64,000 nucleotides of DNA. Source: Methylotenera versatilis 79. Its GTDB lineage: Bacteria; Pseudomonadota; Gammaproteobacteria; Burkholderiales; Methylophilaceae. Both the position numbers and the translations under genes were made by a program. Of the stretch, positions 1-64,000 are shown piece after piece; position 1 is the first letter of the stretch; each line of letters opens with the position of its first letter. The stretch lies in the NCBI RefSeq assembly GCF_000384375.1, contig NZ_ARVX01000001.1:248001-312000 (forward strand), written 5' to 3'. The notes under the pieces were generated by a model that searched no databases, had not been told where the DNA came from, and saw nothing but the letters and a program-made list of their open reading frames with translations.

Positions 1-243
1 CAGGCAATCAATGAAGCGCAAGGCGATGCCATCAGCCGTAACATGTTAGGCACCATTCAACGCGTGCTGATTGATGGCGCATCACGCAAACATGCTGAAC
101 TATTAGCAGGCAAGACGGACAATAATCGTGTGGTGGATATTGCTGGCAGCAGTGATTTAATTAACACGTTTGTGAACGTTAAAATCACCGATGTATCCAA
201 TCCTAAACGATTACAAGGCCAGATAATAGAAAAGACTGTTTAA
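1..243 (+). CDS. miaB: tRNA-2-methylthio-N6-dimethylallyladenosine synthase MiaB, C-terminal end (partial)
   Basis: The reading frame is open from base 1 to the stop at 241-243, so only the last 80 residues are present. They match the end of MiaB: a helix ending in 'EAQGDAISRNMLG' followed by a TRAM RNA-binding domain (GTIQRVLIDGASRK, GKTDNNRVVDI, FVNVKITDV). MiaB is a radical-SAM iron-sulfur enzyme that adds the 2-methylthio group to i6A37 of tRNAs reading UNN codons. The catalytic part lies outside the window. The next gene, ybeZ, starts three bases after the stop, which is the usual miaB-ybeZ operon arrangement. Confidence 0.9.
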   Translation, partial: QAINEAQGDAISRNMLGTIQRVLIDGASRKHAELLAGKTDNNRVVDIAGSSDLINTFVNVKITDVSNPKRLQGQIIEKTV

Positions 244-246
244 TCA

Positions 247-1191
247 ATGGAAATTACGTTACAACCTGAAGACAATGTGCGTTTGGCAAACCTTTGCGGC
301 GCATTGGATGAAAATATTAAACAGATTGAAACCGCACTTGAGGTAAATATTAATCGCCGTGGCGGCACATTCAATATATCTGGCAAGGTAGACAATATGC
401 GGCTGGCGGCACAGATGATAGAAAACTTCTACGTCCGCGCAAAAAAACCGCTTGAGTTAGAAGATGTGCAATTGGGCCTGGTTGAAATTGATAAATTAAA
501 GCCAGAAGATGTATCAAGTACAGCAATGCCGGTTTTAATGACGCGGCGCGGCGATTTACATGGTCGCACGCCACGCCAAGTTTCTTATTTGCAGCAAATT
601 CAGGATCACGATATTACCTTTGGCATTGGCCCAGCGGGTACAGGAAAAACCTATTTAGCTGTTGCCAGCGCAATTGATGCAATGACGCGCGACCGTGTGA
701 AACGTATCGTTTTAGTACGCCCAGCGGTTGAAGCTGGTGAAAAACTAGGCTTTTTACCAGGTGATTTAAATCAAAAAGTCGACCCATATTTGCGGCCTTT
801 ATATGACGCATTGTACGATTTAGCAGGTTATGACACGGTGAATAAAATGTTCGAGCGCGGCGCGATTGAGGTCGCACCGTTGGCTTACATGCGCGGCAGA
901 ACATTGAACCAAAGCTTTATTATTCTGGATGAAGCGCAAAATACGACGCCAGAACAGATGAAAATGTTTTTAACGCGGATTGGCTTTGGCACAAAAGCCG
1001 TTATAACGGGCGATGTGACGCAAATTGATTTACAGCGTCACCAAAAAAGCGGCTTGGTTGAAGCGCAAAAAATATTGAAAGATGTTAAAGGCATTGCGAT
1101 GACGCACTTTTTATCTGCCGATGTCGTCCGCCACCCTTTGGTACAAAAGATTATCAATGCCTACGAAGAATATGAGCTTAAAAATACTTAA
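247..1191 (+). CDS. ybeZ: PhoH-family ATPase YbeZ
   Basis: A 314-residue cytoplasmic P-loop protein of the PhoH/YbeZ family, normal length. Walker A is GPAGTGKT at residues 128-135 and Walker B is IILDEAQ near 225-231; the N-terminal 70 residues resemble the family's KH-like RNA-binding region. Family knowledge: YbeZ works with the endoribonuclease YbeY in rRNA maturation and is predicted to have RNA helicase-like activity. It follows miaB by three bases. Its usual next gene, ybeY, is displaced about 3.3 kb downstream here by fba, tpiA and fbp. Identification is firm; the biochemical role is known only from relatives. Confidence 0.93.
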   Translation: MEITLQPEDNVRLANLCGALDENIKQIETALEVNINRRGGTFNISGKVDNMRLAAQMIENFYVRAKKPLELEDVQLGLVEIDKLKPEDVSSTAMPVLMTRRGDLHGRTPRQVSYLQQIQDHDITFGIGPAGTGKTYLAVASAIDAMTRDRVKRIVLVRPAVEAGEKLGFLPGDLNQKVDPYLRPLYDALYDLAGYDTVNKMFERGAIEVAPLAYMRGRTLNQSFIILDEAQNTTPEQMKMFLTRIGFGTKAVITGDVTQIDLQRHQKSGLVEAQKILKDVKGIAMTHFLSADVVRHPLVQKIINAYEEYELKNT

Positions 1192-1322
1192 TTAAGTGAT
1201 TGAGTGTTTTGTTTCAAAGCTTTTACATAAACTTTTTATCTGCTTTCATCATCAGAATATTAGTGATGTAGATGACGAATAACTAGCTTATCTATTAACC
1301 AGTTTACCAAGCAATCTATTTT

Positions 1323-1344
1323 TTATGTCTTATATAAGACATAA
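1323..1344. promoter_or_regulatory. 22-bp perfect palindrome upstream of fba, candidate operator
   Basis: Bases 1323-1344 read the same on both strands (half-site TTATGTCTTAT). The site lies 116 bp before the fba start, inside the 268-bp ybeZ-fba gap. It is not followed by a T-tract, so it does not look like a terminator. Its symmetry fits a dimeric regulator; palindromes with a CTTATATAAG core are, as I recall, typical of some GntR-family operators, but I cannot check that here. Regulation of fba-tpiA is the inference. Confidence 0.5.
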
Positions 1345-1459
1345 GTGTTATCATCATATTAAGCACATGAACAAAATGAATGCGCTTAAAACAGCCCGAA
1401 ACAGTATTGCGCACAAAATGCATTCAATCACTTAACCTTTAAAATCGATAGAGGACATC

Positions 1460-2548
1460 ATGGCACTGGTTTCACTACGTCAATTATTAGATCACGCCGC
1501 TGAATTTAGCTACGGCATTCCCGCTTTTAATGTGAATAACATGGAGCAGGTGCAGGCGATTATGCAAGCGGCAGATTCCACCAACAGCCCGGTTATTTTG
1601 CAAGCTTCTGCTGGCGCGCGCCAATATGCGGGCGAAGCTTTTCTGCGGCATTTAGTCTTAGCGGCCATCGAATCTTATCCGCATATTCCTGTGGTGATGC
1701 ATCAAGATCACGGCCATACGCCTGCCATCTGTATTCAAGCGATGCGTTCAGGGTTTTCCAGCGTGATGATGGACGGCTCGCTAATGGAAGATGCTAAAAC
1801 GCCATCTACTTATCAATACAATGTAGATGTGTCCAAAAAAGTGGTGGAATTCGCGCACGCGATTGGTGTTTCAGTTGAGGCAGAGTTAGGTGTGCTTGGC
1901 TCGCTAGAAACAGGTTTAGCGGGTGAAGAAGATGGTTCTGGTGCTGAAGGCGTTTTAGATCAATCTCAACTGTTAACTGACCCTGAAGAAGCGGCCGATT
2001 TTGTGCATCAAACTGGAGTTGATGCATTAGCGATTGCGATTGGCACATCACACGGTGCTTATAAATTCACCAAACCGCCAACGGGGAAAACGCTGTCGAT
2101 TCAACGCATTAAAGAAATCCACACGCGTATTCCCAACACACATCTGGTTATGCATGGCTCATCATCTGTGCCGCAAGAATGGTTGAAAATCATCAACGCT
2201 TACGGTGGCGATATGGGCGAAACGTATGGCGTGCCAGTGGAGGAAATCGTAGAAGGCATTAAATATGGCGTACGAAAGGTGAATATTGATACCGATTTAC
2301 GCATGGCTTCCAGCGGCGCAATCCGTCAGTTTTTTGACCAGCACAAAAAAGAATTTGACCCCAGAAAATTTTTAACCGCCGCCACTGTTGCCATGCGCGA
2401 TATTTGCGTCGCGCGTTATGAGGCGTTTGGCTCAGCCGGTTACGCCAATAAAATCAAACCAATTTCTTGTGATCGTATGGCGGAACGCTACAAAAGTGGC
2501 GAATTAAATGCCATCGTTAAAATGCATGTGAAGAATGAGGTCAAATAA
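1460..2548 (+). CDS. fba: Class II fructose-bisphosphate aldolase
   Basis: 362 residues of the class II, zinc-dependent aldolase (type B, CbbA-like). It interconverts fructose-1,6-bisphosphate with glyceraldehyde-3-phosphate and dihydroxyacetone phosphate. The catalytic and metal-binding segment MHQDHGHTP is at residues 80-88 (H81, D83, H84), with the later AIGTSHG and MHGSSS phosphate/metal motifs. The ATG at 1460 has GAGG eight bases upstream. The stop overlaps the start of tpiA by one base (TAATG), so the two are surely co-transcribed. A 22-bp palindrome lies upstream. Because this pair sits beside fbp, the likely net use is gluconeogenic or sugar-phosphate cycling. Confidence 0.95.
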
Positions 2549-3333
2549 TGAGCGCCACTCACAGCAAACGCCGCAAATTAGTCGTCGGCAATTGGAAGAT
2601 GCATGGTGATTTATCGAGCAATGAACATTTGTTGGGTGACATTGTTAAAGGCTTAAGCAATTTAAAGCACGCGGATTATGTCGTTTGCCCGCCGAACACT
2701 TATCTTTTTCAGGCGCGCGAGTTATTAAGCGAGAGCAATATTGCATGGGGCGGCCAAAATGTGAATCAACATGAAAAAGGCGCATTTACCGGCGCAGTCG
2801 CCGCTCACATGCTAACAGATTTAGGTTGTACCTATGTATTGCTTGGCCACTCTGAACGGCGCGTGCTATTCAATGAAACAAATTTAACCGCGGCTGCACG
2901 CTTTGATGCATCGATTAAAGCGGGTTTAACGCCAGTGTTATGCGTGGGCGAGACACTGGCAGAGCACGAAGCGGGTTTAACTGAAGTAATTATTGCTAGC
3001 CAAATGGATGCAGTGATGGCAACGTTGAACGATGAAAATTTTGCTTCCGCCATGCGTGTGAATATGGTTTTTGCCTACGAGCCCGTGTGGGCGGTTGGCA
3101 CTGGAAAAACCGCCACACCAGAACAAGCGCAAGCGGTACATGCATTTATTCGTAATCGTATTGCCAGGCGTAATAGCGAAGCGGCCACGCATGTGCGCAT
3201 TATCTACGGCGGCAGTATTAAAGCCAGTAATGCTAAAAAATTATTTGCAATGCCAGATGTAGACGGCGGATTAGTGGGTGGTGCTTCGCTGTCTGCGGAT
3301 GAGTTTATCTCGATATGCAAGGCAGCTAACTAA
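2548..3333 (+). CDS. tpiA: Triosephosphate isomerase
   Basis: 261 residues, a complete TIM-barrel isomerase that equilibrates dihydroxyacetone phosphate and glyceraldehyde-3-phosphate. The active-site residues are all visible: N15 and K17 (GNWKMHG), H101 (LLGHSERR) and E178 (AYEPVWAVGTG). The phosphate-binding IYGGSIKASN and GGLVGGASL motifs are near the C terminus. The start ATG overlaps the fba stop by one base, so translation is coupled. In many betaproteobacteria tpiA instead precedes secG and the nuo operon, so this location is unusual for the class. The gene ends before a convergent inverted-repeat region shared with fbp. Confidence 0.96.
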   Translation: MSATHSKRRKLVVGNWKMHGDLSSNEHLLGDIVKGLSNLKHADYVVCPPNTYLFQARELLSESNIAWGGQNVNQHEKGAFTGAVAAHMLTDLGCTYVLLGHSERRVLFNETNLTAAARFDASIKAGLTPVLCVGETLAEHEAGLTEVIIASQMDAVMATLNDENFASAMRVNMVFAYEPVWAVGTGKTATPEQAQAVHAFIRNRIARRNSEAATHVRIIYGGSIKASNAKKLFAMPDVDGGLVGGASLSADEFISICKAAN

Positions 3334-3340
3334 TCTAAAT

Positions 3341-3409
3341 ATTGAGCTTAATTTGGGGTTAACTTAACCCCTAAATTAATCCCAAATTAAGCCAAAAGCC
3401 AAGCTCAAT
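3341..3409. terminator. Bidirectional terminator region between tpiA and fbp
   Basis: Nested inverted repeats fill the 79-bp gap between these convergent genes. A short hairpin is GGGGTTAA/TTAACCCC at 3355-3371. A wider fold pairs ATTGAGCTTA (3341-3350) with AAGCTCAAT (3401-3409) and TAATTTGGG (3349-3357) with CCCAAATTA (3381-3389). The two folds are mutually exclusive in part. Either could stop transcription from both sides. Confidence 0.65.
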
Positions 3410-3412
3410 TCA

Positions 3413-4408
3413 TTATTTACGCTTAGATTTTTTCTGATGGTAGCTAGCGATTCTATCAATCTCGTTTTTGCTACCCAACATAATCGGCACACGTTGATGG
3501 ATACCAGTCGGGCTCACTTCTAACACGCGTTGCAAACCAGTCGTAGAACCGCCACCAGCTTGTTCCACAATAAAACTCATCGGGTTAGCTTCGTACATTA
3601 ATCGCAGTTTACCCATTTTGGCTCTGGCATCACTGGGATACATAAACACACCGCCGCGCACCAATATACGATGCACTTCTGCCACCATTGACGCCACCCA
3701 GCGCATATTAAAATCTTTATCGCGCTCACCTTCCGTGCCCTGCAAACACTCATCAATATAGCGCTGCACTGGTTCTTGCCAAAAACGATAGTTGGACATA
3801 TTGATCGCAAACTCTTTAGTGTCTGGCTGAATTTGCATCTGCGGATGGGTTAATACAAATGTATTGCTTGTTTTATCTAGCGTAAATCCATTCACGCCAT
3901 TGCCAACTGTCAATACAAACATGGTTGATGTGCCGTATAAGGCATAACCCGCACAAATCTGTTCCTTACCTGCTTGCAGAAAATCCGCTAATTCCGGCTG
4001 ATTGTTTTTAGCTTTTAATACTGAAAATATCGTACCAACTGAAATATTCACGTTCACGTTCGATGAACCATCCAGCGGATCAACACATAACAAATATTGA
4101 CCATTTCTATTGGTTAAGTTAATTGGGCCAACGACTTCTTCAGAAACCATTCCCGCGATATAACCGCTTTTCTGAATCGCCTCGATAAAAATATCGTTGG
4201 TCAGTACATCCAACGTCTTCTGCACTTCACCTTGTACATTCTCAGTCACTAAACTGCCCATATTGCCAGCAATCGCACCAGCATCGATTGCAACGGCAAT
4301 TTGTTTAACCGCAACGGCAATATCGTCCAAAATCGCAGTCAGCTCAGCGCTGTGTTCGCCTTGCAGATGTTGAGCTAAAAATGTTGAAATCGTCATATTT
4401 TGTGTCAT
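3413..4408 (-). CDS. fbp: Class I fructose-1,6-bisphosphatase
   Basis: 331 residues, full length for class I FBPase. It hydrolyses fructose-1,6-bisphosphate to fructose-6-phosphate. The metal and substrate loop DPLDGSSN is at residues 110-117, and the AMP/phosphate region includes MVSEEV and MLGSKNEI. The gene is convergent with fba-tpiA and divergent from ybeY. Together the three genes turn triose phosphates into fructose-6-phosphate, the acceptor-regenerating direction used in the ribulose monophosphate pathway of methylotrophs; that link is inference from context. The start ATG at 4408 matches the N terminus of relatives. Confidence 0.95.
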
Positions 4409-4451
4409 GGTTTAATTATATAATCTAAACACTTCAATTACGTTACAAATC

Positions 4452-4889
4452 ATGCCAAAACTCCATATCACCACTCAATTCGCATCTCAGCGCACAGACT
4501 TACCCACTAAAAAACAATTCCAAAAATGGGCAAAAGCGGCAATTAATGTCGATACCGAAGTGACAATTAGATTAGTAGATGAGCAGGAAGGTCGTGAACT
4601 GAATAGCATGTATCGTGGCAAAGATTACGCGACCAATGTGTTAACTTTTCCGCTCACAGAAGAGCCGCATTTAATGGGCGATATTATTATTTGCACGCCT
4701 GTGGTTGAGTCTGAAGCGCAATTTCAACAAAAATCGCTGGAAGCGCATTATGCGCATTTAACCGTACATGGCATGTTGCATTTACATGGTTATGACCACG
4801 AAATCGAGCCGCAAGCGGTGTTAATGGAAAGCTTAGAAATTTCTATTTTAGGCAAATTAGGTTATGCTAACCCCTATCTTGTTACGTAG
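4452..4889 (+). CDS. ybeY: Endoribonuclease YbeY, rRNA maturation factor
   Basis: 145 residues. The signature metal-binding motif HGMLHLHGYDH is at residues 106-116, supplying H106, H110 and H116, which hold zinc in the UPF0054 family. YbeY is a single-strand endoribonuclease required for correct 16S rRNA 3' end processing and ribosome quality control. It is separated from its partner ybeZ by the fba-tpiA-fbp block but still directly precedes ybeX, nine bases on. The promoter must lie in the 43-bp gap shared with divergent fbp, or transcription starts elsewhere. Identification is secure. Confidence 0.95.
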   Translation: MPKLHITTQFASQRTDLPTKKQFQKWAKAAINVDTEVTIRLVDEQEGRELNSMYRGKDYATNVLTFPLTEEPHLMGDIIICTPVVESEAQFQQKSLEAHYAHLTVHGMLHLHGYDHEIEPQAVLMESLEISILGKLGYANPYLVT

Positions 4890-4898
4890 GACGCCTTA

Positions 4899-5771
4899 AT
4901 GGCCAGTGAGTCGGAAAATTTAAGCAGTAAACCCAGCAACAAACCCAGTTTATTAGAACGTCTAAGCAATTTCTTGCTACGCGAACCAGAAGATCGTGAG
5001 CAGCTTGTTGAGCTGTTACATGGCGCGTATGAAAATCATTTAATGGATGCAGACTCACTCGCCATGATAGAAGGCGTGCTACAAGTGAGTGAAATGCAGG
5101 TGCGCGACATCATGATTCCGCGTTCACAAATGGATGTCATCGACATTACCGACCGACCCGAAACTTTTATCCCGCATGTGATTGAAACCGCGCACTCACG
5201 CTTTCCGGTCATTGAAGATGACAAAAATGATGTGATTGGCATTTTGCTCGCCAAAGACTTATTGCGCTATTACGCGGGCGAGGATTTTGAAGTACGCGAT
5301 ATGTTGCGCCCTGCCGTATTTATTCCCGAATCCAAACGCTTAAATATTTTACTCAAAGAATTTCGTAGCAATCGTAATCATATCGCCATTGTGGTGGATG
5401 AATACGGCGGCGTGGCAGGCATGGTGACGATTGAAGATGTGCTGGAACAGATTGTCGGCGATATTGAAGATGAGTACGATTACGACGAAGACGAAGACAA
5501 TATCATTCAAGACGCGCAAGGCCATTATCGCGTTAAAGCGCTGACCGAGATTGCCGATTTCAATGAGGCTTTAGGCACGCAATTAAGTGATGAAGAATAT
5601 TCTACAATCGGCGGATTAATCGTGAATCGTTTTGGTCATTTACCTAAACGTGGCGACCATATTGTGGTGGATAATTTAAGCATTACCGTTGTTAGAGCTG
5701 ATAGTAGGCGCTTACATTCTATTTTGATTGAAGTGCTGGCTGAAGAACCATTCTCAGCCGAATCGACTTAA
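4899..5771 (+). CDS. ybeX: CBS-domain protein YbeX (CorC/HlyC family)
   Basis: 290 residues, soluble, with a tandem CBS pair (about residues 65-185; motifs [10 protein letters not shown] and [29 protein letters not shown]) and a C-terminal CorC_HlyC domain (about 200-280). It lacks the membrane DUF21 domain present in the relative at 56059. The family is tied to magnesium/cobalt homeostasis, and YbeX to ribosome metabolism in enterobacteria. It sits in the ybeY-ybeX pair typical of proteobacteria. The stop codon overlaps one copy of a 12-base word repeated in this window (5766-5777). Confidence 0.9.
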
Positions 5772-5902
5772 CACTTTATTTGGCTCAAAAAATCACCTCA
5801 AGAGAATCTAAACCAAATAGTTTGAACAAGGTGTTTTAAACAAGCCGTGTTGAACTAAAGAGTCAGCTTTAATCTCTTAATAAAACAGTTAGGGAGACGT
5901 AA

Positions 5903-6373
5903 ATGAACAAACTATTAATTGCTGCTTTGTTGTCTACACAGATGCTATTACCTACGTCTGTTTTTGCAGAAGATGCTGTCGAGGCAACCATTTTGCCGCT
6001 ATCTGATGATGTGCCCGAGCAACTAGCAGAAAGTCCGTTAACGCAATTACCGTTGACACAACCGACTCAAATCCCTACGACTGAAAAAGAATTTGTGGAT
6101 GCGATTAATAGCTTTACCAAAGCACAGATTATTGAACAATTGGGCGAGCCAGCCAAAGCTGATGATATCAAATTGAAAGATTCTGGCAGAGTGGTGGCTT
6201 CAATTTGGCAATATCACAACATTAATACAGCAGCCGACGGTACTTATTATCAAACCACAGAACTGGATTTTATTGATGACAAAGTAGTGCAAGTGGTATT
6301 TTTAAATAATGATGGCACTGAGAGAGAAAATGGTCAGGCTTATGAGTTGCCAGCAGAAAAACCCGCAATATAA
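5903..6373 (+). CDS. Secreted protein of unknown function
   Basis: 156 residues. It opens with a clear Sec signal peptide, cleaved after VFA near residue 22, so the product is probably periplasmic. A Pro/Thr/Leu-rich linker (about 30-62) is followed by a small alpha/beta region with 'FTKAQIIEQLGEPAKADDIK' and 'TELDFIDDKVVQVVF'. This pattern (helix, G-E-P turn, then beta strands) recalls the SmpA/BamE-like fold, but no lipobox is present and the resemblance is weak. A good ribosome site (GGGAG, 5891-5895) precedes the ATG. It is followed by its own terminator. Function unknown. Confidence 0.75.
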   Translation: MNKLLIAALLSTQMLLPTSVFAEDAVEATILPLSDDVPEQLAESPLTQLPLTQPTQIPTTEKEFVDAINSFTKAQIIEQLGEPAKADDIKLKDSGRVVASIWQYHNINTAADGTYYQTTELDFIDDKVVQVVFLNNDGTERENGQAYELPAEKPAI

Positions 6374-6389
6374 TTAATATGATGCAATT

Positions 6390-6417
6390 AAAAAAGGACG
6401 CATATGCGTCCTTTTTT
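6390..6417. terminator. Intrinsic terminator after the 5903-6373 gene
   Basis: A near-perfect hairpin, A-tract then GGACGCATATGCGTCC then T-tract. The symmetry lets it act on both strands, so it can serve the upstream secreted-protein gene and the reverse-strand mscL. Confidence 0.9.
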
Positions 6418-6468
6418 AATGTTAACTAATTTTATTAACCAACTATTTTCAGTCAGTTTATTGGCCGC

Positions 6469-6879
6469 CTATTTTTTCAAAGCATCGCGAATTTCACGCA
6501 ATAATAAAATGTCATCTGGTGTAGCTGGCGCAGCTGCTGGTTCTGCTTTTTTCAGTCTGTTGACTAACTTCACCATTTGAAAAATGATAAAAGCCAGAAT
6601 AATGAAATTTAACACCACTGTAATAAAGTTACCATAAGCCAATACTGCGCCGGCTTTTTTTGCCTCGACTAAAGCCAAGCCAACTTCTTGGCCGTTTAAC
6701 GGAATATACATATTACTGAAATCTAAGCCACCGAAAATCTTGCCTGCGATTGGCATAATCACATCGTTTACCAACGAATCGACAATCTTGCCGAAAGCCG
6801 CACCGATAATGACACCTACTGCTAGGTCCATCACGTTGCCTTTACTGATAAAGTCCTTAAATTCTGATGCCATACTCAT
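6469..6879 (-). CDS. mscL: Large-conductance mechanosensitive channel MscL
   Basis: 136 residues, normal length. The N-terminal segment ([22 protein letters not shown]) and first membrane helix are diagnostic; a periplasmic loop follows and then the second helix ([22 protein letters not shown]) and a charged C-terminal bundle ending in [11 protein letters not shown]. The channel opens under membrane tension during hypo-osmotic shock and releases solutes. The ribosome site AAGGGGAAG precedes the ATG at 6879. It is a reverse-strand gene between ybeX and lnt, two genes that are neighbours in many proteobacteria, so it is probably an insertion into that cluster. Confidence 0.96.
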
Positions 6880-7035
6880 CGCGCTTCCCCTTAGAAGTTT
6901 AATAAAACAAGTGAATCAATAAAATAAACCGTGTGTAGAAAATGCAATATAGGACTAAGCTTGAGTTGTTGTCAACGTTTAGTTGTGCAAGCTATAAATA
7001 TGTGCAATGCCATAAATAATTGTAAATTGATTACA

Positions 7036-8574
7036 ATGCGCTATTCACATTTTCAATCCGCTCAAATGATGCAATTTTTCACACGATTTCGTTTTGTCAT
7101 TCCTTATTTGTTGGGCGCATTCACCGTATTGGCATTTGCGCCTTTTTACTTTTTTCCTATTTCCATTTTGTCTTTGGTTGGCATTATTTATTTGTGGTTT
7201 AAAACAGACTCGGCCAAATCGGCTTTTAAACTGGGCTTTCAATATGGCTTAGGTTTATATGTCGTGGGTATTTATTGGATTTATATAAGCCTGCACGATT
7301 TCGGCGGCATGCCGTGGTGGTTTGCAGGCTTCTCCACCTTTTGCCTGTGTGCATTTATGGCACTGTTTGTTGGAGCGGTTGGCTATTTGAGTAAACGTTT
7401 GGGCTTTTTAATGATTAGTGCACCTATTCTGTGGGGATTATCAGATTGGGTTCGCAGCTGGATTTTTACTGGTTTTCCATGGTTAACTTTGGGCTACAGC
7501 CAAGTGCCACACAGTCCGTTAGCTGGTTATATGCCGATTTTCGGCGTGTATGGCGTATCAGTTATTACAGTGCTGGTCGCAGCGATTATTGCCTGCTGGT
7601 TGGCACAAGCTAATTTTTCTGCCATTTGCAAACGCAACGCTGTTGCATCTTTAGTTTTAATATTGGTGGCTGGCGGCTTGTTAAAAGCGGTCGAATGGAC
7701 AACTCCAACCAATGAACCCATTAGTACAGCGCTGATTCAAGGCAACATTGCACAAGATACAAAATGGTCAGCCGATACCGCACAAAATACTATTAACACC
7801 TATATCAATATGGTAAAGCAAAGCACAGCGCAATTGATTGTACTGCCAGAAACCGCGCTTCCCGTCATTTCCAGCCGACTTGATGCCAGCATCACGGATA
7901 CATTAAGCAACCACGCCAAGCAAAACAATGGTGACATAATTGTGGGCATGGTCGAGTTAAATGAAAAAACTGATGAATACTTTAATAGCGCTTTTAGTTT
8001 TGGCAGGTCGCCCACCCAAAGCTACGCCAAAAACCACTTGGTACCATTTGGTGAGTTTATTCCATTAAAACAAGTATTTGGCTGGATTTATCGTGATTGG
8101 CTCAGTATGCCATTAAGTGATTTATCACGCGGCGGTGCATATCAAACGCCCATGCAATTAGGCAACCAAAAAGTCGCGGTTAATGTGTGTTACGAAGACG
8201 TTTTTGGTGAAGAAATCATCCGTCAACTGCCTGCGGCAACGCTGTTAGTGAATATCAGTAATGATGCATGGTATGGTCAATCTTACGCAGCAGATCAACA
8301 TATGCAGTTTAGCCAAGCGCGTGCGCTTGAAACGGGCAGAATGATGTTGCGCGCCACCAATACGGGCGCAACCTCTGCGATTGACGTACATGGTTATGTG
8401 ATTGCGCATGCACCTCATGATGTTCAAACAACGCTGAATGTAGTCGCGCAAGGTTATGCTGGTAGCACGCCTTATGTGCGCTGGGGCAATTGGCCGTTTA
8501 TTGTGTTGTGTTTTGCGGCTTTAGTGGTGATTGCTTGGATTAAGCAGTCGCGGAAAACAAGCTTTGTAAGGTAA
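7036..8574 (+). CDS. lnt: Apolipoprotein N-acyltransferase
   Basis: About 512 residues from the ATG at 7036. The frame is open back to 6931, but the extra N terminus is Cys-rich and unlike the family; a second good candidate is the ATG at 7066 (502 residues). Neither has a strong ribosome site. The first part holds six or so membrane helices, followed by a periplasmic nitrilase domain with the expected Glu (LIVLPETALP), Lys (YAKNHLVPFGEF) and Cys (VNVCYEDVFGEE) motifs. Lnt adds the third acyl chain to lipoproteins at the inner membrane. Lipoproteins elsewhere in the window (Sco1, MlaA, DUF6279, entericidin) would be substrates. Confidence 0.93.
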   Translation: MRYSHFQSAQMMQFFTRFRFVIPYLLGAFTVLAFAPFYFFPISILSLVGIIYLWFKTDSAKSAFKLGFQYGLGLYVVGIYWIYISLHDFGGMPWWFAGFSTFCLCAFMALFVGAVGYLSKRLGFLMISAPILWGLSDWVRSWIFTGFPWLTLGYSQVPHSPLAGYMPIFGVYGVSVITVLVAAIIACWLAQANFSAICKRNAVASLVLILVAGGLLKAVEWTTPTNEPISTALIQGNIAQDTKWSADTAQNTINTYINMVKQSTAQLIVLPETALPVISSRLDASITDTLSNHAKQNNGDIIVGMVELNEKTDEYFNSAFSFGRSPTQSYAKNHLVPFGEFIPLKQVFGWIYRDWLSMPLSDLSRGGAYQTPMQLGNQKVAVNVCYEDVFGEEIIRQLPAATLLVNISNDAWYGQSYAADQHMQFSQARALETGRMMLRATNTGATSAIDVHGYVIAHAPHDVQTTLNVVAQGYAGSTPYVRWGNWPFIVLCFAALVVIAWIKQSRKTSFVR

Positions 8575-8612
8575 AATCAGTTTTTTGAATTACTGTAACA
8601 ATAATTAACTTT

Positions 8613-9533
8613 ATGGTATTAACTTTTCAGCAAATCATCCTTACCCTGCAACAATATTGGGATAAGCAAGGCTGCGCGTTGTTGCAACCTTATGACATGG
8701 AAGTTGGCGCAGGCACTTCACACACGGGCACTTTTTTACGCGCACTTGGCCCAGAGCCGTGGAAAGCCGCTTATGTACAACCAAGCCGCCGCCCAAAAGA
8801 CGGGCGCTATGGTGAGAATCCAAACCGCTTGCAACATTATTACCAGTATCAAGTGGTATTAAAACCCGCGCCAGCCAATATTTTAGAGCTGTATTTAGGT
8901 TCGCTTGAGGCACTCGGTTTCGATTTAAAACAAAACGATATCCGCTTTGTAGAGGACGATTGGGAAAATCCGACTTTGGGCGCATGGGGCTTGGGCTGGG
9001 AAGTTTGGCTAAATGGTATGGAAGTCACGCAATTCACCTATTTTCAACAAGTTGGCGGCATTAACTGCAAACCAATTACCGGCGAAATCACATACGGTTT
9101 AGAGCGTTTGGCCATGTATTTGCAGGGCGTCGATAGCGTTTATGATTTACAGTATTCTGAGAACGTGAAATATGGCGACGTATTCCATCAAAATGAGGTG
9201 GAACAATCCACCTATAATTTTGAACATTCAGACGTAGATTTTCTATTTACCGCATTTACTGCGCACGAAAAACAAGCACAAAATTTGGTTGATCAAAAAC
9301 TTGCCCTGCCTGCTTATGAACAAGTTTTAAAAGCGGCACACACGTTTAATTTACTAGATGCCAGAGGTGCAATTTCAGTCACCGAACGTGCCGCCTATAT
9401 CGGAAAAATTCGCAACATCGCCCGCGCTGTTGCCGCCAGTTATCTAGATAGCCGCGCTAGACTTGGTTTCCCAATGGCGCCAAAAAATTGGGCCGATGAA
9501 GTGCTGACAGAGATTGCAAAAAAAGCAGCTTAA
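8613..9533 (+). CDS. glyQ: Glycyl-tRNA synthetase alpha subunit
   Basis: 306 residues, the usual length. The catalytic subunit of the tetrameric (alpha2beta2) bacterial GlyRS: it activates glycine with ATP. Visible hallmarks are the N-terminal [24 protein letters not shown], the [16 protein letters not shown] loop and [16 protein letters not shown]. It starts 38 bases after lnt and is followed by glyS, so alpha and beta are made together. No T-box leader is evident upstream. The order lnt-glyQ-glyS-gmhB-plsC is common in betaproteobacteria. Confidence 0.97.
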
Positions 9534-9607
9534 TAATTAAAAATATCATTTCTGCTTAAATCAAAAACAAGTCAAAAATGATAATTGGTGAAGTTAACGG
9601 ATTAAAA

Positions 9608-11725
9608 ATGTCAGTAAAAAACTTATTAATAGAATTATTTGTAGAAGAACTACCGCCAAAAGCTTTGAATAAGCTTGGGGAGTCATTCAGCAGCAGCTTG
9701 TTTGATTCGCTTAAAGCACAAGGCTTAACAGCTGAAAATTCTATTGTGACCGCATATGCGACACCGCGACGCTTAGCCGCGCATGTGACACACGTTGCTG
9801 AAAAAGGCGCTGATAAACAAATCTCACAAAAACTGATGCCTGCTAATGTAGGTTTGGATGCTAACGGCAATGCCAGCCCGGCTTTACTTAAAAAACTACA
9901 AGCCTTAGGTGCAGATGAAAGCGCAGTTTCTCAACTTAAAAATGAAAACAATGTGTTGTTTTTAGATGTATTGCAATCTGGTGCGACTTTAAAAGATGCA
10001 TTGCAAAAAGCGATTGAAGAAGCGCTGGCAAAACTGCCGATTCCAAAAGTGATGACCTACCAGTTGCATAGCAACACAGATAACCCTGGCTGGGAAAGTG
10101 TGAAGTTTGTACGCCCTGCGCATGGCTTGATTGCGTTACATGGTGAAACAATTGTGCCAGTTAGTACGCTTGGTTTGAACGCCAGCAACACGACGCATGG
10201 TCACCGCTTTGAAGCAAAACAGCCGATTATTACTATTAACAATGCAGATAGTTATGAAAAGCAGCTATTAGACGATGGCGCGGTCATAGCGAGTTTTGCC
10301 AGCAGAAAAGCTGAAATCACTCGCCAATTAAATGCCGCCGCTGCCAAACAAAACCTGAAGCCAATTGAAGATGATGCATTGTTGGACGAAGTGACTGCTT
10401 TAGTGGAACGCCCGAATGTTCTGCTTGGCCAATTTGAAGAAATTTACCTGGAAGTGCCACAGGAATGTTTGATTTTAACCATGAAGGCGAATCAAAAATA
10501 CTTTCCTCTTTTAGATGCTAATAACAAACTTACCAACAAGTTTTTAATCGTTTCGAATATATCGCCCAAAGACCCTAGCGCAGTGATCGGCGGTAATGAA
10601 CGCGTTGTGCGTCCACGTTTGGCCGATGCTAAATTCTTCTTTGATCAAGACCGTAAAAAGACGCTAGAAAGCCGCATTGCGGGTTTAGATAAAGTGGTTT
10701 ATCACAACAAATTGGGTAGCCAAGGCGAACGTAATCAACGGGTTGTTAAAATTGCACGTCAAATTGCGAGTTCGATTGTAACGTCTAAGTTAGCTGATAC
10801 AAGTCTAATAACTAAAGTGGAACTAGCAGCAAAACTTTCGAAATCTGACCTAATTACCGATATGGTGAGCGAATTTCCAGAATTACAAGGCATTATGGGG
10901 CGCTATTATGCACAATATGAGGGTTTAGATAATGACGTTGCTTATGCAATTGAAGACCATTATAAACCGCGCTTTTCTGGTGATGATTTACCACGCAATC
11001 AAGTAGGTATTTGTGTAGCTTTGGCAGATAAATTAGAAACTTTAGTAGGTTTATTCAGCATAGGTGAAAAACCTACTGGGGACAAAGATCCTTTCGCTTT
11101 GCGTAGGCAAGCATTGGGAATTATTAGAATTTTGATAGATGCAAAACTACCATTTTCATTTGGTGCTTTGATTGAAACAATTGCTAAAGACTTTGATAGC
11201 AACCAACCAGTTGCCATCGCAATTCAAGAGTTCTGTTTTGATCGATTAAGTGTCAATTTACGTGACCAAGGCTTTAGCCCACAAGAAGTCGATGCGGTGT
11301 TATCTTTAGCTCCAGATAGATTGAAAGAAATCCCATTAAAATTAGAAGCTGTTCGTACTTTCTCGAATCTTTCAGAAGCTCCAGCCTTAGCCGCCGCAAA
11401 CAAGCGGGTCAGCAATATTTTGAAAAAAGTAGAAGGCGAAGTAAAAGCGGAAGTTAACACTAAATTATTACAAGAACCTGCAGAAATTGCGCTAAATAAA
11501 GCGTTAAGTAACGTAAAACCAGAAGCTGATAAGCTGTTTGAAAGTGGCGATTACACTGGCTCACTTAAAGCTTTAGCGGCATTAAAATCACCTGTGGATG
11601 ATTTCTTCGATAACGTGATGGTGAATGCGGATGATGCTGCACTAAAAGCGAATCGTTTAGGCTTGTTGGCGACATTGCACCAAACCATGAATCGCGTTGC
11701 GGATTTATCCAAGTTGGCTAATTAA
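9608..11725 (+). CDS. glyS: Glycyl-tRNA synthetase beta subunit
   Basis: 705 residues from the ATG at 9608. The frame opens at 9578, but relatives begin right at the 'NLLIELFVEELPPKAL' segment, so the inner ATG is preferred. The beta subunit binds tRNA-Gly; it carries an HD-like domain and a C-terminal DALR anticodon-binding region (about 590-700). The tract FVRPAHGLIALHG and the VTALVERPNVLLG segment are typical. It pairs with glyQ upstream and runs into gmhB 18 bases downstream. No anomalies were seen. Confidence 0.96.
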   Translation: MSVKNLLIELFVEELPPKALNKLGESFSSSLFDSLKAQGLTAENSIVTAYATPRRLAAHVTHVAEKGADKQISQKLMPANVGLDANGNASPALLKKLQALGADESAVSQLKNENNVLFLDVLQSGATLKDALQKAIEEALAKLPIPKVMTYQLHSNTDNPGWESVKFVRPAHGLIALHGETIVPVSTLGLNASNTTHGHRFEAKQPIITINNADSYEKQLLDDGAVIASFASRKAEITRQLNAAAAKQNLKPIEDDALLDEVTALVERPNVLLGQFEEIYLEVPQECLILTMKANQKYFPLLDANNKLTNKFLIVSNISPKDPSAVIGGNERVVRPRLADAKFFFDQDRKKTLESRIAGLDKVVYHNKLGSQGERNQRVVKIARQIASSIVTSKLADTSLITKVELAAKLSKSDLITDMVSEFPELQGIMGRYYAQYEGLDNDVAYAIEDHYKPRFSGDDLPRNQVGICVALADKLETLVGLFSIGEKPTGDKDPFALRRQALGIIRILIDAKLPFSFGALIETIAKDFDSNQPVAIAIQEFCFDRLSVNLRDQGFSPQEVDAVLSLAPDRLKEIPLKLEAVRTFSNLSEAPALAAANKRVSNILKKVEGEVKAEVNTKLLQEPAEIALNKALSNVKPEADKLFESGDYTGSLKALAALKSPVDDFFDNVMVNADDAALKANRLGLLATLHQTMNRVADLSKLAN

Positions 11726-11743
11726 AATGATAGGCAGGTAAAC

Positions 11744-12301
11744 GTGAAACTGGTCATTTTAGATAGAGACGGCGTCATTAACCTTGATTCCGCCAATTTT
11801 ATCAAAAATCCAAATGAGTGGATTCCGATTTCTGGTAGTTTAGAGGCGATTGCGCTGCTGAATCAATCAGGCTTTCGCGTGGCGTTGGCCACCAACCAAT
11901 CTGGCATTGCTCGTGGTTTGTTTGATATGGTCACACTGAACAGCATTCATGACAAAATGCATCGTTCGCTGGCATTAGTTGGTGGGCGAATCGACGCGCT
12001 ATTTTATTGCCCGCATGCGGCGGATGATCACTGTAATTGCCGCAAACCTAAAACTGGCATGATAGAAGATATTGGCCGTCGATTTTCTGTAGAACTGAAC
12101 GAAGTATATGGCATCGGCGATGCTTATCGTGACTTAAAAGCGTTTGCAGATGCAGGCTGCAAGCCGATATTGGTAAAAACCGGCAAAGGTGAAGAAACGC
12201 TGATACAAGGTCAATTACCTGATAAAGCACTGCCAAAAAACACGTTGATATTTGCCGATTTATCCGAAGCGGTACAACATATTATTGCTGAGCATGCATA
12301 A
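11744..12301 (+). CDS. gmhB: D-glycero-beta-D-manno-heptose-1,7-bisphosphate 7-phosphatase
   Basis: 185 residues beginning with GTG at 11744. A HAD-superfamily phosphatase: nucleophile motif LDRDGVIN with D7 and D9, the ATNQSGIARG motif II region and the GDAYRDLKAF motif IV. The zinc-binding insert typical of GmhB is visible as CPHAADDHCNC (about residues 90-100). It removes the C7 phosphate in ADP-heptose synthesis for the LPS inner core. It lies between glyS and the acyltransferase in what appears to be one operon. The ribosome site AGGCAGG is close upstream. Confidence 0.94.
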   Translation: MKLVILDRDGVINLDSANFIKNPNEWIPISGSLEAIALLNQSGFRVALATNQSGIARGLFDMVTLNSIHDKMHRSLALVGGRIDALFYCPHAADDHCNCRKPKTGMIEDIGRRFSVELNEVYGIGDAYRDLKAFADAGCKPILVKTGKGEETLIQGQLPDKALPKNTLIFADLSEAVQHIIAEHA

Positions 12302-12339
12302 GTTATATTGTTTAAGAAACTTAGAACACGATTAAGATA

Positions 12340-13053
12340 ATGTTATTTTTACGCTCAGTATTGTTTTTTTTAGGTCAGGTTATCACTGCGCCTATTTTCA
12401 CCCTTGTTGCACTGCTTGCCCTACCGTTCAATCCCATCATGCGGAATTATTTAATCTCCGGCTGGGCGCGCAGTATGATTTGGTGGCTACGCATCACTTG
12501 CAATATCACGCATAAAATCAGCGGCTTAGAAAATATGCCCAGCACACCCAGCATCATTTTATCGAAGCATCAATCCGCATGGGAAACATTGGCTTTTCAG
12601 GCGATATTCCCTGAGCAATCTTACGTGATGAAGCGTGAGTTATTGTGGATTCCTATTTTTGGCTGGGGTTTAGCCATGAGTTCGCCCATTGCGATTGATC
12701 GTAGCGCAGGTCGTGAAGCCTTGAAAAAATTAGTGTCCATTGGTAAAGATAGACTCAACAAAGGTTTGTGGGTAGTGATTTTCCCTGAAGGTACTCGAAA
12801 ATCACCAGGTGAACGCGGCAAATATCATATTGGCGGTGCATGGCTTGCCACGCACGCTAACACACAAATTTTGCCAGTAGCGCACAACGCCGGCGAGTTT
12901 TGGGCTAAGAATAGTTTTATAAAAAAACCGGGCATCATTCAAATCCATATTGGGCAGCCAATTCAGACGACAGGTTTAAAAGCTGATGCGGCGAACCAAT
13001 TAACTGAAGCGTGGATTGAAGCTGAAATGCTTGTTTTAAATAGCGCATTGTAA
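12340..13053 (+). CDS. plsC: 1-acyl-sn-glycerol-3-phosphate acyltransferase (PlsC family)
   Basis: 237 residues. One or two N-terminal hydrophobic segments (residues 1-32) anchor it in the inner membrane. The acyltransferase domain has the block I motif HQSAWE (H77-E82), where the usual HX4D aspartate is replaced by glutamate, and block III FPEGTR at 148-153. The enzyme makes phosphatidic acid from lysophosphatidic acid. Glutamate at this position occurs, as I recall, in a PlsC subgroup common in betaproteobacteria, so activity is still likely. The exact acceptor cannot be read from sequence. Position after gmhB suggests an envelope operon. Confidence 0.88.
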   Translation: MLFLRSVLFFLGQVITAPIFTLVALLALPFNPIMRNYLISGWARSMIWWLRITCNITHKISGLENMPSTPSIILSKHQSAWETLAFQAIFPEQSYVMKRELLWIPIFGWGLAMSSPIAIDRSAGREALKKLVSIGKDRLNKGLWVVIFPEGTRKSPGERGKYHIGGAWLATHANTQILPVAHNAGEFWAKNSFIKKPGIIQIHIGQPIQTTGLKADAANQLTEAWIEAEMLVLNSAL

Positions 13054-13055
13054 AC

Positions 13056-13766
13056 ATGGCTAATCAAGTATTAACTTTAGCCAATGGCGAAACGATTTCG
13101 TTTTTATTAGAACATCGTCAACGTCGCACGGTTGGTTTAAAGATTACAGCCGATGGCTTGGTAGTACATGCGCCAAAACGCATTTTTGCTTTTCAGTTAA
13201 ATCAGATTTTGCAGGAAAAATCAGGCTGGATTATCAATAAGTTGCAAGCGCGCGCGGCGAATCAAGTCGATGCGATTAACTGGGACAATGGTGAAAACTT
13301 ACTGTATTTGGGCCAAGATATTCAGTTAAGTATTGTGAAGAACCATAGCAATAAATCACCTGCATTTGATGCAAACACACTGACTTTAGCTACACCAACA
13401 CCTGATAATCAGACACTCATCCAGCGCAAAATTATTCAATGGTATCAAAAGCAAGCTGGTTTAGATTTTAGCCGCCGATTAGAAATTCTAGCGGCTAAGT
13501 TAGGTGTACCAACGCCGCCTTTAACATTATCCAACGCAAAATCGCGCTGGGGAAGTTGCAATAGTCGCGGTGAAGTGCGGCTGAATTGGCGCCTGTTACA
13601 GGCTCCGCCACATATTATCAACTATGTGATTTGCCACGAATTAGCACATTTAAAACAAATGAATCACTCAGCCAAGTTTTGGGCTGTGGTTGAAAGCTTG
13701 TTTCCCAACTATAAAATGGCGGAGAAAGAATTAAAAACTTTATCGCCACAATTGCACCGCATGTAA
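13056..13766 (+). CDS. YgjP-like zinc metallopeptidase-fold protein (DUF45/M48 type)
   Basis: 236 residues. It carries the zinc motif HELAHLKQMNHS (H194, E195, H198) and the upstream SRWGSCNSRGEVRLNWRL block that defines the YgjP/WLM family. The N-terminal 90 residues form the family's beta-rich region with LGLKI/KRI segments. The protein has no signal peptide or membrane segment, so it is likely cytoplasmic. It begins two bases after the plsC stop. A substrate is not known for the family with certainty; related SprT/Wss1 folds are proteases, hence the annotation as putative metallopeptidase. Confidence 0.88.
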   Translation: MANQVLTLANGETISFLLEHRQRRTVGLKITADGLVVHAPKRIFAFQLNQILQEKSGWIINKLQARAANQVDAINWDNGENLLYLGQDIQLSIVKNHSNKSPAFDANTLTLATPTPDNQTLIQRKIIQWYQKQAGLDFSRRLEILAAKLGVPTPPLTLSNAKSRWGSCNSRGEVRLNWRLLQAPPHIINYVICHELAHLKQMNHSAKFWAVVESLFPNYKMAEKELKTLSPQLHRM

Positions 13767-13840
13767 TTTTACCCGTCCGCTATTTTATGTTAGCTTGATA
13801 ACGCAATCTTCGTTGCTCAATATAAAAAGGGGAGTAAGTC

Positions 13841-14176
13841 ATGTCTTTTACTGATTCAATCAAGCTATGTTTTGCTAAATATGCGGATTTTTCAGGGCGC
13901 GCCAAACGTCCAGAATTTTGGTGGTTTGCACTATTTTGCGCAATCCTGTCACTATTATTAGAGGCTGTTGGTAGCGGTGTTTCTTGGTTATTTTCGTTAG
14001 CTACTTTGTTGCCCTCACTTGCCGTTGGCTCACGTAGATTGCATGATTTAAACAAAAGTGGCTGGATGCAATTGATTTGGCTAATTCCGATACTAGGCTG
14101 GATATACATGATTTACTTACTCGCACAACCTGGTGATACTGGCGATAACCAATACGGTACGCCTCCTGCGAACTAG
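13841..14176 (+). CDS. DUF805 inner-membrane protein
   Basis: 111 residues, start ATG with GGGGAG seven bases upstream. The N terminus (FTDSIKLCFAKYADFSGRAKRPEFWWFALF) is the diagnostic DUF805 opening, and the segment SRRLHDLNKSGWMQLIWLIPILGWI is its second signature. Three to four membrane helices are predicted by hydrophobicity. The family (YhaH/YhaI in E. coli) has no established role. It is followed directly by an intrinsic terminator, so it closes the transcription unit. Confidence 0.9.
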   Translation: MSFTDSIKLCFAKYADFSGRAKRPEFWWFALFCAILSLLLEAVGSGVSWLFSLATLLPSLAVGSRRLHDLNKSGWMQLIWLIPILGWIYMIYLLAQPGDTGDNQYGTPPAN

Positions 14177-14180
14177 CATA

Positions 14181-14205
14181 AAAAAGGGGCTAACCGCCCC
14201 TTTTT
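14181..14205. terminator. Intrinsic terminator, DUF805 gene / Sco1 gene
   Basis: Stem GGGGC/GCCCC with loop TAACC, flanked by five A's and five to six T's. It lies between the convergent DUF805 and sco1-like genes and its symmetry allows use from either side. Confidence 0.9.
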
Positions 14206-14236
14206 ACATCAACTTAAGTTTTTATTACTTTCAGTT

Positions 14237-14833
14237 TTACATTAACTTAGTAAGATCACTCGCGATATCTGCTGGTTTTTGACCATAATCTAAATATAGC
14301 CGAATTTTTCCTGTTTTATCAAACACATACATACCTGCACTATGGTCAACCGTGTAATCACCTTTGACTTTACCCTCGACTTTCGAATAGTAAATTTTAA
14401 AGTTACCCAATGTTTCGGCAGTCTCTTGCAAGCTGCCCCATAAACCAATAAAACGCGGGTCAAACGATGGCACAAATTGCGCCAACACTTGTTGTGTATC
14501 ACGTTGTGGATCTACTGTGACAAAAACCACCTGTACTTGGTCAGCTTTATCGCCCAACAATTTCATGGTTTGTTTTAAGTCGCTCATCGTCGTTGGGCAT
14601 ACATCTGGACAATGTGTATAGCCAAAAAATAGCGTCACTACTTTGCCTTTAAAGTCGCTCATGGTGCGCTTTTTGCCGTTGTGGTCGGTCAATGCCAACG
14701 GTTTTGGAAAGTCTGCGCCAGTAATATCCGTACCAACAAAACCGCCTGTTTTACTCCCTGTGCCTGACTGCGCATTTGGGTTGCACGCGCTTAAAAACAA
14801 AACCAAGCCAACTAACAATAACTTTTTCATCAC
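14237..14833 (-). CDS. Sco1/SenC-family copper lipoprotein
   Basis: 198 residues. The lipoprotein signal ends in LSAC (Cys17). A thioredoxin-like domain follows with the copper ligands C75 and C79 (THCPDVCP) and H164 (VDHSAGMYV). Sco proteins deliver copper to the CuA site of cytochrome oxidase or act as thiol reductases in its assembly. No oxidase gene is nearby, so the partner is not visible here. The gene is reverse-strand, divergent from ilvE and convergent with the DUF805 gene. Identification as a Sco-family protein is firm. Confidence 0.93.
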   Translation of the reverse strand: MMKKLLLVGLVLFLSACNPNAQSGTGSKTGGFVGTDITGADFPKPLALTDHNGKKRTMSDFKGKVVTLFFGYTHCPDVCPTTMSDLKQTMKLLGDKADQVQVVFVTVDPQRDTQQVLAQFVPSFDPRFIGLWGSLQETAETLGNFKIYYSKVEGKVKGDYTVDHSAGMYVFDKTGKIRLYLDYGQKPADIASDLTKLM

Positions 14834-14949
14834 TAAAACTCCAATTAAACACTGTATTTATTCAACATTTTGATTTTAACATGCATAGAGAAGTTCACCC
14901 TTTAGTTTACAATAATGGTTTTGCAAAATTTAGAGCTTTAAGGAAAAGT

Positions 14950-15894
14950 ATGGCAAACCCAGCAACAACTTCTGGCGGTATGGCAGACCGCGACGGCGTA
15001 ATTTGGTATGACGGTAAAATGGTGAACTGGCGCGATGCCACCACCCACGTACTGACACACACTTTGCATTACGGCATGGGCGTTTTTGAAGGCGTGCGTG
15101 CATACAAAACCGACAAAGGCACTGCGATTTTCCGCTTAAAAGAACATACAGACAGACTTTTCCGTAGCGCGCACATCTTGGGCATGAAAATGCCATTCAC
15201 CAAAGAAGAGTTGATGGAAGCGCAAAAAGCAGCCGTGCGTGAAAACAATTTAGAGTCCGCTTATATGCGCCCAATGGCGTTTTACGGCGCTGAGGCGATG
15301 GGCATTTCAGCTAAAACATTGTCTACGCATGTGATTGTTGCTGCTTGGAAATGGGGAGCGTACATGGGCCAAGAAGCGCTGGATAACGGTATTCGCGTTA
15401 AAACGTCTTCATTCTCACGTCACCATGTAAACATCACCATGTGCAAAGCCAAAGCCAACGGCAATTACATGAACTCTATCTTAGCGCACCAAGAAGCAGC
15501 GCAAGATGGATACGATGAAGCATTGTTATTAGACGTGGATGGTTTTGTGGCTGAAGGTTCTGGTGAGAATGTTTTTATCGTGCGTAACGGTAAACTTTAC
15601 ACGCCAGATTTAACCTCTGCGTTAGAAGGTATTACGCGCGACACAATCGTGCAATTAGCCGGCGAAATTGGCTTGCAAGTAATTGAAAAACGTATCACGC
15701 GTGATGAAGTATATTCAGCAGATGAAGCGTTCTTTACTGGCACAGCGGCTGAAGTGACACCAATCCGTGAACTAGATCGCCGCAATATCGGCACAGGCAC
15801 AGCTGGCCCAGTGACTAAACAATTACAGAAAATGTACTTTGACGCAGTTACAGGAAAGTCTGCTAAACATGCAGATTGGTTAACGTTAGTTTAA
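14950..15894 (+). CDS. ilvE: Branched-chain amino acid aminotransferase
   Basis: 314 residues from the ATG at 14950, which has AAGGAAAAG just upstream; the frame extends back to 14776 but there overlaps the divergent Sco1 gene and does not resemble the family. Fold-type IV PLP enzyme: THTLHYGMGVFEGVRAY substrate loop (37-53), PLP lysine in KAKANGNY (about K168), and the AEGSGENVF and FFTGTAAEVTPI phosphate-binding motifs. It catalyses the last step of leucine, isoleucine and valine synthesis. It is followed 21 bases later by the zf-CHCC gene, probably co-transcribed. Confidence 0.96.
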   Translation: MANPATTSGGMADRDGVIWYDGKMVNWRDATTHVLTHTLHYGMGVFEGVRAYKTDKGTAIFRLKEHTDRLFRSAHILGMKMPFTKEELMEAQKAAVRENNLESAYMRPMAFYGAEAMGISAKTLSTHVIVAAWKWGAYMGQEALDNGIRVKTSSFSRHHVNITMCKAKANGNYMNSILAHQEAAQDGYDEALLLDVDGFVAEGSGENVFIVRNGKLYTPDLTSALEGITRDTIVQLAGEIGLQVIEKRITRDEVYSADEAFFTGTAAEVTPIRELDRRNIGTGTAGPVTKQLQKMYFDAVTGKSAKHADWLTLV

Positions 15895-15915
15895 ATAGCG
15901 TTCGAAAGAAGATAA

Positions 15916-16104
15916 ATGTCTGACGTTAAAGAAATAGAAATTACTGCAAAAGACCTGCCCTTGCACTGCCCTACTAAAGAGGTAGCGCTTTGGGCAAGTC
16001 ATCCACGTGTGTTTTTAGATATCGCGGCAACGGGGCAAGTCGCTTGCCCTTACTGTGGCACTAAATATCGGCTCAAAGCTGGCGAAGTGATTTCGCATCA
16101 CTAA
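15916..16104 (+). CDS. Zinc-finger domain protein (zf-CHCC)
   Basis: 62 residues. The ligands C18, H29, C44 and C47 (HCP...SHPRVFLD...CPYCG) form the zf-CHCC pattern, shared with the mitochondrial complex I subunit NDUFS6. Small stand-alone bacterial members are usual in betaproteobacteria, often next to ilvE as here. The protein is cytoplasmic and probably binds zinc. A function is not established; the complex I likeness does not prove a role there. Confidence 0.9.
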   Translation: MSDVKEIEITAKDLPLHCPTKEVALWASHPRVFLDIAATGQVACPYCGTKYRLKAGEVISHH

Positions 16105-16150
16105 ACCATAATTAAACTTACATAATCAAGCTAACTCAACATCACGCTTT

Positions 16151-17545
16151 TTGAAAATCAATCCCCTGCAAGAAGATACTTTAAGTCTGCTTAAAGCAGG
16201 CAAACTAATCGGTAGCAAGCGCCTTAAACTCAGCTGCGGATTAACCCAGTTTCCAGTAGAAATTTTCACACTGGCCGACACCTTAGAAATACTCGACTTA
16301 TCCGGCAATGCACTCAATTCCTTACCAGACGATTTAAATAAGCTGCATAAACTGCGGATTCTGTTTTGCTCATCCAACCAATTTACACATGTGCCTGAAG
16401 TATTAGGGCGATGCGAAAATTTGAGCATGATTGGCTTTAAGGCCAATAAAATCAAAGCGTTTTCAAACTCCGCAATACCTACTGCAACACTACGCTGGTT
16501 AATCTTAACGGATAACGCACTCACCAAATTACCAGTTGCGATTGGCGATTGCCAGCACATGCAAAAGCTAATGCTGGCTGGCAACCAACTGAGCGAATTA
16601 CCAGAAACTCTAGCTAATTGTCGAAAATTAGAATTGCTAAGAATCTCGGCTAATCGGTTTGAATCATTACCGGAATGGTTATTGGATTTACCCAAACTAA
16701 GCTGGCTGGCGTATGCAGGCAATCCGTTTAGCGACAGAATAGAGGAACATTTAATCGCTCAGCATGATATTCCACAAGTCGATTGGAACGACCTTGAGAT
16801 ACAGCAACTATTGGGTGAAGGCGCGTCAGGGCTTATTTATCAAGCTCAATTGCAAGTTAAGCAACCTCAAATGAGCGTTCGTCAAACGAGTGATGTTGCA
16901 GTCAAAATGTTTAAAGCAGATTTAACCAGTGATGGCTTGCCGCGCTGTGAAATTCATGCCGCAACACTTGCTGGTCAACACCCTAATTTATTGGGCATGT
17001 GCGGCGTTGTTGCGCATCACCCAAATGAACAGGCTGGAATGGTGATGCCATTAATGGATGCAGATTTAACGGTATTGGCAAACCCACCCAGCTTTGAATC
17101 TTGCAGCCGCGATGTATATGCAAATGACACAAAATTTGACCTAAAAAAAGTGTTAAGTATTGCGCACAGCGTTGCTTCTGCTGTCGCGCATTTGCATGCG
17201 AACAGGATGACGCACGGCGATTTATATGCGCATAATATATTGAGCAACCCGCATAGCAATGCTGAATCCAGCACGCTATTAAGTGATTTCGGCGCTGCTT
17301 CATTTTTGCCGCAAGATAATCCTAAGCAATCTGAGCAACTTCAGCGTATTGAATCGCATGCGTTTGCTTGCTTGCTGGAAGAATTACTTAATCGCATTGA
17401 AGACATCAATACTTTAAATAACGATATTAAACAAATACTTACCATTAAAAACCTTTGGCAGTTACAAAGAGAATGTGCACAAGAAACGAATGCGAGCAGA
17501 CCTTTGTTTGAGGCGATTGAAGCGAGAATAATGAGAGTACAGTGA
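16151..17545 (+). CDS. Leucine-rich repeat protein with C-terminal protein kinase domain
   Basis: 464 residues starting with TTG at 16151; no ATG is available in frame near the repeats. Residues about 20-195 hold seven or so leucine-rich repeats (LEILDLSGNALNSLP, LRWLILTDNALTKLP, MQKLMLAGNQLSELP). Residues about 218-464 are a kinase domain: glycine loop GEGASG (222-227), ATP lysine K252, catalytic loop HGDLYAHN (355-362; HGD rather than HRD), and DFG at 379-381. All key catalytic residues are present, so activity is plausible. There is no signal peptide or membrane helix. The eukaryote-like layout occurs in scattered proteobacteria; targets are unknown. Confidence 0.9.
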   Translation: MKINPLQEDTLSLLKAGKLIGSKRLKLSCGLTQFPVEIFTLADTLEILDLSGNALNSLPDDLNKLHKLRILFCSSNQFTHVPEVLGRCENLSMIGFKANKIKAFSNSAIPTATLRWLILTDNALTKLPVAIGDCQHMQKLMLAGNQLSELPETLANCRKLELLRISANRFESLPEWLLDLPKLSWLAYAGNPFSDRIEEHLIAQHDIPQVDWNDLEIQQLLGEGASGLIYQAQLQVKQPQMSVRQTSDVAVKMFKADLTSDGLPRCEIHAATLAGQHPNLLGMCGVVAHHPNEQAGMVMPLMDADLTVLANPPSFESCSRDVYANDTKFDLKKVLSIAHSVASAVAHLHANRMTHGDLYAHNILSNPHSNAESSTLLSDFGAASFLPQDNPKQSEQLQRIESHAFACLLEELLNRIEDINTLNNDIKQILTIKNLWQLQRECAQETNASRPLFEAIEARIMRVQ

Positions 17546-17630
17546 AATGGATTGCAGTAGAGTTAAGCGAATTTAACATTCAAAGTTATTTACAATCAGC
17601 ATCAAAGCTGACATCAAAATATTCCAATAA

Positions 17631-17664
17631 AAAAGCTAATGCACTTTTACGAGCATTAGCTTTT
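17631..17664. terminator. Intrinsic terminator after the LRR-kinase gene
   Basis: Perfect 12-bp stem AAAAGCTAATGC/GCATTAGCTTTT with a 10-base loop. A-rich on the left and T-rich on the right, so it could end transcription in both directions. Confidence 0.8.
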
Positions 17665-17748
17665 GAGCATTTAAAAGCGATTAATTAACTAATCACTTTT
17701 TATAACAAGTCAAAGTTGCAAGCAGTAAGCTACAAGCAACACGACAAT

Positions 17749-17907
17749 TTAGTTATTTTTTTCTTCGCTTGCTTTATTTTTGATAGCTGCACCACCTTTT
17801 TCAATATCTTTACCCGCACCTTCTACAGTATTACAGCCAGAAATCGCAGCCATTGTGCCAGCTAAAAACAAAATAGCAAATAAGGACGTAAATGTTTTTT
17901 TAATCAT
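17749..17907 (-). CDS. Entericidin A/B-family small lipoprotein
   Basis: 52 residues from the ATG at 17907, chosen over the longer open frame because GGAGG lies seven bases upstream and the protein then starts with a normal signal peptide. The lipobox is ISGC (Cys25), followed by NTVEGAGKDIEKGGAAIKN, the entericidin signature. Entericidins are small envelope lipoproteins; in E. coli EcnA and EcnB form an antidote/toxin pair tied to stationary phase. Only one member is present here, so a toxin-antidote role cannot be assumed. Confidence 0.9.
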   Translation of the reverse strand: MIKKTFTSLFAILFLAGTMAAISGCNTVEGAGKDIEKGGAAIKNKASEEKNN

Positions 17908-18078
17908 GGTAAACCTCCAAAAAAAGTACGAGCAATCATAAAAGTAAAATAAATTAGAAGTGAGTAGCAATCCTCTGCTAAGCCTTCTTGCGAGCATTGT
18001 GGCGTGTAATAAAAAGCAACTCTGTGCGATAACGCACAGAGCAATTCTAAGTTATTCAGTAACTAAATAATATGACGA

Positions 18079-18909
18079 TTACAAGAAGTTTACCGGTGCA
18101 GTTTTACCCCATAATTGTTTGATAATCTGTTGAGGATTTGCTGCTTCGCTATTAGTCCAAAAAATTAGACTGGAAAGCTGATTTGAATGTTTGGGCTCAA
18201 CCAGCAAATTGAGCGCTGACAAACGTTTTTGCAAATGCTTTGCCACTGCTGCGCCTGTATCAATCAAGGTAACGTTTGATCCAACCACCCGCTCAATCAG
18301 CGGCCGCACAAACGGGTAATGTGTGCAACCCAAAACAATGGTATCTGCGCCTTCATCCAACAACGGTTTGCAATATTGCTGAATTAGTTCAAGCGTGCTT
18401 TGATTACTTAATTCACCCCGCTCAACACACTCAACCAACCCGACACAGGCTTGCGTCACCACTTCTACATTACGGCCATAGCTTTCGAGCAACGCTGCAA
18501 ATTGCGCACTTTTGAGTGTACCCACTGTTGCCAATACACCAATAATGCCGTTTTGGGTGGCAGCAGCAGCAGGTTTCACGGCGGGTTCCATCCCAATAAT
18601 TGGCAAATCATATTTTGCGCGCATCGCGTCAATCGCCGCCGCCGTGGCCGTGTTGCAGGCAACCACTAAAGCTTTGGCATTTTTGGAGATTAGATAATCG
18701 GCGATTTCAAAGCAACGTGCGGTGATTTCTACAGGCGTTCTGCTGCCATAAGGTGCGTATTTGCTATCGGCCACATAAAGCAAATCTTCATGCGGCAATA
18801 ACGTGTGAATATGCTTTAAAACCGAGATGCCACCAACGCCAGAATCAAACACGCCGATTGGGTTTTTACTGTTGTTGGCGGAAAGCGCATTCAATGAAAG
18901 TGAAGTCAT
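18079..18909 (-). CDS. murI: Glutamate racemase
   Basis: 276 residues. It converts L- to D-glutamate for peptidoglycan. The two catalytic cysteines are visible: C85 in VACNTATA and C195 in LGCTHYPF, along with FDSGVGGISV and YVADSKYAPYG near the N terminus. The gene is reverse-strand and divergent from the adenosyltransferase gene, with a 49-bp gap holding both promoters. The N-terminal 15 residues are not conserved, and a slightly later start cannot be excluded. Confidence 0.95.
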   Translation of the reverse strand: MTSLSLNALSANNSKNPIGVFDSGVGGISVLKHIHTLLPHEDLLYVADSKYAPYGSRTPVEITARCFEIADYLISKNAKALVVACNTATAAAIDAMRAKYDLPIIGMEPAVKPAAAATQNGIIGVLATVGTLKSAQFAALLESYGRNVEVVTQACVGLVECVERGELSNQSTLELIQQYCKPLLDEGADTIVLGCTHYPFVRPLIERVVGSNVTLIDTGAAVAKHLQKRLSALNLLVEPKHSNQLSSLIFWTNSEAANPQQIIKQLWGKTAPVNFL

Positions 18910-18958
18910 CGAAATAGGTTTGGATGATTTATAATGCTTGAATTATATAGGATTTTAA

Positions 18959-19510
18959 ATGGCAAATAGGCTTAGCAAAATTTACACGCGCACTGGCGAT
19001 GCGGGCACCACAGGCTTGGGTGATGGCACACGCGTTGCGAAAGATAGCTTGCGTGTGGTGGCGATGGGCGATGTAGATGAGTTGAATTCAGTGATTGGCT
19101 TACTATTAACAGAGCCAGTGTCGGACAAGATCAAAGTTTGTTTAACGCGTGTTCAGCATGATTTATTTGATATGGGTGGCGAGATTTGCATGCCAGGTTA
19201 TGACCTCATCAAACCGGAACGGGTAAGCGCCTTAGAAAATGCGCTCGACGAATGGAACGACACTCTTAACCCATTAAAAGAGTTCATTTTACCAGGCGGT
19301 AGCCGTGCTGCGGCCTACTGCCATTTGGCCAGAACGGTTTGCAGACGCGCCGAGCGCCAAATGACGACGTTAAATGCACAAGAAAAAATTACCGATATTT
19401 CTCTGCAATATATCAATCGATTATCGGATTTATTATTTGTGCTGTGCCGCATATTAAATAAAGAAGCAGGCGTGCCAGATGTGTTGTGGAAAAATGAGTT
19501 TAAGAAATAG
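18959..19510 (+). CDS. PduO-type ATP:cob(I)alamin adenosyltransferase
   Basis: 183 residues. The ATP-binding N terminus IYTRTGDAGTTGLGDGTRV and the later GGSRAAAYCHLARTVCRRAER plus YINRLSDLLFVLCR motifs define the PduO/MmaB family. The enzyme transfers the adenosyl group of ATP to cob(I)alamin to form coenzyme B12. No cobalamin riboswitch or other B12 gene was seen nearby, so it likely serves salvage. It is followed six bases later by pcnB, and the two may be co-transcribed, though they are unrelated in function. Confidence 0.94.
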   Translation: MANRLSKIYTRTGDAGTTGLGDGTRVAKDSLRVVAMGDVDELNSVIGLLLTEPVSDKIKVCLTRVQHDLFDMGGEICMPGYDLIKPERVSALENALDEWNDTLNPLKEFILPGGSRAAAYCHLARTVCRRAERQMTTLNAQEKITDISLQYINRLSDLLFVLCRILNKEAGVPDVLWKNEFKK

Positions 19511-19516
19511 ATCAAT

Positions 19517-20896
19517 ATGATTAAAAGATTCCTGCAAAAAGTTTTTAGCAAAAAAACGAAGGCTGTATTAGCCATTAACCAAGCTGACAGCATCGACACC
19601 AGCATGGCAAAAAAAATCACGGCTAAGACGCACAAAATCAATAAAGACTTAATCACCCAAGCAGCACTAAAAACCTGTGATGGTTTACAGAAAGCTGGAT
19701 TTGAAGCGTTTATTGTCGGCGGCGCCGTGCGTGACTTGCTACTGAATGTTAAGCCAAAAGATTTCGATATCGCCACCAATGCCACACCAGAGGAAGTTAA
19801 TCGCGTATTCCGCCGCTCGCGCATTATCGGCCGACGTTTTCGTTTAGTGCATGTATTGTGGGGACAAGAAACGATTGAGGTATCGACTTTCCGTGGCAAT
19901 CACCAAGCAGATGGCGATGCAAAAACCAACGATAGTGGGCGTATTCTGCGCGACAATATTTTTGGCAGTTTAGAAAATGATGCTGCGCGACGCGACTTTA
20001 CGGCTAATGCACTGTATTACAACCCGGCCAATCAAGAAGTGCTAGATTTTCACAATGGCGTGGCGGATATCAAAACCAATGTATTGCGCATGATTGGTGA
20101 TCCGCTTACACGCTATCAAGAAGACCCTGTGCGTATGCTGCGTGCAGTGCGATTATCTGCAAAACTTGGCTTAAAAATCGATGCTGCGACCCAAGCACCT
20201 ATCGCTAAAAATGCTAATTTATTGCAAGACGTTCCACCAAGCCGCTTGTTTGATGAAATGCTAAAACTCTTTTTATCTGGCCACGCCATTGAAAGTGTCA
20301 ATGCCTTGCGTGCACAACATTTACATCATGGCTTATTGCCCATGTTGGATGTCGTGCTGGAACAACCACTAGGCGAAAAATTCGTGATGTTGGCGCTTAA
20401 AAATACCGATGACCGTATTTCGATAGGCAAATCAGCTAACCCTAGCTTCTTATTCGCCTGTTTACTGTGGCATGAGGTATTAACCGCTTGGCAATCGTAT
20501 CAAGACAAAGGTGAAAGTTTTATCCCTGCCCTGCATATGGCGATGAATGAAGTGATTGCAACGCAAGCCGAAAAATTGGCCATTCATAATCGCCATACCG
20601 CGACCATGAAAGAAATCTGGGGCTTGCAACCGCGTTTTGAACAGCGCGCAGGTAAACGGCCTTTTGGCATTTTAGAGCATCCGCGCTATCGTGCCGGCTA
20701 TGACTTTTTACTGTTGCGTTGCGATTCTGGTGAAATTGATGCAGAACTCGGCACTTGGTGGACTGCATTTGCCGATGCGAATTCAGAAGAACGTACCGCG
20801 ATGTTATTGCCAGATACCAGCCCTAAAAAACGCCGCAAACGCAGCCGTAAAAAAACCACTTCTACTGATAAAGTCGTGCTGGATTCTATTCATTGA
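19517..20896 (+). CDS. pcnB: Poly(A) polymerase I
   Basis: 459 residues. The nucleotidyltransferase core is clear: VGGAVRDLLL (67-76) and the metal-binding DFD at 82-84, then RRDFTANALYY and the RRSRIIGRRFRLVHV block separating PAP from CCA-adding enzymes. The C terminus is strongly basic (PKKRRKRSRKK), as in PAP I. It adds 3' poly(A) tails that promote RNA decay. The stop overlaps the folK start (TGATG), indicating translational coupling. The N-terminal 45 residues are variable, and the start could be later. Confidence 0.93.
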   Translation: MIKRFLQKVFSKKTKAVLAINQADSIDTSMAKKITAKTHKINKDLITQAALKTCDGLQKAGFEAFIVGGAVRDLLLNVKPKDFDIATNATPEEVNRVFRRSRIIGRRFRLVHVLWGQETIEVSTFRGNHQADGDAKTNDSGRILRDNIFGSLENDAARRDFTANALYYNPANQEVLDFHNGVADIKTNVLRMIGDPLTRYQEDPVRMLRAVRLSAKLGLKIDAATQAPIAKNANLLQDVPPSRLFDEMLKLFLSGHAIESVNALRAQHLHHGLLPMLDVVLEQPLGEKFVMLALKNTDDRISIGKSANPSFLFACLLWHEVLTAWQSYQDKGESFIPALHMAMNEVIATQAEKLAIHNRHTATMKEIWGLQPRFEQRAGKRPFGILEHPRYRAGYDFLLLRCDSGEIDAELGTWWTAFADANSEERTAMLLPDTSPKKRRKRSRKKTTSTDKVVLDSIH

Positions 20897-21414
20897 TGCA
20901 AGAAATACAGACAAATAAAGCACAGCAACATACCGCTTACATTGCGTTGGGTAGCAACTTACAAAACCCTATTTTGCAAATTAAACAGGCTTTTATTGCA
21001 TTAAGCCAATTAACTCAATCCAGCTTAATTCAGACTTCTAGTCTCTATCAAAGCGAACCCGTCGGTTATGAAAATCAGCCAGATTTCATTAATGCCACAG
21101 CCGAAATTCGCACCACTTTAAGTCCAATTGAGCTGATGGATGCGCTATTGGCAATTGAAAATCAAGCGGGTCGCGAGCGCCCATTTGCCAACGCTCCGCG
21201 CGTTTTAGATTGTGATTTATTGTGCTATGACAATATTGAAGTGCTGTCACAAAAACTCACGCTGCCGCACCCTCGCATGCATTTGCGTGGCTTTGTATTA
21301 TTACCTTTGGCAGAAATTGCGCCAGATTTATCCATTCCAAATCACGGCAATGTTGTAAAATTAGCGCAAAAGTATTTAAATCAAGGCATTCAGAAATTAG
21401 ATGGTTCACAATGA
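20896..21414 (+). CDS. folK: 2-amino-4-hydroxy-6-hydroxymethyldihydropteridine pyrophosphokinase
   Basis: 172 residues from the ATG at 20896, which shares one base with the pcnB stop; a TTG lies one codon upstream. HPPK motifs: AYIALGSNLQNP near the N terminus, SLYQSEPVGYENQPDFINA, and RPFANAPRVLDCDLLCYD with the LPHPRMHLRGFVLLPLAEI signature. It makes the pyrophosphorylated pterin for folate synthesis. The stop overlaps the next start (ATGA), so pcnB, folK and the deoxynucleoside kinase form a tightly coupled operon, as seen in many betaproteobacteria. Confidence 0.95.
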   Translation: MQEIQTNKAQQHTAYIALGSNLQNPILQIKQAFIALSQLTQSSLIQTSSLYQSEPVGYENQPDFINATAEIRTTLSPIELMDALLAIENQAGRERPFANAPRVLDCDLLCYDNIEVLSQKLTLPHPRMHLRGFVLLPLAEIAPDLSIPNHGNVVKLAQKYLNQGIQKLDGSQ

Positions 21415-22058
21415 GCATATTCAATAAATATCCCTATATCGTGATTGAAGGCCCAATTGGCAGCGGAAAAACCACGCTGGCTAAATTATTGGCAGACAAG
21501 TTTTCGGTGCAATTGCTAAGCGAAAAGGCTGAATCAAATCCATTTTTGCCACGTTTTTATCAAGATGCACAACGCTATGCGTTACCCACACAATTGTTTT
21601 TCTTGTTTCAACGTTCACGCCAAATCGCGGATATGACGCAGCGCGATTTATTTTCAGCGCCAACTGTCGCCGATTTCTTTTTAGAAAAGGACCCGCTATT
21701 CGCACGACTGAATTTGGATGACGAAGAATATGCGCTGTATCACCAAATTTATACACACTTACAATTAAAATCACCCAAACCAGATTTAGTGATTTATCTG
21801 CAAACACCGATTGAAGAACTCGCCGAGCGCATTGAAGAACGCAACATTAGTTACGAACAAGAAATCCCACTGGAATATATTGAGCGCTTAGCGGATGCTT
21901 ACAGTGAGTTTTTTCACACTTACGATACATCTCCTGTATTGATTGTAAATAATGAAAAACTCAATATTATCAAAGATGAAAGCGCGCTTAATCTGTTAGT
22001 CGATAGAATTATGCAGATTAAAAGTAGCCGCGAATATTTCAATCCAAATTTCGACTAA
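21411..22058 (+). CDS. Deoxynucleoside kinase (deoxyadenosine/deoxyguanosine kinase family)
   Basis: 215 residues. P-loop EGPIGSGKTT begins near residue 13, and the family dNK motifs follow: FLPRFYQD, QLFFLFQR, DFFLEKDPLFA and the LID-like region 'ERIEERNISYEQEI'. These enzymes phosphorylate deoxyribonucleosides for nucleotide salvage. Specificity (dA, dG or dC) cannot be read with certainty. The start overlaps folK by four bases. In related bacteria panB and panC follow directly; here a PEP-CTERM gene lies in between. Confidence 0.9.
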   Translation: MSIFNKYPYIVIEGPIGSGKTTLAKLLADKFSVQLLSEKAESNPFLPRFYQDAQRYALPTQLFFLFQRSRQIADMTQRDLFSAPTVADFFLEKDPLFARLNLDDEEYALYHQIYTHLQLKSPKPDLVIYLQTPIEELAERIEERNISYEQEIPLEYIERLADAYSEFFHTYDTSPVLIVNNEKLNIIKDESALNLLVDRIMQIKSSREYFNPNFD

Positions 22059-22166
22059 GCTCGAAGCCAAACACCCTGACTACGGCCCAATCGGGCTATT
22101 GTGGCTAATTAGTAATTAGTAGACTATCCGTTATAAGATATTTGCATATGATTAACGAGATACATC

Positions 22167-22757
22167 ATGAAAAAACTATTTACCTTTGCGGTTTTATTGT
22201 CAGCAGCGACTATAGCTAATGCTAATCTAATACAAAATGGCTCTTTTGAAGACACAAACCAGACTAACGGCACATGGAGTGTTTATAGCAGTATTAATGG
22301 CTGGTCAACAACCAACGGAGCTGGTATTGAAATTCGTAACAACGTAGAAGGTGTTGCCTCTAATGGCGTTAACTTTGTTGAATTAGATTCCCATAACAAC
22401 AGCGCAATGGCGCAAGTGATTACCACTTCGGCTGGCTCACTATACGAACTTTTGTTCGATTATTCACCGCGTATTAATCAGCCTTCTACCACTAATGGCA
22501 TTGCAGTCTTTTGGAATGGCACATTATTGGCTGAGATTACTGGTACAGGCGGCGCGAGTAACTCATGGGTTACGCAACAATTTTTTGTAACAGGTACTGG
22601 CAGCGATGTATTACAATTTGCTGCAACTGGCACAAACGATAGCTTCGGTGGCAATATTGATTATGTACAGTTGAACGCTGTACCAGTACCCGCAGCAGCT
22701 TGGTTATTTGCTTCTGCATTGGGGCTGTTTGGTATTGCTCGTCGCAACTCTATTTAA
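22167..22757 (+). CDS. PEP-CTERM sorting-domain protein
   Basis: 196 residues. A Sec signal peptide ends at ANA (about residue 19). The body (20-165) is Asn/Gly/Ser/Thr-rich and beta-like, with 'NLIQNGSFEDTNQTNGTW' and 'FVELDSHNNSAMAQVI', a pattern of secreted carbohydrate-binding-like or DUF642-like domains. The C terminus is a full sorting signal: VPVPAAAWLF at 172-181, a hydrophobic helix and a basic ARR tail. PEP-CTERM proteins are processed by exosortase and linked to exopolysaccharide and biofilm. No exosortase is in the window. It has its own terminator and appears monocistronic. Confidence 0.93.
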   Translation: MKKLFTFAVLLSAATIANANLIQNGSFEDTNQTNGTWSVYSSINGWSTTNGAGIEIRNNVEGVASNGVNFVELDSHNNSAMAQVITTSAGSLYELLFDYSPRINQPSTTNGIAVFWNGTLLAEITGTGGASNSWVTQQFFVTGTGSDVLQFAATGTNDSFGGNIDYVQLNAVPVPAAAWLFASALGLFGIARRNSI

Positions 22758-22779
22758 ATTTATTTCTTAAATAGTATCT

Positions 22780-22811
22780 AAAAAATGGGACTTAATTAAG
22801 TCCCATTTTTT
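22780..22811. terminator. Intrinsic terminator after the PEP-CTERM gene
   Basis: Perfect inverted repeat: six A's, then TGGGACTTAATTAAGTCCCA, then six T's. It isolates the PEP-CTERM gene from panB. Confidence 0.95.
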
Positions 22812-22900
22812 CGTCTTGATTGTAATCTCCGCAGCTATCTTTCATCTGCTTGTTTAGTATTCTTGCCAATATCAAAACAATTTCATTGTAAAATGTCGGC

Positions 22901-23713
22901 ATGTTGCTATCTCAGTTAAATCAAAAAGTTAAATCTGGTGAAAAAATCGCCATGCTCACCTGTTACGATGCCACCTTTGCCAAGTTAATGGAGTCTGCTG
23001 GTGTGGATATTTTGTTGGTGGGCGATTCACTCGGCATGGTGTTACATGGCGCAGAAAATACGCTTAATGTCAGCATGCACCACATGACGTATCACACCAA
23101 AAGTGTCGCTGCTGGCGCACCAAACACATTGATTATTGCCGACATGCCGCTTGGAAGTTATGAGCACGATGCAGAAGCTGCCTACAAAAATGCAGAATGG
23201 TTAATCAAATCTGGCGCGCACATGGTTAAGTTTGAGGGTGGTGGCGAAAAAGCCAGCACGGCTAAATATCTGGTTGAACGCGGCATTGCGGTTTGTGCAC
23301 ATTTAGGTTTCACGCCGCAATCAGTTAACCAATTGGGTGGCTATAAAATTCAAGGCAAAACCGCAGAAGGCGCAGCTAAAATACTACAAGACGCAACTGC
23401 GATGGCAGATGCTGGCGTCAGTTTTATCGTGCTAGAAATGGTACCAGCCAGTTTGGCCAAAATAATCACCGAAAGCATTAAAGTACCCACTATTGGCATC
23501 GGTGCTGGAGTAGATTGCAGCGGCCAAGTATTAGTGATACAAGATTTATTAGGCATTTACACTGGCCCAGCGACAAAAAACTCCGCCGAATTTAAATCTC
23601 CGCGCTTTGTGCGCAACTTTTTAAAAGACACCAATAATATTCACGATGCGGTCTCGACTTATGTCAAATCCGTGAAAAATAAAACTTTCCCCGCTTTAGA
23701 ACACAGCTATTAG
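22901..23713 (+). CDS. panB: 3-methyl-2-oxobutanoate hydroxymethyltransferase
   Basis: 270 residues, full length. Ketopantoate hydroxymethyltransferase transfers a one-carbon unit from methylene-tetrahydrofolate to alpha-ketoisovalerate, the first step to pantothenate. Motifs: MLTCYDATFAKLMESAGVDILLVGDSLGMV with the metal-binding Asp, HMVKFEGG, and the FIVLEMVP segment with the catalytic Glu; GIGAGVDCSGQVLV closes the barrel. It sits 89 bp past a terminator, so it has its own promoter. panC is 2.7 kb downstream, past a TonB receptor. Confidence 0.96.
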   Translation: MLLSQLNQKVKSGEKIAMLTCYDATFAKLMESAGVDILLVGDSLGMVLHGAENTLNVSMHHMTYHTKSVAAGAPNTLIIADMPLGSYEHDAEAAYKNAEWLIKSGAHMVKFEGGGEKASTAKYLVERGIAVCAHLGFTPQSVNQLGGYKIQGKTAEGAAKILQDATAMADAGVSFIVLEMVPASLAKIITESIKVPTIGIGAGVDCSGQVLVIQDLLGIYTGPATKNSAEFKSPRFVRNFLKDTNNIHDAVSTYVKSVKNKTFPALEHSY

Positions 23714-24021
23714 CATACAGCTCTAAAACATCTCTATTCGCACTAAATTATTGGGCCAATATTCATTGCAATATAAAAAATTATTGGCTAAATTTTTTAT
23801 CGGCAATCTTGCCAATTGCCATAAAAAATCCAACTTTATCTTAAAAAACCCTTCATTAATGGTGGTTCCATACAACCGAACATGGCTTATATAAACCAAT
23901 CACAATATAACTTAAAATAAATTTCCCTTATAAATCAATCAATTGATTTTACATTCTTACTGGAATAGAACTTGCTGTAAAAACAACTCATCAGTAAAAA
24001 TTAAAATCAGGGAGATTTTGC
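23714..24021. other. 308-bp gap between panB and the TonB receptor gene, with a long hairpin
   Basis: AT-rich leader region. It holds an inverted repeat at 23792-23829: ATTTTTTAT then GGCAAT, a 7-base loop, ATTGCC and ATAAAAAAT. The T-run is on the left and the A-run on the right, the reverse of a usual terminator. A purine-rich ribosome site (GGGAG) lies at 24011-24015. I looked for a Fur box and saw none that is convincing. Confidence 0.5.
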
Positions 24022-26244
24022 ATGGTTAAACACAACCTAAAATTAAAAGCCATTCCAGCGATTGTTTCATTAGCAATGTTGACAATCACTTTACAAGTTC
24101 AAGCGGAAGAGATTGCTGTCAATGCAGTAGAAGTCACCGGTATCTTGCCAGAAAAATTAGAATCCGTACCGGGCTCATTTAATGTTATTGACGAAAAAGA
24201 ATTAATCGACCGCCGTCCTTTTACAATAAGAGAAGCACTTAACAATGTGCCCGGCATCAATATTGTGGGTGAAGATGCGTTTGTTTTAGCGCCAAATATT
24301 GGTATTCGTGGTTTAGATCCACGTCGCACTTCACGTACATTATTGCTAGAAGATGGCATGCCACTGTTTTTAGCACCTTATGGCGATCCATCAGCACATT
24401 ATTCAACACCATTGCAACGCGTTAGCCGTATTGAAGTGGTTAAAGGTTCAGGTCAAATTTTATATGGCCCACAAACCATTGGCGGCATGATCAACTTTGT
24501 GACAAAACCTGTACCGAAAGATGGTTTTGCAGGTAGCGTGCAAGCAAGTGCTGGCAATAACGACTTTACTGGTTTACATGCTAATGTCGGCTACGGCAAC
24601 GAGCAAGGCGGCATTATGCTAGACGCTTTACAAAACAAAGGCGATGGCATTCGTGACAATCATAAATTTGATGTGCAGGAATACACGCTCAAAGGTCAAC
24701 TTAACTTAACTGATCGTCAAACATTGATTGTCAAAACTGGTTACTACAAAGAAGATTCAAATGTCTCTGAAACAGGTTTAGGTGAAGTGGATTATGCAAG
24801 AGACAAGTTTCAGGCACCTTCTGGCAAGAACGATCACTTTAAGCAAGAGCGTAAAACATTACAGCTACAACATATTTTCCAATTTGACGAAAGCGCCAAA
24901 CTGTCTACTCAAGCATACTACGTAGATTCATTCCGCTCCTCATTCCGCCAAACTGATGCGCCTGGTGGATATGAAGGCGACCCTGGTGACGAGGGTAGCT
25001 CGACTGGCATTACAGTGCTGGAACGTTGCCCAGGTGACGATACTGCAACAGAAGCAAATGCTGAAACCTGCGGTGGTCGCCATCGTCCACGTAGCTACCG
25101 ATATTACGGTTTTGAACCGCGTTTAGATTTCCAACATAATTTATTCGGCATTCAAAGTGATGCAGTTGTTGGTCTTAGATACCATCAGGAAGACATCAAA
25201 CGTCGTCAATTCCGTGGCAATGATGCACGTGCGCAAAGCTTATCTTTCTTAAAAGCAAATATTGGATTAGTGCCATCTGGTGTTGCGGCTTTCCGCGAAG
25301 ATATTCGTATCGATGTGGACGCTAAATCTTACTATGCTCAAAATACTTTTTATTTGGGTAATTGGTCATTAACACCTGGTGTGCGTTACGAAGACTTGAA
25401 AATCAAAACGACAGTTTTACAAGCAAGTGGTAATGCAGGATTCTCTACAAGCACCAATAGACAAACCGAGGTCTTGCCAGGCTTTGGCATCGCTTGGAAC
25501 GGCATTGCTAACACAACGCTGTTTGCTGGTGTGCATAAAGGTTTTGCACCACCACGCCCAGACCGTGACCTTGATGGCTTTGCAATTGAAAACACCAAGC
25601 CAGAAACTAGTGTAAATTGGGAAATCGGCGCTCGTTCAAATTACTTTAAGGGCATTAACATCCAAAGCACTTTATTTCACACAAAAGTGGATGATTTAGT
25701 GATTAACGGCGGTGCTGGTAGCTTTGTTAATGCAGGTCAATCGGAACAATCTGGTTTAGAGCTTGCTGCTCGTGTAGATTTTGGTACGATTTACAACACT
25801 CCGCACAATATTTACTTGCAAGGTTCTTACACAAACGTCTTTAAAGCAGAATTCACTAAAAATGGTCAAGATCCAAGCGAAGGCATTGTTAATGGCGATC
25901 GTTTACCTTATGCACCACGTCATATCGCATCAGTCAGCGTTGGTTACCAACATCCCGTAGGATTTGATGCGCGCTTTGGTGTAGATTATGTGAGTCGTCA
26001 ACAGACTGATACTTTTGCACGCGTACTTGACCCAGTAGATGCTGCTTTATCAGGTTTGGCAGGCGATATTCCAGCTTATACTTTGCTGAATATGTCGGTT
26101 AACTTTAAACCAGTCGGTTCAAAAGCTAGCTACTTTATGAGCGGCTATAACTTAGCTGATAAAGAATACTTGGCAAGTCGCGTTGATGGCATGGCCGTCG
26201 GACGTGGCCGTCAGGTAGTTGCAGGCGTGCGTTACGATTTCTAA
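24022..26244 (+). CDS. TonB-dependent outer-membrane receptor, FecA-like
   Basis: 740 residues. The signal peptide ends near QVQA (about residue 28). A TonB-box-like stretch (EIAVNAVEVTG) leads into the plug (about 45-160: IREALNNVPGINIV, IGIRGLDPRRTSRTLLLEDGMP, RIEVVKGSGQILYGPQTIGGMINF). The rest is a 22-strand barrel ending in the aromatic VRYDF expected for outer-membrane insertion. An extracellular loop holds two Cys (CPGDD...ETCGG). The plug most resembles ferric-citrate/siderophore receptors. The ligand is not determined by sequence. It lies between panB and panC, with no TonB, ExbB or regulator gene beside it. Confidence 0.92.
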   Translation: MVKHNLKLKAIPAIVSLAMLTITLQVQAEEIAVNAVEVTGILPEKLESVPGSFNVIDEKELIDRRPFTIREALNNVPGINIVGEDAFVLAPNIGIRGLDPRRTSRTLLLEDGMPLFLAPYGDPSAHYSTPLQRVSRIEVVKGSGQILYGPQTIGGMINFVTKPVPKDGFAGSVQASAGNNDFTGLHANVGYGNEQGGIMLDALQNKGDGIRDNHKFDVQEYTLKGQLNLTDRQTLIVKTGYYKEDSNVSETGLGEVDYARDKFQAPSGKNDHFKQERKTLQLQHIFQFDESAKLSTQAYYVDSFRSSFRQTDAPGGYEGDPGDEGSSTGITVLERCPGDDTATEANAETCGGRHRPRSYRYYGFEPRLDFQHNLFGIQSDAVVGLRYHQEDIKRRQFRGNDARAQSLSFLKANIGLVPSGVAAFREDIRIDVDAKSYYAQNTFYLGNWSLTPGVRYEDLKIKTTVLQASGNAGFSTSTNRQTEVLPGFGIAWNGIANTTLFAGVHKGFAPPRPDRDLDGFAIENTKPETSVNWEIGARSNYFKGINIQSTLFHTKVDDLVINGGAGSFVNAGQSEQSGLELAARVDFGTIYNTPHNIYLQGSYTNVFKAEFTKNGQDPSEGIVNGDRLPYAPRHIASVSVGYQHPVGFDARFGVDYVSRQQTDTFARVLDPVDAALSGLAGDIPAYTLLNMSVNFKPVGSKASYFMSGYNLADKEYLASRVDGMAVGRGRQVVAGVRYDF

Positions 26245-26295
26245 TCGTTAATTTTAGTGGTTAAATTTTAACCGTTAAACAGCACTGGCGTTAAT

Positions 26296-26334
26296 AAAAA
26301 GCAATTCACTTCGCAAGAGGTGAGTTGCTTTTTT
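26296..26334. terminator. Intrinsic terminator after the FecA-like receptor
   Basis: Stem AAAAAGCAATTCAC/GTGAGTTGCTTTTTT (one G-T pair) with a short loop and a T-tract, placed 51 bp after the receptor stop. Confidence 0.85.
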
Positions 26335-26404
26335 ATTTGTACTAGCTATCAAGCAAATCGGATTTATCAGGCGTTTTAATCCTGTTGTGGTTTAAAATAA
26401 CGCC

Positions 26405-27256
26405 ATGCAAATAATTGACTCAAAAAAAGCGTTAAGTATTGCCCTTAAAAACCGCGTTAATATCGGTTTTGTACCAACCATGGGCAATTTACATGCTGGC
26501 CATATTCACTTAGTACAACTTGCAAAACAGCACGCTGACTGTGTGGTTGTGAGCATCTTCGTTAACCCATTACAGTTTGGCGCCAATGAGGATTTAGCCA
26601 ATTACCCGCGCACATTAGAAGCTGATTTTGAAAAACTAAGTGCTGCAGGTGCAGATTTTGTATTTACGCCAAGCGTGGCTGAATTGTATCCAAATTACGA
26701 TGGTAAAAATCTGAACCAGACCATGACAATCGCCCTGCCAGCTATAGCCGACATGCTTTGTGGCGCTAGTCGTCCTGGCCATTTTGCAGGTGTTGCGACA
26801 GTAGTCGCTAAACTTTTCAATCTCATACAACCGCAAATCGCCGTATTTGGACAAAAAGATTTTCAACAACTTTTTGTCATTCGTGAACTGGTTAATCAAT
26901 TCAATTATCCAGTTGAAATCATCGCGGGCGAAACGGTACGCGAAGCAAGTGGCCTTGCTTTAAGTTCTCGAAACGGCTATTTAAGCGAAACGGCGCGCGC
27001 GTCTGCAAACCAATTAAATCAAGCTTTACAGGGAATCGTTGCTTCTTTAAAAAATGGTAATACGAATTTCAATCAATTAGAAAATCTCGCTGTTCAGCAA
27101 TTAACCAACTTCGGCTGGTTGGTCGATTATATTTCTGTTCGCTCAGCCGATACTTTGCTCCCAGCAACAACGGACGACAAAAATCTGGTGGTTTTAGGCG
27201 CGGCAAAATTGGATAAAACGCGCTTGATCGACAACATAGCCTTTTGCGCTAAGTGA
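26405..27256 (+). CDS. panC: Pantothenate synthetase
   Basis: 283 residues. It joins pantoate and beta-alanine using ATP. Class I nucleotidyl-fold motifs are present: FVPTMGNLHAGH near residue 23, VVSIFVNPLQFG, GHFAGVATVVAKLFNLIQP, and FGQKDFQQLFVIR, then the GLALSSRNGYL (KMSKS-like) loop. It is followed after 57 bp by panD, which supplies beta-alanine. It begins downstream of a terminator and must have its own promoter in the 70-bp gap. Confidence 0.96.
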   Translation: MQIIDSKKALSIALKNRVNIGFVPTMGNLHAGHIHLVQLAKQHADCVVVSIFVNPLQFGANEDLANYPRTLEADFEKLSAAGADFVFTPSVAELYPNYDGKNLNQTMTIALPAIADMLCGASRPGHFAGVATVVAKLFNLIQPQIAVFGQKDFQQLFVIRELVNQFNYPVEIIAGETVREASGLALSSRNGYLSETARASANQLNQALQGIVASLKNGNTNFNQLENLAVQQLTNFGWLVDYISVRSADTLLPATTDDKNLVVLGAAKLDKTRLIDNIAFCAK

Positions 27257-27272
27257 TTGAAAAGACTATAAT
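27244..27272 (+). promoter_or_regulatory. Candidate sigma-70 promoter for panD
   Basis: TTGCGC at 27244-27249, a 17-bp spacer and a perfect TATAAT at 27267-27272, ending 41 bp before the panD start. The -35 box overlaps the end of panC. If used, it allows panD-rsfS-rlmH to be made apart from panC. Confidence 0.45.
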
Positions 27273-27313
27273 ACAATCCCTTTTAATAAACGGTTAACCC
27301 CGCAAAATAAATC

Positions 27314-27694
27314 ATGCAACGAACCATGCTTAAATCTAAACTGCATCGTGTAAATGTGACACATAGCGAGTTGCATTACGAAGGCAGTTGCGCGATTGAT
27401 GAAGCTTTATTAGAAGCGGCGAATATTAAAGAATACGAGCAGATTAATATATATAACGTCACCAATGGCGAGCGTTTTAGTACTTATGCGATTCGTGCAG
27501 ACCGTCATTCTGGCATTATTTCTGTCAATGGCGCAGCTGCGCACAAAGCGCACCCAAAAGACATCATCATTATTGCAAGCTATGCACATTACACCGAAGC
27601 GGAACTGCAAAACTACGCACCGCAATTGGTGTATGTGAATGATCAAAATCAGATTCAAACTCAACGTAACGCAATTCCAGCACAGGCCGCTTAA
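27314..27694 (+). CDS. panD: Aspartate 1-decarboxylase proenzyme
   Basis: 126 residues, normal. It makes beta-alanine from aspartate using a pyruvoyl group formed by self-cleavage between G24 and S25 (HYEGSCAID). The second motif, RVNGAAAH-like '[23 protein letters not shown]', and '[13 protein letters not shown]' complete the active site. In many gammaproteobacteria maturation needs PanZ (PanM); none is visible in the window. It follows panC, and rsfS begins three bases after its stop. Confidence 0.96.
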
Positions 27695-27697
27695 ATA

Positions 27698-28108
27698 ATG
27701 ACAACAGATTCAAAAGCAACAGATTCAACACAACCAGCATCAAAACAAGCAACGTTTGATTTAGAAGCGATGAAAGTTGCGGTAATCGATGCCTTGGATG
27801 ATATTAAAGGCTTCGATATCACCACAATGGATGTGCGAAAACTCACAAATATGACTAGCTACATGATAGTCGCAAGCGCCACTTCTAGCCGTCAAGCTAA
27901 AGCGATGGGCGATAACGTGCGTTCTAAATTAAAAGAAAAAGGCTATGAAATTCGTGGCACAGAAGGCGAAAAAGAAGGCGAATGGGTATTGGTCGATTTA
28001 AACGAAATCGTTGTACACATTATGGTGCCAGCAACGCGCGCCTACTATAATTTAGAACAATTATGGGGCGATGCAGAAGCGCGTCGCGGACATATCAAAG
28101 CGGTTTAG
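27698..28108 (+). CDS. rsfS: Ribosomal silencing factor RsfS
   Basis: 136 residues. The first 20 residues are a variable Thr/Gln-rich extension; the conserved domain begins near 'LEAMKVAVIDALDDIKGFDITTMDVRKLT' and includes SYMIVASATSSRQAKAMGDNV and EGEWVLVDLNEIVVHIMVPATRAYYNLEQLW. RsfS binds ribosomal protein L14 (uL14) and blocks subunit joining when nutrients are scarce. The usual upstream nadD is missing here and panD is in its place. rlmH follows after a 62-bp gap containing a palindrome. Confidence 0.95.
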   Translation: MTTDSKATDSTQPASKQATFDLEAMKVAVIDALDDIKGFDITTMDVRKLTNMTSYMIVASATSSRQAKAMGDNVRSKLKEKGYEIRGTEGEKEGEWVLVDLNEIVVHIMVPATRAYYNLEQLWGDAEARRGHIKAV

Positions 28109-28144
28109 TTAACATCAATTTAGTTAACCAAAACAAACCGACAA

Positions 28145-28160
28145 TAATCACTAGTGATTA
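28145..28160. repeat. 16-bp perfect palindrome before rlmH
   Basis: TAATCACTAGTGATTA reads identically on both strands. It ends ten bases before the rlmH ATG, so it would overlap the ribosome-binding region. It may be an operator or a start-masking hairpin; chance is also possible in AT-rich DNA. Confidence 0.4.
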
Positions 28161-28170
28161 ATTAGTAGTT

Positions 28171-28638
28171 ATGAAGCTGCGCATTATTTCGGTTGGCCAC
28201 AAAATGCCCAATTGGGTTGAAGTGGCTTGTGCAGAATACACAAAACGCATGCCGCGCGAATTAGTGGTCGAGATTATCGATATCAAACCCGAAAAGCGCG
28301 CCGCGGGCAACAGCACAGAAAACATCCAACTCATTGAAGCAAAACGTATTTTAGAGGCGATTGGGCGTGATTATCTGATTGCCCTAGATGAGCGCGGCAA
28401 TGAAATCACCACTTTGCAGCTAGCCGAAAAGCTATCAAGTTGGCAGGCTGGTGGCAGAGATGTCGCGCTGGTAATTGGCGGCGCAGATGGTTTGCATACT
28501 TCCGTCAAACAAAAAGCCGATTGGTTATGGAGTTTATCGAAACTCACACTTCCGCATGGTATGGTGCGTATCATGCTGGCAGAACAACTTTATCGCGCAC
28601 ATTCCGTTATTCAAAATCATCCTTATCACCGCGAATAA
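28171..28638 (+). CDS. rlmH: 23S rRNA pseudouridine1915 N3-methyltransferase RlmH
   Basis: 155 residues, the normal size for this SPOUT-fold enzyme. It methylates pseudouridine 1915 in helix 69 of 23S rRNA. The C-terminal knot region is clear: LVIGGADGLHTSVKQKADWLWSLSKLTLPHGMVRIMLAEQLYRAHSVIQNHPYHRE. The N terminus (MKLRIISVGHKMPNWVEVACAEYTKRMP) is also typical. It forms the conserved rsfS-rlmH pair. A palindrome lies just upstream of the start codon. Confidence 0.97.
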   Translation: MKLRIISVGHKMPNWVEVACAEYTKRMPRELVVEIIDIKPEKRAAGNSTENIQLIEAKRILEAIGRDYLIALDERGNEITTLQLAEKLSSWQAGGRDVALVIGGADGLHTSVKQKADWLWSLSKLTLPHGMVRIMLAEQLYRAHSVIQNHPYHRE

Positions 28639-28783
28639 ATTCGCCCAATTGCTGGCATGTTAAATGCTTATATATCAATAAAGCATATAGAAGCTTATTT
28701 TTATGGTAAAAATGCCCCAAAAATGGGAATTTAGTCCTTATTAGCTTAATTTTGAAGCAATCTTTAAGATCGGGGATTTGTTA

Positions 28784-29071
28784 ATGGATAACAAAAGTTT
28801 AGTTTTATTATCAAAATTTTCAGTTTCAGCAAGAAGATTAATCGGCTCAGTTAATCCCGCCAAACTGCTGAAAGACCCTGAATATAGCGCAGAGGTTTTT
28901 CAAAAAGCTTTTGAGCTTGGCGATGAAGAGTTAATCATGCTTTCGCTTGAAGTTCAGACCATGCTTGGACTAATTTCCGCCACCACACCAGTACAAAATA
29001 CAGCGAAAGTGGTTCCCATTAAGCAGGAAGAAGAACCTGAGAAAAAATATATGTTTGGGGCCAGAAGCTAA
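28784..29071 (+). CDS. Small protein of unknown function
   Basis: 95 residues from the ATG at 28784; a GGGGA ribosome site lies about eight bases upstream. It is probably soluble and largely helical: 'LLSKFSVSARRLIGSVNPAKLLKDPEYSAEVFQKAFELGDEELIMLSLEVQTMLGL', then a short disordered, charged tail (KQEEEPEKKYMFGARS). It has no signal peptide or Cys motif. A hairpin terminator follows, so it is likely a single-gene unit. I recognise no family with confidence. Good codon use, ribosome site and terminator argue that it is real. Confidence 0.7.
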   Translation: MDNKSLVLLSKFSVSARRLIGSVNPAKLLKDPEYSAEVFQKAFELGDEELIMLSLEVQTMLGLISATTPVQNTAKVVPIKQEEEPEKKYMFGARS

Positions 29072-29106
29072 TCTAACTAACTTCTACAAATTAATTAACA
29101 ACTATA

Positions 29107-29137
29107 AACTTAACGCTATTTAATCGTTAAGTTTTAA
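29107..29137. terminator. Intrinsic terminator after the 28784-29071 gene
   Basis: Perfect 9-bp stem AACTTAACG/CGTTAAGTT with a 9-base loop, followed by a T-rich tail. Confidence 0.7.
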
Positions 29138-29240
29138 TTTAATTTTTAATCTTCAACTTAATTGATTGGTTTAAACCAGTATAACAATTACAAACATCAT
29201 GTTTTGTTAAACTAGACAGATTATTTACTGTCTTTTTTGC

Positions 29241-30749
29241 ATGGCTTATATCCACACTAACTCAGAATCCCACACCGAATCCAACGCAAAATCGTATGCA
29301 AAATCATTAGTTTGGTTTAGACGTGATTTGCGCGATTATGATCACGCCGCGCTTTATCATGCATTGAAAATATCCAGCCAAGTTTATTGCGTGTTTGTAT
29401 TTGATACTGAAATTTTAGACCATTTGCAAGACAAGGCAGACCGCCGAGTTGAGTTTATCTGGGAAAGCATCCACGCATTAAAAGCGGCACTGCAACTTAA
29501 AGGTGGCGATCTGATTGTTTTGCATGGCAAAGCAAAAGAAGAAATCCCTAAACTAGCACGTTCATTAGAAGTTGAAGCGGTTTTTGTTAACCATGATTAT
29601 GAACCCAATGCTATTGAACGCGATAGATTTGTGGCGGATACATTAAAGCAAAATCATATTGATTTTCATCATTATAAAGATCAGGTTATCTTCGAAAAAA
29701 ATGAAGTCCTAAACATGGCTGGCAAGCCTTATGGCGTGTTTACACCGTATAAAAACATGTGGCTTAAAACACTGAATGATTTTTACGTAAAACCATATCC
29801 AGTGGATAACTATGTACAAAACTTAGCTAAGAGCGAAGAAACGCCCTTGCCTAGTTTAGAAAGCATGGGGTTTGAACGTACTAATTTATCTAATATGCAC
29901 CTGCCCACTGGCATGCAAGGCGGATTGGCGTTATTTGATGATTTCAAACAGCGCATGAGTCGCTACAAAGAAGCGCGCAATTTTCCTGCGATTAAAGGCG
30001 TTTCTTATCTTTCAGTGCATTTGCGATTCGGCACCGTATCGATTCGCCACTTAGCGCGCGAGGCTATGCAAGTTGCAAGTATTGGCAGCCAAAGCTGGTT
30101 GAATGAGTTGATTTGGCGTGATTTTTATTTTCAAATTTTGCACCATAATCCACATATTGCCGTAGGCAAAGCGTTCAAAGCAGAATACGACAAGTTACCG
30201 TTTCCCAATGACAAAGCGCTATTTCAAGCATGGTGTGATGGTCAAACGGGTTATCCATTAGTCGATGCGGCTATGCGGCAACTTAACACAACGGGATTTA
30301 TGCATAATCGCTTGCGCATGGTTGCAGCTAGCTTCTTGGTAAAAGATCTGTTGGTCGATTGGCGCTGGGGTGAGCGCTATTTTGCCGAAAAATTAATCGA
30401 TTTCGACCTAAGTGCAAATAATGGCGGCTGGCAATGGGCGGCAAGTACAGGCTGCGACGCACAACCCTGGTTTAGGATTTTTAACCCAACCACTCAAAGT
30501 GAAAAATTTGATAGTTCTGGCAAGTTTATTCGGAAATATGTGACAGAACTGAGTCAGCATGATGACAAAGAACTGCACGCACCGTGGTTAATTCCACCAT
30601 TACGTCAACAATCAATGGGTGTAATCATTGGTAAAAATTACCCTTTACCAGTGGTTAATCATACCAAACAACGAGCACTGGCCTTGTCTTTATATAAAAG
30701 TTGCAGCTTAAATAAAAATGAAAGTGACGGCATTAATGACGAGGCATAG
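29241..30749 (+). CDS. phrB: Deoxyribodipyrimidine photolyase
   Basis: 502 residues. Class I CPD photolyase/cryptochrome family: the N-terminal antenna domain starts at 'SLVWFRRDLRDYDHAAL' (about residue 23) and the FAD domain carries SVHLRFGTVSIRHL, WLNELIWRDFYFQILHHNP, MHNRLRMVAASFLVKDLLVDWRWGE and LSANNGGWQWAASTGCDAQPWFRIFNP. All are flavin- or lesion-contacting blocks of true photolyases. It repairs UV pyrimidine dimers using light. The first 20 residues are not conserved, so the start is uncertain. It appears to be a stand-alone gene. Confidence 0.95.
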   Translation: MAYIHTNSESHTESNAKSYAKSLVWFRRDLRDYDHAALYHALKISSQVYCVFVFDTEILDHLQDKADRRVEFIWESIHALKAALQLKGGDLIVLHGKAKEEIPKLARSLEVEAVFVNHDYEPNAIERDRFVADTLKQNHIDFHHYKDQVIFEKNEVLNMAGKPYGVFTPYKNMWLKTLNDFYVKPYPVDNYVQNLAKSEETPLPSLESMGFERTNLSNMHLPTGMQGGLALFDDFKQRMSRYKEARNFPAIKGVSYLSVHLRFGTVSIRHLAREAMQVASIGSQSWLNELIWRDFYFQILHHNPHIAVGKAFKAEYDKLPFPNDKALFQAWCDGQTGYPLVDAAMRQLNTTGFMHNRLRMVAASFLVKDLLVDWRWGERYFAEKLIDFDLSANNGGWQWAASTGCDAQPWFRIFNPTTQSEKFDSSGKFIRKYVTELSQHDDKELHAPWLIPPLRQQSMGVIIGKNYPLPVVNHTKQRALALSLYKSCSLNKNESDGINDEA

Positions 30750-30983
30750 TAATTGCTTAAGCTTTTGACTAGATATTCAGCCCTTGTGTGTATTAATGAT
30801 TAACGTTGTTTCTACGCAACAATAAGTTGAGTGGCTAAACGGTTGAAATTTAATCTGTAGACAATGCCAACGCTGTCAGTGATAATGTTGGTGCTGTGTG
30901 TGATAAAATTCGGTTGGTAAAAATACAGCTTAAAAACAATTAATAACGTAATAAAAATTCAAATAAATCAAGTGAACATAATA

Positions 30984-31730
30984 ATGCATTCAAAATTAAT
31001 TACACTTTCTCTAAGCTGCTTGCTTGCCATATTCGTCAGTGGATGTGCAACAACGAATAATAATGACCCATTAGAAGGTGTTAATCGCGGTATTTACAAA
31101 TTCAACGATGTGGCTGATAGAGCGATTATTAAACCCGTCGCAAAGGCTTATAAAGCCGTTACACCTTCGCCAATTCGCAAAGGTTTTAACAATTTCTTCA
31201 ATAATCTAGGCTCGCTTACAACGGTTCTAAACGACTTGTTGCAATTTAAATTTTCCAATGCATTCACTGACGCAGGTCGATTTGTGATCAATAGTACGTT
31301 TGGTTTGGCTGGCTTTATTGATGTTGCGAGCATGGATAATATTCCCAATCATAAAGAAGATTTCGGTCAAACACTAGGCCACTGGGGCGTGGGGAATGGC
31401 GCTTATTTAGTATTACCGATATTAGGCCCAAGCACCGTGCGTGATGCAGCTGGCTTTGCCATTGATACGGCGACATCTGACCCTATTACTTATACGCATA
31501 ATATTGGTCAAGTACGTTTACATAATCAAATACGTGCAGCGCAACTTGTTGATAAAAGAACCCAATTATTAGATGCAGGCGACCTTGTAGATGAGGCCTC
31601 GCTTGATCCTTATTCATTTGTGCGGGAAGCTTATTTACAAAGGCGAGCAAGCCAAGTTGCAGATGGCGTTGTTGATGCAAAAGCTTATGACGATGGTTTT
31701 GAACCTGCAGATGAAGATACCGTTAAATAA
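30984..31730 (+). CDS. mlaA: MlaA/VacJ-family outer-membrane lipoprotein
   Basis: 248 residues from the ATG at 30984; a GTG at 30972 is also possible. Lipoprotein signal with lipobox VSGC near residue 22. The MlaA core follows: DPLEGVNRGIYKFNDVADRAIIKPVAKAYKAVTP, NNFFNNLGSLTTVLNDLLQFKF, FGQTLGHWGVGNGAYLVLPILGPSTVRDAAG. MlaA removes misplaced phospholipids from the outer leaflet and passes them to MlaC. The other mla genes are not in the window, so this copy sits apart from the mlaFEDCB operon. It is followed by a strong terminator. Confidence 0.94.
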   Translation: MHSKLITLSLSCLLAIFVSGCATTNNNDPLEGVNRGIYKFNDVADRAIIKPVAKAYKAVTPSPIRKGFNNFFNNLGSLTTVLNDLLQFKFSNAFTDAGRFVINSTFGLAGFIDVASMDNIPNHKEDFGQTLGHWGVGNGAYLVLPILGPSTVRDAAGFAIDTATSDPITYTHNIGQVRLHNQIRAAQLVDKRTQLLDAGDLVDEASLDPYSFVREAYLQRRASQVADGVVDAKAYDDGFEPADEDTVK

Positions 31731-31768
31731 AACTGTTTAATATCACTTAATTAAGTAAATGCATTAAT

Positions 31769-31800
31769 AAAAAAAGCCCTGTAAAAAAAGGGCTTTTTTT
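31769..31800. terminator. Intrinsic terminator between mlaA and pmbA
   Basis: A-tract, stem AAGCCCT/AGGGCTT with a short A-rich loop, then seven T's. It separates the convergent mlaA and pmbA genes. Confidence 0.9.
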
Positions 31801-31830
31801 ATTACCGAATCATAGTTAACTCAACTGCAA

Positions 31831-33153
31831 TTAACCCGCCGCTACTGTCATTTGTTCAATCAAAATAGAACCAGTCAATTTTGAGGTATTTTTAATCGCA
31901 TCTGTCCCGATTGCTATAATTTGATTCAGCATATCTTTCATATTACCCGCAATCGTAATTTCTTCTACGGGATAAGCAATCACACCATTTTCGACCCAAA
32001 AGCCTGCCGCTCCCCGCGAATAATCGCCTGTCACCATATTTAACCCATGGCCTAACACTTCAGTGACTAACAAGCCTGTACCCATTAACTGTAATAATTC
32101 AGCAAGACTCTGCCCAGTCGATTGGACAATCAAATTGTGACTACCACCCGCATTACCTGTCGTTTGCAACCCCAATTTTCGCGCTGAATAACTGGATAAC
32201 ACGTAACCTTGCAAGATGCCGTTTTGCACTAATTGGCGTGATTTGGTGGCAACACCTTCACTGTCAAACGGGCTACTGGCAACCCCTTTGTTTAGATGCG
32301 GATTTTCTAAAATATTTAACAATGGAGAAGCAACTTGCTTACCTAAACTATCCAATAAAAAAGAAGACTTTCGATACAAGCTACTGCCAGAAATAGCGCC
32401 AATGAGTGAAGATATCAAGCCTGATGCCAATGGTGCTTCAAATAAAACGGGGTATTGCCCTGTTTGAATCGTACGCGCACCTAAACGTCTGATACTGCGT
32501 TCGCCAGCTATTTTACCCACTGATTGCGCAGAGTCCATATCCAATTGATCACGCGCACTGGTATACCAATAATCGCGCTGCATATTATCGCCCTCGCCTG
32601 CGATAACCGAGCAACTCATGCTGTGTCTTGTACTGGCGTAACCACCGACAAATCCGTGGCTATTCGCGTAAGCAAACACACCTTCACTATTGGAAACACC
32701 TGCGCCTTCTGAATTAGTGATGCGCTCTTTATCTACTTCTAAAGCTGCGGCTTCACAAGCTTTCGCAATTTCAACCGCTTCATCCACACTGACATTCCAT
32801 GGATGATATAAATCTAAATCCGGGATTTCAGTCGCCATTAAATCTGCATCTGCCAAACCGCAAAATTCATCTTGTGCGGTATATTTTGCAATATTACACG
32901 CCGCTTCTACGCTGTCTTTTAATGCATTTGGACTTAAGTCTGAGCTGCTGGCATGACCTTTTTGTTGACCAAAATACACCGTAATCGACATGCCTTTATC
33001 GCGATTGTATTCAATGTTTTCAGTCTCGCCTAAACGAACCGATACATTTTGACCTGTACCGAAACTCACTTCAGTTTCTGCGGATGATGCGCCAGCTTGC
33101 TTTGCTATCTTGAGTACATCTTGGGTGATTTGTTTTAAATGCGCTAAGTCCAT
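31831..33153 (-). CDS. pmbA: Metalloprotease PmbA (TldE)
   Basis: 440 residues, full length. A TldD/PmbA-family protein: GASSAETEVSFGTGQNVSVRLGETENIEYNRDKGMSITVYFGQQKGHASSSDLSP near the N terminus and 'GNAGGSHNLIVQSTG', 'VTEVLGHGLNMVTGDYSRGAAGFWVENG' near the C terminus. TldD and TldE form a heterodimeric protease active on unfolded peptides and in maturation of peptides such as microcin B17; zinc sits in TldD. tldD is not in the window. Its divergent neighbour darP is the usual partner in proteobacteria. Confidence 0.95.
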   Translation of the reverse strand: MDLAHLKQITQDVLKIAKQAGASSAETEVSFGTGQNVSVRLGETENIEYNRDKGMSITVYFGQQKGHASSSDLSPNALKDSVEAACNIAKYTAQDEFCGLADADLMATEIPDLDLYHPWNVSVDEAVEIAKACEAAALEVDKERITNSEGAGVSNSEGVFAYANSHGFVGGYASTRHSMSCSVIAGEGDNMQRDYWYTSARDQLDMDSAQSVGKIAGERSIRRLGARTIQTGQYPVLFEAPLASGLISSLIGAISGSSLYRKSSFLLDSLGKQVASPLLNILENPHLNKGVASSPFDSEGVATKSRQLVQNGILQGYVLSSYSARKLGLQTTGNAGGSHNLIVQSTGQSLAELLQLMGTGLLVTEVLGHGLNMVTGDYSRGAAGFWVENGVIAYPVEEITIAGNMKDMLNQIIAIGTDAIKNTSKLTGSILIEQMTVAAG

Positions 33154-33267
33154 TGTGGGGTTTGATTAATTCAATTGGCTAAAACTGGTATCATACCGTA
33201 GCTCAACCTAAAGCTGCTAGATTAAAACAGCAGCAACTTAACCCTATAAACAAGCCAAAAAATCCAA

Positions 33268-33828
33268 GTGAATACCGTGACTGAAAACGAACCATTAGAG
33301 CCTATCAGCAAAACCAAATTAAAAGCCGAAGCAGATGCGCAGCAGGCGATTGGTAAAAAGTTAATCGATTTATCCAAAGATAAATTGATTAAACTCAATC
33401 TGCCAGAAACCTTGTTTGATGCGGTGATGGAAGCAAAACGCCTTACGGCCAATGGTGCAGTGCGCCGCCAGCTACAATACTTAGGCCGATTAATGCGCGA
33501 CGTGGACAGCGCACCAATTGTTGAACAATTGGAAGCGTGGGAAGGAAAAAATACGCAAGAAAATGCGCGCTTTCATACCATGGAACGCTGGCGCGCACGT
33601 TTGATTGCAGAGACAGCCGCGTTGGCAGAATTCTTAGCCAAGTTTCCACAGTCCGATATTCAACAATTACGCACCCTAATACGCAATGCCCAACGTGAAG
33701 CAGCCGCAGAGAAGCCGCCAAAAAGCAGCCGTGAATTATTTAAGTTGATTCGCGAAGTTAGCGAAACATCTGAATCTAGCGACACAGATGAGCTGAATGA
33801 AACAGACGAAAGTGAACCGCCGATTTGA
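33268..33828 (+). CDS. darP: Ribosome biogenesis factor DarP (YjgA)
   Basis: 186 residues starting with GTG at 33268 (a second GTG is three codons on). DUF615 features are clear: 'KKLIDLSKDKLIKLNLPETLFDAVMEAKRLTANGAVRRQLQYLGRLMR' and 'FHTMERWRARLI'. The C-terminal tail is acidic and Ser/Thr-rich. DarP associates with late 50S intermediates and helps peptidyl-transferase-centre maturation. It is divergent from pmbA, as in E. coli. Its stop overlaps the TTG start of the antiporter gene by three bases. Confidence 0.93.
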   Translation: MNTVTENEPLEPISKTKLKAEADAQQAIGKKLIDLSKDKLIKLNLPETLFDAVMEAKRLTANGAVRRQLQYLGRLMRDVDSAPIVEQLEAWEGKNTQENARFHTMERWRARLIAETAALAEFLAKFPQSDIQQLRTLIRNAQREAAAEKPPKSSRELFKLIREVSETSESSDTDELNETDESEPPI

Positions 33829-35081
33829 CAGCGCATGCGATCAATATATTGGCAGCAGTTATTTTTGTATGCGCGCTTTTACATACTTTTTCGACTAAAT
33901 ACTTTGAAGCGCTAGCAAATCGCCATTCAAACCATGCAGGATTATTTCATCTACTAGGCGAAATAGAAGTGGTTTTCGGATTTTGGGCGTTTATCTTAAT
34001 CGGTTTATTGGCAGCATTTGCAGGCAGCAATTACGCTATTGATTATGTTGAATCGCGCCATTACACCGAGCCACTATTTGTGTTTGTCATCATGGTGGTC
34101 GCTGCCTCAAGACCTTTGCTTGAAGTAGTGCGTACGCTGGTAAAATCTATTGCTAACTTAATTCCCATCAATAATTTACTCGCCCAAGTATGGTTAAGTT
34201 TTGCGGCTGTACCTTTGCTGGGTTCATTTATTACTGAGCCTGCAGCAATGACACTCGCCGCACTGATACTCGCGCCACAAGTATTTAAACAAGGTATACC
34301 CGAATGGCTGAAATACGCAGCGCTTGGTGTGTTATTCGTCAACATTTCGATTGGCGGCACATTAACGGCCTACGCGGCTCCGCCCGTTTTAATGGTTGCC
34401 AGCGCATGGCAATGGGACTCCGCTTACATGGCAAGCACATTCGGCTGGCGTGCGGCAATTGCTGTGTTGATCAACGCCACTGCCATCAGTTATTTATTAC
34501 GCAAACATTTAGGTGATACACCCACTTCAACTAAAACAATCAAAGAAAACAAAATCCCTGTTGCAGTCAGCTTCATTCATGTGCTGTTTTTAATCGCCGT
34601 GGTTATTTTTGCGCATCATCCGGTATTATTTTTCGGTTTATTCTTATTGTTTTTAGGTTTTACGCAGGCCTACGAGCGCTATCAATCACCATTATTGTTA
34701 AAAGAAGGTTTGTTAGTTGGTTTCTTTTTAGCGGGGTTAGTCGTGTTGGGCGGCCTGCAGCAATGGTGGCTGCAACCGATTATTTCTACTTTGGCACCTA
34801 TTCAATTATTCTTTGGTGCAACTGCATTGACAGCAATCACCGATAACGCCGCACTCACCTATTTGGGCTCGCTGATTAGCGGCATGACTGACCAATCCAA
34901 ATACATGTTGATGGCAGGTGCTGTAGCAGGCGGCGGGCTGACTGTGATTGCAAATGCGCCTAATCCGGCAGGCGTGGCATTGTTAAAAAAAGGCTTTAAT
35001 GATGAGTCAATCGGCGCAGGTCAATTACTTGTCGGGGCATTGGCACCAACGGCTGTCGCTATTGTGATGTTTTTAATCTAA
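33825..35081 (+). CDS. Putative Na+/H+ antiporter-type membrane protein
   Basis: 418 residues from a TTG at 33825 that overlaps the darP stop (TTGA). Ten to eleven membrane helices are visible. Segments such as 'LFHLLGEIEVVFGFWAFILIG', 'SFITEPAAMTLAALILAPQVF', 'NISIGGTLTAYAAPPVLMVASAW', 'TALTAITDNAALTYLGSLISG' and 'ANAPNPAGVALLKKGF' resemble the NhaD/citrate ion-transporter fold and the putative antiporter family formerly DUF1504. Conserved D/N residues inside helices fit cation coupling. The ion is not known. In relatives mogA often follows darP; here this and the next two genes intervene. Confidence 0.8.
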   Translation: MTAHAINILAAVIFVCALLHTFSTKYFEALANRHSNHAGLFHLLGEIEVVFGFWAFILIGLLAAFAGSNYAIDYVESRHYTEPLFVFVIMVVAASRPLLEVVRTLVKSIANLIPINNLLAQVWLSFAAVPLLGSFITEPAAMTLAALILAPQVFKQGIPEWLKYAALGVLFVNISIGGTLTAYAAPPVLMVASAWQWDSAYMASTFGWRAAIAVLINATAISYLLRKHLGDTPTSTKTIKENKIPVAVSFIHVLFLIAVVIFAHHPVLFFGLFLLFLGFTQAYERYQSPLLLKEGLLVGFFLAGLVVLGGLQQWWLQPIISTLAPIQLFFGATALTAITDNAALTYLGSLISGMTDQSKYMLMAGAVAGGGLTVIANAPNPAGVALLKKGFNDESIGAGQLLVGALAPTAVAIVMFLI

Positions 35082-35136
35082 TTACTTAACACTTTTTTCG
35101 CTTAAATTAGCGCAATAAATTAGACTTAGAGCAAAG

Positions 35137-37143
35137 TCACTCTTCAATCGCTTTATCCGCATCTTTTTTAGGCGGCAGCAGAAACTCTTCCGGATGTTGA
35201 TTTAACCGTGACAATACTTTCACAAATAGTAATCGCCATTGTGCAAAACTAACTTTTCGCGACTTCATCGCAACATATAACGCTAAACCAAAGCTCACCG
35301 CCAGATTCATGGTGGCAATCAGAAAAATACCTAACCCCGCCATTAAAAACATATGTGTGGTCAGATTAAAATCCAAAGTAAATGCTGAAAAACCAATAAA
35401 CGCAGAAGCAAAAGTCACGTGTCGAATATCGATTGGCAGCCCTAGCAACACACCCAAACCTGACATTCCGCCAAGCAGACAGCCGAAATAAAAATTACCC
35501 GCCAGCGCACCTAAATTATTTTCAATATAGTTAGCCAAACGATTTAACCTAGGTTTTCCCAATAATTTTTGCAGCCATCTAAGCGCAGCCAAGCGTTGTG
35601 GTATTTTGTTATAGATAGATAAGTTATCGTGATAACCCGCAATTAGGCCCGATAAAAACAAACAAACGCCTGCCACGCCCGCATATAAAACCGCGCCACT
35701 TTGGCTGGGATCATTATCTCTTAATAGTTGATGCGCTTTTTCGACGTTGACAAAATGATTGCCAGTTAAATAAAAAATTACCCATGAAATCAAGATACTT
35801 AACGGCAACAACACCATCACATTGCCCAAAATAGCGATTGTCTGGCTGCTCATGGTTTGCGAAATAATCTTAACCAATTTATCTAAGTTTTTAGTCTTGC
35901 CGTCACTGCTACCAATACTGCTAGCAATCGCCGCGGCGGTCATGGCTGGTTGTTTAGTCGCCACCGTAAAATGCAGCGTATGAATCCACACAAAACCCAA
36001 ACCATAATTAAGGCTGAACAAAATTGCCTCTGTCAGTGGTGCAAAATGCTGTTTGGCGATGAGGATTTTGAGTACCGCCATAATCGAAATAATCAATCCC
36101 GCACCCATCGCGGAGCGCATCAATTTGAAATAATCAGTGCGTGTCGTGGTGATGTAGTGCTCGCCAGTTCTGCTGGCATTTTCAGTCACCCTTAATGCAA
36201 TTAACTCAATATTTTGGCGAAAATGTTGCCGCACGTCATTCTTGTGGCATTCTGCATAAACCAGCGTTTTAAATAAACTGAGCGCGTCGAACTTTACGCT
36301 GGTTTTATTCTTAATGCCCACGATCATGCCGAAAATCGCTTGCAACCTGTCCAGTTGCTGCGTCATTCTTTGCAATAAAAAGGTTAGGCGAATACTCGTA
36401 CCCGTTTGCGAGCTGTTTTTACGAATTTTCGTAATCACCTCTCTACATTGCTGCAGCATGATCAACACATGGCTGACATCGGTCTGATTGGCACTATCGG
36501 CGCTGACAACAGCCGTAATTTCAGCATTTTGAATAATAAAAGGTGAAGTATGTTTTTCTAAATTTTCGTGGTTTTTAACCAACTCCGGCTCTAAACCAGA
36601 AGCCGATAATCGGTAAGAAAGTATCTGTGATGCCTCTAATAACTCATCATAGATCGCATTCACAACGTCAGCATCCGCAATGTCAAAATGCAGCGCATCC
36701 ATTAACTGCAGCCAAATTTCATCCGGTATCGCTAACACCCATTTTTCATCGCTGGTTTCAGTAAAAATCAGCGCAAAGATGTCTTTTAAGTAACGTTTAT
36801 CAATCGCTTCTGGCAGAATTAGGTGGCTAACACGACGATTGAGTTCTGAGAAAAAACCACTACTTGGCTGAATACCAGAATCTGCAAAAATAGAAATAGG
36901 CCGATGTGCTTGGATAAGATTTAAAACCGCCGCATGCAAATAGTCGGCATAGGCTTTATTACTATTTAAAACTTTACACAGCGTTTGTAGCGAATTTGTC
37001 GCATCTTCCGCTTTATTTAATCCGCTTGGACGTATCGCGCCAACGATATCGGCCAACAATTGGATGGAATCTGATTTTCCTTCTAGACGAATTTTGACTA
37101 AATGCGCCTGCAAAATGCCTTGAATGTTGCTGTAATGAGTCAT
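35137..37143 (-). CDS. Membrane protein of the 'site-specific recombinase' (Gcr/SpecificRecomb) family
   Basis: 668 residues from the ATG at 37143 (a GTG at 37173 would add ten). The N-terminal 330 residues are helical and soluble; about 345-640 hold six or more membrane helices (LIISIMAVLKILIA, NVMVLLPLSILISWVIFYLTG, GVAGVCLFLSGLIAGY, FYFGCLLGGMSGLGVLLGLPIDIRHVTFASAFIGFSAF). The pattern matches a family annotated as site-specific recombinase from old Neisseria work. It has no integrase or resolvase motif, so that name is doubtful; a transport or envelope role fits better. Sodium/proton-like neighbour at 33825 is convergent. Confidence 0.78.
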   Translation of the reverse strand: MTHYSNIQGILQAHLVKIRLEGKSDSIQLLADIVGAIRPSGLNKAEDATNSLQTLCKVLNSNKAYADYLHAAVLNLIQAHRPISIFADSGIQPSSGFFSELNRRVSHLILPEAIDKRYLKDIFALIFTETSDEKWVLAIPDEIWLQLMDALHFDIADADVVNAIYDELLEASQILSYRLSASGLEPELVKNHENLEKHTSPFIIQNAEITAVVSADSANQTDVSHVLIMLQQCREVITKIRKNSSQTGTSIRLTFLLQRMTQQLDRLQAIFGMIVGIKNKTSVKFDALSLFKTLVYAECHKNDVRQHFRQNIELIALRVTENASRTGEHYITTTRTDYFKLMRSAMGAGLIISIMAVLKILIAKQHFAPLTEAILFSLNYGLGFVWIHTLHFTVATKQPAMTAAAIASSIGSSDGKTKNLDKLVKIISQTMSSQTIAILGNVMVLLPLSILISWVIFYLTGNHFVNVEKAHQLLRDNDPSQSGAVLYAGVAGVCLFLSGLIAGYHDNLSIYNKIPQRLAALRWLQKLLGKPRLNRLANYIENNLGALAGNFYFGCLLGGMSGLGVLLGLPIDIRHVTFASAFIGFSAFTLDFNLTTHMFLMAGLGIFLIATMNLAVSFGLALYVAMKSRKVSFAQWRLLFVKVLSRLNQHPEEFLLPPKKDADKAIEE

Positions 37144-37210
37144 GCTATCTGAAATATACAAAAAAATTGCCACTCGAAAGTAGCCTGAAAAAGGGATAAA
37201 GCTATTTAAT

Positions 37211-37270
37211 CACGTGGCGCACGTTTATGCCTAACGATTAAGCACGCCTAATGATTAAGCGCGCCACGTG
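37211..37270. repeat. Inverted repeat with internal tandem copies
   Basis: CACGTGGCGC (37211-37220) is the exact reverse complement of GCGCCACGTG (37261-37270). Between them are two near-identical 16-base copies, TGCCTAACGATTAAGC and CGCCTAATGATTAAGC. It lies just after the stop of the reverse-strand PDZ gene. It could act as a terminator on the minus strand, but no T-tract follows closely. Confidence 0.6.
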
Positions 37271-37289
37271 GCAATTAACTTAAATTGAA

Positions 37290-38180
37290 TTAACGTTGAT
37301 TGATTGCAACTTCTACGGTATTTGGTTGACCAGCACGTTCATACACCATTGCAACGGTTTGGCCTTGATATTTGCGCGCCGCGGTTGATAACTGCTCTGG
37401 TTTTTCAAGCACGGTGTCACCCAGTTTGATTAACACATCGCCACGCTTTAAATTGGCTTTTGCTGCGGCGGAATTTTTAATCACCGCAATCACTTTTAAA
37501 CCCTCTTCTTCAATCGCTTTTTCATCTTCTGGCAATTCTTTTTTAGATAATTTAATCACATGCACGCCTAACAAAGGCTTAGGCAATTTTGCCCAATAAC
37601 TGGCGTAATAATTATAGTTAGTTTGCTCTTTTTCTAAATCTTTTTCAGTTAACGCTTTGCCTGCTTTAGCGGCTTCTTTAATTAACGCTATTTTATTGGC
37701 AGGCGTTTTCTCAGTACCATATTTGCTGTAAACCAGCACCGTATCTGCTTTTAGCGCTTTCGCATAAGCCAATGCTTGTTCAGCTGGCACATCGCCCGCA
37801 GTAAACCCTGATGAACCCATCAAGTCATAACCATTTTCAAGCATGCTGATATCATCTTCTTCCTTATGATTACTCACATACATTTTGGTATCTGGATTAG
37901 CCTGTAAAGAAGCTAAATTGCCGCTATTTTGTGCTTTATAGCTTTTTGCATACCAGTTTTCGGCAGGGCTAATATCAGTAGGATTAGCCGTTTCAGCCGC
38001 GTACAACTGTGTTGCCAATAAAAATATACCCAACGTTAACAAACTGCCCAACATTAATTTTGGCGAAATACCTTTTTTAACTAGAGCATCTTGTTTGGGA
38101 CTTTTCGCTCGCGCACTATTAACCTGCATAGGCTGATAATTGGTTTTTTTGATTGATGTTTGATGACGAACAGGCAGCAT
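37290..38180 (-). CDS. PDZ-domain membrane-anchored or secreted protein
   Basis: 296 residues; GGA ribosome site ahead of the ATG at 38180. About 40 basic, disordered residues precede a hydrophobic segment (LMLGSLLTLGIFLLATQLYA, 42-62), so it is a signal-anchor or a long signal peptide. The middle (65-195) includes 'NWYAKSYKAQNSGNLASL' and a helical Lys/Glu-rich part. A PDZ domain is at the end (about 225-290: GLKVIAVIKNSAAAKANLKRGDVLIKLGDTVLEKPEQL). No protease domain is present. It may be a periplasmic scaffold. Divergent from mogA. Confidence 0.75.
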   Translation of the reverse strand: MLPVRHQTSIKKTNYQPMQVNSARAKSPKQDALVKKGISPKLMLGSLLTLGIFLLATQLYAAETANPTDISPAENWYAKSYKAQNSGNLASLQANPDTKMYVSNHKEEDDISMLENGYDLMGSSGFTAGDVPAEQALAYAKALKADTVLVYSKYGTEKTPANKIALIKEAAKAGKALTEKDLEKEQTNYNYYASYWAKLPKPLLGVHVIKLSKKELPEDEKAIEEEGLKVIAVIKNSAAAKANLKRGDVLIKLGDTVLEKPEQLSTAARKYQGQTVAMVYERAGQPNTVEVAINQR

Positions 38181-38251
38181 GAAAGAATCCTTTTACATTG
38201 AAAATGTTATGATTAGCGCTTAAACAATCACACAACAACACAGACACGCTA

Positions 38252-38863
38252 ATGATAAAACAATTCATTAAAATTGGCTTAATTTCTATTTCCGATCGCG
38301 CAAGTAGCGGCGTCTACGCCGATAAAGGCATTCCCAGTTTACAAGAATGGTTAGAAAAAGCCCTCATTACGCCCATTAAATTTGAAACGCGATTAATTGC
38401 CGATGAGCAAGATGAAATCGAAGAAACTCTCATTGACTTAGTCGATTATCAAACGTGCCATTTGATTTTCACCACTGGCGGCACAGGCCCTGCTTTGCGT
38501 GATGTAACGCCAGAAGCCACATTAAAAATTGCCTACAAAATCATGCCCGGCTTTGGTGAGCAAATGCGCCAAATCAGTCTGAATTTTGTGCCGACAGCTA
38601 TTCTGTCCAGACAAGTCGCTGTTATTCGCAAACAATGCTTGATTATTAATCTGCCTGGTCAACCCAAAGCAATCGCACAAACGCTTGAGGGTTTAAAAAG
38701 TGAAACAGGTGAAGTGAAAGTGCACGGTATTTTTGCGGCTGTGCCGTATTGTCTGGATTTATTGGCAACTGAAGATTCACCGATGCCGTATGTGGAAACC
38801 AATGAAGCAATTGTAAAAGCCTTCAGGCCAAAGTCAGCCGTATCAAATAAATCTGCACTATAA
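38252..38863 (+). CDS. mogA: Molybdopterin adenylyltransferase
   Basis: 203 residues. The MoCF-domain motifs are visible: IGLISISDRASSGVYADKGIPSL near the start, LIFTTGGTGPALRDVTPEAT (about 70-90) and INLPGQPKAIAQTLEG. MogA activates molybdopterin by adenylylation ahead of molybdate insertion by MoeA. No other molybdenum genes lie in the window. It is divergent from the PDZ gene. One copy of the 12-base word AAAGTGTTAAGT lies 22 bases after its stop, just before a terminator. Confidence 0.93.
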   Translation: MIKQFIKIGLISISDRASSGVYADKGIPSLQEWLEKALITPIKFETRLIADEQDEIEETLIDLVDYQTCHLIFTTGGTGPALRDVTPEATLKIAYKIMPGFGEQMRQISLNFVPTAILSRQVAVIRKQCLIINLPGQPKAIAQTLEGLKSETGEVKVHGIFAAVPYCLDLLATEDSPMPYVETNEAIVKAFRPKSAVSNKSAL

Positions 38864-38934
38864 AGTGATTATTTTTAAGCAAAAAAAGTGTTAAGTACTA
38901 AGTGTGAAATTCTGCGTACTAGAATGTATAAAAT

Positions 38935-38965
38935 AAAAAAAGCGCTGAATAAACAGCGCTTTTTG
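38935..38965. terminator. Intrinsic terminator between mogA and the TonB receptor
   Basis: Stem AAAAAGCGCTG/CAGCGCTTTTT with a 6-base AT loop. It serves the convergent mogA and receptor genes in both directions. Confidence 0.92.
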
Positions 38966-38982
38966 TAAATCATTAATGCATC

Positions 38983-41730
38983 TTATTGATTTGCACGGAA
39001 CACGATGCCTACGTATCTAAATGCTCCTAAACCATCCCAACCAACTGGGTAATTATTACTAAAGTTATTCACACTGGTGGTGTACTTTTTATCAAATAAG
39101 TTTTTAGCGACTAAATTCACTGAAAACTTATCGTTTTTGCCACCAACGATACCAAAGCCACCGTCAGTTACAGAATAACCACTCACTTTGCCGTACTCAG
39201 ATAATTGTTGCTCTAAGTTTTGTTTTGAGCGCACCACAGTACTAAAGAATGCATGCCCTTTAAAGCCATTATAGAGTGGGAACCAATAATCCGCACCAAT
39301 AATACCAGTTAAGCGCGGAGCACCAACAATTTGCTTGCCTGTGTTATCGCAAACCACACTTGTCGTTATTTCTGCAGGGCAAGTCGCTTCACTCCAATCG
39401 GTATAAGTTGCATGATTGTATGCCCCTGCAAAATTGAATGACAGATTACTATTGACAGCGTAAGCACCATCAATTTCAATACCACGCACAGTGATTTCAG
39501 GAATATTACCAAAGTCAGATATATATCCTGTTGGAACACCTGCTGATATGCCTACAAAATTACTGGTCGTCGCTTGGTAGTCTTTGATTACAGTATTGTA
39601 TAAGTTTACGTTCAACATTAATTTACGGTTGAGCAACAAGCTTTTTACACCCAGTTCGAAATCCACAGTTTTCTCTGGATCCACGGTTAGCCGCGCGCCA
39701 TTACTAGTCCTAAATGCGACTGCGCTGGATTTTTCACCGCCCGCCGCTGAGGCATAAAACATCACATCCTCATTATATTTATAACTTGGACTTAACAACC
39801 AAGAAATTGAATTTTCTGTGAGTGAGTCTTTAATAGGCCCAAATGTAGCTCCGGTTTGTGCTGTTCGAATTGCATTTGCTGCAGAAAGTTCAGCTACAGA
39901 AGCTCCTGGAGCATCCGCTGCTGTAAGAGGAGTAAGTGCAGAGCCGTCAAAAAAGGTGCTTTGACGAGTTATCGAATTTTCACGTCTTTCACGTGTAAAT
40001 CGTAGACCAGTAGTTAGGTCTACTTTTTCTACTAAATGCCAATTGATTTGCCCAAATATTGCACGGCTATCTACTTCTGATATTTGTCTATTGGTGGCAA
40101 ATACATTGTTAAGTGATTTTTTCAATAGATTAACGCCAGAGGATGTGGCTGGATTAGCACCTGCGCCGTATAGAGTATTGTATTGTCCATTTGTCGCAAA
40201 GAACGCACCTGCATCGTCGTAATAAACATTTCTACTTAGCGTATCGGTTTTCCCATCTAAGTAAAAGAAACCCGTTTGATAATCAAACAAGCCACCTTCT
40301 TCAGAAGTTAAACGAAACTCTTGAGTAAATTGATCTGCATTGACTAAAGTTCCACCACGCGAAAGATTAAATTTAGTTTCTTGCGCGTCGTTTTTCGCAT
40401 CAAACAGATAACGACGACCACCTGTAATTGAAGTCAATGTAACTGGGCCTAAATTCCAATCTAAAGTAAGTGCTGCGCCGCGATTATAAGTTTTTAAAGG
40501 TTGCGCAATCACTGTGTTTAACTCAACTTCGTCCAGATTATTCTTGCCAATTAAGGGACGATAATTTCCGCCATCAAAATATCCGCGAGCTAAACGGCTA
40601 GTATGCGTAGTTGTTCGTATTACACTGCCACCGTCTGTTGTCAGGGGATCAATAATCTTGGCTTTTGTATTGCTATTTTCATTAGCAAATGCCGCATCTA
40701 AATTCACTTTAGCCGTAATATTTTCAGTTGGGGTAGCCAAGAACTGTAGACGACCGCCGTAACGATTTTTCTCATGTGTCGCACCACCATTGGTGGTTGT
40801 AATTTCACGGTCGCCCGTTTGTTTGTCTACAAAGAACGAACCACGCCACGCCAATGCATCTTCAATGATACCGTTAGTGTATGCGCCACGCGCTTTAAAG
40901 CCGCCTGGGGAATCACCCGAATTATTCAAACTTGAGCTTGAATTGCCGCCCGCTTCCAACTCTAACCAACTGCTTTCTTTGAAGCTTGGCGCACGGCTGA
41001 CATAATTGATTAAGCCCATTGTGGTGTTTTTGCCCTTCAATGTTCCTTGCGGGCCACGCAGTACTTCTACACGATCTAAATCACTAAAGTTTTGAAACGA
41101 CATACCAACTTGGCTTAAGTAGATATCATCTACCACAATACCCACTGCAGATTCCGCGTTTTCATTACCTGTCGATTTCCCCACGCCACGAATCGAAATG
41201 CCGGAGCGGCGTGCATTTGGTGTAGTAGCAGTTAGACCTGGCGATACACGTTGCAAATCGTCAATGCTAAAAATACGGTCGCGATCAATTTGCTTGCCGC
41301 CAATAATATTGATTGGAATAGGCACATCTTGTGCGATTTCTGTACGATTGCGAGAAGTAACCACTACGCTACCGAGCAAATTGGTATCATCAACAACGGT
41401 TGCTTGCTCTGCCTTAGGCTCACTCGGCGCTGTTGCGGTTTCTGCAGGCTCACTCGGATTAGTGGTGCTTGCATTTGGATCATTTTTAGACTGGTTAAGC
41501 GCATCTTTGGTAGCCTTTAACTCTTGCTCTAACCGAAGTATTTTTTCTTGATATTCTTTTTCGGTTACAGCGTTCTCTGCCGCTAATAATTGGCCTGAGT
41601 ATGGAATCGTAAGTGATGTTAGTACGATTAAACCACCCAAGCTCATGGATGATTTAATTGGATGCGCTGAAGCGATAATATCGACTATTCTTTTTCTAAC
41701 GAATCCTGTGAGTTTGTTTTCTGTTTGCAT
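38983..41730 (-). CDS. TonB-dependent outer-membrane receptor with coiled-coil N-terminal extension
   Basis: 915 residues from the ATG at 41730, preceded by GGGGGATT; the frame runs on to 41823 without a better start. A long signal sequence (to about residue 50, YSGQLLAAE) is followed by a coiled-coil (VTEKEYQEKILRLEQELKATKDALNQ, 53-78) and a Pro/Ser/Glu linker (80-115) before the plug (VVVTSRNRTEIAQDVPIPINII; GVGKSTGNENAESAVGIVVDDIYLS; RVEVLRGPQGTLKGKNTTMGLINYV). The barrel is of the large, TonB-dependent type used for iron complexes, vitamins or sugars. It ends FRANQ rather than in an aromatic residue. Ligand unknown. Confidence 0.88.
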   Translation of the reverse strand: MQTENKLTGFVRKRIVDIIASAHPIKSSMSLGGLIVLTSLTIPYSGQLLAAENAVTEKEYQEKILRLEQELKATKDALNQSKNDPNASTTNPSEPAETATAPSEPKAEQATVVDDTNLLGSVVVTSRNRTEIAQDVPIPINIIGGKQIDRDRIFSIDDLQRVSPGLTATTPNARRSGISIRGVGKSTGNENAESAVGIVVDDIYLSQVGMSFQNFSDLDRVEVLRGPQGTLKGKNTTMGLINYVSRAPSFKESSWLELEAGGNSSSSLNNSGDSPGGFKARGAYTNGIIEDALAWRGSFFVDKQTGDREITTTNGGATHEKNRYGGRLQFLATPTENITAKVNLDAAFANENSNTKAKIIDPLTTDGGSVIRTTTHTSRLARGYFDGGNYRPLIGKNNLDEVELNTVIAQPLKTYNRGAALTLDWNLGPVTLTSITGGRRYLFDAKNDAQETKFNLSRGGTLVNADQFTQEFRLTSEEGGLFDYQTGFFYLDGKTDTLSRNVYYDDAGAFFATNGQYNTLYGAGANPATSSGVNLLKKSLNNVFATNRQISEVDSRAIFGQINWHLVEKVDLTTGLRFTRERRENSITRQSTFFDGSALTPLTAADAPGASVAELSAANAIRTAQTGATFGPIKDSLTENSISWLLSPSYKYNEDVMFYASAAGGEKSSAVAFRTSNGARLTVDPEKTVDFELGVKSLLLNRKLMLNVNLYNTVIKDYQATTSNFVGISAGVPTGYISDFGNIPEITVRGIEIDGAYAVNSNLSFNFAGAYNHATYTDWSEATCPAEITTSVVCDNTGKQIVGAPRLTGIIGADYWFPLYNGFKGHAFFSTVVRSKQNLEQQLSEYGKVSGYSVTDGGFGIVGGKNDKFSVNLVAKNLFDKKYTTSVNNFSNNYPVGWDGLGAFRYVGIVFRANQ

Positions 41731-42102
41731 GTAATCCCCCAAATAATTAAGTTCTAACGATGAACTTCTAGCTGACTTCTTCGAGTCAACAACAAGGGAA
41801 TGCATAGGCAAGTATTGTTCCAACAGATATATTTTATTTTTTTAAATTACTTACAAACATATAAGACTTTGAATTAATTATTATTTTTTTATATTTTCCG
41901 TCAAAAATTAATTTTTTCACTCTGTTAATTTCTAATCATTTTTTATAGTGTTAAGTTTCTAAATCAGCAGCCTGTATTACAACTGTTGCTATACAAACAA
42001 ATAACGATAATTGAGCAACAGTTATTTGAATGCTTTTCAACATCTCACAAAATCTTATTACTTCGATTTAGTTTAAGTCGGTTATAGGCTAATATCCTCA
42101 AC
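41731..42102. other. 372-bp divergent promoter region with inverted repeat
   Basis: Very AT-rich spacer between the divergent receptor gene and the VanZ gene. AACTGTTGCT (41981-41990) and AGCAACAGTT (42014-42023) form a perfect 10-bp inverted repeat with 23 bp between. The spacing fits two turns of helix and so a paired operator rather than a terminator. I see no coding capacity and no clear Fur box. Confidence 0.5.
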
Positions 42103-42513
42103 ATGATTATCCCATTGCATCGCTTTTTGAAACGATATTCGATAAGGCGCACGCTACTTGCGCTGTTAGTTGCATCGCTTTTTATGACTACCTACTTAAT
42201 GTTGATTGAGCTCCCACCAAAAAAGATGGGCTGGCCGTATTGGGATAAAGTACAGCATATACTGGTATTTTTGATACTAACTGGATTAGCATTAAGTTTA
42301 TTTTTTAAGCAGCGTTGGCGCTGGGTATTAGGGCTGGCGATGTACGGCGCATTAATAGAATGGTTGCAAGCGACACTGACTATCACCCGCATGGCCACAG
42401 TGGGTGATTGGCTGGCCGATATAACTGGTATCGCTATCGCAGTTATGGTGTTTGTGCTGATTGATAAGCTATGCATAAAACCTGCCGCAAACTTAATCTC
42501 GCATTCCGCCTAA
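42103..42513 (+). CDS. VanZ-like membrane protein
   Basis: 136 residues with about four membrane helices. The family pattern is present: 'PYWDKVQHILVFLILTGLALSLFF', 'RWRWVLGLAMYGALIEWLQA' and 'ATVGDWLADITGIAIAVMVF', including the D-K-x-x-H and E-x-x-Q, D-x-x-A-D residues. VanZ relatives confer low-level teicoplanin resistance in Gram-positives, but small proteobacterial members have no proven role. It is 16 bases upstream of thiL, so the two are likely co-transcribed. Confidence 0.85.
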   Translation: MIIPLHRFLKRYSIRRTLLALLVASLFMTTYLMLIELPPKKMGWPYWDKVQHILVFLILTGLALSLFFKQRWRWVLGLAMYGALIEWLQATLTITRMATVGDWLADITGIAIAVMVFVLIDKLCIKPAANLISHSA

Positions 42514-42528
42514 TATTGGCACATTAAT

Positions 42529-43497
42529 ATGTCTTCCGAATTTAATTTAATCGCACAATACTTCACCAAACCTACACCGCAAGCGGATTTAGGTGTGGGC
42601 GACGATGCCGCTTTAATTTCTATTTCAAGCGGTATGCAGCTTGCTATTTCAGCCGATATGCTGGTAGCAGGCACTCACTTTTTTGAGGATTGCGACCCGT
42701 ACCGATTGGGCTGGAAATCACTCGCTGTGAATATATCCGATATGGCGGCGATGGGTGCGCAACCAAAATGGGCGACTTTGGCGATTGCATTGCCCAGCAT
42801 TGACGAGGCATGGTTAAAACCGTTCAGCCAAGGTTTTTTTGCTTGCGCGGATCAATTTGGTGTCGATTTAATTGGCGGCGATACCACACGCGGACCACTC
42901 AATATCAGCGTGCAAATCATGGGCGAAGTGCCCACTGGCAAAGCCATTAAGCGCAGTGGCACAAAGATTGGTGACGATATTTGGGTAAGCGGAAATCTTG
43001 GCAGCGCGGCGTTGGGTTTGGCGCATTTGCAAAATAAAACCCATGTTTTAGGCAATGCGCTACCAGTTTGTTTAAACGCACTACACATGCCTACGCCACG
43101 ATTAGCACTGGGTATAGCTTTGCGCGATATTGCCCATAGTTGTATTGATATTTCAGATGGATTGCTGGCGGATTTGGGTCATATTTTGCAATCATCGAAA
43201 CCCAGCAACTCCACATTTGGCGCACAGATTGATTTAGCGCAAATTCCCTGCATCGCTTATCTAAAGCAAGATTTACAAAACGCACAAACGCAGCAGGCTA
43301 TTTTAGCGGGTGGTGATGATTATGAGCTTTGTTTTACTGCTCCAAAATCCAAACGCGCGGCCATTCAAATGCTCAGTAATCAGCTTGGCTTGCCGTTAAG
43401 CTTAATTGGTGAAACTCAAGAAAATTCAGGTATTAAAGTGATGTATAACGATAAACAATTAACGCTTTCAAACAAAGGGTTTGACCATTTTGACTAA
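42529..43497 (+). CDS. thiL: Thiamine-monophosphate kinase
   Basis: 322 residues. It phosphorylates thiamine monophosphate to the active diphosphate using ATP. PurM-like superfamily motifs: GVGDDAALIS near residue 22, SADMLVAGTHFF, AVNISDMAAMGA, DLIGGDTTRGP, SCIDISDGLLADLGHI and ILAGGDDYELCF. All metal-binding Asp clusters are intact. Its end overlaps the TTG start region of pgpA, the standard thiL-pgpA-pncC order in betaproteobacteria. No TPP riboswitch was seen. Confidence 0.96.
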   Translation: MSSEFNLIAQYFTKPTPQADLGVGDDAALISISSGMQLAISADMLVAGTHFFEDCDPYRLGWKSLAVNISDMAAMGAQPKWATLAIALPSIDEAWLKPFSQGFFACADQFGVDLIGGDTTRGPLNISVQIMGEVPTGKAIKRSGTKIGDDIWVSGNLGSAALGLAHLQNKTHVLGNALPVCLNALHMPTPRLALGIALRDIAHSCIDISDGLLADLGHILQSSKPSNSTFGAQIDLAQIPCIAYLKQDLQNAQTQQAILAGGDDYELCFTAPKSKRAAIQMLSNQLGLPLSLIGETQENSGIKVMYNDKQLTLSNKGFDHFD

Positions 43498-44026
43498 CTC
43501 AAATCCAGCTAATCAAGATTCAGCAATTTCAAATCAGCCAACATTCAAGCTGTTAATCGCGCATCCCGCCCATTTTTTAAGCTTGGGTTTTGGTAGTGGA
43601 TTAGCTAAAAAAGCACCTGGCACTTTTGGCACGCTGGTTGGTATGCCGATATTTTGGCTGCTTTCACGCTATACATTTCATACACAATTAATCGTGATTA
43701 CTTTCCTATTTTTAATCGGCATTTATTGTTGCGCCAAAACAGGCAAAGCCTTGGGTGTGGCGGATCACGGTGCGATTGTTTGGGATGAAATCGTTGCCAT
43801 TATGTTGGTGTTAGCGTTCACACCGCTGCATTGGTTTGCATGGTTAATCGCATTTGGTTTATTCCGTTTATTTGATATTTGGAAACCCTTTCCAATTGAG
43901 CAATTTGACGCGAAACTCAAAAATGGCTTCGGCGTGATGTTTGACGACTTACTGGCTGCCATTTACGCAATCGCTGCTTTTAAAGTGCTGTTATGGATAT
44001 ATTTGGGGGTAAAAGTGCATGCATGA
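43490..44026 (+). CDS. pgpA: Phosphatidylglycerophosphatase A
   Basis: 178 residues from TTG at 43490, about ten bases after AAAGGG; a TTG at 43481 is too close to that site but also open. Several membrane helices and the PgpA motifs: GFGSGLAKKAPGTFGTLVGMP, ADHGAIVWDEIVAIML, FRLFDIWKPFPI and DDLLAAIYA. It removes the phosphate from phosphatidylglycerophosphate to give phosphatidylglycerol. It overlaps thiL by eight bases and pncC by eight, so all three are translationally linked. Confidence 0.93.
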   Translation: MTNSNPANQDSAISNQPTFKLLIAHPAHFLSLGFGSGLAKKAPGTFGTLVGMPIFWLLSRYTFHTQLIVITFLFLIGIYCCAKTGKALGVADHGAIVWDEIVAIMLVLAFTPLHWFAWLIAFGLFRLFDIWKPFPIEQFDAKLKNGFGVMFDDLLAAIYAIAAFKVLLWIYLGVKVHA

Positions 44027-44570
44027 AAGCGCACTTTTATATGATCAAGCGCTTTTAAAACAAGCCCATGCATTAGCCAGCGAATTGGGTATTTTGTTAA
44101 AAGCACGCAACATCATGCTCACTTTGGCAGAATCCTGTACGGGCGGTATGGTTGCAGAAACGATTACCAGCTTGCCCGGCAGCTCTGCTTGGTTTGATTG
44201 TGGATTAGTGACTTACAGCAATCAATCAAAAATTGAGCTTTTAAAAGTGTTAAGTCAAACACTGGAAACCTACGGTGCAGTTAGCGAAGCGGTTGCAAAA
44301 GAGATGGCATTAGGTTGTTTAAGCAGAATAACGCCTGATAAAACTCACACCTATATTGCCGGCAGTATTACGGGCATTGCTGGGCCAGATGGCGGAACTG
44401 CAGAAAAACCTGTCGGTACCGTTTGTTTTGCTTGGTCAGGATTAAACTTAAGCACACAAACTGACTTGTTCACACAAGCTGAAACGAAGATTTTCAGTGG
44501 AAATCGCCAACAGATCCGTCAACAAGCCACGGTTTTTATGCTGCAAAACTTGATTAAAATATTAGGTTAA
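44019..44570 (+). CDS. pncC: Nicotinamide-nucleotide amidohydrolase PncC (CinA C-terminal domain)
   Basis: 183 residues, the stand-alone CinA-C domain with no MoeA-like N-terminal part. Motifs: TLAESCTGGMVAETITSLPGSSAWFDCGLVTYSNQSK, SITGIAGPDGGTAEKPVGTVCFAW and RQQIRQQATVFML. It deamidates NMN to nicotinic acid mononucleotide in the pyridine-nucleotide cycle. The start overlaps the end of pgpA. The gene contains one copy of the 12-base word (44244-44255), in coding sequence. Confidence 0.94.
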   Translation: MHESALLYDQALLKQAHALASELGILLKARNIMLTLAESCTGGMVAETITSLPGSSAWFDCGLVTYSNQSKIELLKVLSQTLETYGAVSEAVAKEMALGCLSRITPDKTHTYIAGSITGIAGPDGGTAEKPVGTVCFAWSGLNLSTQTDLFTQAETKIFSGNRQQIRQQATVFMLQNLIKILG

Positions 44571-44636
44571 GTAAACAATTAAGTACAATAAGTTAACTAC
44601 TTAACATGAACAACTTATTGAAATTAACGACTTAAC

Positions 44637-44673
44637 GTTAACAAGGCATGAAGTTTAAACTTGCCTCGTTAAC
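44637..44673. terminator. Bidirectional terminator, pncC / Tyr-rich protein gene
   Basis: GTTAAC...AGGC...AAGTTTAAACTT...GCCT...GTTAAC: three nested complementary arms with small bulges between the convergent genes. No strong T-tract is present, so efficiency is uncertain. Confidence 0.55.
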
Positions 44674-44690
44674 GATTAATGAATAGGTGG

Positions 44691-45074
44691 TTAACGATGT
44701 CCACGGCGATCATCACCTCTGTGTCCGCGGTCATCGCCACGATTACCCCAGCGATTATCGCGATCTCTGTTGCCATAATAGCGGCGGCCGTTGTCGCGAT
44801 GTCCGTTGTTAAAGTACTGATAACCAAATGAAGCACTTGGCGCATAGTAGTAAGGACTTGGATAAACTACTCTTGGCGCACTGTAATAAGGTTGAGCATA
44901 ATAAGCGTTTGGCGCATAAATAACGGGCGGCGCTGAATAATATCGGACAGGTGGCGCATAATACCCTGGCCCACCGACATTAATACCAATACTAAATGAA
45001 TCTCGCGCAGAAGCCGATGTTATCGCTGCCGCACTTAATGCTAAAACCACTAATAATGAACGTAATGTTTTCAT
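44691..45074 (-). CDS. Tyr/Pro-rich secreted protein with Arg/Gly/Asp-rich tail
   Basis: 127 residues from the ATG at 45074, which has GGAGGAAAT upstream; the longer frame to 45239 lacks support. The signal peptide ends at SASA (about residue 22). Residues 30-88 are rich in Tyr and Pro (YYAPPVRYYSAPPVIYAP, PYYSAPRVVYPSPYYYAP); 89-127 are Arg/Gly/Asp/Asn/His-rich (RDNGRRYYGNRDRDNRWGN, RGHRGDDRRGHR). The layout resembles small periplasmic YXXP-type proteins of betaproteobacteria. The low-complexity make-up gives no enzymatic clue; surface, metal or polymer binding is a guess. Convergent with pncC. Confidence 0.82.
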   Translation of the reverse strand: MKTLRSLLVVLALSAAAITSASARDSFSIGINVGGPGYYAPPVRYYSAPPVIYAPNAYYAQPYYSAPRVVYPSPYYYAPSASFGYQYFNNGHRDNGRRYYGNRDRDNRWGNRGDDRGHRGDDRRGHR

Positions 45075-45166
45075 ATTTCCTCCGATTAAATCAATACTCC
45101 GTGCATTAAAAACGCTTTCAGATTTAAAAAGTCTACTTTGCACCTTAAAATTATTGTTTAACTTAA

Positions 45167-45198
45167 TAAATACATCGCAAATTAAATACATCGTAAAT
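45167..45198. repeat. Two tandem 16-bp repeats upstream of recA
   Basis: TAAATACATCGCAAAT (45167-45182) and TAAATACATCGTAAAT (45183-45198) differ at one base and abut exactly. They lie 95 bp before recA and 92 bp before the divergent Tyr-rich gene. They could be a regulator site for either gene. Confidence 0.6.
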
Positions 45199-45292
45199 AC
45201 CTCGGTATAAGTCTGAGTTAAGCTTACGTTTAAGCGCAAATTATGAAATAATTAGCAGTTAATTAAGTCCCTCAAAATAAAGGCAAAACTAC

Positions 45293-46321
45293 ATGGATGA
45301 CAACAAAAGCAAAGCACTCGCCGCCGCACTTTCACAAATTGAAAAACAATTTGGCAAAGGCTCAATTATGCGTATGGGCGATGCCGATATTGGTGAAGAC
45401 ATTCAAGCAGTTTCCACTGGTTCGCTTGGTTTAGATATAGCGCTTGGCATTGGCGGTTTACCGCGCGGCCGAGTGATTGAGATTTACGGCCCGGAATCAT
45501 CAGGCAAAACAACGCTAACGCTTTCTGTGATTGCAGAAATGCAAAAAATTGGCGGTGTTGCTGCGTTTATCGATGCGGAACATGCGCTTGATCCACAATA
45601 CGCGGCTAAATTAGGCGTTAATGTGCCGGATTTATTAATCTCGCAACCAGATACTGGCGAACAAGCGTTAGAAATCGTCGATATGTTGGTGCGCTCAGGT
45701 TCTGTAGATATCGTGGTCATCGACTCGGTTGCTGCTTTAACGCCGCGTGCTGAAATCGAAGGCGAAATGGGCGATTCACACATGGGTTTACAAGCGCGAT
45801 TAATGTCGCAAGCTTTGCGTAAACTGACTGGTAATATCAAACGCACAAATACAATGGTGATTTTTATTAACCAGATCCGCATGAAAATCGGCGTAATGTT
45901 TGGCAGCCCAGAAACCACGACTGGCGGCAACGCGCTTAAATTCTACGCTTCAGTGCGTTTAGATATTCGTCGTACTGGCGCCATTAAAAAAGGTGATGAA
46001 GTCACTGGTAGTGAAACACGCGTAAAAGTCATTAAAAACAAAGTCGCACCGCCATTCAGACAAGCAGAATTTGACATTATGTACGGCGAAGGTATCTCAC
46101 GTTTAGGCGAGGTGATTGAGTTAGGTTCAAACCTGAAATTCGTTGAGAAAGCGGGCGCTTGGTATAGCTACAATGGCGAAAAAATCGGCCAAGGTAAAGA
46201 AAATGCCAAGGAATATCTGCGTGAGCATCCAGAAATGGCTGCTGAAATTGAAGCGAAAATTCGTGCCAATGCTAAACAATTAGCAGACGGCATGACAGCG
46301 CCTAGAACTGAAGATGATTGA
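45293..46321 (+). CDS. recA: Recombinase RecA
   Basis: 342 residues. Walker A GPESSGKT is at 66-73, Walker B is VVIDSVAAL, and loops L1/L2 ([58 protein letters not shown]) are intact. RecA drives strand exchange and co-cleavage of LexA. I could not see a LexA operator (CTG-N10-CAG type) in the 218-bp upstream gap, which instead carries tandem 16-bp repeats. recX follows 42 bases downstream, the usual pair. Confidence 0.98.
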
Positions 46322-46363
46322 TATTTGCTTAGCTTAAAATAATCATTTTTAGGCTTTTAAAGT

Positions 46364-46843
46364 ATGTTTAAAAAATCTAGCGCGCCTGAAAAGTCACTGC
46401 GACAACGTGCACTGGAATATTTAGGTAAACGTGAATATTCATACAAAGAGTTAGGGCTAAAACTTCAGCCTTATCTTGATGAAAATGATGATGCAGACAG
46501 CATTACAGCGATTTTAGAAGACTTTAAAAAACGTGGCTGGCTATCTGATAAACGCTTTACTGAGCAAATGGTATATGCACGCAGGGCAAAGTTTGGCAGT
46601 AGTAAAATCGTGCACGAGCTGCGAGAAAAAGGCGTTGATGGTGCGTTAATTGAAGGCGCGATTGAACAGCTGAAAGAAACTGAACTCAGTAGCGCAATAG
46701 AAGTTTGGCGTAAAAAATATAAGCAAGCGCCTGCAGATCGTGATGAATGGGCAAAGCAAGCGCGTTTTTTGCAAAGTCGCGGTTTTGGTTTTGATGTGAT
46801 TAAGAAAGTAATGAATAATCCGCAAGAAAACGATGATGATTAA
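46364..46843 (+). CDS. recX: Regulatory protein RecX
   Basis: 159 residues, helical and charged. The N terminus 'LRQRALEYLGKREYSYKELGLKL' and the repeats 'FKKRGWLSDKRFTEQMVYARRAKFGSSKIVHELREKGV' and 'QARFLQSRGFGFDVIKKVMN' are typical three-helix RecX units. RecX limits RecA filament growth. It lies between recA and alaS, the widespread proteobacterial order. The 115-bp gap to alaS holds no obvious terminator. Confidence 0.94.
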   Translation: MFKKSSAPEKSLRQRALEYLGKREYSYKELGLKLQPYLDENDDADSITAILEDFKKRGWLSDKRFTEQMVYARRAKFGSSKIVHELREKGVDGALIEGAIEQLKETELSSAIEVWRKKYKQAPADRDEWAKQARFLQSRGFGFDVIKKVMNNPQENDDD

Positions 46844-46958
46844 ATTAGTCTGTCATCGTTATTTGCACATTGGCGGAAATCTATTTGAAGGCTATATATT
46901 TAAAGCGTTTAGTTAATTTAGACGTTAGTTAAAAGTAATAATTTGCAAGAACTGAAAA

Positions 46959-49619
46959 ATGACCATTAAAACCAGCAACTCACACTCCGCTTCTGGCAAG
47001 CCGCCCACCACTAACGAAATCCGCCAAGCATTTCTCGATTTTTTTGCTTCTAAAGGCCATGAAATTGTTGCTTCCAGTTCGCTAGTACCACATGGCGACC
47101 CTACTCTACTATTCACTAACGCGGGGATGAATCAGTTTAAAGACGTGTTTTTAGGTTTTGATAAACGCAGTTATACACGCGCAACTTCATCACAAAAATG
47201 TGTGCGCGCTGGCGGCAAACATAACGATTTAGAAAACGTTGGCTACACCGCGCGTCACCACACATTTTTTGAGATGTTAGGCAATTTTAGTTTTGGCGAT
47301 TATTTTAAAGTTGAAGCCATTGGCTATGCGTGGGAATTATTAACCGAAGTCTTTAAATTACCTAAAGACAAACTCACTGTTACCGTCTACGCAGATGACG
47401 ATGAAGCCTACGATATTTGGCACGATAAAATCGGTGTGCCAAAAGAACGCATCATTCGCATTGGCGATAACAAGGGCGCACGTTACGCATCAGACAATTT
47501 CTGGATGATGGGCGATACTGGCCCTTGCGGCCCTTGTACTGAAATATTCTACGATCACGGTGAACATCACTTTGGTGGCCCACCAGGTAGCGCTGATGAA
47601 GATGGCGACCGCTTTATTGAAATCTGGAATAACGTGTTTATGCAATTTAACCGCGACGAAGCTGGCGTAATGCATAAATTACCAAAGCCAAGCGTCGATA
47701 CGGGCATGGGTTTAGAGCGCATTTCTGCTGTATTGCAACACGTACATGCCAATTACGAAATTGACCTTTTTACAACGTTAATTAATGCCGCCGCACGCGA
47801 AACAAATACGACGGACTTAACCATTCCAAGCCTTAAAGTGTTGGCCGACCATATTCGCGCCTGCTCATTCTTAATCGCCGATGGCGTGATTCCAGGTAAT
47901 GAAGGTCGCGGCTATGTGCTGCGCCGCATCATCCGCCGCGCGATTCGTCATGGTTATAAATTAGGCGCACGTAAAGCATTTTTCCATAAAATGGTGGCAG
48001 ATTTAGTCACTGAAATGGGTTCAGCTTATCCTGAACTAACTGCGAATCAAGCTCGCATTACCGATATGTTGAAGCTTGAAGAAGACCGTTTCTTTGAAAC
48101 TATTGAAAATGGAATGGCGATTTTGGAAACAGAATTAGCCGCGACCAAAGGTATTTTCAATGGCGAAACTGCATTTAAACTGCACGATACTTACGGCTTT
48201 CCGCTAGATTTAACGGCAGATATTTGCCGCGAGCGTGACGTAACAGTAGACACAGCAGCATTCGATGCAGCAATGACGCGCCAAAAAGAGCAAGCGCGTT
48301 CTGCTGGTAAATTCAAAATGGCGGCTAACCTTGAATATTCAGGTAATAGCACTGCATTTACAGGTTATGAATCACTAGATTCAAGCGCCACGGTTTTAGC
48401 ACTTTATAAAGACAGCATCGCGGTGCAAGCCTTAAACGAAGGTGAACAAGGCGTTGTGGTGTTAGATAACTCGCCTTTCTATGCAGAATCTGGCGGACAA
48501 ATTGGCGATAATGGCGCATTAAAATCTGAAAACGGTATTTTCGCGGTAGAAGATACACAAAAAATCCAAGCATCCGTTTTTGGCCATCATGGCGTATTAA
48601 AAACGGGTAGTTTAAGTGTAGGTGATTCTGTAAAGGCCTCGGTAGATCTTGTATCGCGCGCGAATACGATGCGTAACCATTCTGCCACGCATTTGATGCA
48701 TAAAGCCTTGCGCGAAGTGCTGGGTGAGCATGTGCAGCAAAAAGGCAGTTTGGTTGATGCGGATAAAACCCGGTTTGACTTTGTGCACAATTCGCCAATG
48801 ACCGACGCTGAAATCACCAAAGTGGAAGCGATTGTGAATGCTGAAATTCTAAGCAATGTAGCGACGCAAGCGCGCGTGATGGATATTGAATCTGCACAAA
48901 AAACTGGCGCGATGATGCTGTTTGGCGAAAAGTATGGCGATGAAGTGCGCGTATTAGATATCGGCTCAAGCCGCGAATTGTGCGGCGGTACGCATGTGCA
49001 AAGAACAGGCGATATCGGATTGTTTAAAATAATCAGCGAAAGTGGTGTTGCTGCTGGCGTGCGCCGCGTTGAAGCAACAACTGGCAATGGCGCTTTAAAA
49101 TTAATCAATGCGCAACAAGCGTTAATCACGCAACTAGCTGGTGATTTAAAAGCGCCTCAATCAGAAATCGCCAATAAAGTGGCGCAATTGTCTGACCATG
49201 CGAAATCGCTAGAAAAAGAATTAGCGCGTTTAAAATCGAAATTAGCAAGTAGCCAAGGCGATGATCTAAGCGCTCAAGCTTTGGATATTGCAGGCATTAA
49301 AGTGTTATCAGCGTCGTTAGAAGGTGCAGATGCAAACGCTTTACGCGAAACGATGGATAAACTAAAAGACAAGTTAAAATCTGCCGCAATTGTATTAGCC
49401 AGTGTGAACGATGGCAAAGTAAGCGTGGCGGCAGGTATTACGCCAGATTTGATTGCTAAAATCAAAGCAGGTGATCTGGTGAATTTTGTGGCGAACCAAG
49501 TAGGCGGAAAAGGCGGCGGCAAGCCAGATATGGCGATGGCTGGCGGCACAGATGCTAGCCAACTGCCAAAAGCATTAGCAAGTGTAAAAGATTGGGTTAC
49601 TAGTAAATTAACACAGTAA
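46959..49619 (+). CDS. alaS: Alanyl-tRNA synthetase
   Basis: 886 residues, full length. The class II catalytic domain begins near [25 protein letters not shown], with [43 protein letters not shown] and [13 protein letters not shown]. The editing domain carries [16 protein letters not shown] and [13 protein letters not shown], with the zinc ligands, and the C-Ala domain ends in [15 protein letters not shown]. The N-terminal 10 residues are a small Ser-rich extension. It charges and proofreads tRNA-Ala. No frameshift was seen. Confidence 0.98.
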
Positions 49620-49718
49620 TTAAACCCAGTGAGTTAACAGTAAAATTAACCTAATAAGTTAACAAGTAGTTATCAGCGTAAATTAATATAAAATTTTGAT
49701 TAAATTTAAGAGTTAATA

Positions 49719-50954
49719 ATGGCATTGATTGTACAAAAATACGGCGGCACTTCTGTTGCCAATCCTGAGCGCATTCGTAATGTTGCAAGACGTGTGGCGC
49801 GTTATAAATCCATGGGGCATCAAGTTGTTGTAGTCGTTTCGGCGATGTCTGGTGAGACGAATCGGTTGATTGGTCTTGCCAGAGAGTTAATGGAAGATCC
49901 TGATCCGCGCGAATTAGACACGATAGTTTCAACGGGCGAACAAGTGACTATCGGCATGACTGCTTTGGCACTGATTGAGCTAGGCATTAAAGCCAAAAGC
50001 TACACTGGCGCGCAAGTGAAAATTTTGACCGATGATTCGCATACCAAAGCACGCATTCTAAATATTGATCAACACAACTTAAAAGCCGATTTAGATGCTG
50101 GCTATGTGTGTGTTGTGGCGGGTTTTCAAGGTGTAGATGCGAATGGCAATATCACAACGCTTGGCCGTGGTGGCTCAGACACCACAGGCGTGGCGCTTGC
50201 TGCTGCATTAGGCGCAGATGAATGCCAAATATACACGGATGTAGATGGCGTTTACACGACCGATCCACGCGTTGTGCCTGAGGCGCGCCGTTTAAAATCG
50301 ATTACATTTGAAGAGATGCTAGAGCTAGCATCGCAAGGCAGTAAAGTGCTGCAAATTCGCTCTGTCGAATTTGCGGGTAAATATAAGGTTAAGTTACGTG
50401 TGCTATCTAGCTTTGAAGATGAAGGCGATGGCACTCTTATTACGTTTGAAGAAGATGGCAAGGACGACAATATGGAAAACCCAATTATCTCAGGCATTGC
50501 GTTTAATCGCGACGAAGCCAAAATTACTGTGCTGGGCGTGCCAGACAAACCAGGCATTGCCTACCAAATTTTAGGTCCGATTGCTGACGCCAATATCGAT
50601 GTCGATATGATCATTCAAAACACTGGCGCAGATGGCACAACTGACTTTACTTTTACTGTGCATAAAAATGAAATGGGCAAAGCTTTAGCCGTGTTACGCG
50701 ACAAAGTACAAGGCCACATCAATGCACGTGAAATTAGCGGCGATGACAAAATCGCCAAAGTCTCAGTCGTGGGTATTGGCATGCGCTCACATGTAGGCAT
50801 CGCCAGCCAAATGTTCCGCACACTTGCAGAAGAAGGCATCAACATTCAAATGATTTCAACCAGCGAAATCAAAATCGCCGTTGTGATCGACGAAAAATAC
50901 ATGGAACTAGCTGTGCGCGTATTACATAAAGCATTTGAATTAGAAAGCGCTTAA
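49719..50954 (+). CDS. lysC: Aspartate kinase
   Basis: 411 residues. The kinase domain begins with VQKYGGTSVANPERI and has VVVVSAMSGETNRLIG, STGEQVTIGMTALALI, LGRGGSDTTGVALAAALGADECQIYTDVDGVYTTDPR; two ACT domains (about 265-410) follow, with the ITVLGVPDKPGIAYQILGPIADANIDVDMI effector-binding segment. It starts lysine, threonine, methionine and diaminopimelate synthesis and is expected to be feedback-inhibited. An internal start giving a separate beta subunit is known in some relatives but cannot be judged here. No lysine riboswitch was seen in the 99-bp leader. Confidence 0.97.
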   Translation: MALIVQKYGGTSVANPERIRNVARRVARYKSMGHQVVVVVSAMSGETNRLIGLARELMEDPDPRELDTIVSTGEQVTIGMTALALIELGIKAKSYTGAQVKILTDDSHTKARILNIDQHNLKADLDAGYVCVVAGFQGVDANGNITTLGRGGSDTTGVALAAALGADECQIYTDVDGVYTTDPRVVPEARRLKSITFEEMLELASQGSKVLQIRSVEFAGKYKVKLRVLSSFEDEGDGTLITFEEDGKDDNMENPIISGIAFNRDEAKITVLGVPDKPGIAYQILGPIADANIDVDMIIQNTGADGTTDFTFTVHKNEMGKALAVLRDKVQGHINAREISGDDKIAKVSVVGIGMRSHVGIASQMFRTLAEEGINIQMISTSEIKIAVVIDEKYMELAVRVLHKAFELESA

Positions 50955-51071
50955 AAATATAAATCGGTTATTGGGCGCAGTATAAGCCGACTTTTAATTG
51001 ATTTTTAAGGCAAATTCCAGTAATATCGCGCCCTTAATTCAGAAACATGCAATTAAGTAGTTTTAATAAAC

Positions 51072-51165
51072 GGAGAGCTGGCCGAGTGGTCGAAGGCACT
51101 TCCCTGCTAAGGAAGCATACGGGCTTAAATCTGTATCGAGGGTTCGAATCCCTCGCTCTCCGCCA
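51072..51165 (+). tRNA. tRNA-Ser (anticodon GCU)
   Basis: Class II tRNA with CCA encoded. Acceptor arm GGAGAGC (51072-51078) pairs with GCTCTCC (51155-51161). The anticodon stem CTTCC/GGAAG frames the loop CTGCTAA, giving GCT for AGC/AGU codons. A long variable arm and the GGTTCGAATCC T-loop are present. It follows lysC by 117 bases. Confidence 0.97.
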
Positions 51166-51256
51166 CTATTAAGTTACATAAACTTATAGTTTATTGTTTA
51201 AGAAATAAGCGCTATCACGTATAATGCGTTTCTTAGTAATTTGAGTTAAATCAAAT

Positions 51257-51333
51257 GCGCCCATAGCTCAGCTGGATAGAGTACTTGGCTACGAACCAAG
51301 GGGTCAGGAGTTCGAATCTCTTTGGGCGCACCA
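51257..51333 (+). tRNA. tRNA-Arg (anticodon ACG)
   Basis: Acceptor GCGCCCA (51257-51263) pairs with TGGGCGC (51323-51329), then A and encoded CCA. The anticodon stem CTTGG/CCAAG frames CTACGAA, so the anticodon is ACG, read as ICG after deamination by TadA. T-arm GGAGTTCGAATCTCT is present. It may be co-transcribed with tRNA-Ser, 91 bases upstream. Confidence 0.97.
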
Positions 51334-51341
51334 ATCATTAT

Positions 51342-51381
51342 TAAAAGTGGGCACTTGTTACAGGTGACCCACTTTTATTTT
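51342..51381 (+). terminator. Intrinsic terminator after tRNA-Arg
   Basis: Stem TAAAAGTGGG/CCCACTTTTA, with further pairing CACTT/AGGTG inside, followed by TTTT. It lies nine bases after the tRNA end. Confidence 0.85.
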
Positions 51382-51450
51382 GTCTATCTATTCTGCATTC
51401 TTTAAATCACCATATTCACTCAGAAAATCACAAGGTCAGTGACATTGAAT

Positions 51451-51472
51451 TATGTCAGTAATGTCTGACATA
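51451..51472. promoter_or_regulatory. Inverted repeat TATGTCAG/CTGACATA, candidate operator
   Basis: Two perfect 8-bp arms separated by six bases (TAATGT), 75 bp before the small membrane-protein gene at 51547. A partial third copy (GTCAGTGACATT) lies at 51435-51446. No T-tract follows, so an operator is more likely than a terminator. Confidence 0.5.
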
Positions 51473-51546
51473 GCTTTAAGCTAAGCCTTACATTATTTAT
51501 TCCTTAGAAGCTTATATTTAAAATTCAGTAAGCTAAATAGGAGAAA

Positions 51547-51684
51547 ATGATGTTATTTCTTGGATGGCAAGGTATATATACTTTTTTGGGCGTTTGTCTT
51601 TTTGTTACTTTAATGATTCTGTACTTTGCAACGAGACTAAATCGAAAATTATCTGAAAGTAAAACGGTTTTATTTACTCATTAA
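51547..51684 (+). CDS. 45-residue single-pass membrane protein
   Basis: An ATG-ATG start follows AGGAG (51539-51543) at good spacing. The translation is MMLFLGWQGIYTF, a hydrophobic helix (about residues 10-28: LGVCLFVTLMILYF) and a basic tail (ATRLNRKLSES). One membrane helix with the positive side at the C terminus suggests N-out/C-in. Its size and shape recall small respiratory-complex accessory peptides, but no oxidase gene is near, so this is only a likeness. The strong ribosome site and upstream inverted repeat argue that it is expressed. Confidence 0.55.
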   Translation: MMLFLGWQGIYTFLGVCLFVTLMILYFATRLNRKLSESKTVLFTH

Positions 51685-51711
51685 CACTAAAATCTTAGGC
51701 ATCAGAAATTG

Positions 51712-52605
51712 TTAGGTTTTATCCGTTAATTTATTCAGATAATTGATTTGATTGCGTGCTTCTTGCACGATTTCTGAGGCTGTTAGGCCGACTGGTCCGA
51801 TGCCAATTTCTACAAGCGCATCTGCTGCCGCACCATGCACATAGACGCCTAGTTTTGCGGCTTCTAACACATTTAAACCTTGTGCGACTAAGCTGCCGAT
51901 TATGCCGCTTAACACATCACCTGTGCCGCCAGTGGCTAAGCTTGGGTTGCCAGTAGTATTCATAAACCAAGCGTCATCAGTATCTGCACAAATAGTGCCG
52001 GCACCTTTTAAAACACAAACCACTTTAAGTTTGTAAGCTAGATTTTGTGCGCTTTCTACGCGATTATTTTGAATATTTTCTGTGGTCGTCTGTAATAATC
52101 TGGCGGCTTCGGCTGGATGCGGTGTGATAACGGTTTGTGCTTGGCGCTGCTGTAATATTTCTGCTAAATATGGGTGCTGGCTAATTAAATTTAGTCCATC
52201 TGCATCGATTAATAACGGTACATTCTGTGCCATGCAAAACTCTAAACTCTCTATTGCAGCTTTTGATTGGCCTAAACCAGGGCCGATGACGATACAACTT
52301 AACTGTTTTAATGTGTTAAGTTTTGCGGCGGAATGCAACATAATTTCTGGGTGTTGAATATCGACAATCGGCGCATCGTCAGCTAAAAAAACGGCATGTA
52401 CACGCCCTGCTCCACAAAACAATGCGGCACGCGCAGCCAATAAAACAGCGCCTACCATGCCAGAATCGCCACCGACGATTGCTACACTGCCAAAATTACC
52501 TTTATGTGAATCAAGCGCACGCGGTGGTAACGCGGGTGAAAAAAGACTTTGTATCAATAAGTTTTTCTGGGGAATTTGCAAAGATTTGTTTTCTGTAGCG
52601 CACAT
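51712..52605 (-). CDS. nnrD: ADP-dependent NAD(P)H-hydrate dehydratase
   Basis: 297 residues, ribokinase-like fold. Motifs: SHKGNFGSVAIVGGDSGMVGAVLLAARAAL, CIVIGPGLGQS, LLIDADGLNLIS, TVITPHPAEAARLL, VVCVLKGAGTICAD and GNPSLATGGTGDVLSGIIGSLVAQGL. It repairs hydrated NAD(P)H together with the epimerase NnrE. In many bacteria the two are fused; here only the dehydratase is present, with a non-conserved 25-residue N terminus in place of the epimerase. The epimerase must be elsewhere. Confidence 0.93.
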   Translation of the reverse strand: MCATENKSLQIPQKNLLIQSLFSPALPPRALDSHKGNFGSVAIVGGDSGMVGAVLLAARAALFCGAGRVHAVFLADDAPIVDIQHPEIMLHSAAKLNTLKQLSCIVIGPGLGQSKAAIESLEFCMAQNVPLLIDADGLNLISQHPYLAEILQQRQAQTVITPHPAEAARLLQTTTENIQNNRVESAQNLAYKLKVVCVLKGAGTICADTDDAWFMNTTGNPSLATGGTGDVLSGIIGSLVAQGLNVLEAAKLGVYVHGAAADALVEIGIGPVGLTASEIVQEARNQINYLNKLTDKT

Positions 52606-52678
52606 GATTAAAAATTAAATATACTTAACCAATTTTTTTGGTCAGTTTTTTGGCAGATTTTTAGAACAGTCATTTTGG

Positions 52679-53008
52679 CTATTTATTTTGATTCGTTAAT
52701 TGGTGCAATTGCAGCTCCAATGTTCTGACGCGCTCTAAAAAAACCAACATCAGGCCAAGTGAGTTGGTTTCTAGCTCAAAATCCTGTTTAAGTCGCACAA
52801 GCTTGCGTATAGATATTAAGTAATGACTGTTAAATTTGATGGTTTCTAATGACGATATTTCTGTCATTTGGCAGGGAATTATCGCGCCACAATCAATCAA
52901 TAATTGTAGTTCTGCAGGTGTTAACCCCGATAACTCAACGAACGTATCGAACGAAAGCTCTACACTTTCGCTTAGCAGTATTAATTCATCAGCATGAGTA
53001 GTCATCAT
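52679..53008 (-). CDS. cbpM: Chaperone modulator CbpM
   Basis: 109 residues, MerR-like helix-turn-helix fold: 'VELSFDTFVELSGLTPAELQLLIDCGAIIP' then 'IRKLVRLKQDFELETNSLGLMLVFLERVRTLELQLHQLTNQNK'. CbpM binds the J-domain of CbpA and blocks its co-chaperone and DNA-binding activity. It is encoded ten bases after cbpA on the same strand, the classic pair. An alternative start one codon later (MTTHAD) is possible. Confidence 0.9.
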   Translation of the reverse strand: MMTTHADELILLSESVELSFDTFVELSGLTPAELQLLIDCGAIIPCQMTEISSLETIKFNSHYLISIRKLVRLKQDFELETNSLGLMLVFLERVRTLELQLHQLTNQNK

Positions 53009-53018
53009 CTATTCTCAA

Positions 53019-53957
53019 TTAAGAAAAATGCGCACGTGGGTTAAATGTGGAAGCATTAGCTAATTCAGTCAGCAGCGCTTTTTCACGTTCATTTAAATTA
53101 GGCGGCAACACAATTTGAATCTGCGCAAAAAGGTCGCCGTGCTCTTTATTTTGTTTGGGCATACCGCGTTTTGCGATGCGCATTTTTTGCCCACTTTTAC
53201 TGCCCGCAGGAATTTTCAGATTCACCGCATTTTCTAAAGTAGGCACTTGAATGGTAGCGCCTAGCGCGGCTTCCCATGGCGTGATTGGCACGTCTATAAA
53301 TAAATCGTGATCGACTACGCGAAATAATGCGTGCGGTTTAAAACTGATATTTAAGTATAAATTACCGTTAAGTCCGCCATTGAAACCCTTGCCGCCTTTG
53401 CCACGTAACAACATTTTCGTGCCGTTTGATACGCCTTGTGGAATACGCGCTTTAAAGCTGTGTGGTACTTGTTTTATTTGGCCTTGGTTGTCATGTTCAG
53501 GCACTGAAAAGTTTAAATCTAGCGTTGTGCCAACATAGGCTTCTTCTAAAGTTATTGCTGCACTTAACTCGTAATCTTGACCAGAAATCGCGCTACTTCT
53601 GCTTTGTTGGTTATGCCGATTTCCGCTAGAAAAATTAGCGAAAAAATCGGCTAAATCAATATCATCGAAAGCATTTTGTTGGCTGTAAGATTGATTTTGA
53701 TTCACGCCCCAATTAGGTGGTGGTCTAAATTCCTCACCAGAATTATGCTTACCTAACGCATCAAATTCGGCACGCTTTTCTTTATCTTTAAGCGTTGCAT
53801 AAGCTTCGCCGACTTCTTTAAATTTTTCTTCTGCTTGAGGCTCTTTGGAAATATCGGGGTGATATTGATGAGCGAGTTTTTTGTAAGATTTTTTAATCTC
53901 ATCTAATGTTGCCGTGCGGGCAACGCCTAAAACTGCGTAATAATCTTTAAATTTCAT
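53019..53957 (-). CDS. cbpA: DnaJ-like curved DNA-binding protein CbpA
   Basis: 312 residues. J-domain at 1-70 with HPD at 33-35 (YHPDISKEP), then a Gly/Ser/Asn/Gln-rich linker (75-130) and the two C-terminal substrate-binding domains (SAAITLEEAYVGTTLDLNFSVP; FKARIPQGVSNGTKMLLRGKGGKGFNGG; HGDLFAQIQIVLP). There is no zinc-finger module, which separates it from DnaJ. It acts with DnaK and binds curved DNA. cbpM lies immediately downstream. Confidence 0.95.
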   Translation of the reverse strand: MKFKDYYAVLGVARTATLDEIKKSYKKLAHQYHPDISKEPQAEEKFKEVGEAYATLKDKEKRAEFDALGKHNSGEEFRPPPNWGVNQNQSYSQQNAFDDIDLADFFANFSSGNRHNQQSRSSAISGQDYELSAAITLEEAYVGTTLDLNFSVPEHDNQGQIKQVPHSFKARIPQGVSNGTKMLLRGKGGKGFNGGLNGNLYLNISFKPHALFRVVDHDLFIDVPITPWEAALGATIQVPTLENAVNLKIPAGSKSGQKMRIAKRGMPKQNKEHGDLFAQIQIVLPPNLNEREKALLTELANASTFNPRAHFS

Positions 53958-54020
53958 AGTCGCCCATTTATGGGTTAGAGATTCATCCTACTTAAAAATC
54001 CATCATGATACAAACCTAAT

Positions 54021-54980
54021 TTATTGAGGTAGCGTTATCGGACTGGTATCAGACTTAAGATTCACAACGTTGTATCCCGCGTCGCGCCATGCATCGATTC
54101 CGCCCGTTAGCGGCCTTACATTGTAATAACCTCTTCTCATCAGCGCTTTAGCGATTTTTGCTGCGGTTACTTCATTGGGGCAAGAACAATACAGCACCAC
54201 TGGTTGATTGCCATCCGCTTCTAAAACCAATTCGTCTAGTGTTTCTAAAGTGACGAACTGAGCACCAGGAATCCAGCCATCCTCAACAAGATGAGGCGAT
54301 CTTGTATCCAAAATAATCGGCGTTTCACCTTTAGTTAACAGCACATTTAGCTCTTCCACACTGATGCGCGCCATGCGCAAATCATTCATAAAGCGTTTTC
54401 TTTCCCACCATTTAGATGCGATAAAAAGAAATAACGCAGATAAAACCAGCAATGTGCCCCATTTGCCCATTTCAATCAGCACATTCATCAGCTCATCAAT
54501 CGCATTACTGAATAATGAGCCTAACCATAACGCTGAACCAGCCCACAACGCCGCACCAAGTCCATCCAGTAATAGAAAAACGATTAATCTAGTACCAGTA
54601 GAACCTGCCAAGGCGCTGGAAATTGAGGCGAAACCCGGAATGAATTTACATATCAGTAAAGCCGGCGCGCCAAATTTTAAAAACAATGATTGCGATTGGC
54701 TGACGCAGGTATCAGGAGAAAGCGATATTTTACAAAGTTTGCTCATCACCCTGCTGCCATATTTACGCCCTGCAAAATACCAGAACGAATCTGCAATAAG
54801 CGCCCCCACAACGGCTGTTAATAGCAATACTGAGAAAGAAAATTGCGCAGGGCTGATTAAAGCGCCAGCGATAACCATCGTGGGATATGCGGGGATTGGT
54901 AAGCCTAATTGCTCTAAAAAAACGTTCAAAAATATAATAATCAAGCCAAATTGCTGAATCAAATCTGTTATGTAGCTCAT
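54021..54980 (-). CDS. DedA-family membrane protein fused to a rhodanese domain
   Basis: 319 residues. The DedA (SNARE-associated) part spans about 1-200, with 'FGLIIIFLNVFLEQLGLPIPAYPTMVIAGAL', 'DSFWYFAGRKYGSRV' and 'FLKFGAPALLICKFIPGFASISSALAGSTG', several membrane helices. A rhodanese domain follows (about 210-310) with 'ETPIILDTRSPHLVEDGWIPGA' and the catalytic Cys in VVLYCSCPNEVTAAKIAKAL. DedA proteins act in lipid flipping and proton-motive-force balance; rhodaneses carry sulfane sulfur. The fusion is seen in other proteobacteria, and its purpose is unknown. Confidence 0.9.
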   Translation of the reverse strand: MSYITDLIQQFGLIIIFLNVFLEQLGLPIPAYPTMVIAGALISPAQFSFSVLLLTAVVGALIADSFWYFAGRKYGSRVMSKLCKISLSPDTCVSQSQSLFLKFGAPALLICKFIPGFASISSALAGSTGTRLIVFLLLDGLGAALWAGSALWLGSLFSNAIDELMNVLIEMGKWGTLLVLSALFLFIASKWWERKRFMNDLRMARISVEELNVLLTKGETPIILDTRSPHLVEDGWIPGAQFVTLETLDELVLEADGNQPVVLYCSCPNEVTAAKIAKALMRRGYYNVRPLTGGIDAWRDAGYNVVNLKSDTSPITLPQ

Positions 54981-55360
54981 TAGTTAACACTATTTTATGG
55001 ATAAGTTTTAATCATACTCGTTATCAAGATTGGTTAATGCATTGTTTAGCTACAGAGTCTTATTACTGGATGTTTGGCTAACTTATGCATTTACATTAAC
55101 CATTCCGCTTAAGCATTTAACTTAATCATTTCATTGGGCATTTAAGTCAGATTCATCAAGAATTACTGCAAAATGCAAAACGCTTGATAGAAGTTAACCA
55201 ATTAAAATACCCAAATATCGCGTTGCACAGAATAGATTGCGTAAAGGTTTAGATAACCGTTTACATGAAGATATATTTGTCACTAAAGATAGTGGCGTTA
55301 TTTGGGTAAAATAGCCAAAAGTCTCAAATTTAAATTGGCAAAAATCATTAGGAAACAATC
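54981..55360. other. 380-bp gap with possible decayed coding remnant
   Basis: No intact gene. Around 55145-55315 two adjoining frames read as protein-like text: one gives LLQNAKRLIEVNQLKYPNI and then stops, the next gives NRLRKGLDNRLHEDIFVTK and SGVIWVK before a stop at 55314. This may be a frameshifted relic of a short gene, or chance in AT-rich DNA. The last 40 bases hold the DUF502 gene leader. Confidence 0.3.
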
Positions 55361-55966
55361 ATGTTGAAATTAATCAATAAAAACATCTTAACGGGCTTAA
55401 TCACACTGTTGCCTGTGATATTGACGCTATATTTGCTGTACTGGTTTGTGGTTACAACGGAGACTTTTTTGGGTGGTGTAATTCGCGCGGTGATATCAGA
55501 GCAGTTTTACAGACCAGGTATGGGCGTAGTCGCTGGGCTGATATTCGCTTTTTTTGTCGGACTGTTGATGCAGACGTTTATCGCGCGCCAAATACTTTCT
55601 TATATCGAAAAATTGGTGCAGCGGCTGCCTTTGATTAAATCGGTATATTTATCGATTCGCGATTTACTTAACTACTTTTCATCTGAAAAAAAGAAAGATT
55701 TCGAACAAGTGGTCGCTGTAACGATGGGCGAAACAGGCATGCAATTGATTGGGCTTGTGACACAAGCGGATATGTCTAAAATGCCAGCAGGTTTGAATGA
55801 GAAAGACAATTTATTGGTTTATATTCCGATGAGTTACGGTATCGGTGGTTTCGCTGTACTAGTCCCGCGATCTGCAACTAAGCCGTTGAATATGAGCATG
55901 GAAGATGCGATGCGCTTTACGCTTACCGCTGGCGTGACTGAAACGACCAAGCTAGAAAATGCGTAA
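55361..55966 (+). CDS. DUF502 membrane protein
   Basis: 201 residues. Two membrane helices near the N terminus (ILTGLITLLPVILTLYLLYWFVV; GVVAGLIFAFFVGLLMQTF) precede a soluble C-terminal domain with 'PLIKSVYLSIRDLLNYFSSEKKKDFEQVVAVTMGETGMQLIGLVT' and 'VYIPMSYGIGGFAVLVPRS', the hallmark of DUF502. The family has no proven function; relatives occur across bacteria and in plants. It has a ribosome site (AGGAAA) before the ATG. Next downstream is a CNNM-type protein. Confidence 0.92.
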   Translation: MLKLINKNILTGLITLLPVILTLYLLYWFVVTTETFLGGVIRAVISEQFYRPGMGVVAGLIFAFFVGLLMQTFIARQILSYIEKLVQRLPLIKSVYLSIRDLLNYFSSEKKKDFEQVVAVTMGETGMQLIGLVTQADMSKMPAGLNEKDNLLVYIPMSYGIGGFAVLVPRSATKPLNMSMEDAMRFTLTAGVTETTKLENA

Positions 55967-56058
55967 TAAAAATGCGCAATAAAACCGAAAGCCTAATTGA
56001 AATTAATTTATGATGTGGTGTCTGGGTGATTTAAGGTTAGTCCTTAATTGGATTTGTT

Positions 56059-57378
56059 ATGGGCGGTAATTTCTTTTTAGTTTTTTTAGCTTTTCTACTA
56101 GTCCTTCTGAACGGTTTTTTTGTTGCGGCAGAGTTTGGTTTAGTCAAACTTCGCAGCACGCGCGTTAAAGCCATTTCCAAAAACTTAGGCTGGCGCGGCC
56201 GTATGTTGGCCAAAGTGCATGGCAGTTTAGACGAATATCTTTCAGCTTGTCAGCTTGGTATCACGCTGGCATCGCTTGGTCTGGGCTGGGTCGGCGAACC
56301 GGCTTTTGCCGCGTTAATTGAACCAGCTTTATTCAATGCAGGCGTGACCAGCCAAAAGTTGATTCACGGTATCGCTTTTGTGGTCGCTTTCTTTACCATC
56401 TCTTATCTGCATATTGTGGTGGGCGAATTAGTGCCTAAAACATTGGCGATACGCATGGCTGAACGCGTGAGTTTATGGACTGCGCCTGCGTTATACGGGT
56501 TTTATTGGTTAATGTTTCCAGCGATTTGGTTATTGAATAAAAGCTCTAATATCGTGATTAAAACCTTAAAACTCAAACCAAAAGATGGGCACGAATCTCA
56601 ATACTCATCAGAAGAACTAAAGCTTATTTTAAGAGGCTCAAGGCCGAATGAAGATTTCAGTTCGTCAGAATGGAAAGTGTTAGCGCAAGCAATCGATTTT
56701 AGAGAGCTGGAAGTATCTGATTTGATGCACCCTTTTAGCGATGCGACGGTGCTATTAGAAGATGACACTTTTCAACAGAATATGGAAAAGATCGCCGCGC
56801 ACCGCTACAGCCGTTATCCATTAATTGGCAGTGATGGGAAAGTGTTAGGCATTATTCACATTAAAGATCTCTTCATCGCGCTAACAAAGCAAAGCAAAGA
56901 AGTCGACTTAACCAGTATTATCAGGCCAATTAAAACCGTCTCACCCGAAACGCCTGCTACTGATCTTTTTCGGCAATTACAGCAAGGCGCGCCGCACCTC
57001 ACCATCGTGGCTTACGGCAATAATCCGCCAGTAGGATTTATTACGCTGGATAATTTATTATCCGCATTGGTTGGCGATATTAGTGATGAGTTTAAAAAAT
57101 CTCAAAGTGAATGGACCAAGTTAGATGATGGCTCTTTACTCGGCAAAGGCACGTTGCCCATTAACACGTTAGAACGCACGCTTGGCGTGGATATCGCGTC
57201 AGAAGATGCCGATACGGTTGCAGGATTGATTCTTTGGAAATTGACCGAGTTGCCGAAAGAAGGCCAACGTATTGAATTTGATGAGTTCAGCATTGTGGTC
57301 AAAAAAATGTCTGGACCGAGAATTCTGCTGATCAGGGTTTATCCAAAAAAGCACACGCATGCAATCAGCCATCATTAA
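56059..57378 (+). CDS. CNNM/HlyC-CorC family membrane protein with CBS domains
   Basis: 439 residues. The DUF21 membrane domain (about 1-190; LVLLNGFFVAAEFGLVKLRSTRV, VVGELVPKTLAIRMAE) is followed by two CBS motifs (about 215-340; DLMHPFSDATVLLEDDTF, YSRYPLIGSDGKVLGIIHIKDLF) and a C-terminal CorC_HlyC domain (about 350-430). This is the full-length layout tied to magnesium or cobalt efflux. ybeX at 4899 is the soluble short form. The N terminus begins directly with a membrane helix. Specific ion unknown. Confidence 0.93.
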   Translation: MGGNFFLVFLAFLLVLLNGFFVAAEFGLVKLRSTRVKAISKNLGWRGRMLAKVHGSLDEYLSACQLGITLASLGLGWVGEPAFAALIEPALFNAGVTSQKLIHGIAFVVAFFTISYLHIVVGELVPKTLAIRMAERVSLWTAPALYGFYWLMFPAIWLLNKSSNIVIKTLKLKPKDGHESQYSSEELKLILRGSRPNEDFSSSEWKVLAQAIDFRELEVSDLMHPFSDATVLLEDDTFQQNMEKIAAHRYSRYPLIGSDGKVLGIIHIKDLFIALTKQSKEVDLTSIIRPIKTVSPETPATDLFRQLQQGAPHLTIVAYGNNPPVGFITLDNLLSALVGDISDEFKKSQSEWTKLDDGSLLGKGTLPINTLERTLGVDIASEDADTVAGLILWKLTELPKEGQRIEFDEFSIVVKKMSGPRILLIRVYPKKHTHAISHH

Positions 57379-57569
57379 TTATCTGTTCAATTGGTTTCAA
57401 ACTTTCGCGTTTTATCCTGTTTAGCAATCGACTAATTGCAACCGTTACATTTAATCATGGTCATTTAAATATCACGCATTTATTAAGCATTTATAGAGGT
57501 TAAGTTCGCTTGTTTTAAACTGACTGTCGTAAATATTAACGCTCAAATTATTTATATGGAAAGGTCATT

Positions 57570-57980
57570 ATGGCTATTGGCTGGCTAGCACTACTAAAAA
57601 CCGTGCCTTGGGTAGATGTTGTGCGCAACTCACCCAAAATCGCAGATGAAGCAAAAAAGTTGTGGAGTACGATTACAAACAAGCCGAATGCAGAAAGTGA
57701 GCTTGAGGCTAATCGCTACAAACTCTCATCTGGGCTTTCATCTGAAAATAATACCGTTGAGTCACTGCAAAAAAGGCTCGCTACAGTGGAATCTGCCTGT
57801 GCTAATTTACATAATCAAATGCTTGCATCAACAGAATTGATACAAGCCCTGGCTGAACAAAATGCACAACTTATCAAAAAAATCGAGCTAAGTCGCGTAC
57901 GCATCTTAAGGTTAATAGGTGTTGGCGCTGTTATTGGCTTGATTGCCATTTTCAATTTGATTTATACATTTGCAAAATAA
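57570..57980 (+). CDS. Coiled-coil protein with C-terminal membrane helix, unknown function
   Basis: 136 residues, ATG preceded by GGAAAGG. The N terminus (AIGWLALLKTVPWVDVVRNSPKIADEAKKLW) is amphipathic and then variable; residues about 60-105 are heptad-like (VESLQKRLATVESACANLHNQMLASTELIQALAEQNAQLIKKIELS) and 112-132 is one membrane helix (LIGVGAVIGLIAIFNLIYTF). A tail-anchored inner-membrane protein is likely. I recognise no named family with certainty. It stands alone between longer gaps. Confidence 0.78.
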   Translation: MAIGWLALLKTVPWVDVVRNSPKIADEAKKLWSTITNKPNAESELEANRYKLSSGLSSENNTVESLQKRLATVESACANLHNQMLASTELIQALAEQNAQLIKKIELSRVRILRLIGVGAVIGLIAIFNLIYTFAK

Positions 57981-58371
57981 TAATTCTGCCACCAGCAGTT
58001 TTCCAGATACTTAATAAAGCTTCCGCGCTTAGTTTTTGCCAAAAATTTTATCATTTAGCTCATTGGTAATCACATGAAGAAAGCTTCTTCTGCGCTGATT
58101 TTCCAACTCATAACTGCGTAATTTGCGTAAATCTAATGCACTTACAATGCTTCACTTTTTTGTCTAATTGTTTCAACATCAATTTGTTAAAACTCGCAAT
58201 AAGCGATGAGTTAACCATATTTTTATGCTGATTTCTGTCATCGGTTTTTTGAAAACATCCCTTAATATCAGAAAAAAATCTACCTTTGGCTATTTTGAAT
58301 ATCATCTAAAACTGCATACATAAAAATCCCCATTCAAGAGGTTTGACTATTATTTGAATAACTTGCCCGTT
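57981..58371. other. 391-bp gap between two genes, no supported feature
   Basis: AT-rich spacer between a + strand gene and the reverse-strand LysR gene, thus convergent. A 65-codon frame exists on the minus strand at 58108-58305, but it has no ribosome site, no recognisable domain and is rich in Lys/Asn as expected by chance. I see no clear hairpin terminator. Confidence 0.5.
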
Positions 58372-59289
58372 TCAATGATTCGCCGTAGCCCATAATAGAT
58401 CTAATAATTTTGGATCTTTCATCTTTTCAACCCACCATTTCAACGCTGCCCCATTATCTTCTGTTCGCCACGCAAGATAAAACGGTTCGGCTTGTCTAGG
58501 TTCTTCGGCTTGCTTTTCTATTAACAAGCCATTTGCAATCGCGTTACGCGCTAATGGTTCTGGCAAAAATCCAAAGCCGACGCCTGCTATTTGAAACTCA
58601 TATTTGCTGCGCATATTGGGCAAAGCTAAGGTATTTTGGCCAAACAGCAATCCCACCGTCCTTGGTGGCATTTTCCGTACAGAATCACTGACACTAATCG
58701 CAAGATGCTGGTTGAAATCCGCTTTACCTAAAGGATGTGGCACGCTGGCTAATGGATGTTGTGGCGATACCGCAAACACAAATTCAACCGTTCCAATCTC
58801 ATAAGTGTTGTAACCGCCGCCAGATGGACCTTCTCCAGCCGCGCCGATTAGCAGGTCAACGCGTCTATCCATCAGCGCTTCCCATGTGCCGGATAAAGTT
58901 TCTTGTGCGAATCTTAATCTGGTTAAATCGGCGACTTTGCAGAATTCGGTGATATCTGCAATCAAGGCAGTGGGCGAAAATAGTGAGTCCATTCCGATGG
59001 TTAACTCGGTTTCCCAGCCAGAAGCAACGCGCCTGACGCGATGTTCTAAATCTTCTGCAGCTTTGAGTAGATGCCGCCCTTCGTTGAGTAATTCACTGCC
59101 CGCTTTTGTAATCGCCACTTTGGGGCCTAAACGCACAAATACCTGCACGCCCAAATCTTGCTCCAACTTACTCACGGTGTAAGAAATAGTAGAAGGTACT
59201 TTGTGTAATGCATTGCCCGCCGCCGCAAATGATCCAAGCCGATCAATCGCGTCTAATATGAGTAAAGCATCTAGCGTAATTCTAAACAT
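58372..59289 (-). CDS. LysR-family transcriptional regulator (YhaJ-like)
   Basis: 305 residues. Helix-turn-helix at about 8-65 (LLILDAIDRLGSFAAAGNALHKVPSTISYTVSKLEQDLGVQVF), followed by the periplasmic-binding-like effector domain (about 92-295). The whole resembles E. coli YhaJ, whose gene lies next to the pirin yhaK. Here the gene is divergent from a pirin gene with a 206-bp shared region, the normal arrangement for a LysR protein and its target. The regulated set is therefore probably pirin, ycaC and perhaps yahK (inference). Confidence 0.93.
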   Translation of the reverse strand: MFRITLDALLILDAIDRLGSFAAAGNALHKVPSTISYTVSKLEQDLGVQVFVRLGPKVAITKAGSELLNEGRHLLKAAEDLEHRVRRVASGWETELTIGMDSLFSPTALIADITEFCKVADLTRLRFAQETLSGTWEALMDRRVDLLIGAAGEGPSGGGYNTYEIGTVEFVFAVSPQHPLASVPHPLGKADFNQHLAISVSDSVRKMPPRTVGLLFGQNTLALPNMRSKYEFQIAGVGFGFLPEPLARNAIANGLLIEKQAEEPRQAEPFYLAWRTEDNGAALKWWVEKMKDPKLLDLLWATANH

Positions 59290-59495
59290 TCGATTTTTTC
59301 GATGATAGGTTGATAATTTTTCCGTTTTTCATTCATTCAATCTCGGTTCATACTGCACTCATGCCTCATAAACAAGCTTAATACGGAAGCTTAATGTGAT
59401 GTTAGCAATGTGGTTGATGTGCAAAATTATCGCATATTAAAACAAGTTAATCATCGCCTTAATAATAATAGAATCAACTTTAATAGGAGTGAATC

Positions 59496-60239
59496 ATGTT
59501 AAAAATACACAAAAATAGTAGTCGCGGTGCAGCAGATCATGGTTGGTTACAATCTAATCATTCATTTTCATTTGGTCAATTTTACAATCCAGAAGAAATG
59601 GGATTTGGCCCACTTTTAGTCATTAATGAAGATCGCGTGCAGCCAGCAAAAGGCTTTGGCACACATGGCCACAGCGATATGGAAATCATTTCATACGTAT
59701 TAAGCGGCGCGCTGGAGCACAAAGATAGCATCGGTACAGGCTCGGTGATTCGTTATGGTGATGTACAAAGAATGAGCGCTGGCACTGGCGTGCGCCACAG
59801 TGAGTTTAATCATTCCAGCACAGAACGTGTGCATTTTTTGCAAATTTGGATCGAGCCAAATGTGAAAGGTATTCCAGCCAGTTATGAAGAAAAGCATTTT
59901 GATGTGGCATCTAAAACTGGCAATTTACGTTTGATTGCTTCACCTGACGGCAAAGATGGTTCAGTGTTAATTCACCAAGATGCACGTATTTATGCGGCGA
60001 TTCTTGGTACGTCAAATACAGTTGAACCAGATCAAGAATCAGACCATGAATCAAATGAAACGCTACAACATACATTGGCAGCTGGTCGCACAGGATACGT
60101 ACACGTGATTCGCGGACAAGTTGATGTAAATGGTATCGCTTTAAAAACCGGTGACGCTTTAAAAATAACAGAAACGGATTTAGTTGAATTCACCAATGCG
60201 TATGCAGTTGAATTACTTTTATTCGATTTACCTTACTAA
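59496..60239 (+). CDS. Pirin-family cupin protein
   Basis: 247 residues. Pirin motifs: HGWLQSNHSFSFGQFYNPEEMGFGPLLVINEDRV, FGTHGHSDMEIISYVLSGALEHKDSIG with the metal-binding His pair, and SAGTGVRHSEFNHS with His and Glu. Bacterial YhhW-type pirins bind a metal and some show quercetinase activity. The ribosome site AGGAG precedes the ATG. It is followed 47 bases later by ycaC and is divergent from a LysR regulator. Confidence 0.93.
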   Translation: MLKIHKNSSRGAADHGWLQSNHSFSFGQFYNPEEMGFGPLLVINEDRVQPAKGFGTHGHSDMEIISYVLSGALEHKDSIGTGSVIRYGDVQRMSAGTGVRHSEFNHSSTERVHFLQIWIEPNVKGIPASYEEKHFDVASKTGNLRLIASPDGKDGSVLIHQDARIYAAILGTSNTVEPDQESDHESNETLQHTLAAGRTGYVHVIRGQVDVNGIALKTGDALKITETDLVEFTNAYAVELLLFDLPY

Positions 60240-60286
60240 AATTTACCTTAATTAACGATTTCAAATATTTATCAGGAGAAATAACC

Positions 60287-60919
60287 ATGACTAAACCTTA
60301 CATTCGTCTAGACAAAGATAACGCAGTGGTTTTATTAGTGGATCATCAAGCGGGCTTGCTGTCGCTGGTTCGCGATATCGATCCAGATAAGCTGAAGAAT
60401 AATGTATTGGCTTTAGGGGACATGGCGAAATATTTCAAGTTGCCGACTATTCTGACGACCAGTTTCGAAACAGGTCCCAATGGTCCGTTGATTCCGGAAT
60501 TCAAAGCGCAATTTCCAGATGCGCCTTATATCGCGCGCCCTGGCAATATTAACGCTTGGGATAATGAAGATTTCGTGAAAGCCATCAAAGCCACCGGTAA
60601 AAAACAATTGATTATCGCAGGCGTGGTGACTGAAGTTTGTGTGGCATTTCCAGCATTATCGGCAATTGAAGAAGGCTTTGAAGTATTTGTCATCACCGAT
60701 GCATCTGGCACATTCAATGAAATGACACGCCAAGCCGCGTGGGATCGCATGTCAGTAGCTGGTGCGCAATTGATGACTTGGTTTGGCGCCGCCTGTGAGT
60801 TACATAGAGATTGGCGCAATGATATTGAAGGTTTAGGCGAACTATTCTCCAACCATATTCCCGATTATAAAAATCTATTTACCAGTTACAACACTGCACA
60901 AGCTAAAACTTCCAGCTAA
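60287..60919 (+). CDS. ycaC: Isochorismatase-family hydrolase YcaC
   Basis: 210 residues. Almost every segment matches E. coli YcaC: VVLLVDHQAGLLSLVRDIDPDK, LPTILTTSFETGPNGPLIPE, PGNINAWDNEDFVKAIKATGKKQLIIAGVVTEVCVAFPALSA. The catalytic Asp (VDHQ) and Cys (EVCVAFP) are present. The natural substrate is unknown; YcaC forms an octameric ring. Such close likeness to enterobacterial proteins, from memory, suggests recent sharing of this cluster. Ribosome site AGGAG precedes the start. A terminator follows. Confidence 0.94.
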   Translation: MTKPYIRLDKDNAVVLLVDHQAGLLSLVRDIDPDKLKNNVLALGDMAKYFKLPTILTTSFETGPNGPLIPEFKAQFPDAPYIARPGNINAWDNEDFVKAIKATGKKQLIIAGVVTEVCVAFPALSAIEEGFEVFVITDASGTFNEMTRQAAWDRMSVAGAQLMTWFGAACELHRDWRNDIEGLGELFSNHIPDYKNLFTSYNTAQAKTSS

Positions 60920-61332
60920 AAATACAGCCTAAAATAGTATTAATTATCAACAAGATAAATCAGCGAGTTACAAAAAATCTTGCTGATTTCTATCTTTTCA
61001 GCGTGTAATCTTATCGCAAATATCAATATTAAATCGCGCACCAATAACCTGCCACAATCACTTAATGCTTAAACGACACGAACCAATGCGTTTAGCCTGA
61101 GTCGGATAAGTAGTCATTAAAATTTAATTTTTATTCAATAAGCGCTTGGTTTATAGTCTGTATTAACTCAAACTTAATAGCCTAAATTAATCACAAGACT
61201 ACTAGAATATTCTTGCAAACTCAAACCAGTTTTGATTAAAACCTCATTTGATATTTTTCATAAAAAATATAACGCTATTCAATAACCCTATTTAATTATC
61301 CTGTTTAGTTAACCCATATTAAGGAGTAATAA
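60920..61332. other. 413-bp gap with terminator, leader of the dehydrogenase gene
   Basis: The first part holds the terminator at 60957-60989. The rest is an AT-rich leader with no open frame I can support. AAGGAG at 61320-61325 is the ribosome site for the next gene. The length leaves room for a regulated promoter, but I recognise no specific operator. Confidence 0.5.
60957..60989 (+). terminator. Terminator after ycaC
   Basis: Stem AAATCAGCGAG/CTTGCTGATTT (one G-T pair), with an A-rich loop and T-rich tail. It separates ycaC from the dehydrogenase gene. Confidence 0.7.
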
Positions 61333-62382
61333 ATGTCAAAAGCCATCAGTTATGCAGCAGTTTCTGCTAAAGAAAAATTAGCCCCATTAAGTTTTGAACG
61401 TCGTGAAGTGGGCGCTAAAGATATACAGATCGAGATTTTATTCTGCGGCGTTTGCCACTCAGATCTCCATACCGCACGCAATGAATGGCAAAACTCAGTT
61501 TACCCAGTTATTCCTGGACATGAGATTGTAGGCCGTGTGACTAGCGTGGGCGCTGAAGTTAAAGCTTTTAAAGCCGGTGATTTAGCGGGCGTAGGTTGTT
61601 TGGTCGATTCATGCGGCGTGTGTGAAGACTGTAAAGATGGTTTAGAACAATATTGCGACCAAGAAGTGTTTACTTACAACAGCCCAGACAAACACACAGG
61701 CAAAATGACGTATGGCGGATATTCAAATCAAATAGTAGTCGACGAACATTTCGTTTTACATATTTCAGACAAGTTAGATTTAGCTGCAGTGGCGCCATTA
61801 TTGTGCGCAGGTATCACCACCTACTCACCATTAAAACACTGGAAAGTTGGGCCAGGCAGTAAAGTCGGTATCGTTGGTTTAGGCGGACTTGGTCACATGG
61901 GTGTAAAACTCGCGCATGCAATGGGTGCGCATGTGGTTTTATTTACGACCTCTGCCAATAAAGTTGAAGATGCTAAACGATTAGGCGCAGATGAAGTGGT
62001 CATCTCAAAAAATCCAGATGAAATGAAAGCGCATCTTAAAAGCTTTGATTTCATTTTAAATACCGTCGCAGCCGCGCATAACCTGGATGTGTTTACCGAA
62101 TTACTCAAACGTGATGGCACCATGTGTTTGAATGGCGTGCCCGAGCATGCACATCCTTCACCGAATATTGGTAGCTTGATCTTTAAACGCAGGCAAATTG
62201 CTGGTTCATTGATTGGCGGCATTAAAGAAACGCAAGAAATGTTAGATTTTTGTGCCGAGCACAATATCACTTCTGATATTGAAATTATCGATATCAAAGA
62301 TATCAATGAATCTTACGAGCGCATGGTTAAAGGCGATGTGAAATATCGTTTTGTGATCGATATGGCGACATTAAAAGCTTAG
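61333..62382 (+). CDS. yahK: Zinc-dependent NAD(P) alcohol dehydrogenase / aldehyde reductase (YahK-like)
   Basis: 349 residues. Medium-chain dehydrogenase: catalytic zinc motif CGVCHSDLHTARNEW and PGHEIVGRV, structural zinc Cys cluster CGVCEDCKDGLEQYC, and nucleotide motif GLGGLGHMG. It resembles E. coli YahK, an NADPH-dependent aldehyde reductase, throughout (e.g. APLLCAGITTYSPLKHW). It would reduce aldehydes to alcohols. Its own AAGGAG ribosome site and 413-bp leader suggest separate expression. In a one-carbon-using cell, aldehyde removal is a sensible role, but formaldehyde as substrate is unproven. Confidence 0.94.
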   Translation: MSKAISYAAVSAKEKLAPLSFERREVGAKDIQIEILFCGVCHSDLHTARNEWQNSVYPVIPGHEIVGRVTSVGAEVKAFKAGDLAGVGCLVDSCGVCEDCKDGLEQYCDQEVFTYNSPDKHTGKMTYGGYSNQIVVDEHFVLHISDKLDLAAVAPLLCAGITTYSPLKHWKVGPGSKVGIVGLGGLGHMGVKLAHAMGAHVVLFTTSANKVEDAKRLGADEVVISKNPDEMKAHLKSFDFILNTVAAAHNLDVFTELLKRDGTMCLNGVPEHAHPSPNIGSLIFKRRQIAGSLIGGIKETQEMLDFCAEHNITSDIEIIDIKDINESYERMVKGDVKYRFVIDMATLKA

Positions 62383-62395
62383 TTTTGACAAAATT

Positions 62396-62425
62396 CCCAT
62401 AAGGCATTTTCGAATGCTTTATGGG
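62396..62425 (+). terminator. Terminator after the dehydrogenase gene
   Basis: Stem CCCATAAGGCATT/AATGCTTTATGGG with a TTCG tetraloop and one G-T pair. A CGTTT tail follows. Confidence 0.75.
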
Positions 62426-62555
62426 CGTTTCACTCACAACCTATTCGCAGCATTATTAACCTAATTTTAGGGTTAACTATTTAGCATCAACTGTTAGACT
62501 CTTCTGCCAAATATTATTTATTTAAACTATTCACACCACGCCAGGTCGTAAAAGT

Positions 62556-63425
62556 ATGCGATTTATTCAAACTGTTTTAATTCTATTACTGGCATGTTCA
62601 ATCAATAGCTGTGGATTTGTTAAAACCGCTTATAACAACGCACCAAAAGCCCTTAGCTGGTGGTTAGATGATTACTTTGATTTTACTACTGCACAAAAAG
62701 CTGTTTTAAACCCTGCTTTGCATCGCGTGCATGATTGGCATCGCCAAAATCAATTACCCAATTACATTAAAACGCTGCAAGCGTTACAAATTATCGTTGC
62801 CAAAGAACAATTTAGCCCTAATGAAGCGTGTGAAAAAATTGATCAATTTAAGGACAATTTCAATCAACTTCAATCTGAGTTTATTCCCACTATTATTGAA
62901 ATAGCGCCGTTGTTAACCGACAAACAGCTGCAATATTTTCATGCAAAATTAGAGAAACGTGCGCTTAAATGGAAATCTGAATGGTGGCAAGAAACACCTG
63001 AAGAACAATTGTCTATGCGGCTTGAAAAAATTGAAGATCTGGCTGAAAAAATCTATGGTGACTTAAATGATGCGCAACACACTTTGTTGAAACAAAACCT
63101 TGCCATAACGCCGGTTAATCCAGCGCTAAGTTATGCCGAGATATTGAGACGCAATGAAGATGTTGAGCAGATTGTCACTGCGTTACACAATCAATCACTA
63201 AGCCCCGAAAACAAAACACAATTGGTTAAGGATGGCTTTGAGCGACTACAAAACAGCCCGAATCCTACGTATCAAACGTATGCAAATCAGATGAAAAAAC
63301 GTACCTGCGAAATCATTGCCGATTTACATGCCAGCACTGACAGTAAACAAAAACAACATGCTAACGATTGGTTAGAGAGTTACATCGTGCAACTCTCTAG
63401 CTTATCTGTGAGTAAAAAACAGTAG
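62556..63425 (+). CDS. DUF6279-family lipoprotein
   Basis: 289 residues. The lipoprotein signal ends in INSC (Cys19). The mature protein starts GFVKTAYNNAPKALSWWLDDYFDFTTAQKAVL, the DUF6279 opening, and is nearly all helical with heptad-like segments and conserved Trp residues (ALKWKSEWWQETPEEQ). It is predicted to be tethered to the outer membrane. No activity has been shown for the family as far as I know. It has no close operon partner. Confidence 0.88.
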   Translation: MRFIQTVLILLLACSINSCGFVKTAYNNAPKALSWWLDDYFDFTTAQKAVLNPALHRVHDWHRQNQLPNYIKTLQALQIIVAKEQFSPNEACEKIDQFKDNFNQLQSEFIPTIIEIAPLLTDKQLQYFHAKLEKRALKWKSEWWQETPEEQLSMRLEKIEDLAEKIYGDLNDAQHTLLKQNLAITPVNPALSYAEILRRNEDVEQIVTALHNQSLSPENKTQLVKDGFERLQNSPNPTYQTYANQMKKRTCEIIADLHASTDSKQKQHANDWLESYIVQLSSLSVSKKQ

Positions 63426-63578
63426 TAAAAAAAGCTCTTAAAACCGCACACAAAAGATAAGTTTTAAAGCCAAATCAAGCAACTTGTTCTAAACTTAACA
63501 CTCGTACAGCGTCAATATTGGTTTAGCCATATAATTTATATCATTGCTAGATAAGCATGATAATTAAAGGGGATTATT

Positions 63579-63974
63579 TTGAGTTTAATCGGCAATATCT
63601 TATGGTTTATTTTCGGTGGCGCTTTAATGGGATTAGGCTGGTGGCTTGCAGGTTTGCTCGCTTTCCTCTCGATTATTTGTATCCCTTGGGGTAAGGCTTG
63701 TTTTGTCATCGGCACCTTTACTTTTTTCCCATTCGGAAAAGAAGCGGTCAGCCGGAAACATATCAATAAAAAAGATGATATCGGTACAGGCACCTTAGGC
63801 TTAATCGGCAATATTATTTGGTTTTTAATTGCGGGTTGGTGGCTTGCGATTGGCCACTTGTTAGCCGCTATTGCCTGTTTTGTAACAATTATCGGCATCC
63901 CTTTTGGTATTCAACATATGAAGCTTGCTGTCATCGCCATCGCGCCGATTGGTAAAACGATTGTGGATAAATAA
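63579..63974 (+). CDS. yccF: YccF-domain membrane protein
   Basis: 131 residues from TTG at 63579, after AAAGGGGA. Two repeated halves (SLIGNILWFIFGGALMGLGWWLAGLLAFLSIICIPWGKACF and GLIGNIIWFLIAGWWLAIGHLLAAIACFVTIIGIPFGIQHMKLA) are the two YccF domains, each with two membrane segments. The family's role is unknown; in E. coli yccF is next to the yccS transporter. The gene is near the end of the window, and what follows cannot be seen. Confidence 0.9.
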   Translation: MSLIGNILWFIFGGALMGLGWWLAGLLAFLSIICIPWGKACFVIGTFTFFPFGKEAVSRKHINKKDDIGTGTLGLIGNIIWFLIAGWWLAIGHLLAAIACFVTIIGIPFGIQHMKLAVIAIAPIGKTIVDK

Positions 63975-64000
63975 CGATCAATCTGCTGTGACGACTAAAG

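What the first reader, a model, noticed from the sequence alone, without database searches (positions are those of the whole stretch)
16151..17545. Leucine-rich repeat plus active-looking protein kinase in one cytoplasmic protein
The architecture is receptor-kinase-like but lacks a membrane segment. The ATP lysine, HGD catalytic loop, Asn and DFG are all present, so it is probably active. The HGD variant and TTG start are unusual. It could be a signalling switch in which the LRR part binds a protein partner. No phosphatase or partner gene is adjacent.
Basis: partly seen in the sequence, partly recalled or inferred. Interest (0 to 1): 0.5.

Follow-up and report, generated by a model that had tools for sequence, protein, structure and literature searches.

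The report
Stand-alone bacterial leucine-rich-repeat protein kinase
This is a real gene for a soluble bacterial protein that joins a protein-binding leucine-rich-repeat half to a kinase half; it belongs to a scattered family in Proteobacteria that already has a name but no known function, and its binding half is better conserved than its enzyme half.

Summary
Window 16151-17545 (+) encodes a 464-aa soluble protein: six full 23-residue leucine-rich repeats with partial ones at both ends, then a protein-kinase-like domain. It is not a one-off fusion: full-length relatives occur in 11 of 60 genomes of the family, 5 of 369 of the class sample and 50 of 398 of the phylum sample (own genome included each time), one per genome. 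RefSeq already names such proteins 'leucine-rich repeat-containing protein kinase family protein'. Observed here: (1) identity to the window is higher in the LRR than in the kinase in 54 of 54 comparisons, and its strand (concave) positions are almost as fixed as its scaffold; (2) catalytic residues are invariant in 55 of 55, but the activation segment is short and lacks APE in 55 of 55, with invariant TSDG and CxRD motifs; (3) the gene behaves as a single accessory unit: 10 of 10 examined relatives without it keep the flanking genes, with no remnant between. Best reading: a catalytically competent kinase directed by its LRR to one conserved, nearly universal partner. Partner and activity are untested. 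Known kind, moderate interest.

The parts
16151..17545 (+). LRR-kinase gene, 464 aa, TTG start
   Evidence: several near relatives have GTG or ATG starts at about the same aligned place (L018, L019, L024, L025)
16214..16750 (+). LRR half (residues about 22-200): N-terminal partial repeat, six full 23-residue repeats starting at residues 45, 68, 91, 114, 137, 160, and a last partial one at 183
   Evidence: Pfam LRR_8/LRR_4/LRR_14; repeat table; AlphaFold2 gives an LRR-like strand series with block pLDDT 59-87 for residues 11-180
16793..17542 (+). Protein-kinase-like domain (residues 215-464)
   Evidence: PK_Tyr_Ser-Thr 6.4e-18, Pkinase 7.1e-13; structure models of this part failed
16814..16831 (+). 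Glycine loop GEGASG (residues 222-227)
   Evidence: G222, G224, A225, S226, G227 in 55 of 55
16904..16906 (+). ATP lysine K252
   Evidence: 55 of 55
16925..16936 (+). Family motif TSDG (residues 259-262), just before the presumed alphaC glutamate E267 (16949-16951)
   Evidence: T, S, D, G and E267 each 55 of 55
17102..17113 (+). Family motif C-x-R-D (C318, R320, D321)
   Evidence: each 55 of 55
17213..17236 (+). Catalytic loop H-G-D-L-Y-A-H-N (355-362)
   Evidence: H, G, D, Y, H, N each 55 of 55; L358 47 of 55; A360 38 and G 17 of 55
17285..17293 (+). DFG (379-381)
   Evidence: D and G 55 of 55; F 46 of 55
17351..17362 (+). E-S-H-A (401-404), at the place of the usual F-helix D-x-W-S
   Evidence: position 401 E 49, D 6 of 55; A404 55 of 55; no APE between DFG and here in 55 of 55
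15916..16104 (+). Upstream 62-aa zinc-finger-like ORF; with ilvE it marks the left side of the site; not part of the module
17631..17664 (.). 12-nt perfect inverted repeat with 10 nt between the arms, after the gene (possible terminator)
   Evidence: not scored as a terminator by the scan

Best explanation
It is a genuine, stand-alone, soluble kinase of an uncharacterised proteobacterial family. Shown by sequence: an LRR solenoid fused directly to a kinase-like domain that keeps all phosphotransfer residues but has a short activation segment without APE; an LRR whose strand positions are nearly fixed; a gene that comes and goes as a single unit without a recognisable partner gene. Inferred: the concave face docks one conserved protein that most recipients have (a core cell component), and the kinase, which has no ordinary activation loop to be switched, phosphorylates that docked protein or a neighbour of it. 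Specificity would then come from LRR docking instead of a P+1 loop, and control from the availability of the partner.
For: Catalytic residues and glycine loop 55 of 55. Identity to the window is higher in the LRR than in the kinase in 54 of 54 (means 0.602 and 0.476); mean entropy 0.60 bits at strand positions 3/5/7/8, 0.51 at scaffold positions, 2.08 at the rest, Mann-Whitney p 5.5e-9 (41 of 55 sequences, under 70% identity). D379 to E401 is 20-24 residues, and no APE, in 55 of 55. A search with the kinase half alone found 52 of 398 genomes: the 50 already found at full length, and two fragments, neither an intact kinase. The 15 plasmid records found with the kinase half are the same 15 that match the whole protein. 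Gene families shared by three or more of 38 neighbourhoods outside Methylophilaceae are only common ones. Empty site in 10 of 10.
Against: No partner was found and no activity measured. The LRR's lower change is not matched by its dN/dS: dN is lower in the LRR in 7 of 7 pairs, but LRR dN/dS is below the kinase's in only 2 of the 5 pairs where both can be computed and slightly or clearly above it in 3. The strand positions were named from general LRR knowledge after I had seen the list of conserved residues, and no other LRR family was run as a control, so packing may explain part of the pattern. Models of the kinase failed. 10 of 55 members have fewer than 60 residues from D379 to the end, leaving little C-lobe. 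A gene that moves alone also fits defence.
Confidence: 0.42

Rival explanations
1. Intramolecular control: the conserved concave face holds the kinase domain itself in an off state, and a ligand releases it (an NLR-like or receptor-like switch).
For: Short linker: the last partial repeat begins at residue 183 and the glycine loop at 222. No intact kinase of this type without the LRR was seen. Conserved strand positions.
Against: The kinase half is less conserved than the LRR in 54 of 54, whereas a self-interface should hold both, though only in part of the surface. No model of the pair (most of the kinase part under pLDDT 50).
Confidence: 0.2
2. Single-gene anti-phage defence kinase: the LRR recognises a conserved invader protein and the kinase then phosphorylates a host target and stops growth.
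For: Patchy presence and single-gene site. PADLOC models match the kinase half: mad6 in 35 of 35 members of A2, three PD-T4-6 models in 35 of 35. One copy, on a Vitreoscilla plasmid, lies by an RtcR-type CARF regulator and a type I restriction enzyme.
Against: In the window protein all listed PADLOC matches lie in the kinase half, none in the LRR. Of 10 selected nearby genes at nine other loci, 7 have no PADLOC match at 1e-5; the other three are an RhlE-type RNA helicase, a thiopurine methyltransferase and a sensor histidine kinase relative, which match defence models in part. Five genes around it in the window: 0 matches. No full-length match in 50,697 phage records; one weak LRR-only match in the IMG/VR scan. 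The presumed sensing face is conserved.
Confidence: 0.2
3. Small-molecule or atypical kinase (Kdo/Bud32/APH-like) that uses the kinase fold on a non-protein substrate, with the LRR as a scaffold.
For: HGD catalytic loop and missing APE are as I recall them from such kinases; Pfam Kdo matches 31 of 35 members and passes its cut-off in the window protein (28.8 against 21.3 bits).
Against: PK_Tyr_Ser-Thr and Pkinase match 35 of 35, and score higher in the window protein (65.4 and 49 bits). The F-helix A (55 of 55) and the R-P pair near the end (R 44, P 47 of 55) are kept.
Confidence: 0.13
4. Injected effector: the LRR halves of XopAC, XopAE, XopL and SlrP match.
For: NCBIfam effector models match, best 3.8e-22.
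Against: All far below their cut-offs (78.6 against 450 bits for the best), and the listed stretches lie in the LRR. A carrier is Methylotenera, which I recall as a free-living methylotroph.
Confidence: 0.03

Closest known systems
'Leucine-rich repeat-containing protein kinase family protein' (RefSeq name, e.g. WP_089418300.1 of Vitreoscilla filiformis)
   Same: Same order of domains and similarity over nearly the whole length (44.4% over 95% of the query; annotation).
   Different: No essential difference seen; the window protein is a member. My paper searches found no described function for it.
LRR-containing Ser/Thr/Tyr kinase of Pseudomonas aeruginosa (gi|9948555), Krupa and Srinivasan 2005, PMC1262709
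   Same: A bacterial kinase with LRRs, mentioned in a domain survey (passage read).
   Different: I could not compare the sequences; that it is the same family is likely but untested.
Plant LRR receptor kinases
   Same: LRR followed by a kinase domain; PK_Tyr_Ser-Thr is the best kinase model.
   Different: No membrane segment, no APE, HGD where plant enzymes usually have HRD (recalled).
SHOC-2 and the Leptospira LRR proteins LIC11098, LIC12759, LIC10831
   Same: Among the best matches of the LRR half to solved structures.
   Different: The matches cover the LRR only; they have no kinase domain (recalled).
MAD6 and PD-T4-6 defence kinases
   Same: Their models match the kinase half.
   Different: The match covers part of the model only (mad6 positions 50-212 of 659). 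MAD6 belongs to a multi-gene system (recalled).

Membership tests
LRR-containing protein kinase family (RefSeq name) | LRR and kinase in one chain, similarity over the full length | tested here: met
LRR-containing protein kinase family (RefSeq name) | Motifs TSDG, CxRD, HGD-x-Y-x-H-N (drawn here from the 55 sequences, window included, so not an independent test) | tested here: met
Eukaryotic-type protein kinase (ePK/pknB group) | Lys, alphaC Glu, catalytic Asp, Asn, DFG Asp | tested here: met
   K252, E267, D357, N362, D379 in 55 of 55
Eukaryotic-type protein kinase (ePK/pknB group) | APE motif (named with W-[SA]-X-G and R280 as an ePK/pknB network in PMC1821047, passage read) | tested here: not met
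   0 of 55 have [AGST]PE between D379 and residue 415
Eukaryotic-type protein kinase (ePK/pknB group) | F-helix W-[SA]-X-G | tested here: not met
   W place: R 49, H 3, L 2, C 1 of 55; the following A is 55 of 55, the G 36 of 55
Eukaryotic-type protein kinase (ePK/pknB group) | I-helix arginine (R280 of PKA) | tested here: inconclusive
   R450 in 44 of 55, 9 gaps, 2 other; its equation with R280 rests on the R-P-x-F pattern only
LRR receptor kinase | Transmembrane segment between LRR and kinase | tested here: not met
   highest hydropathy mean 0.97
PD-T4-6 / MAD6 defence kinase | Match over the whole model | tested here: not met
   mad6: residues 212-395 on positions 50-212 of 659; best PD-T4-6: positions 9-164 of 292
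PD-T4-6 / MAD6 defence kinase | Protection from phage | not testable with these tools
   needs a bench test
Type III LRR effectors (XopAC, XopAE, XopL, SlrP) | Score over the curated cut-off | tested here: not met
   78.6 of 450, 52.7 of 600, 48.4 of 500, 37.9 of 1113 bits

The most novel reading that the evidence does not exclude
A mobile one-gene signalling unit: a kinase without activation-loop control, whose substrate choice is made by a near-invariant LRR face that reads a core protein shared by most Proteobacteria, so that a recipient genome is rewired by acquiring one gene.
Probability: 0.25. Interest if true: 0.65.

Novelty: new member of a known kind. Interest (0 to 1): 0.35.

Why it matters
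If the reading is right, one conserved LRR face and one kinase make a portable regulatory unit found in many Proteobacteria, and learning what the face binds would reveal a conserved phosphorylation target in core physiology. Even if not, the map of conserved strand residues and the TSDG/CxRD motifs give exact residues to test in a family that has a name but, in the papers I could search, no described function.

Tried and rejected
Plant-type receptor kinase: rejected, no membrane segment and no APE. Clade-specific fusion: rejected. Fixed operon or toxin-antitoxin partner: not found. Among 38 neighbourhoods and the window, families present in three or more loci were listed (E 1e-8, half the query covered). 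Most of them lie only in the seven Methylophilaceae loci that share the window's gene order. The others are LysR (8 loci), SDR (7) and two sensor-type groups (3 each), at varying distance; one same-order locus (L069) also holds two of the window's more distant neighbour families. Families in only two loci were not listed. The gene picker kept the LRR-kinase itself in only 34 of 39 loci (in the others an overlapping frame may have won), so neighbours there are less certain. Phage cargo: not supported. Type III effector: rejected. Transposon-borne: no direct repeats of 12 nt or more bracket the gene. Foreign base composition: GC 0.42-0.44 over the gene, within the range around it. Structure: AlphaFold2 on three sequences gave a usable LRR but no kinase fold; the kinase alone gave mean pLDDT 38, so no fold search was made. 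Literature: ten searches, seen as listings; none lists a functional study of this family by title or the start of its abstract. Only two papers were opened, for passages: PMC1262709 and PMC1821047.

Rows dropped before counts: the 55 aligned sequences hold 37 of the 50 phylum-search hits; of the other 13, 11 were not fetched, one is broken (G563) and one is cut by a contig end (G642, L054). L002 and the longer re-fetched stretches repeat copies already counted. Of 15 plasmid relatives 5 were used. The empty site was examined in 10 of the 49 family genomes without a match.

Mended on re-reading: number of full repeats, dN/dS values and their LRR/kinase split, number of loci behind the neighbour scan, the G496 fragment (new), and confidence of the best explanation lowered from 0.45 to 0.42 because of the dN/dS split.

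Full report
What is there. Window 16151-17545 (+) is an open frame of 464 residues beginning with TTG. Pfam's best LRR stretches lie within residues 44-186 and the kinase match on 215-396. The protein has no hydrophobic segment (maximum 19-residue mean 0.97). In its genome it holds both of the LRR_8 matches found and is one of three frames over the Pkinase cut-off. The antisense frame 16126-16722 was not studied. The genus is probably Methylotenera: a genome of the same genus (G050) has a contig of the same length, and the same gene, as a contig titled Methylotenera sp..

Start and expression. The TTG is the first start codon after the stop in this frame. Several near relatives have GTG or ATG at about the same aligned place (L018, L019, L024, L025); in others the mechanical first start lies elsewhere. 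The gene follows the 62-aa ORF 15916-16104 on the same strand after 46 bases; in four relatives (L018, L019, L022, L025) the gap to that ORF is 18-28 bases, which suggests read-through but does not show it. The promoter scan found no more sites than shuffles do (5 against a mean of 5.0).

Selection. Over the full length dN/dS was 0.14-0.18 in five pairs of family members and 0.35 in a sixth; in the seventh dS was saturated. By halves, dN was lower in the LRR in 7 of 7 pairs. The LRR's dN/dS was lower than the kinase's in 2 pairs, higher in 3 and not computable in 2, because dS too was lower in the LRR in the five computable pairs. So the greater conservation of the LRR is clear over long distances and less so in ratios between close pairs.

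Distribution. Matches at E up to 1e-20 occur in 11 of 60 genomes of the same family, at 1e-60 in 5 of 369 of the class sample, at 1e-50 in 50 of 398 of the phylum sample, the window's own genome included each time, always one per genome. In the family sample I count 1 of 21 genomes of at most 1.8 Mb with the gene and 10 of 39 larger ones (read off). Among 72,556 plasmid records 15 match over at least 80% of the protein; among 50,697 phage records none does. Genomes of other phyla were not searched with this protein.

The kinase goes with the LRR. A search with the kinase half alone found 52 of 398 genomes: the same 50 and two more. In one of the two (G680) LRR residues 9-68 lie next to residues 345-456, a broken copy. 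In the other (G496) the match starts just before the catalytic loop, 140 bases from a contig end, with a stop upstream in frame, so it is a remnant or an assembly end and cannot be judged. No intact kinase of this type without an LRR was seen.

History. In a tree of 54 sequences families mostly cluster (18 label changes, least possible 14, shuffled mean 36.8), but all Methylophilaceae copies and all copies of the two other families of the same order lie on different sides of a branch with support 96/95, and one family (f162) needs three changes. That fits mostly vertical descent with some transfer and many losses or gains. The tree's own warnings apply: one long row (L017) and eight rows of unusual composition. 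In seven Methylophilaceae neighbourhoods besides the window the gene lies among the same gene families; three other Methylophilaceae copies (L020, L023, L027) lie elsewhere. In 10 of 10 examined Methylophilaceae genomes without it (of 49), ilvE, the zinc-finger-like ORF and murI are present with no LRR-kinase match between them. In the nearest (G038, same genus, ilvE 98% identical) about 0.1 kb stands where the window has about 1.6 kb.

The binding half. Across 41 sequences under 70% identity, the seven scaffold positions of the repeats have mean entropy 0.51 bits, positions 3, 5, 7 and 8 have 0.60, position 2 has 0.67, the others 2.08 (Mann-Whitney p 5.5e-9 for 3/5/7/8 against the others). 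W116, K139, L162, R164, W185 and A187 are among the fixed ones. That these strand positions form the concave face is general knowledge of LRRs, not a result here, and I chose them. Identity to the window is higher in the LRR than in the kinase in 54 of 54 comparisons. A diversifying receptor would be expected to show the reverse. No other LRR family was run as a control.

The kinase half. G222, G224, G227, K252, E267, H355, G356, D357, N362, D379 and G381 are in 55 of 55, so phosphotransfer is plausible. The best Pfam kinase match stops at position 162 of 258. From D379 to E401 there are 20-24 residues in all 55, and no APE-like triplet in any. The W of the F helix is replaced, mostly by R, while the following A is fixed and a G often kept. 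PMC1821047 (passages read) describes APE, W-[SA]-X-G and R280 as one network of the ePK/pknB group; here the first is missing, the second altered, and the third perhaps kept in 44 of 55. Three family features are invariant: T259-S260-D261-G262 before the presumed alphaC glutamate, C318-x-R320-D321, and Y359 and H361 in the catalytic loop. I suggest that they do the work of the missing segment; this is inference. Both structure predictions were too poor in the kinase to test it.

Neighbours and function. Outside the seven syntenic Methylophilaceae loci, families shared by three or more neighbourhoods are common ones (LysR, SDR, sensor proteins) at varying distance. Ten selected nearby genes at nine other loci have as best NCBIfam relatives a phosphoglycolate/MupP phosphatase, a peptidylprolyl isomerase, an RhlE helicase, thiopurine methyltransferase, QueD, an alpha-glucosidase, GroEL, a hybrid histidine kinase, a LysR regulator and an RlmN-like methyltransferase, some under the models' cut-offs: ordinary genes. 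One exception, on a Vitreoscilla plasmid, lies next to an RtcR-type regulator and near a type I restriction gene. Since the gene moves alone and its presumed binding face hardly changes, its partner should be something most recipients already have. That is the main inference of this report.

What is known. RefSeq and one submitter name such proteins 'leucine-rich repeat-containing protein kinase family protein'. A 2005 survey mentions an LRR-containing kinase in Pseudomonas aeruginosa (PMC1262709, passage read). My ten paper searches listed no functional study. The finding is therefore an uncharacterised member of a known kind, with two observations (conserved strand face; missing APE with invariant motifs of its own) that make it testable.

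Noticed in passing
L060 (Vitreoscilla filiformis plasmid pVF1) 918-7335: The relative on this plasmid sits beside a sigma-54 regulator that matches RtcR-type CARF models, with a type I restriction enzyme next to that; the only defence-like neighbourhood noticed.
   Followed up: partly
L101 (G680) 2153-2607: Remnant of the gene in which residues 9-68 lie directly before 345-456: looks like an internal deletion.
   Followed up: partly
L102 (G563) 679-1979: Copy split into two pieces after residue 267, with one TGA inside; may be decay or a sequencing error.
   Followed up: no
L004, L005, L006, L008, L009, L010, L017, L063, L082, L083: Ten of 55 members have fewer than 60 residues from the DFG aspartate to the end, so most of the C-lobe seems absent.
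   Followed up: no
L028 and L065: In two f162 genomes the gene follows, on the same strand with gaps of 17 and 103 bases, a gene whose product is RlmN-like in L065 (scanned) and begins alike in L028 (not scanned).
   Followed up: no
window 17749-17997: A small ORF on the minus strand between the kinase gene and murI looks like an entericidin-type lipoprotein (name recalled); its C-terminal part is also at the empty site of G038.
   Followed up: no
G000:C1:717122-717895 and 458928-459623: Two other frames over the Pkinase cut-off in the same genome, with longer kinase matches than this one.
   Followed up: no
relatives: Synonymous divergence was lower in the LRR half than in the kinase half in the five pairs where both could be computed; cause unknown.
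   Followed up: no
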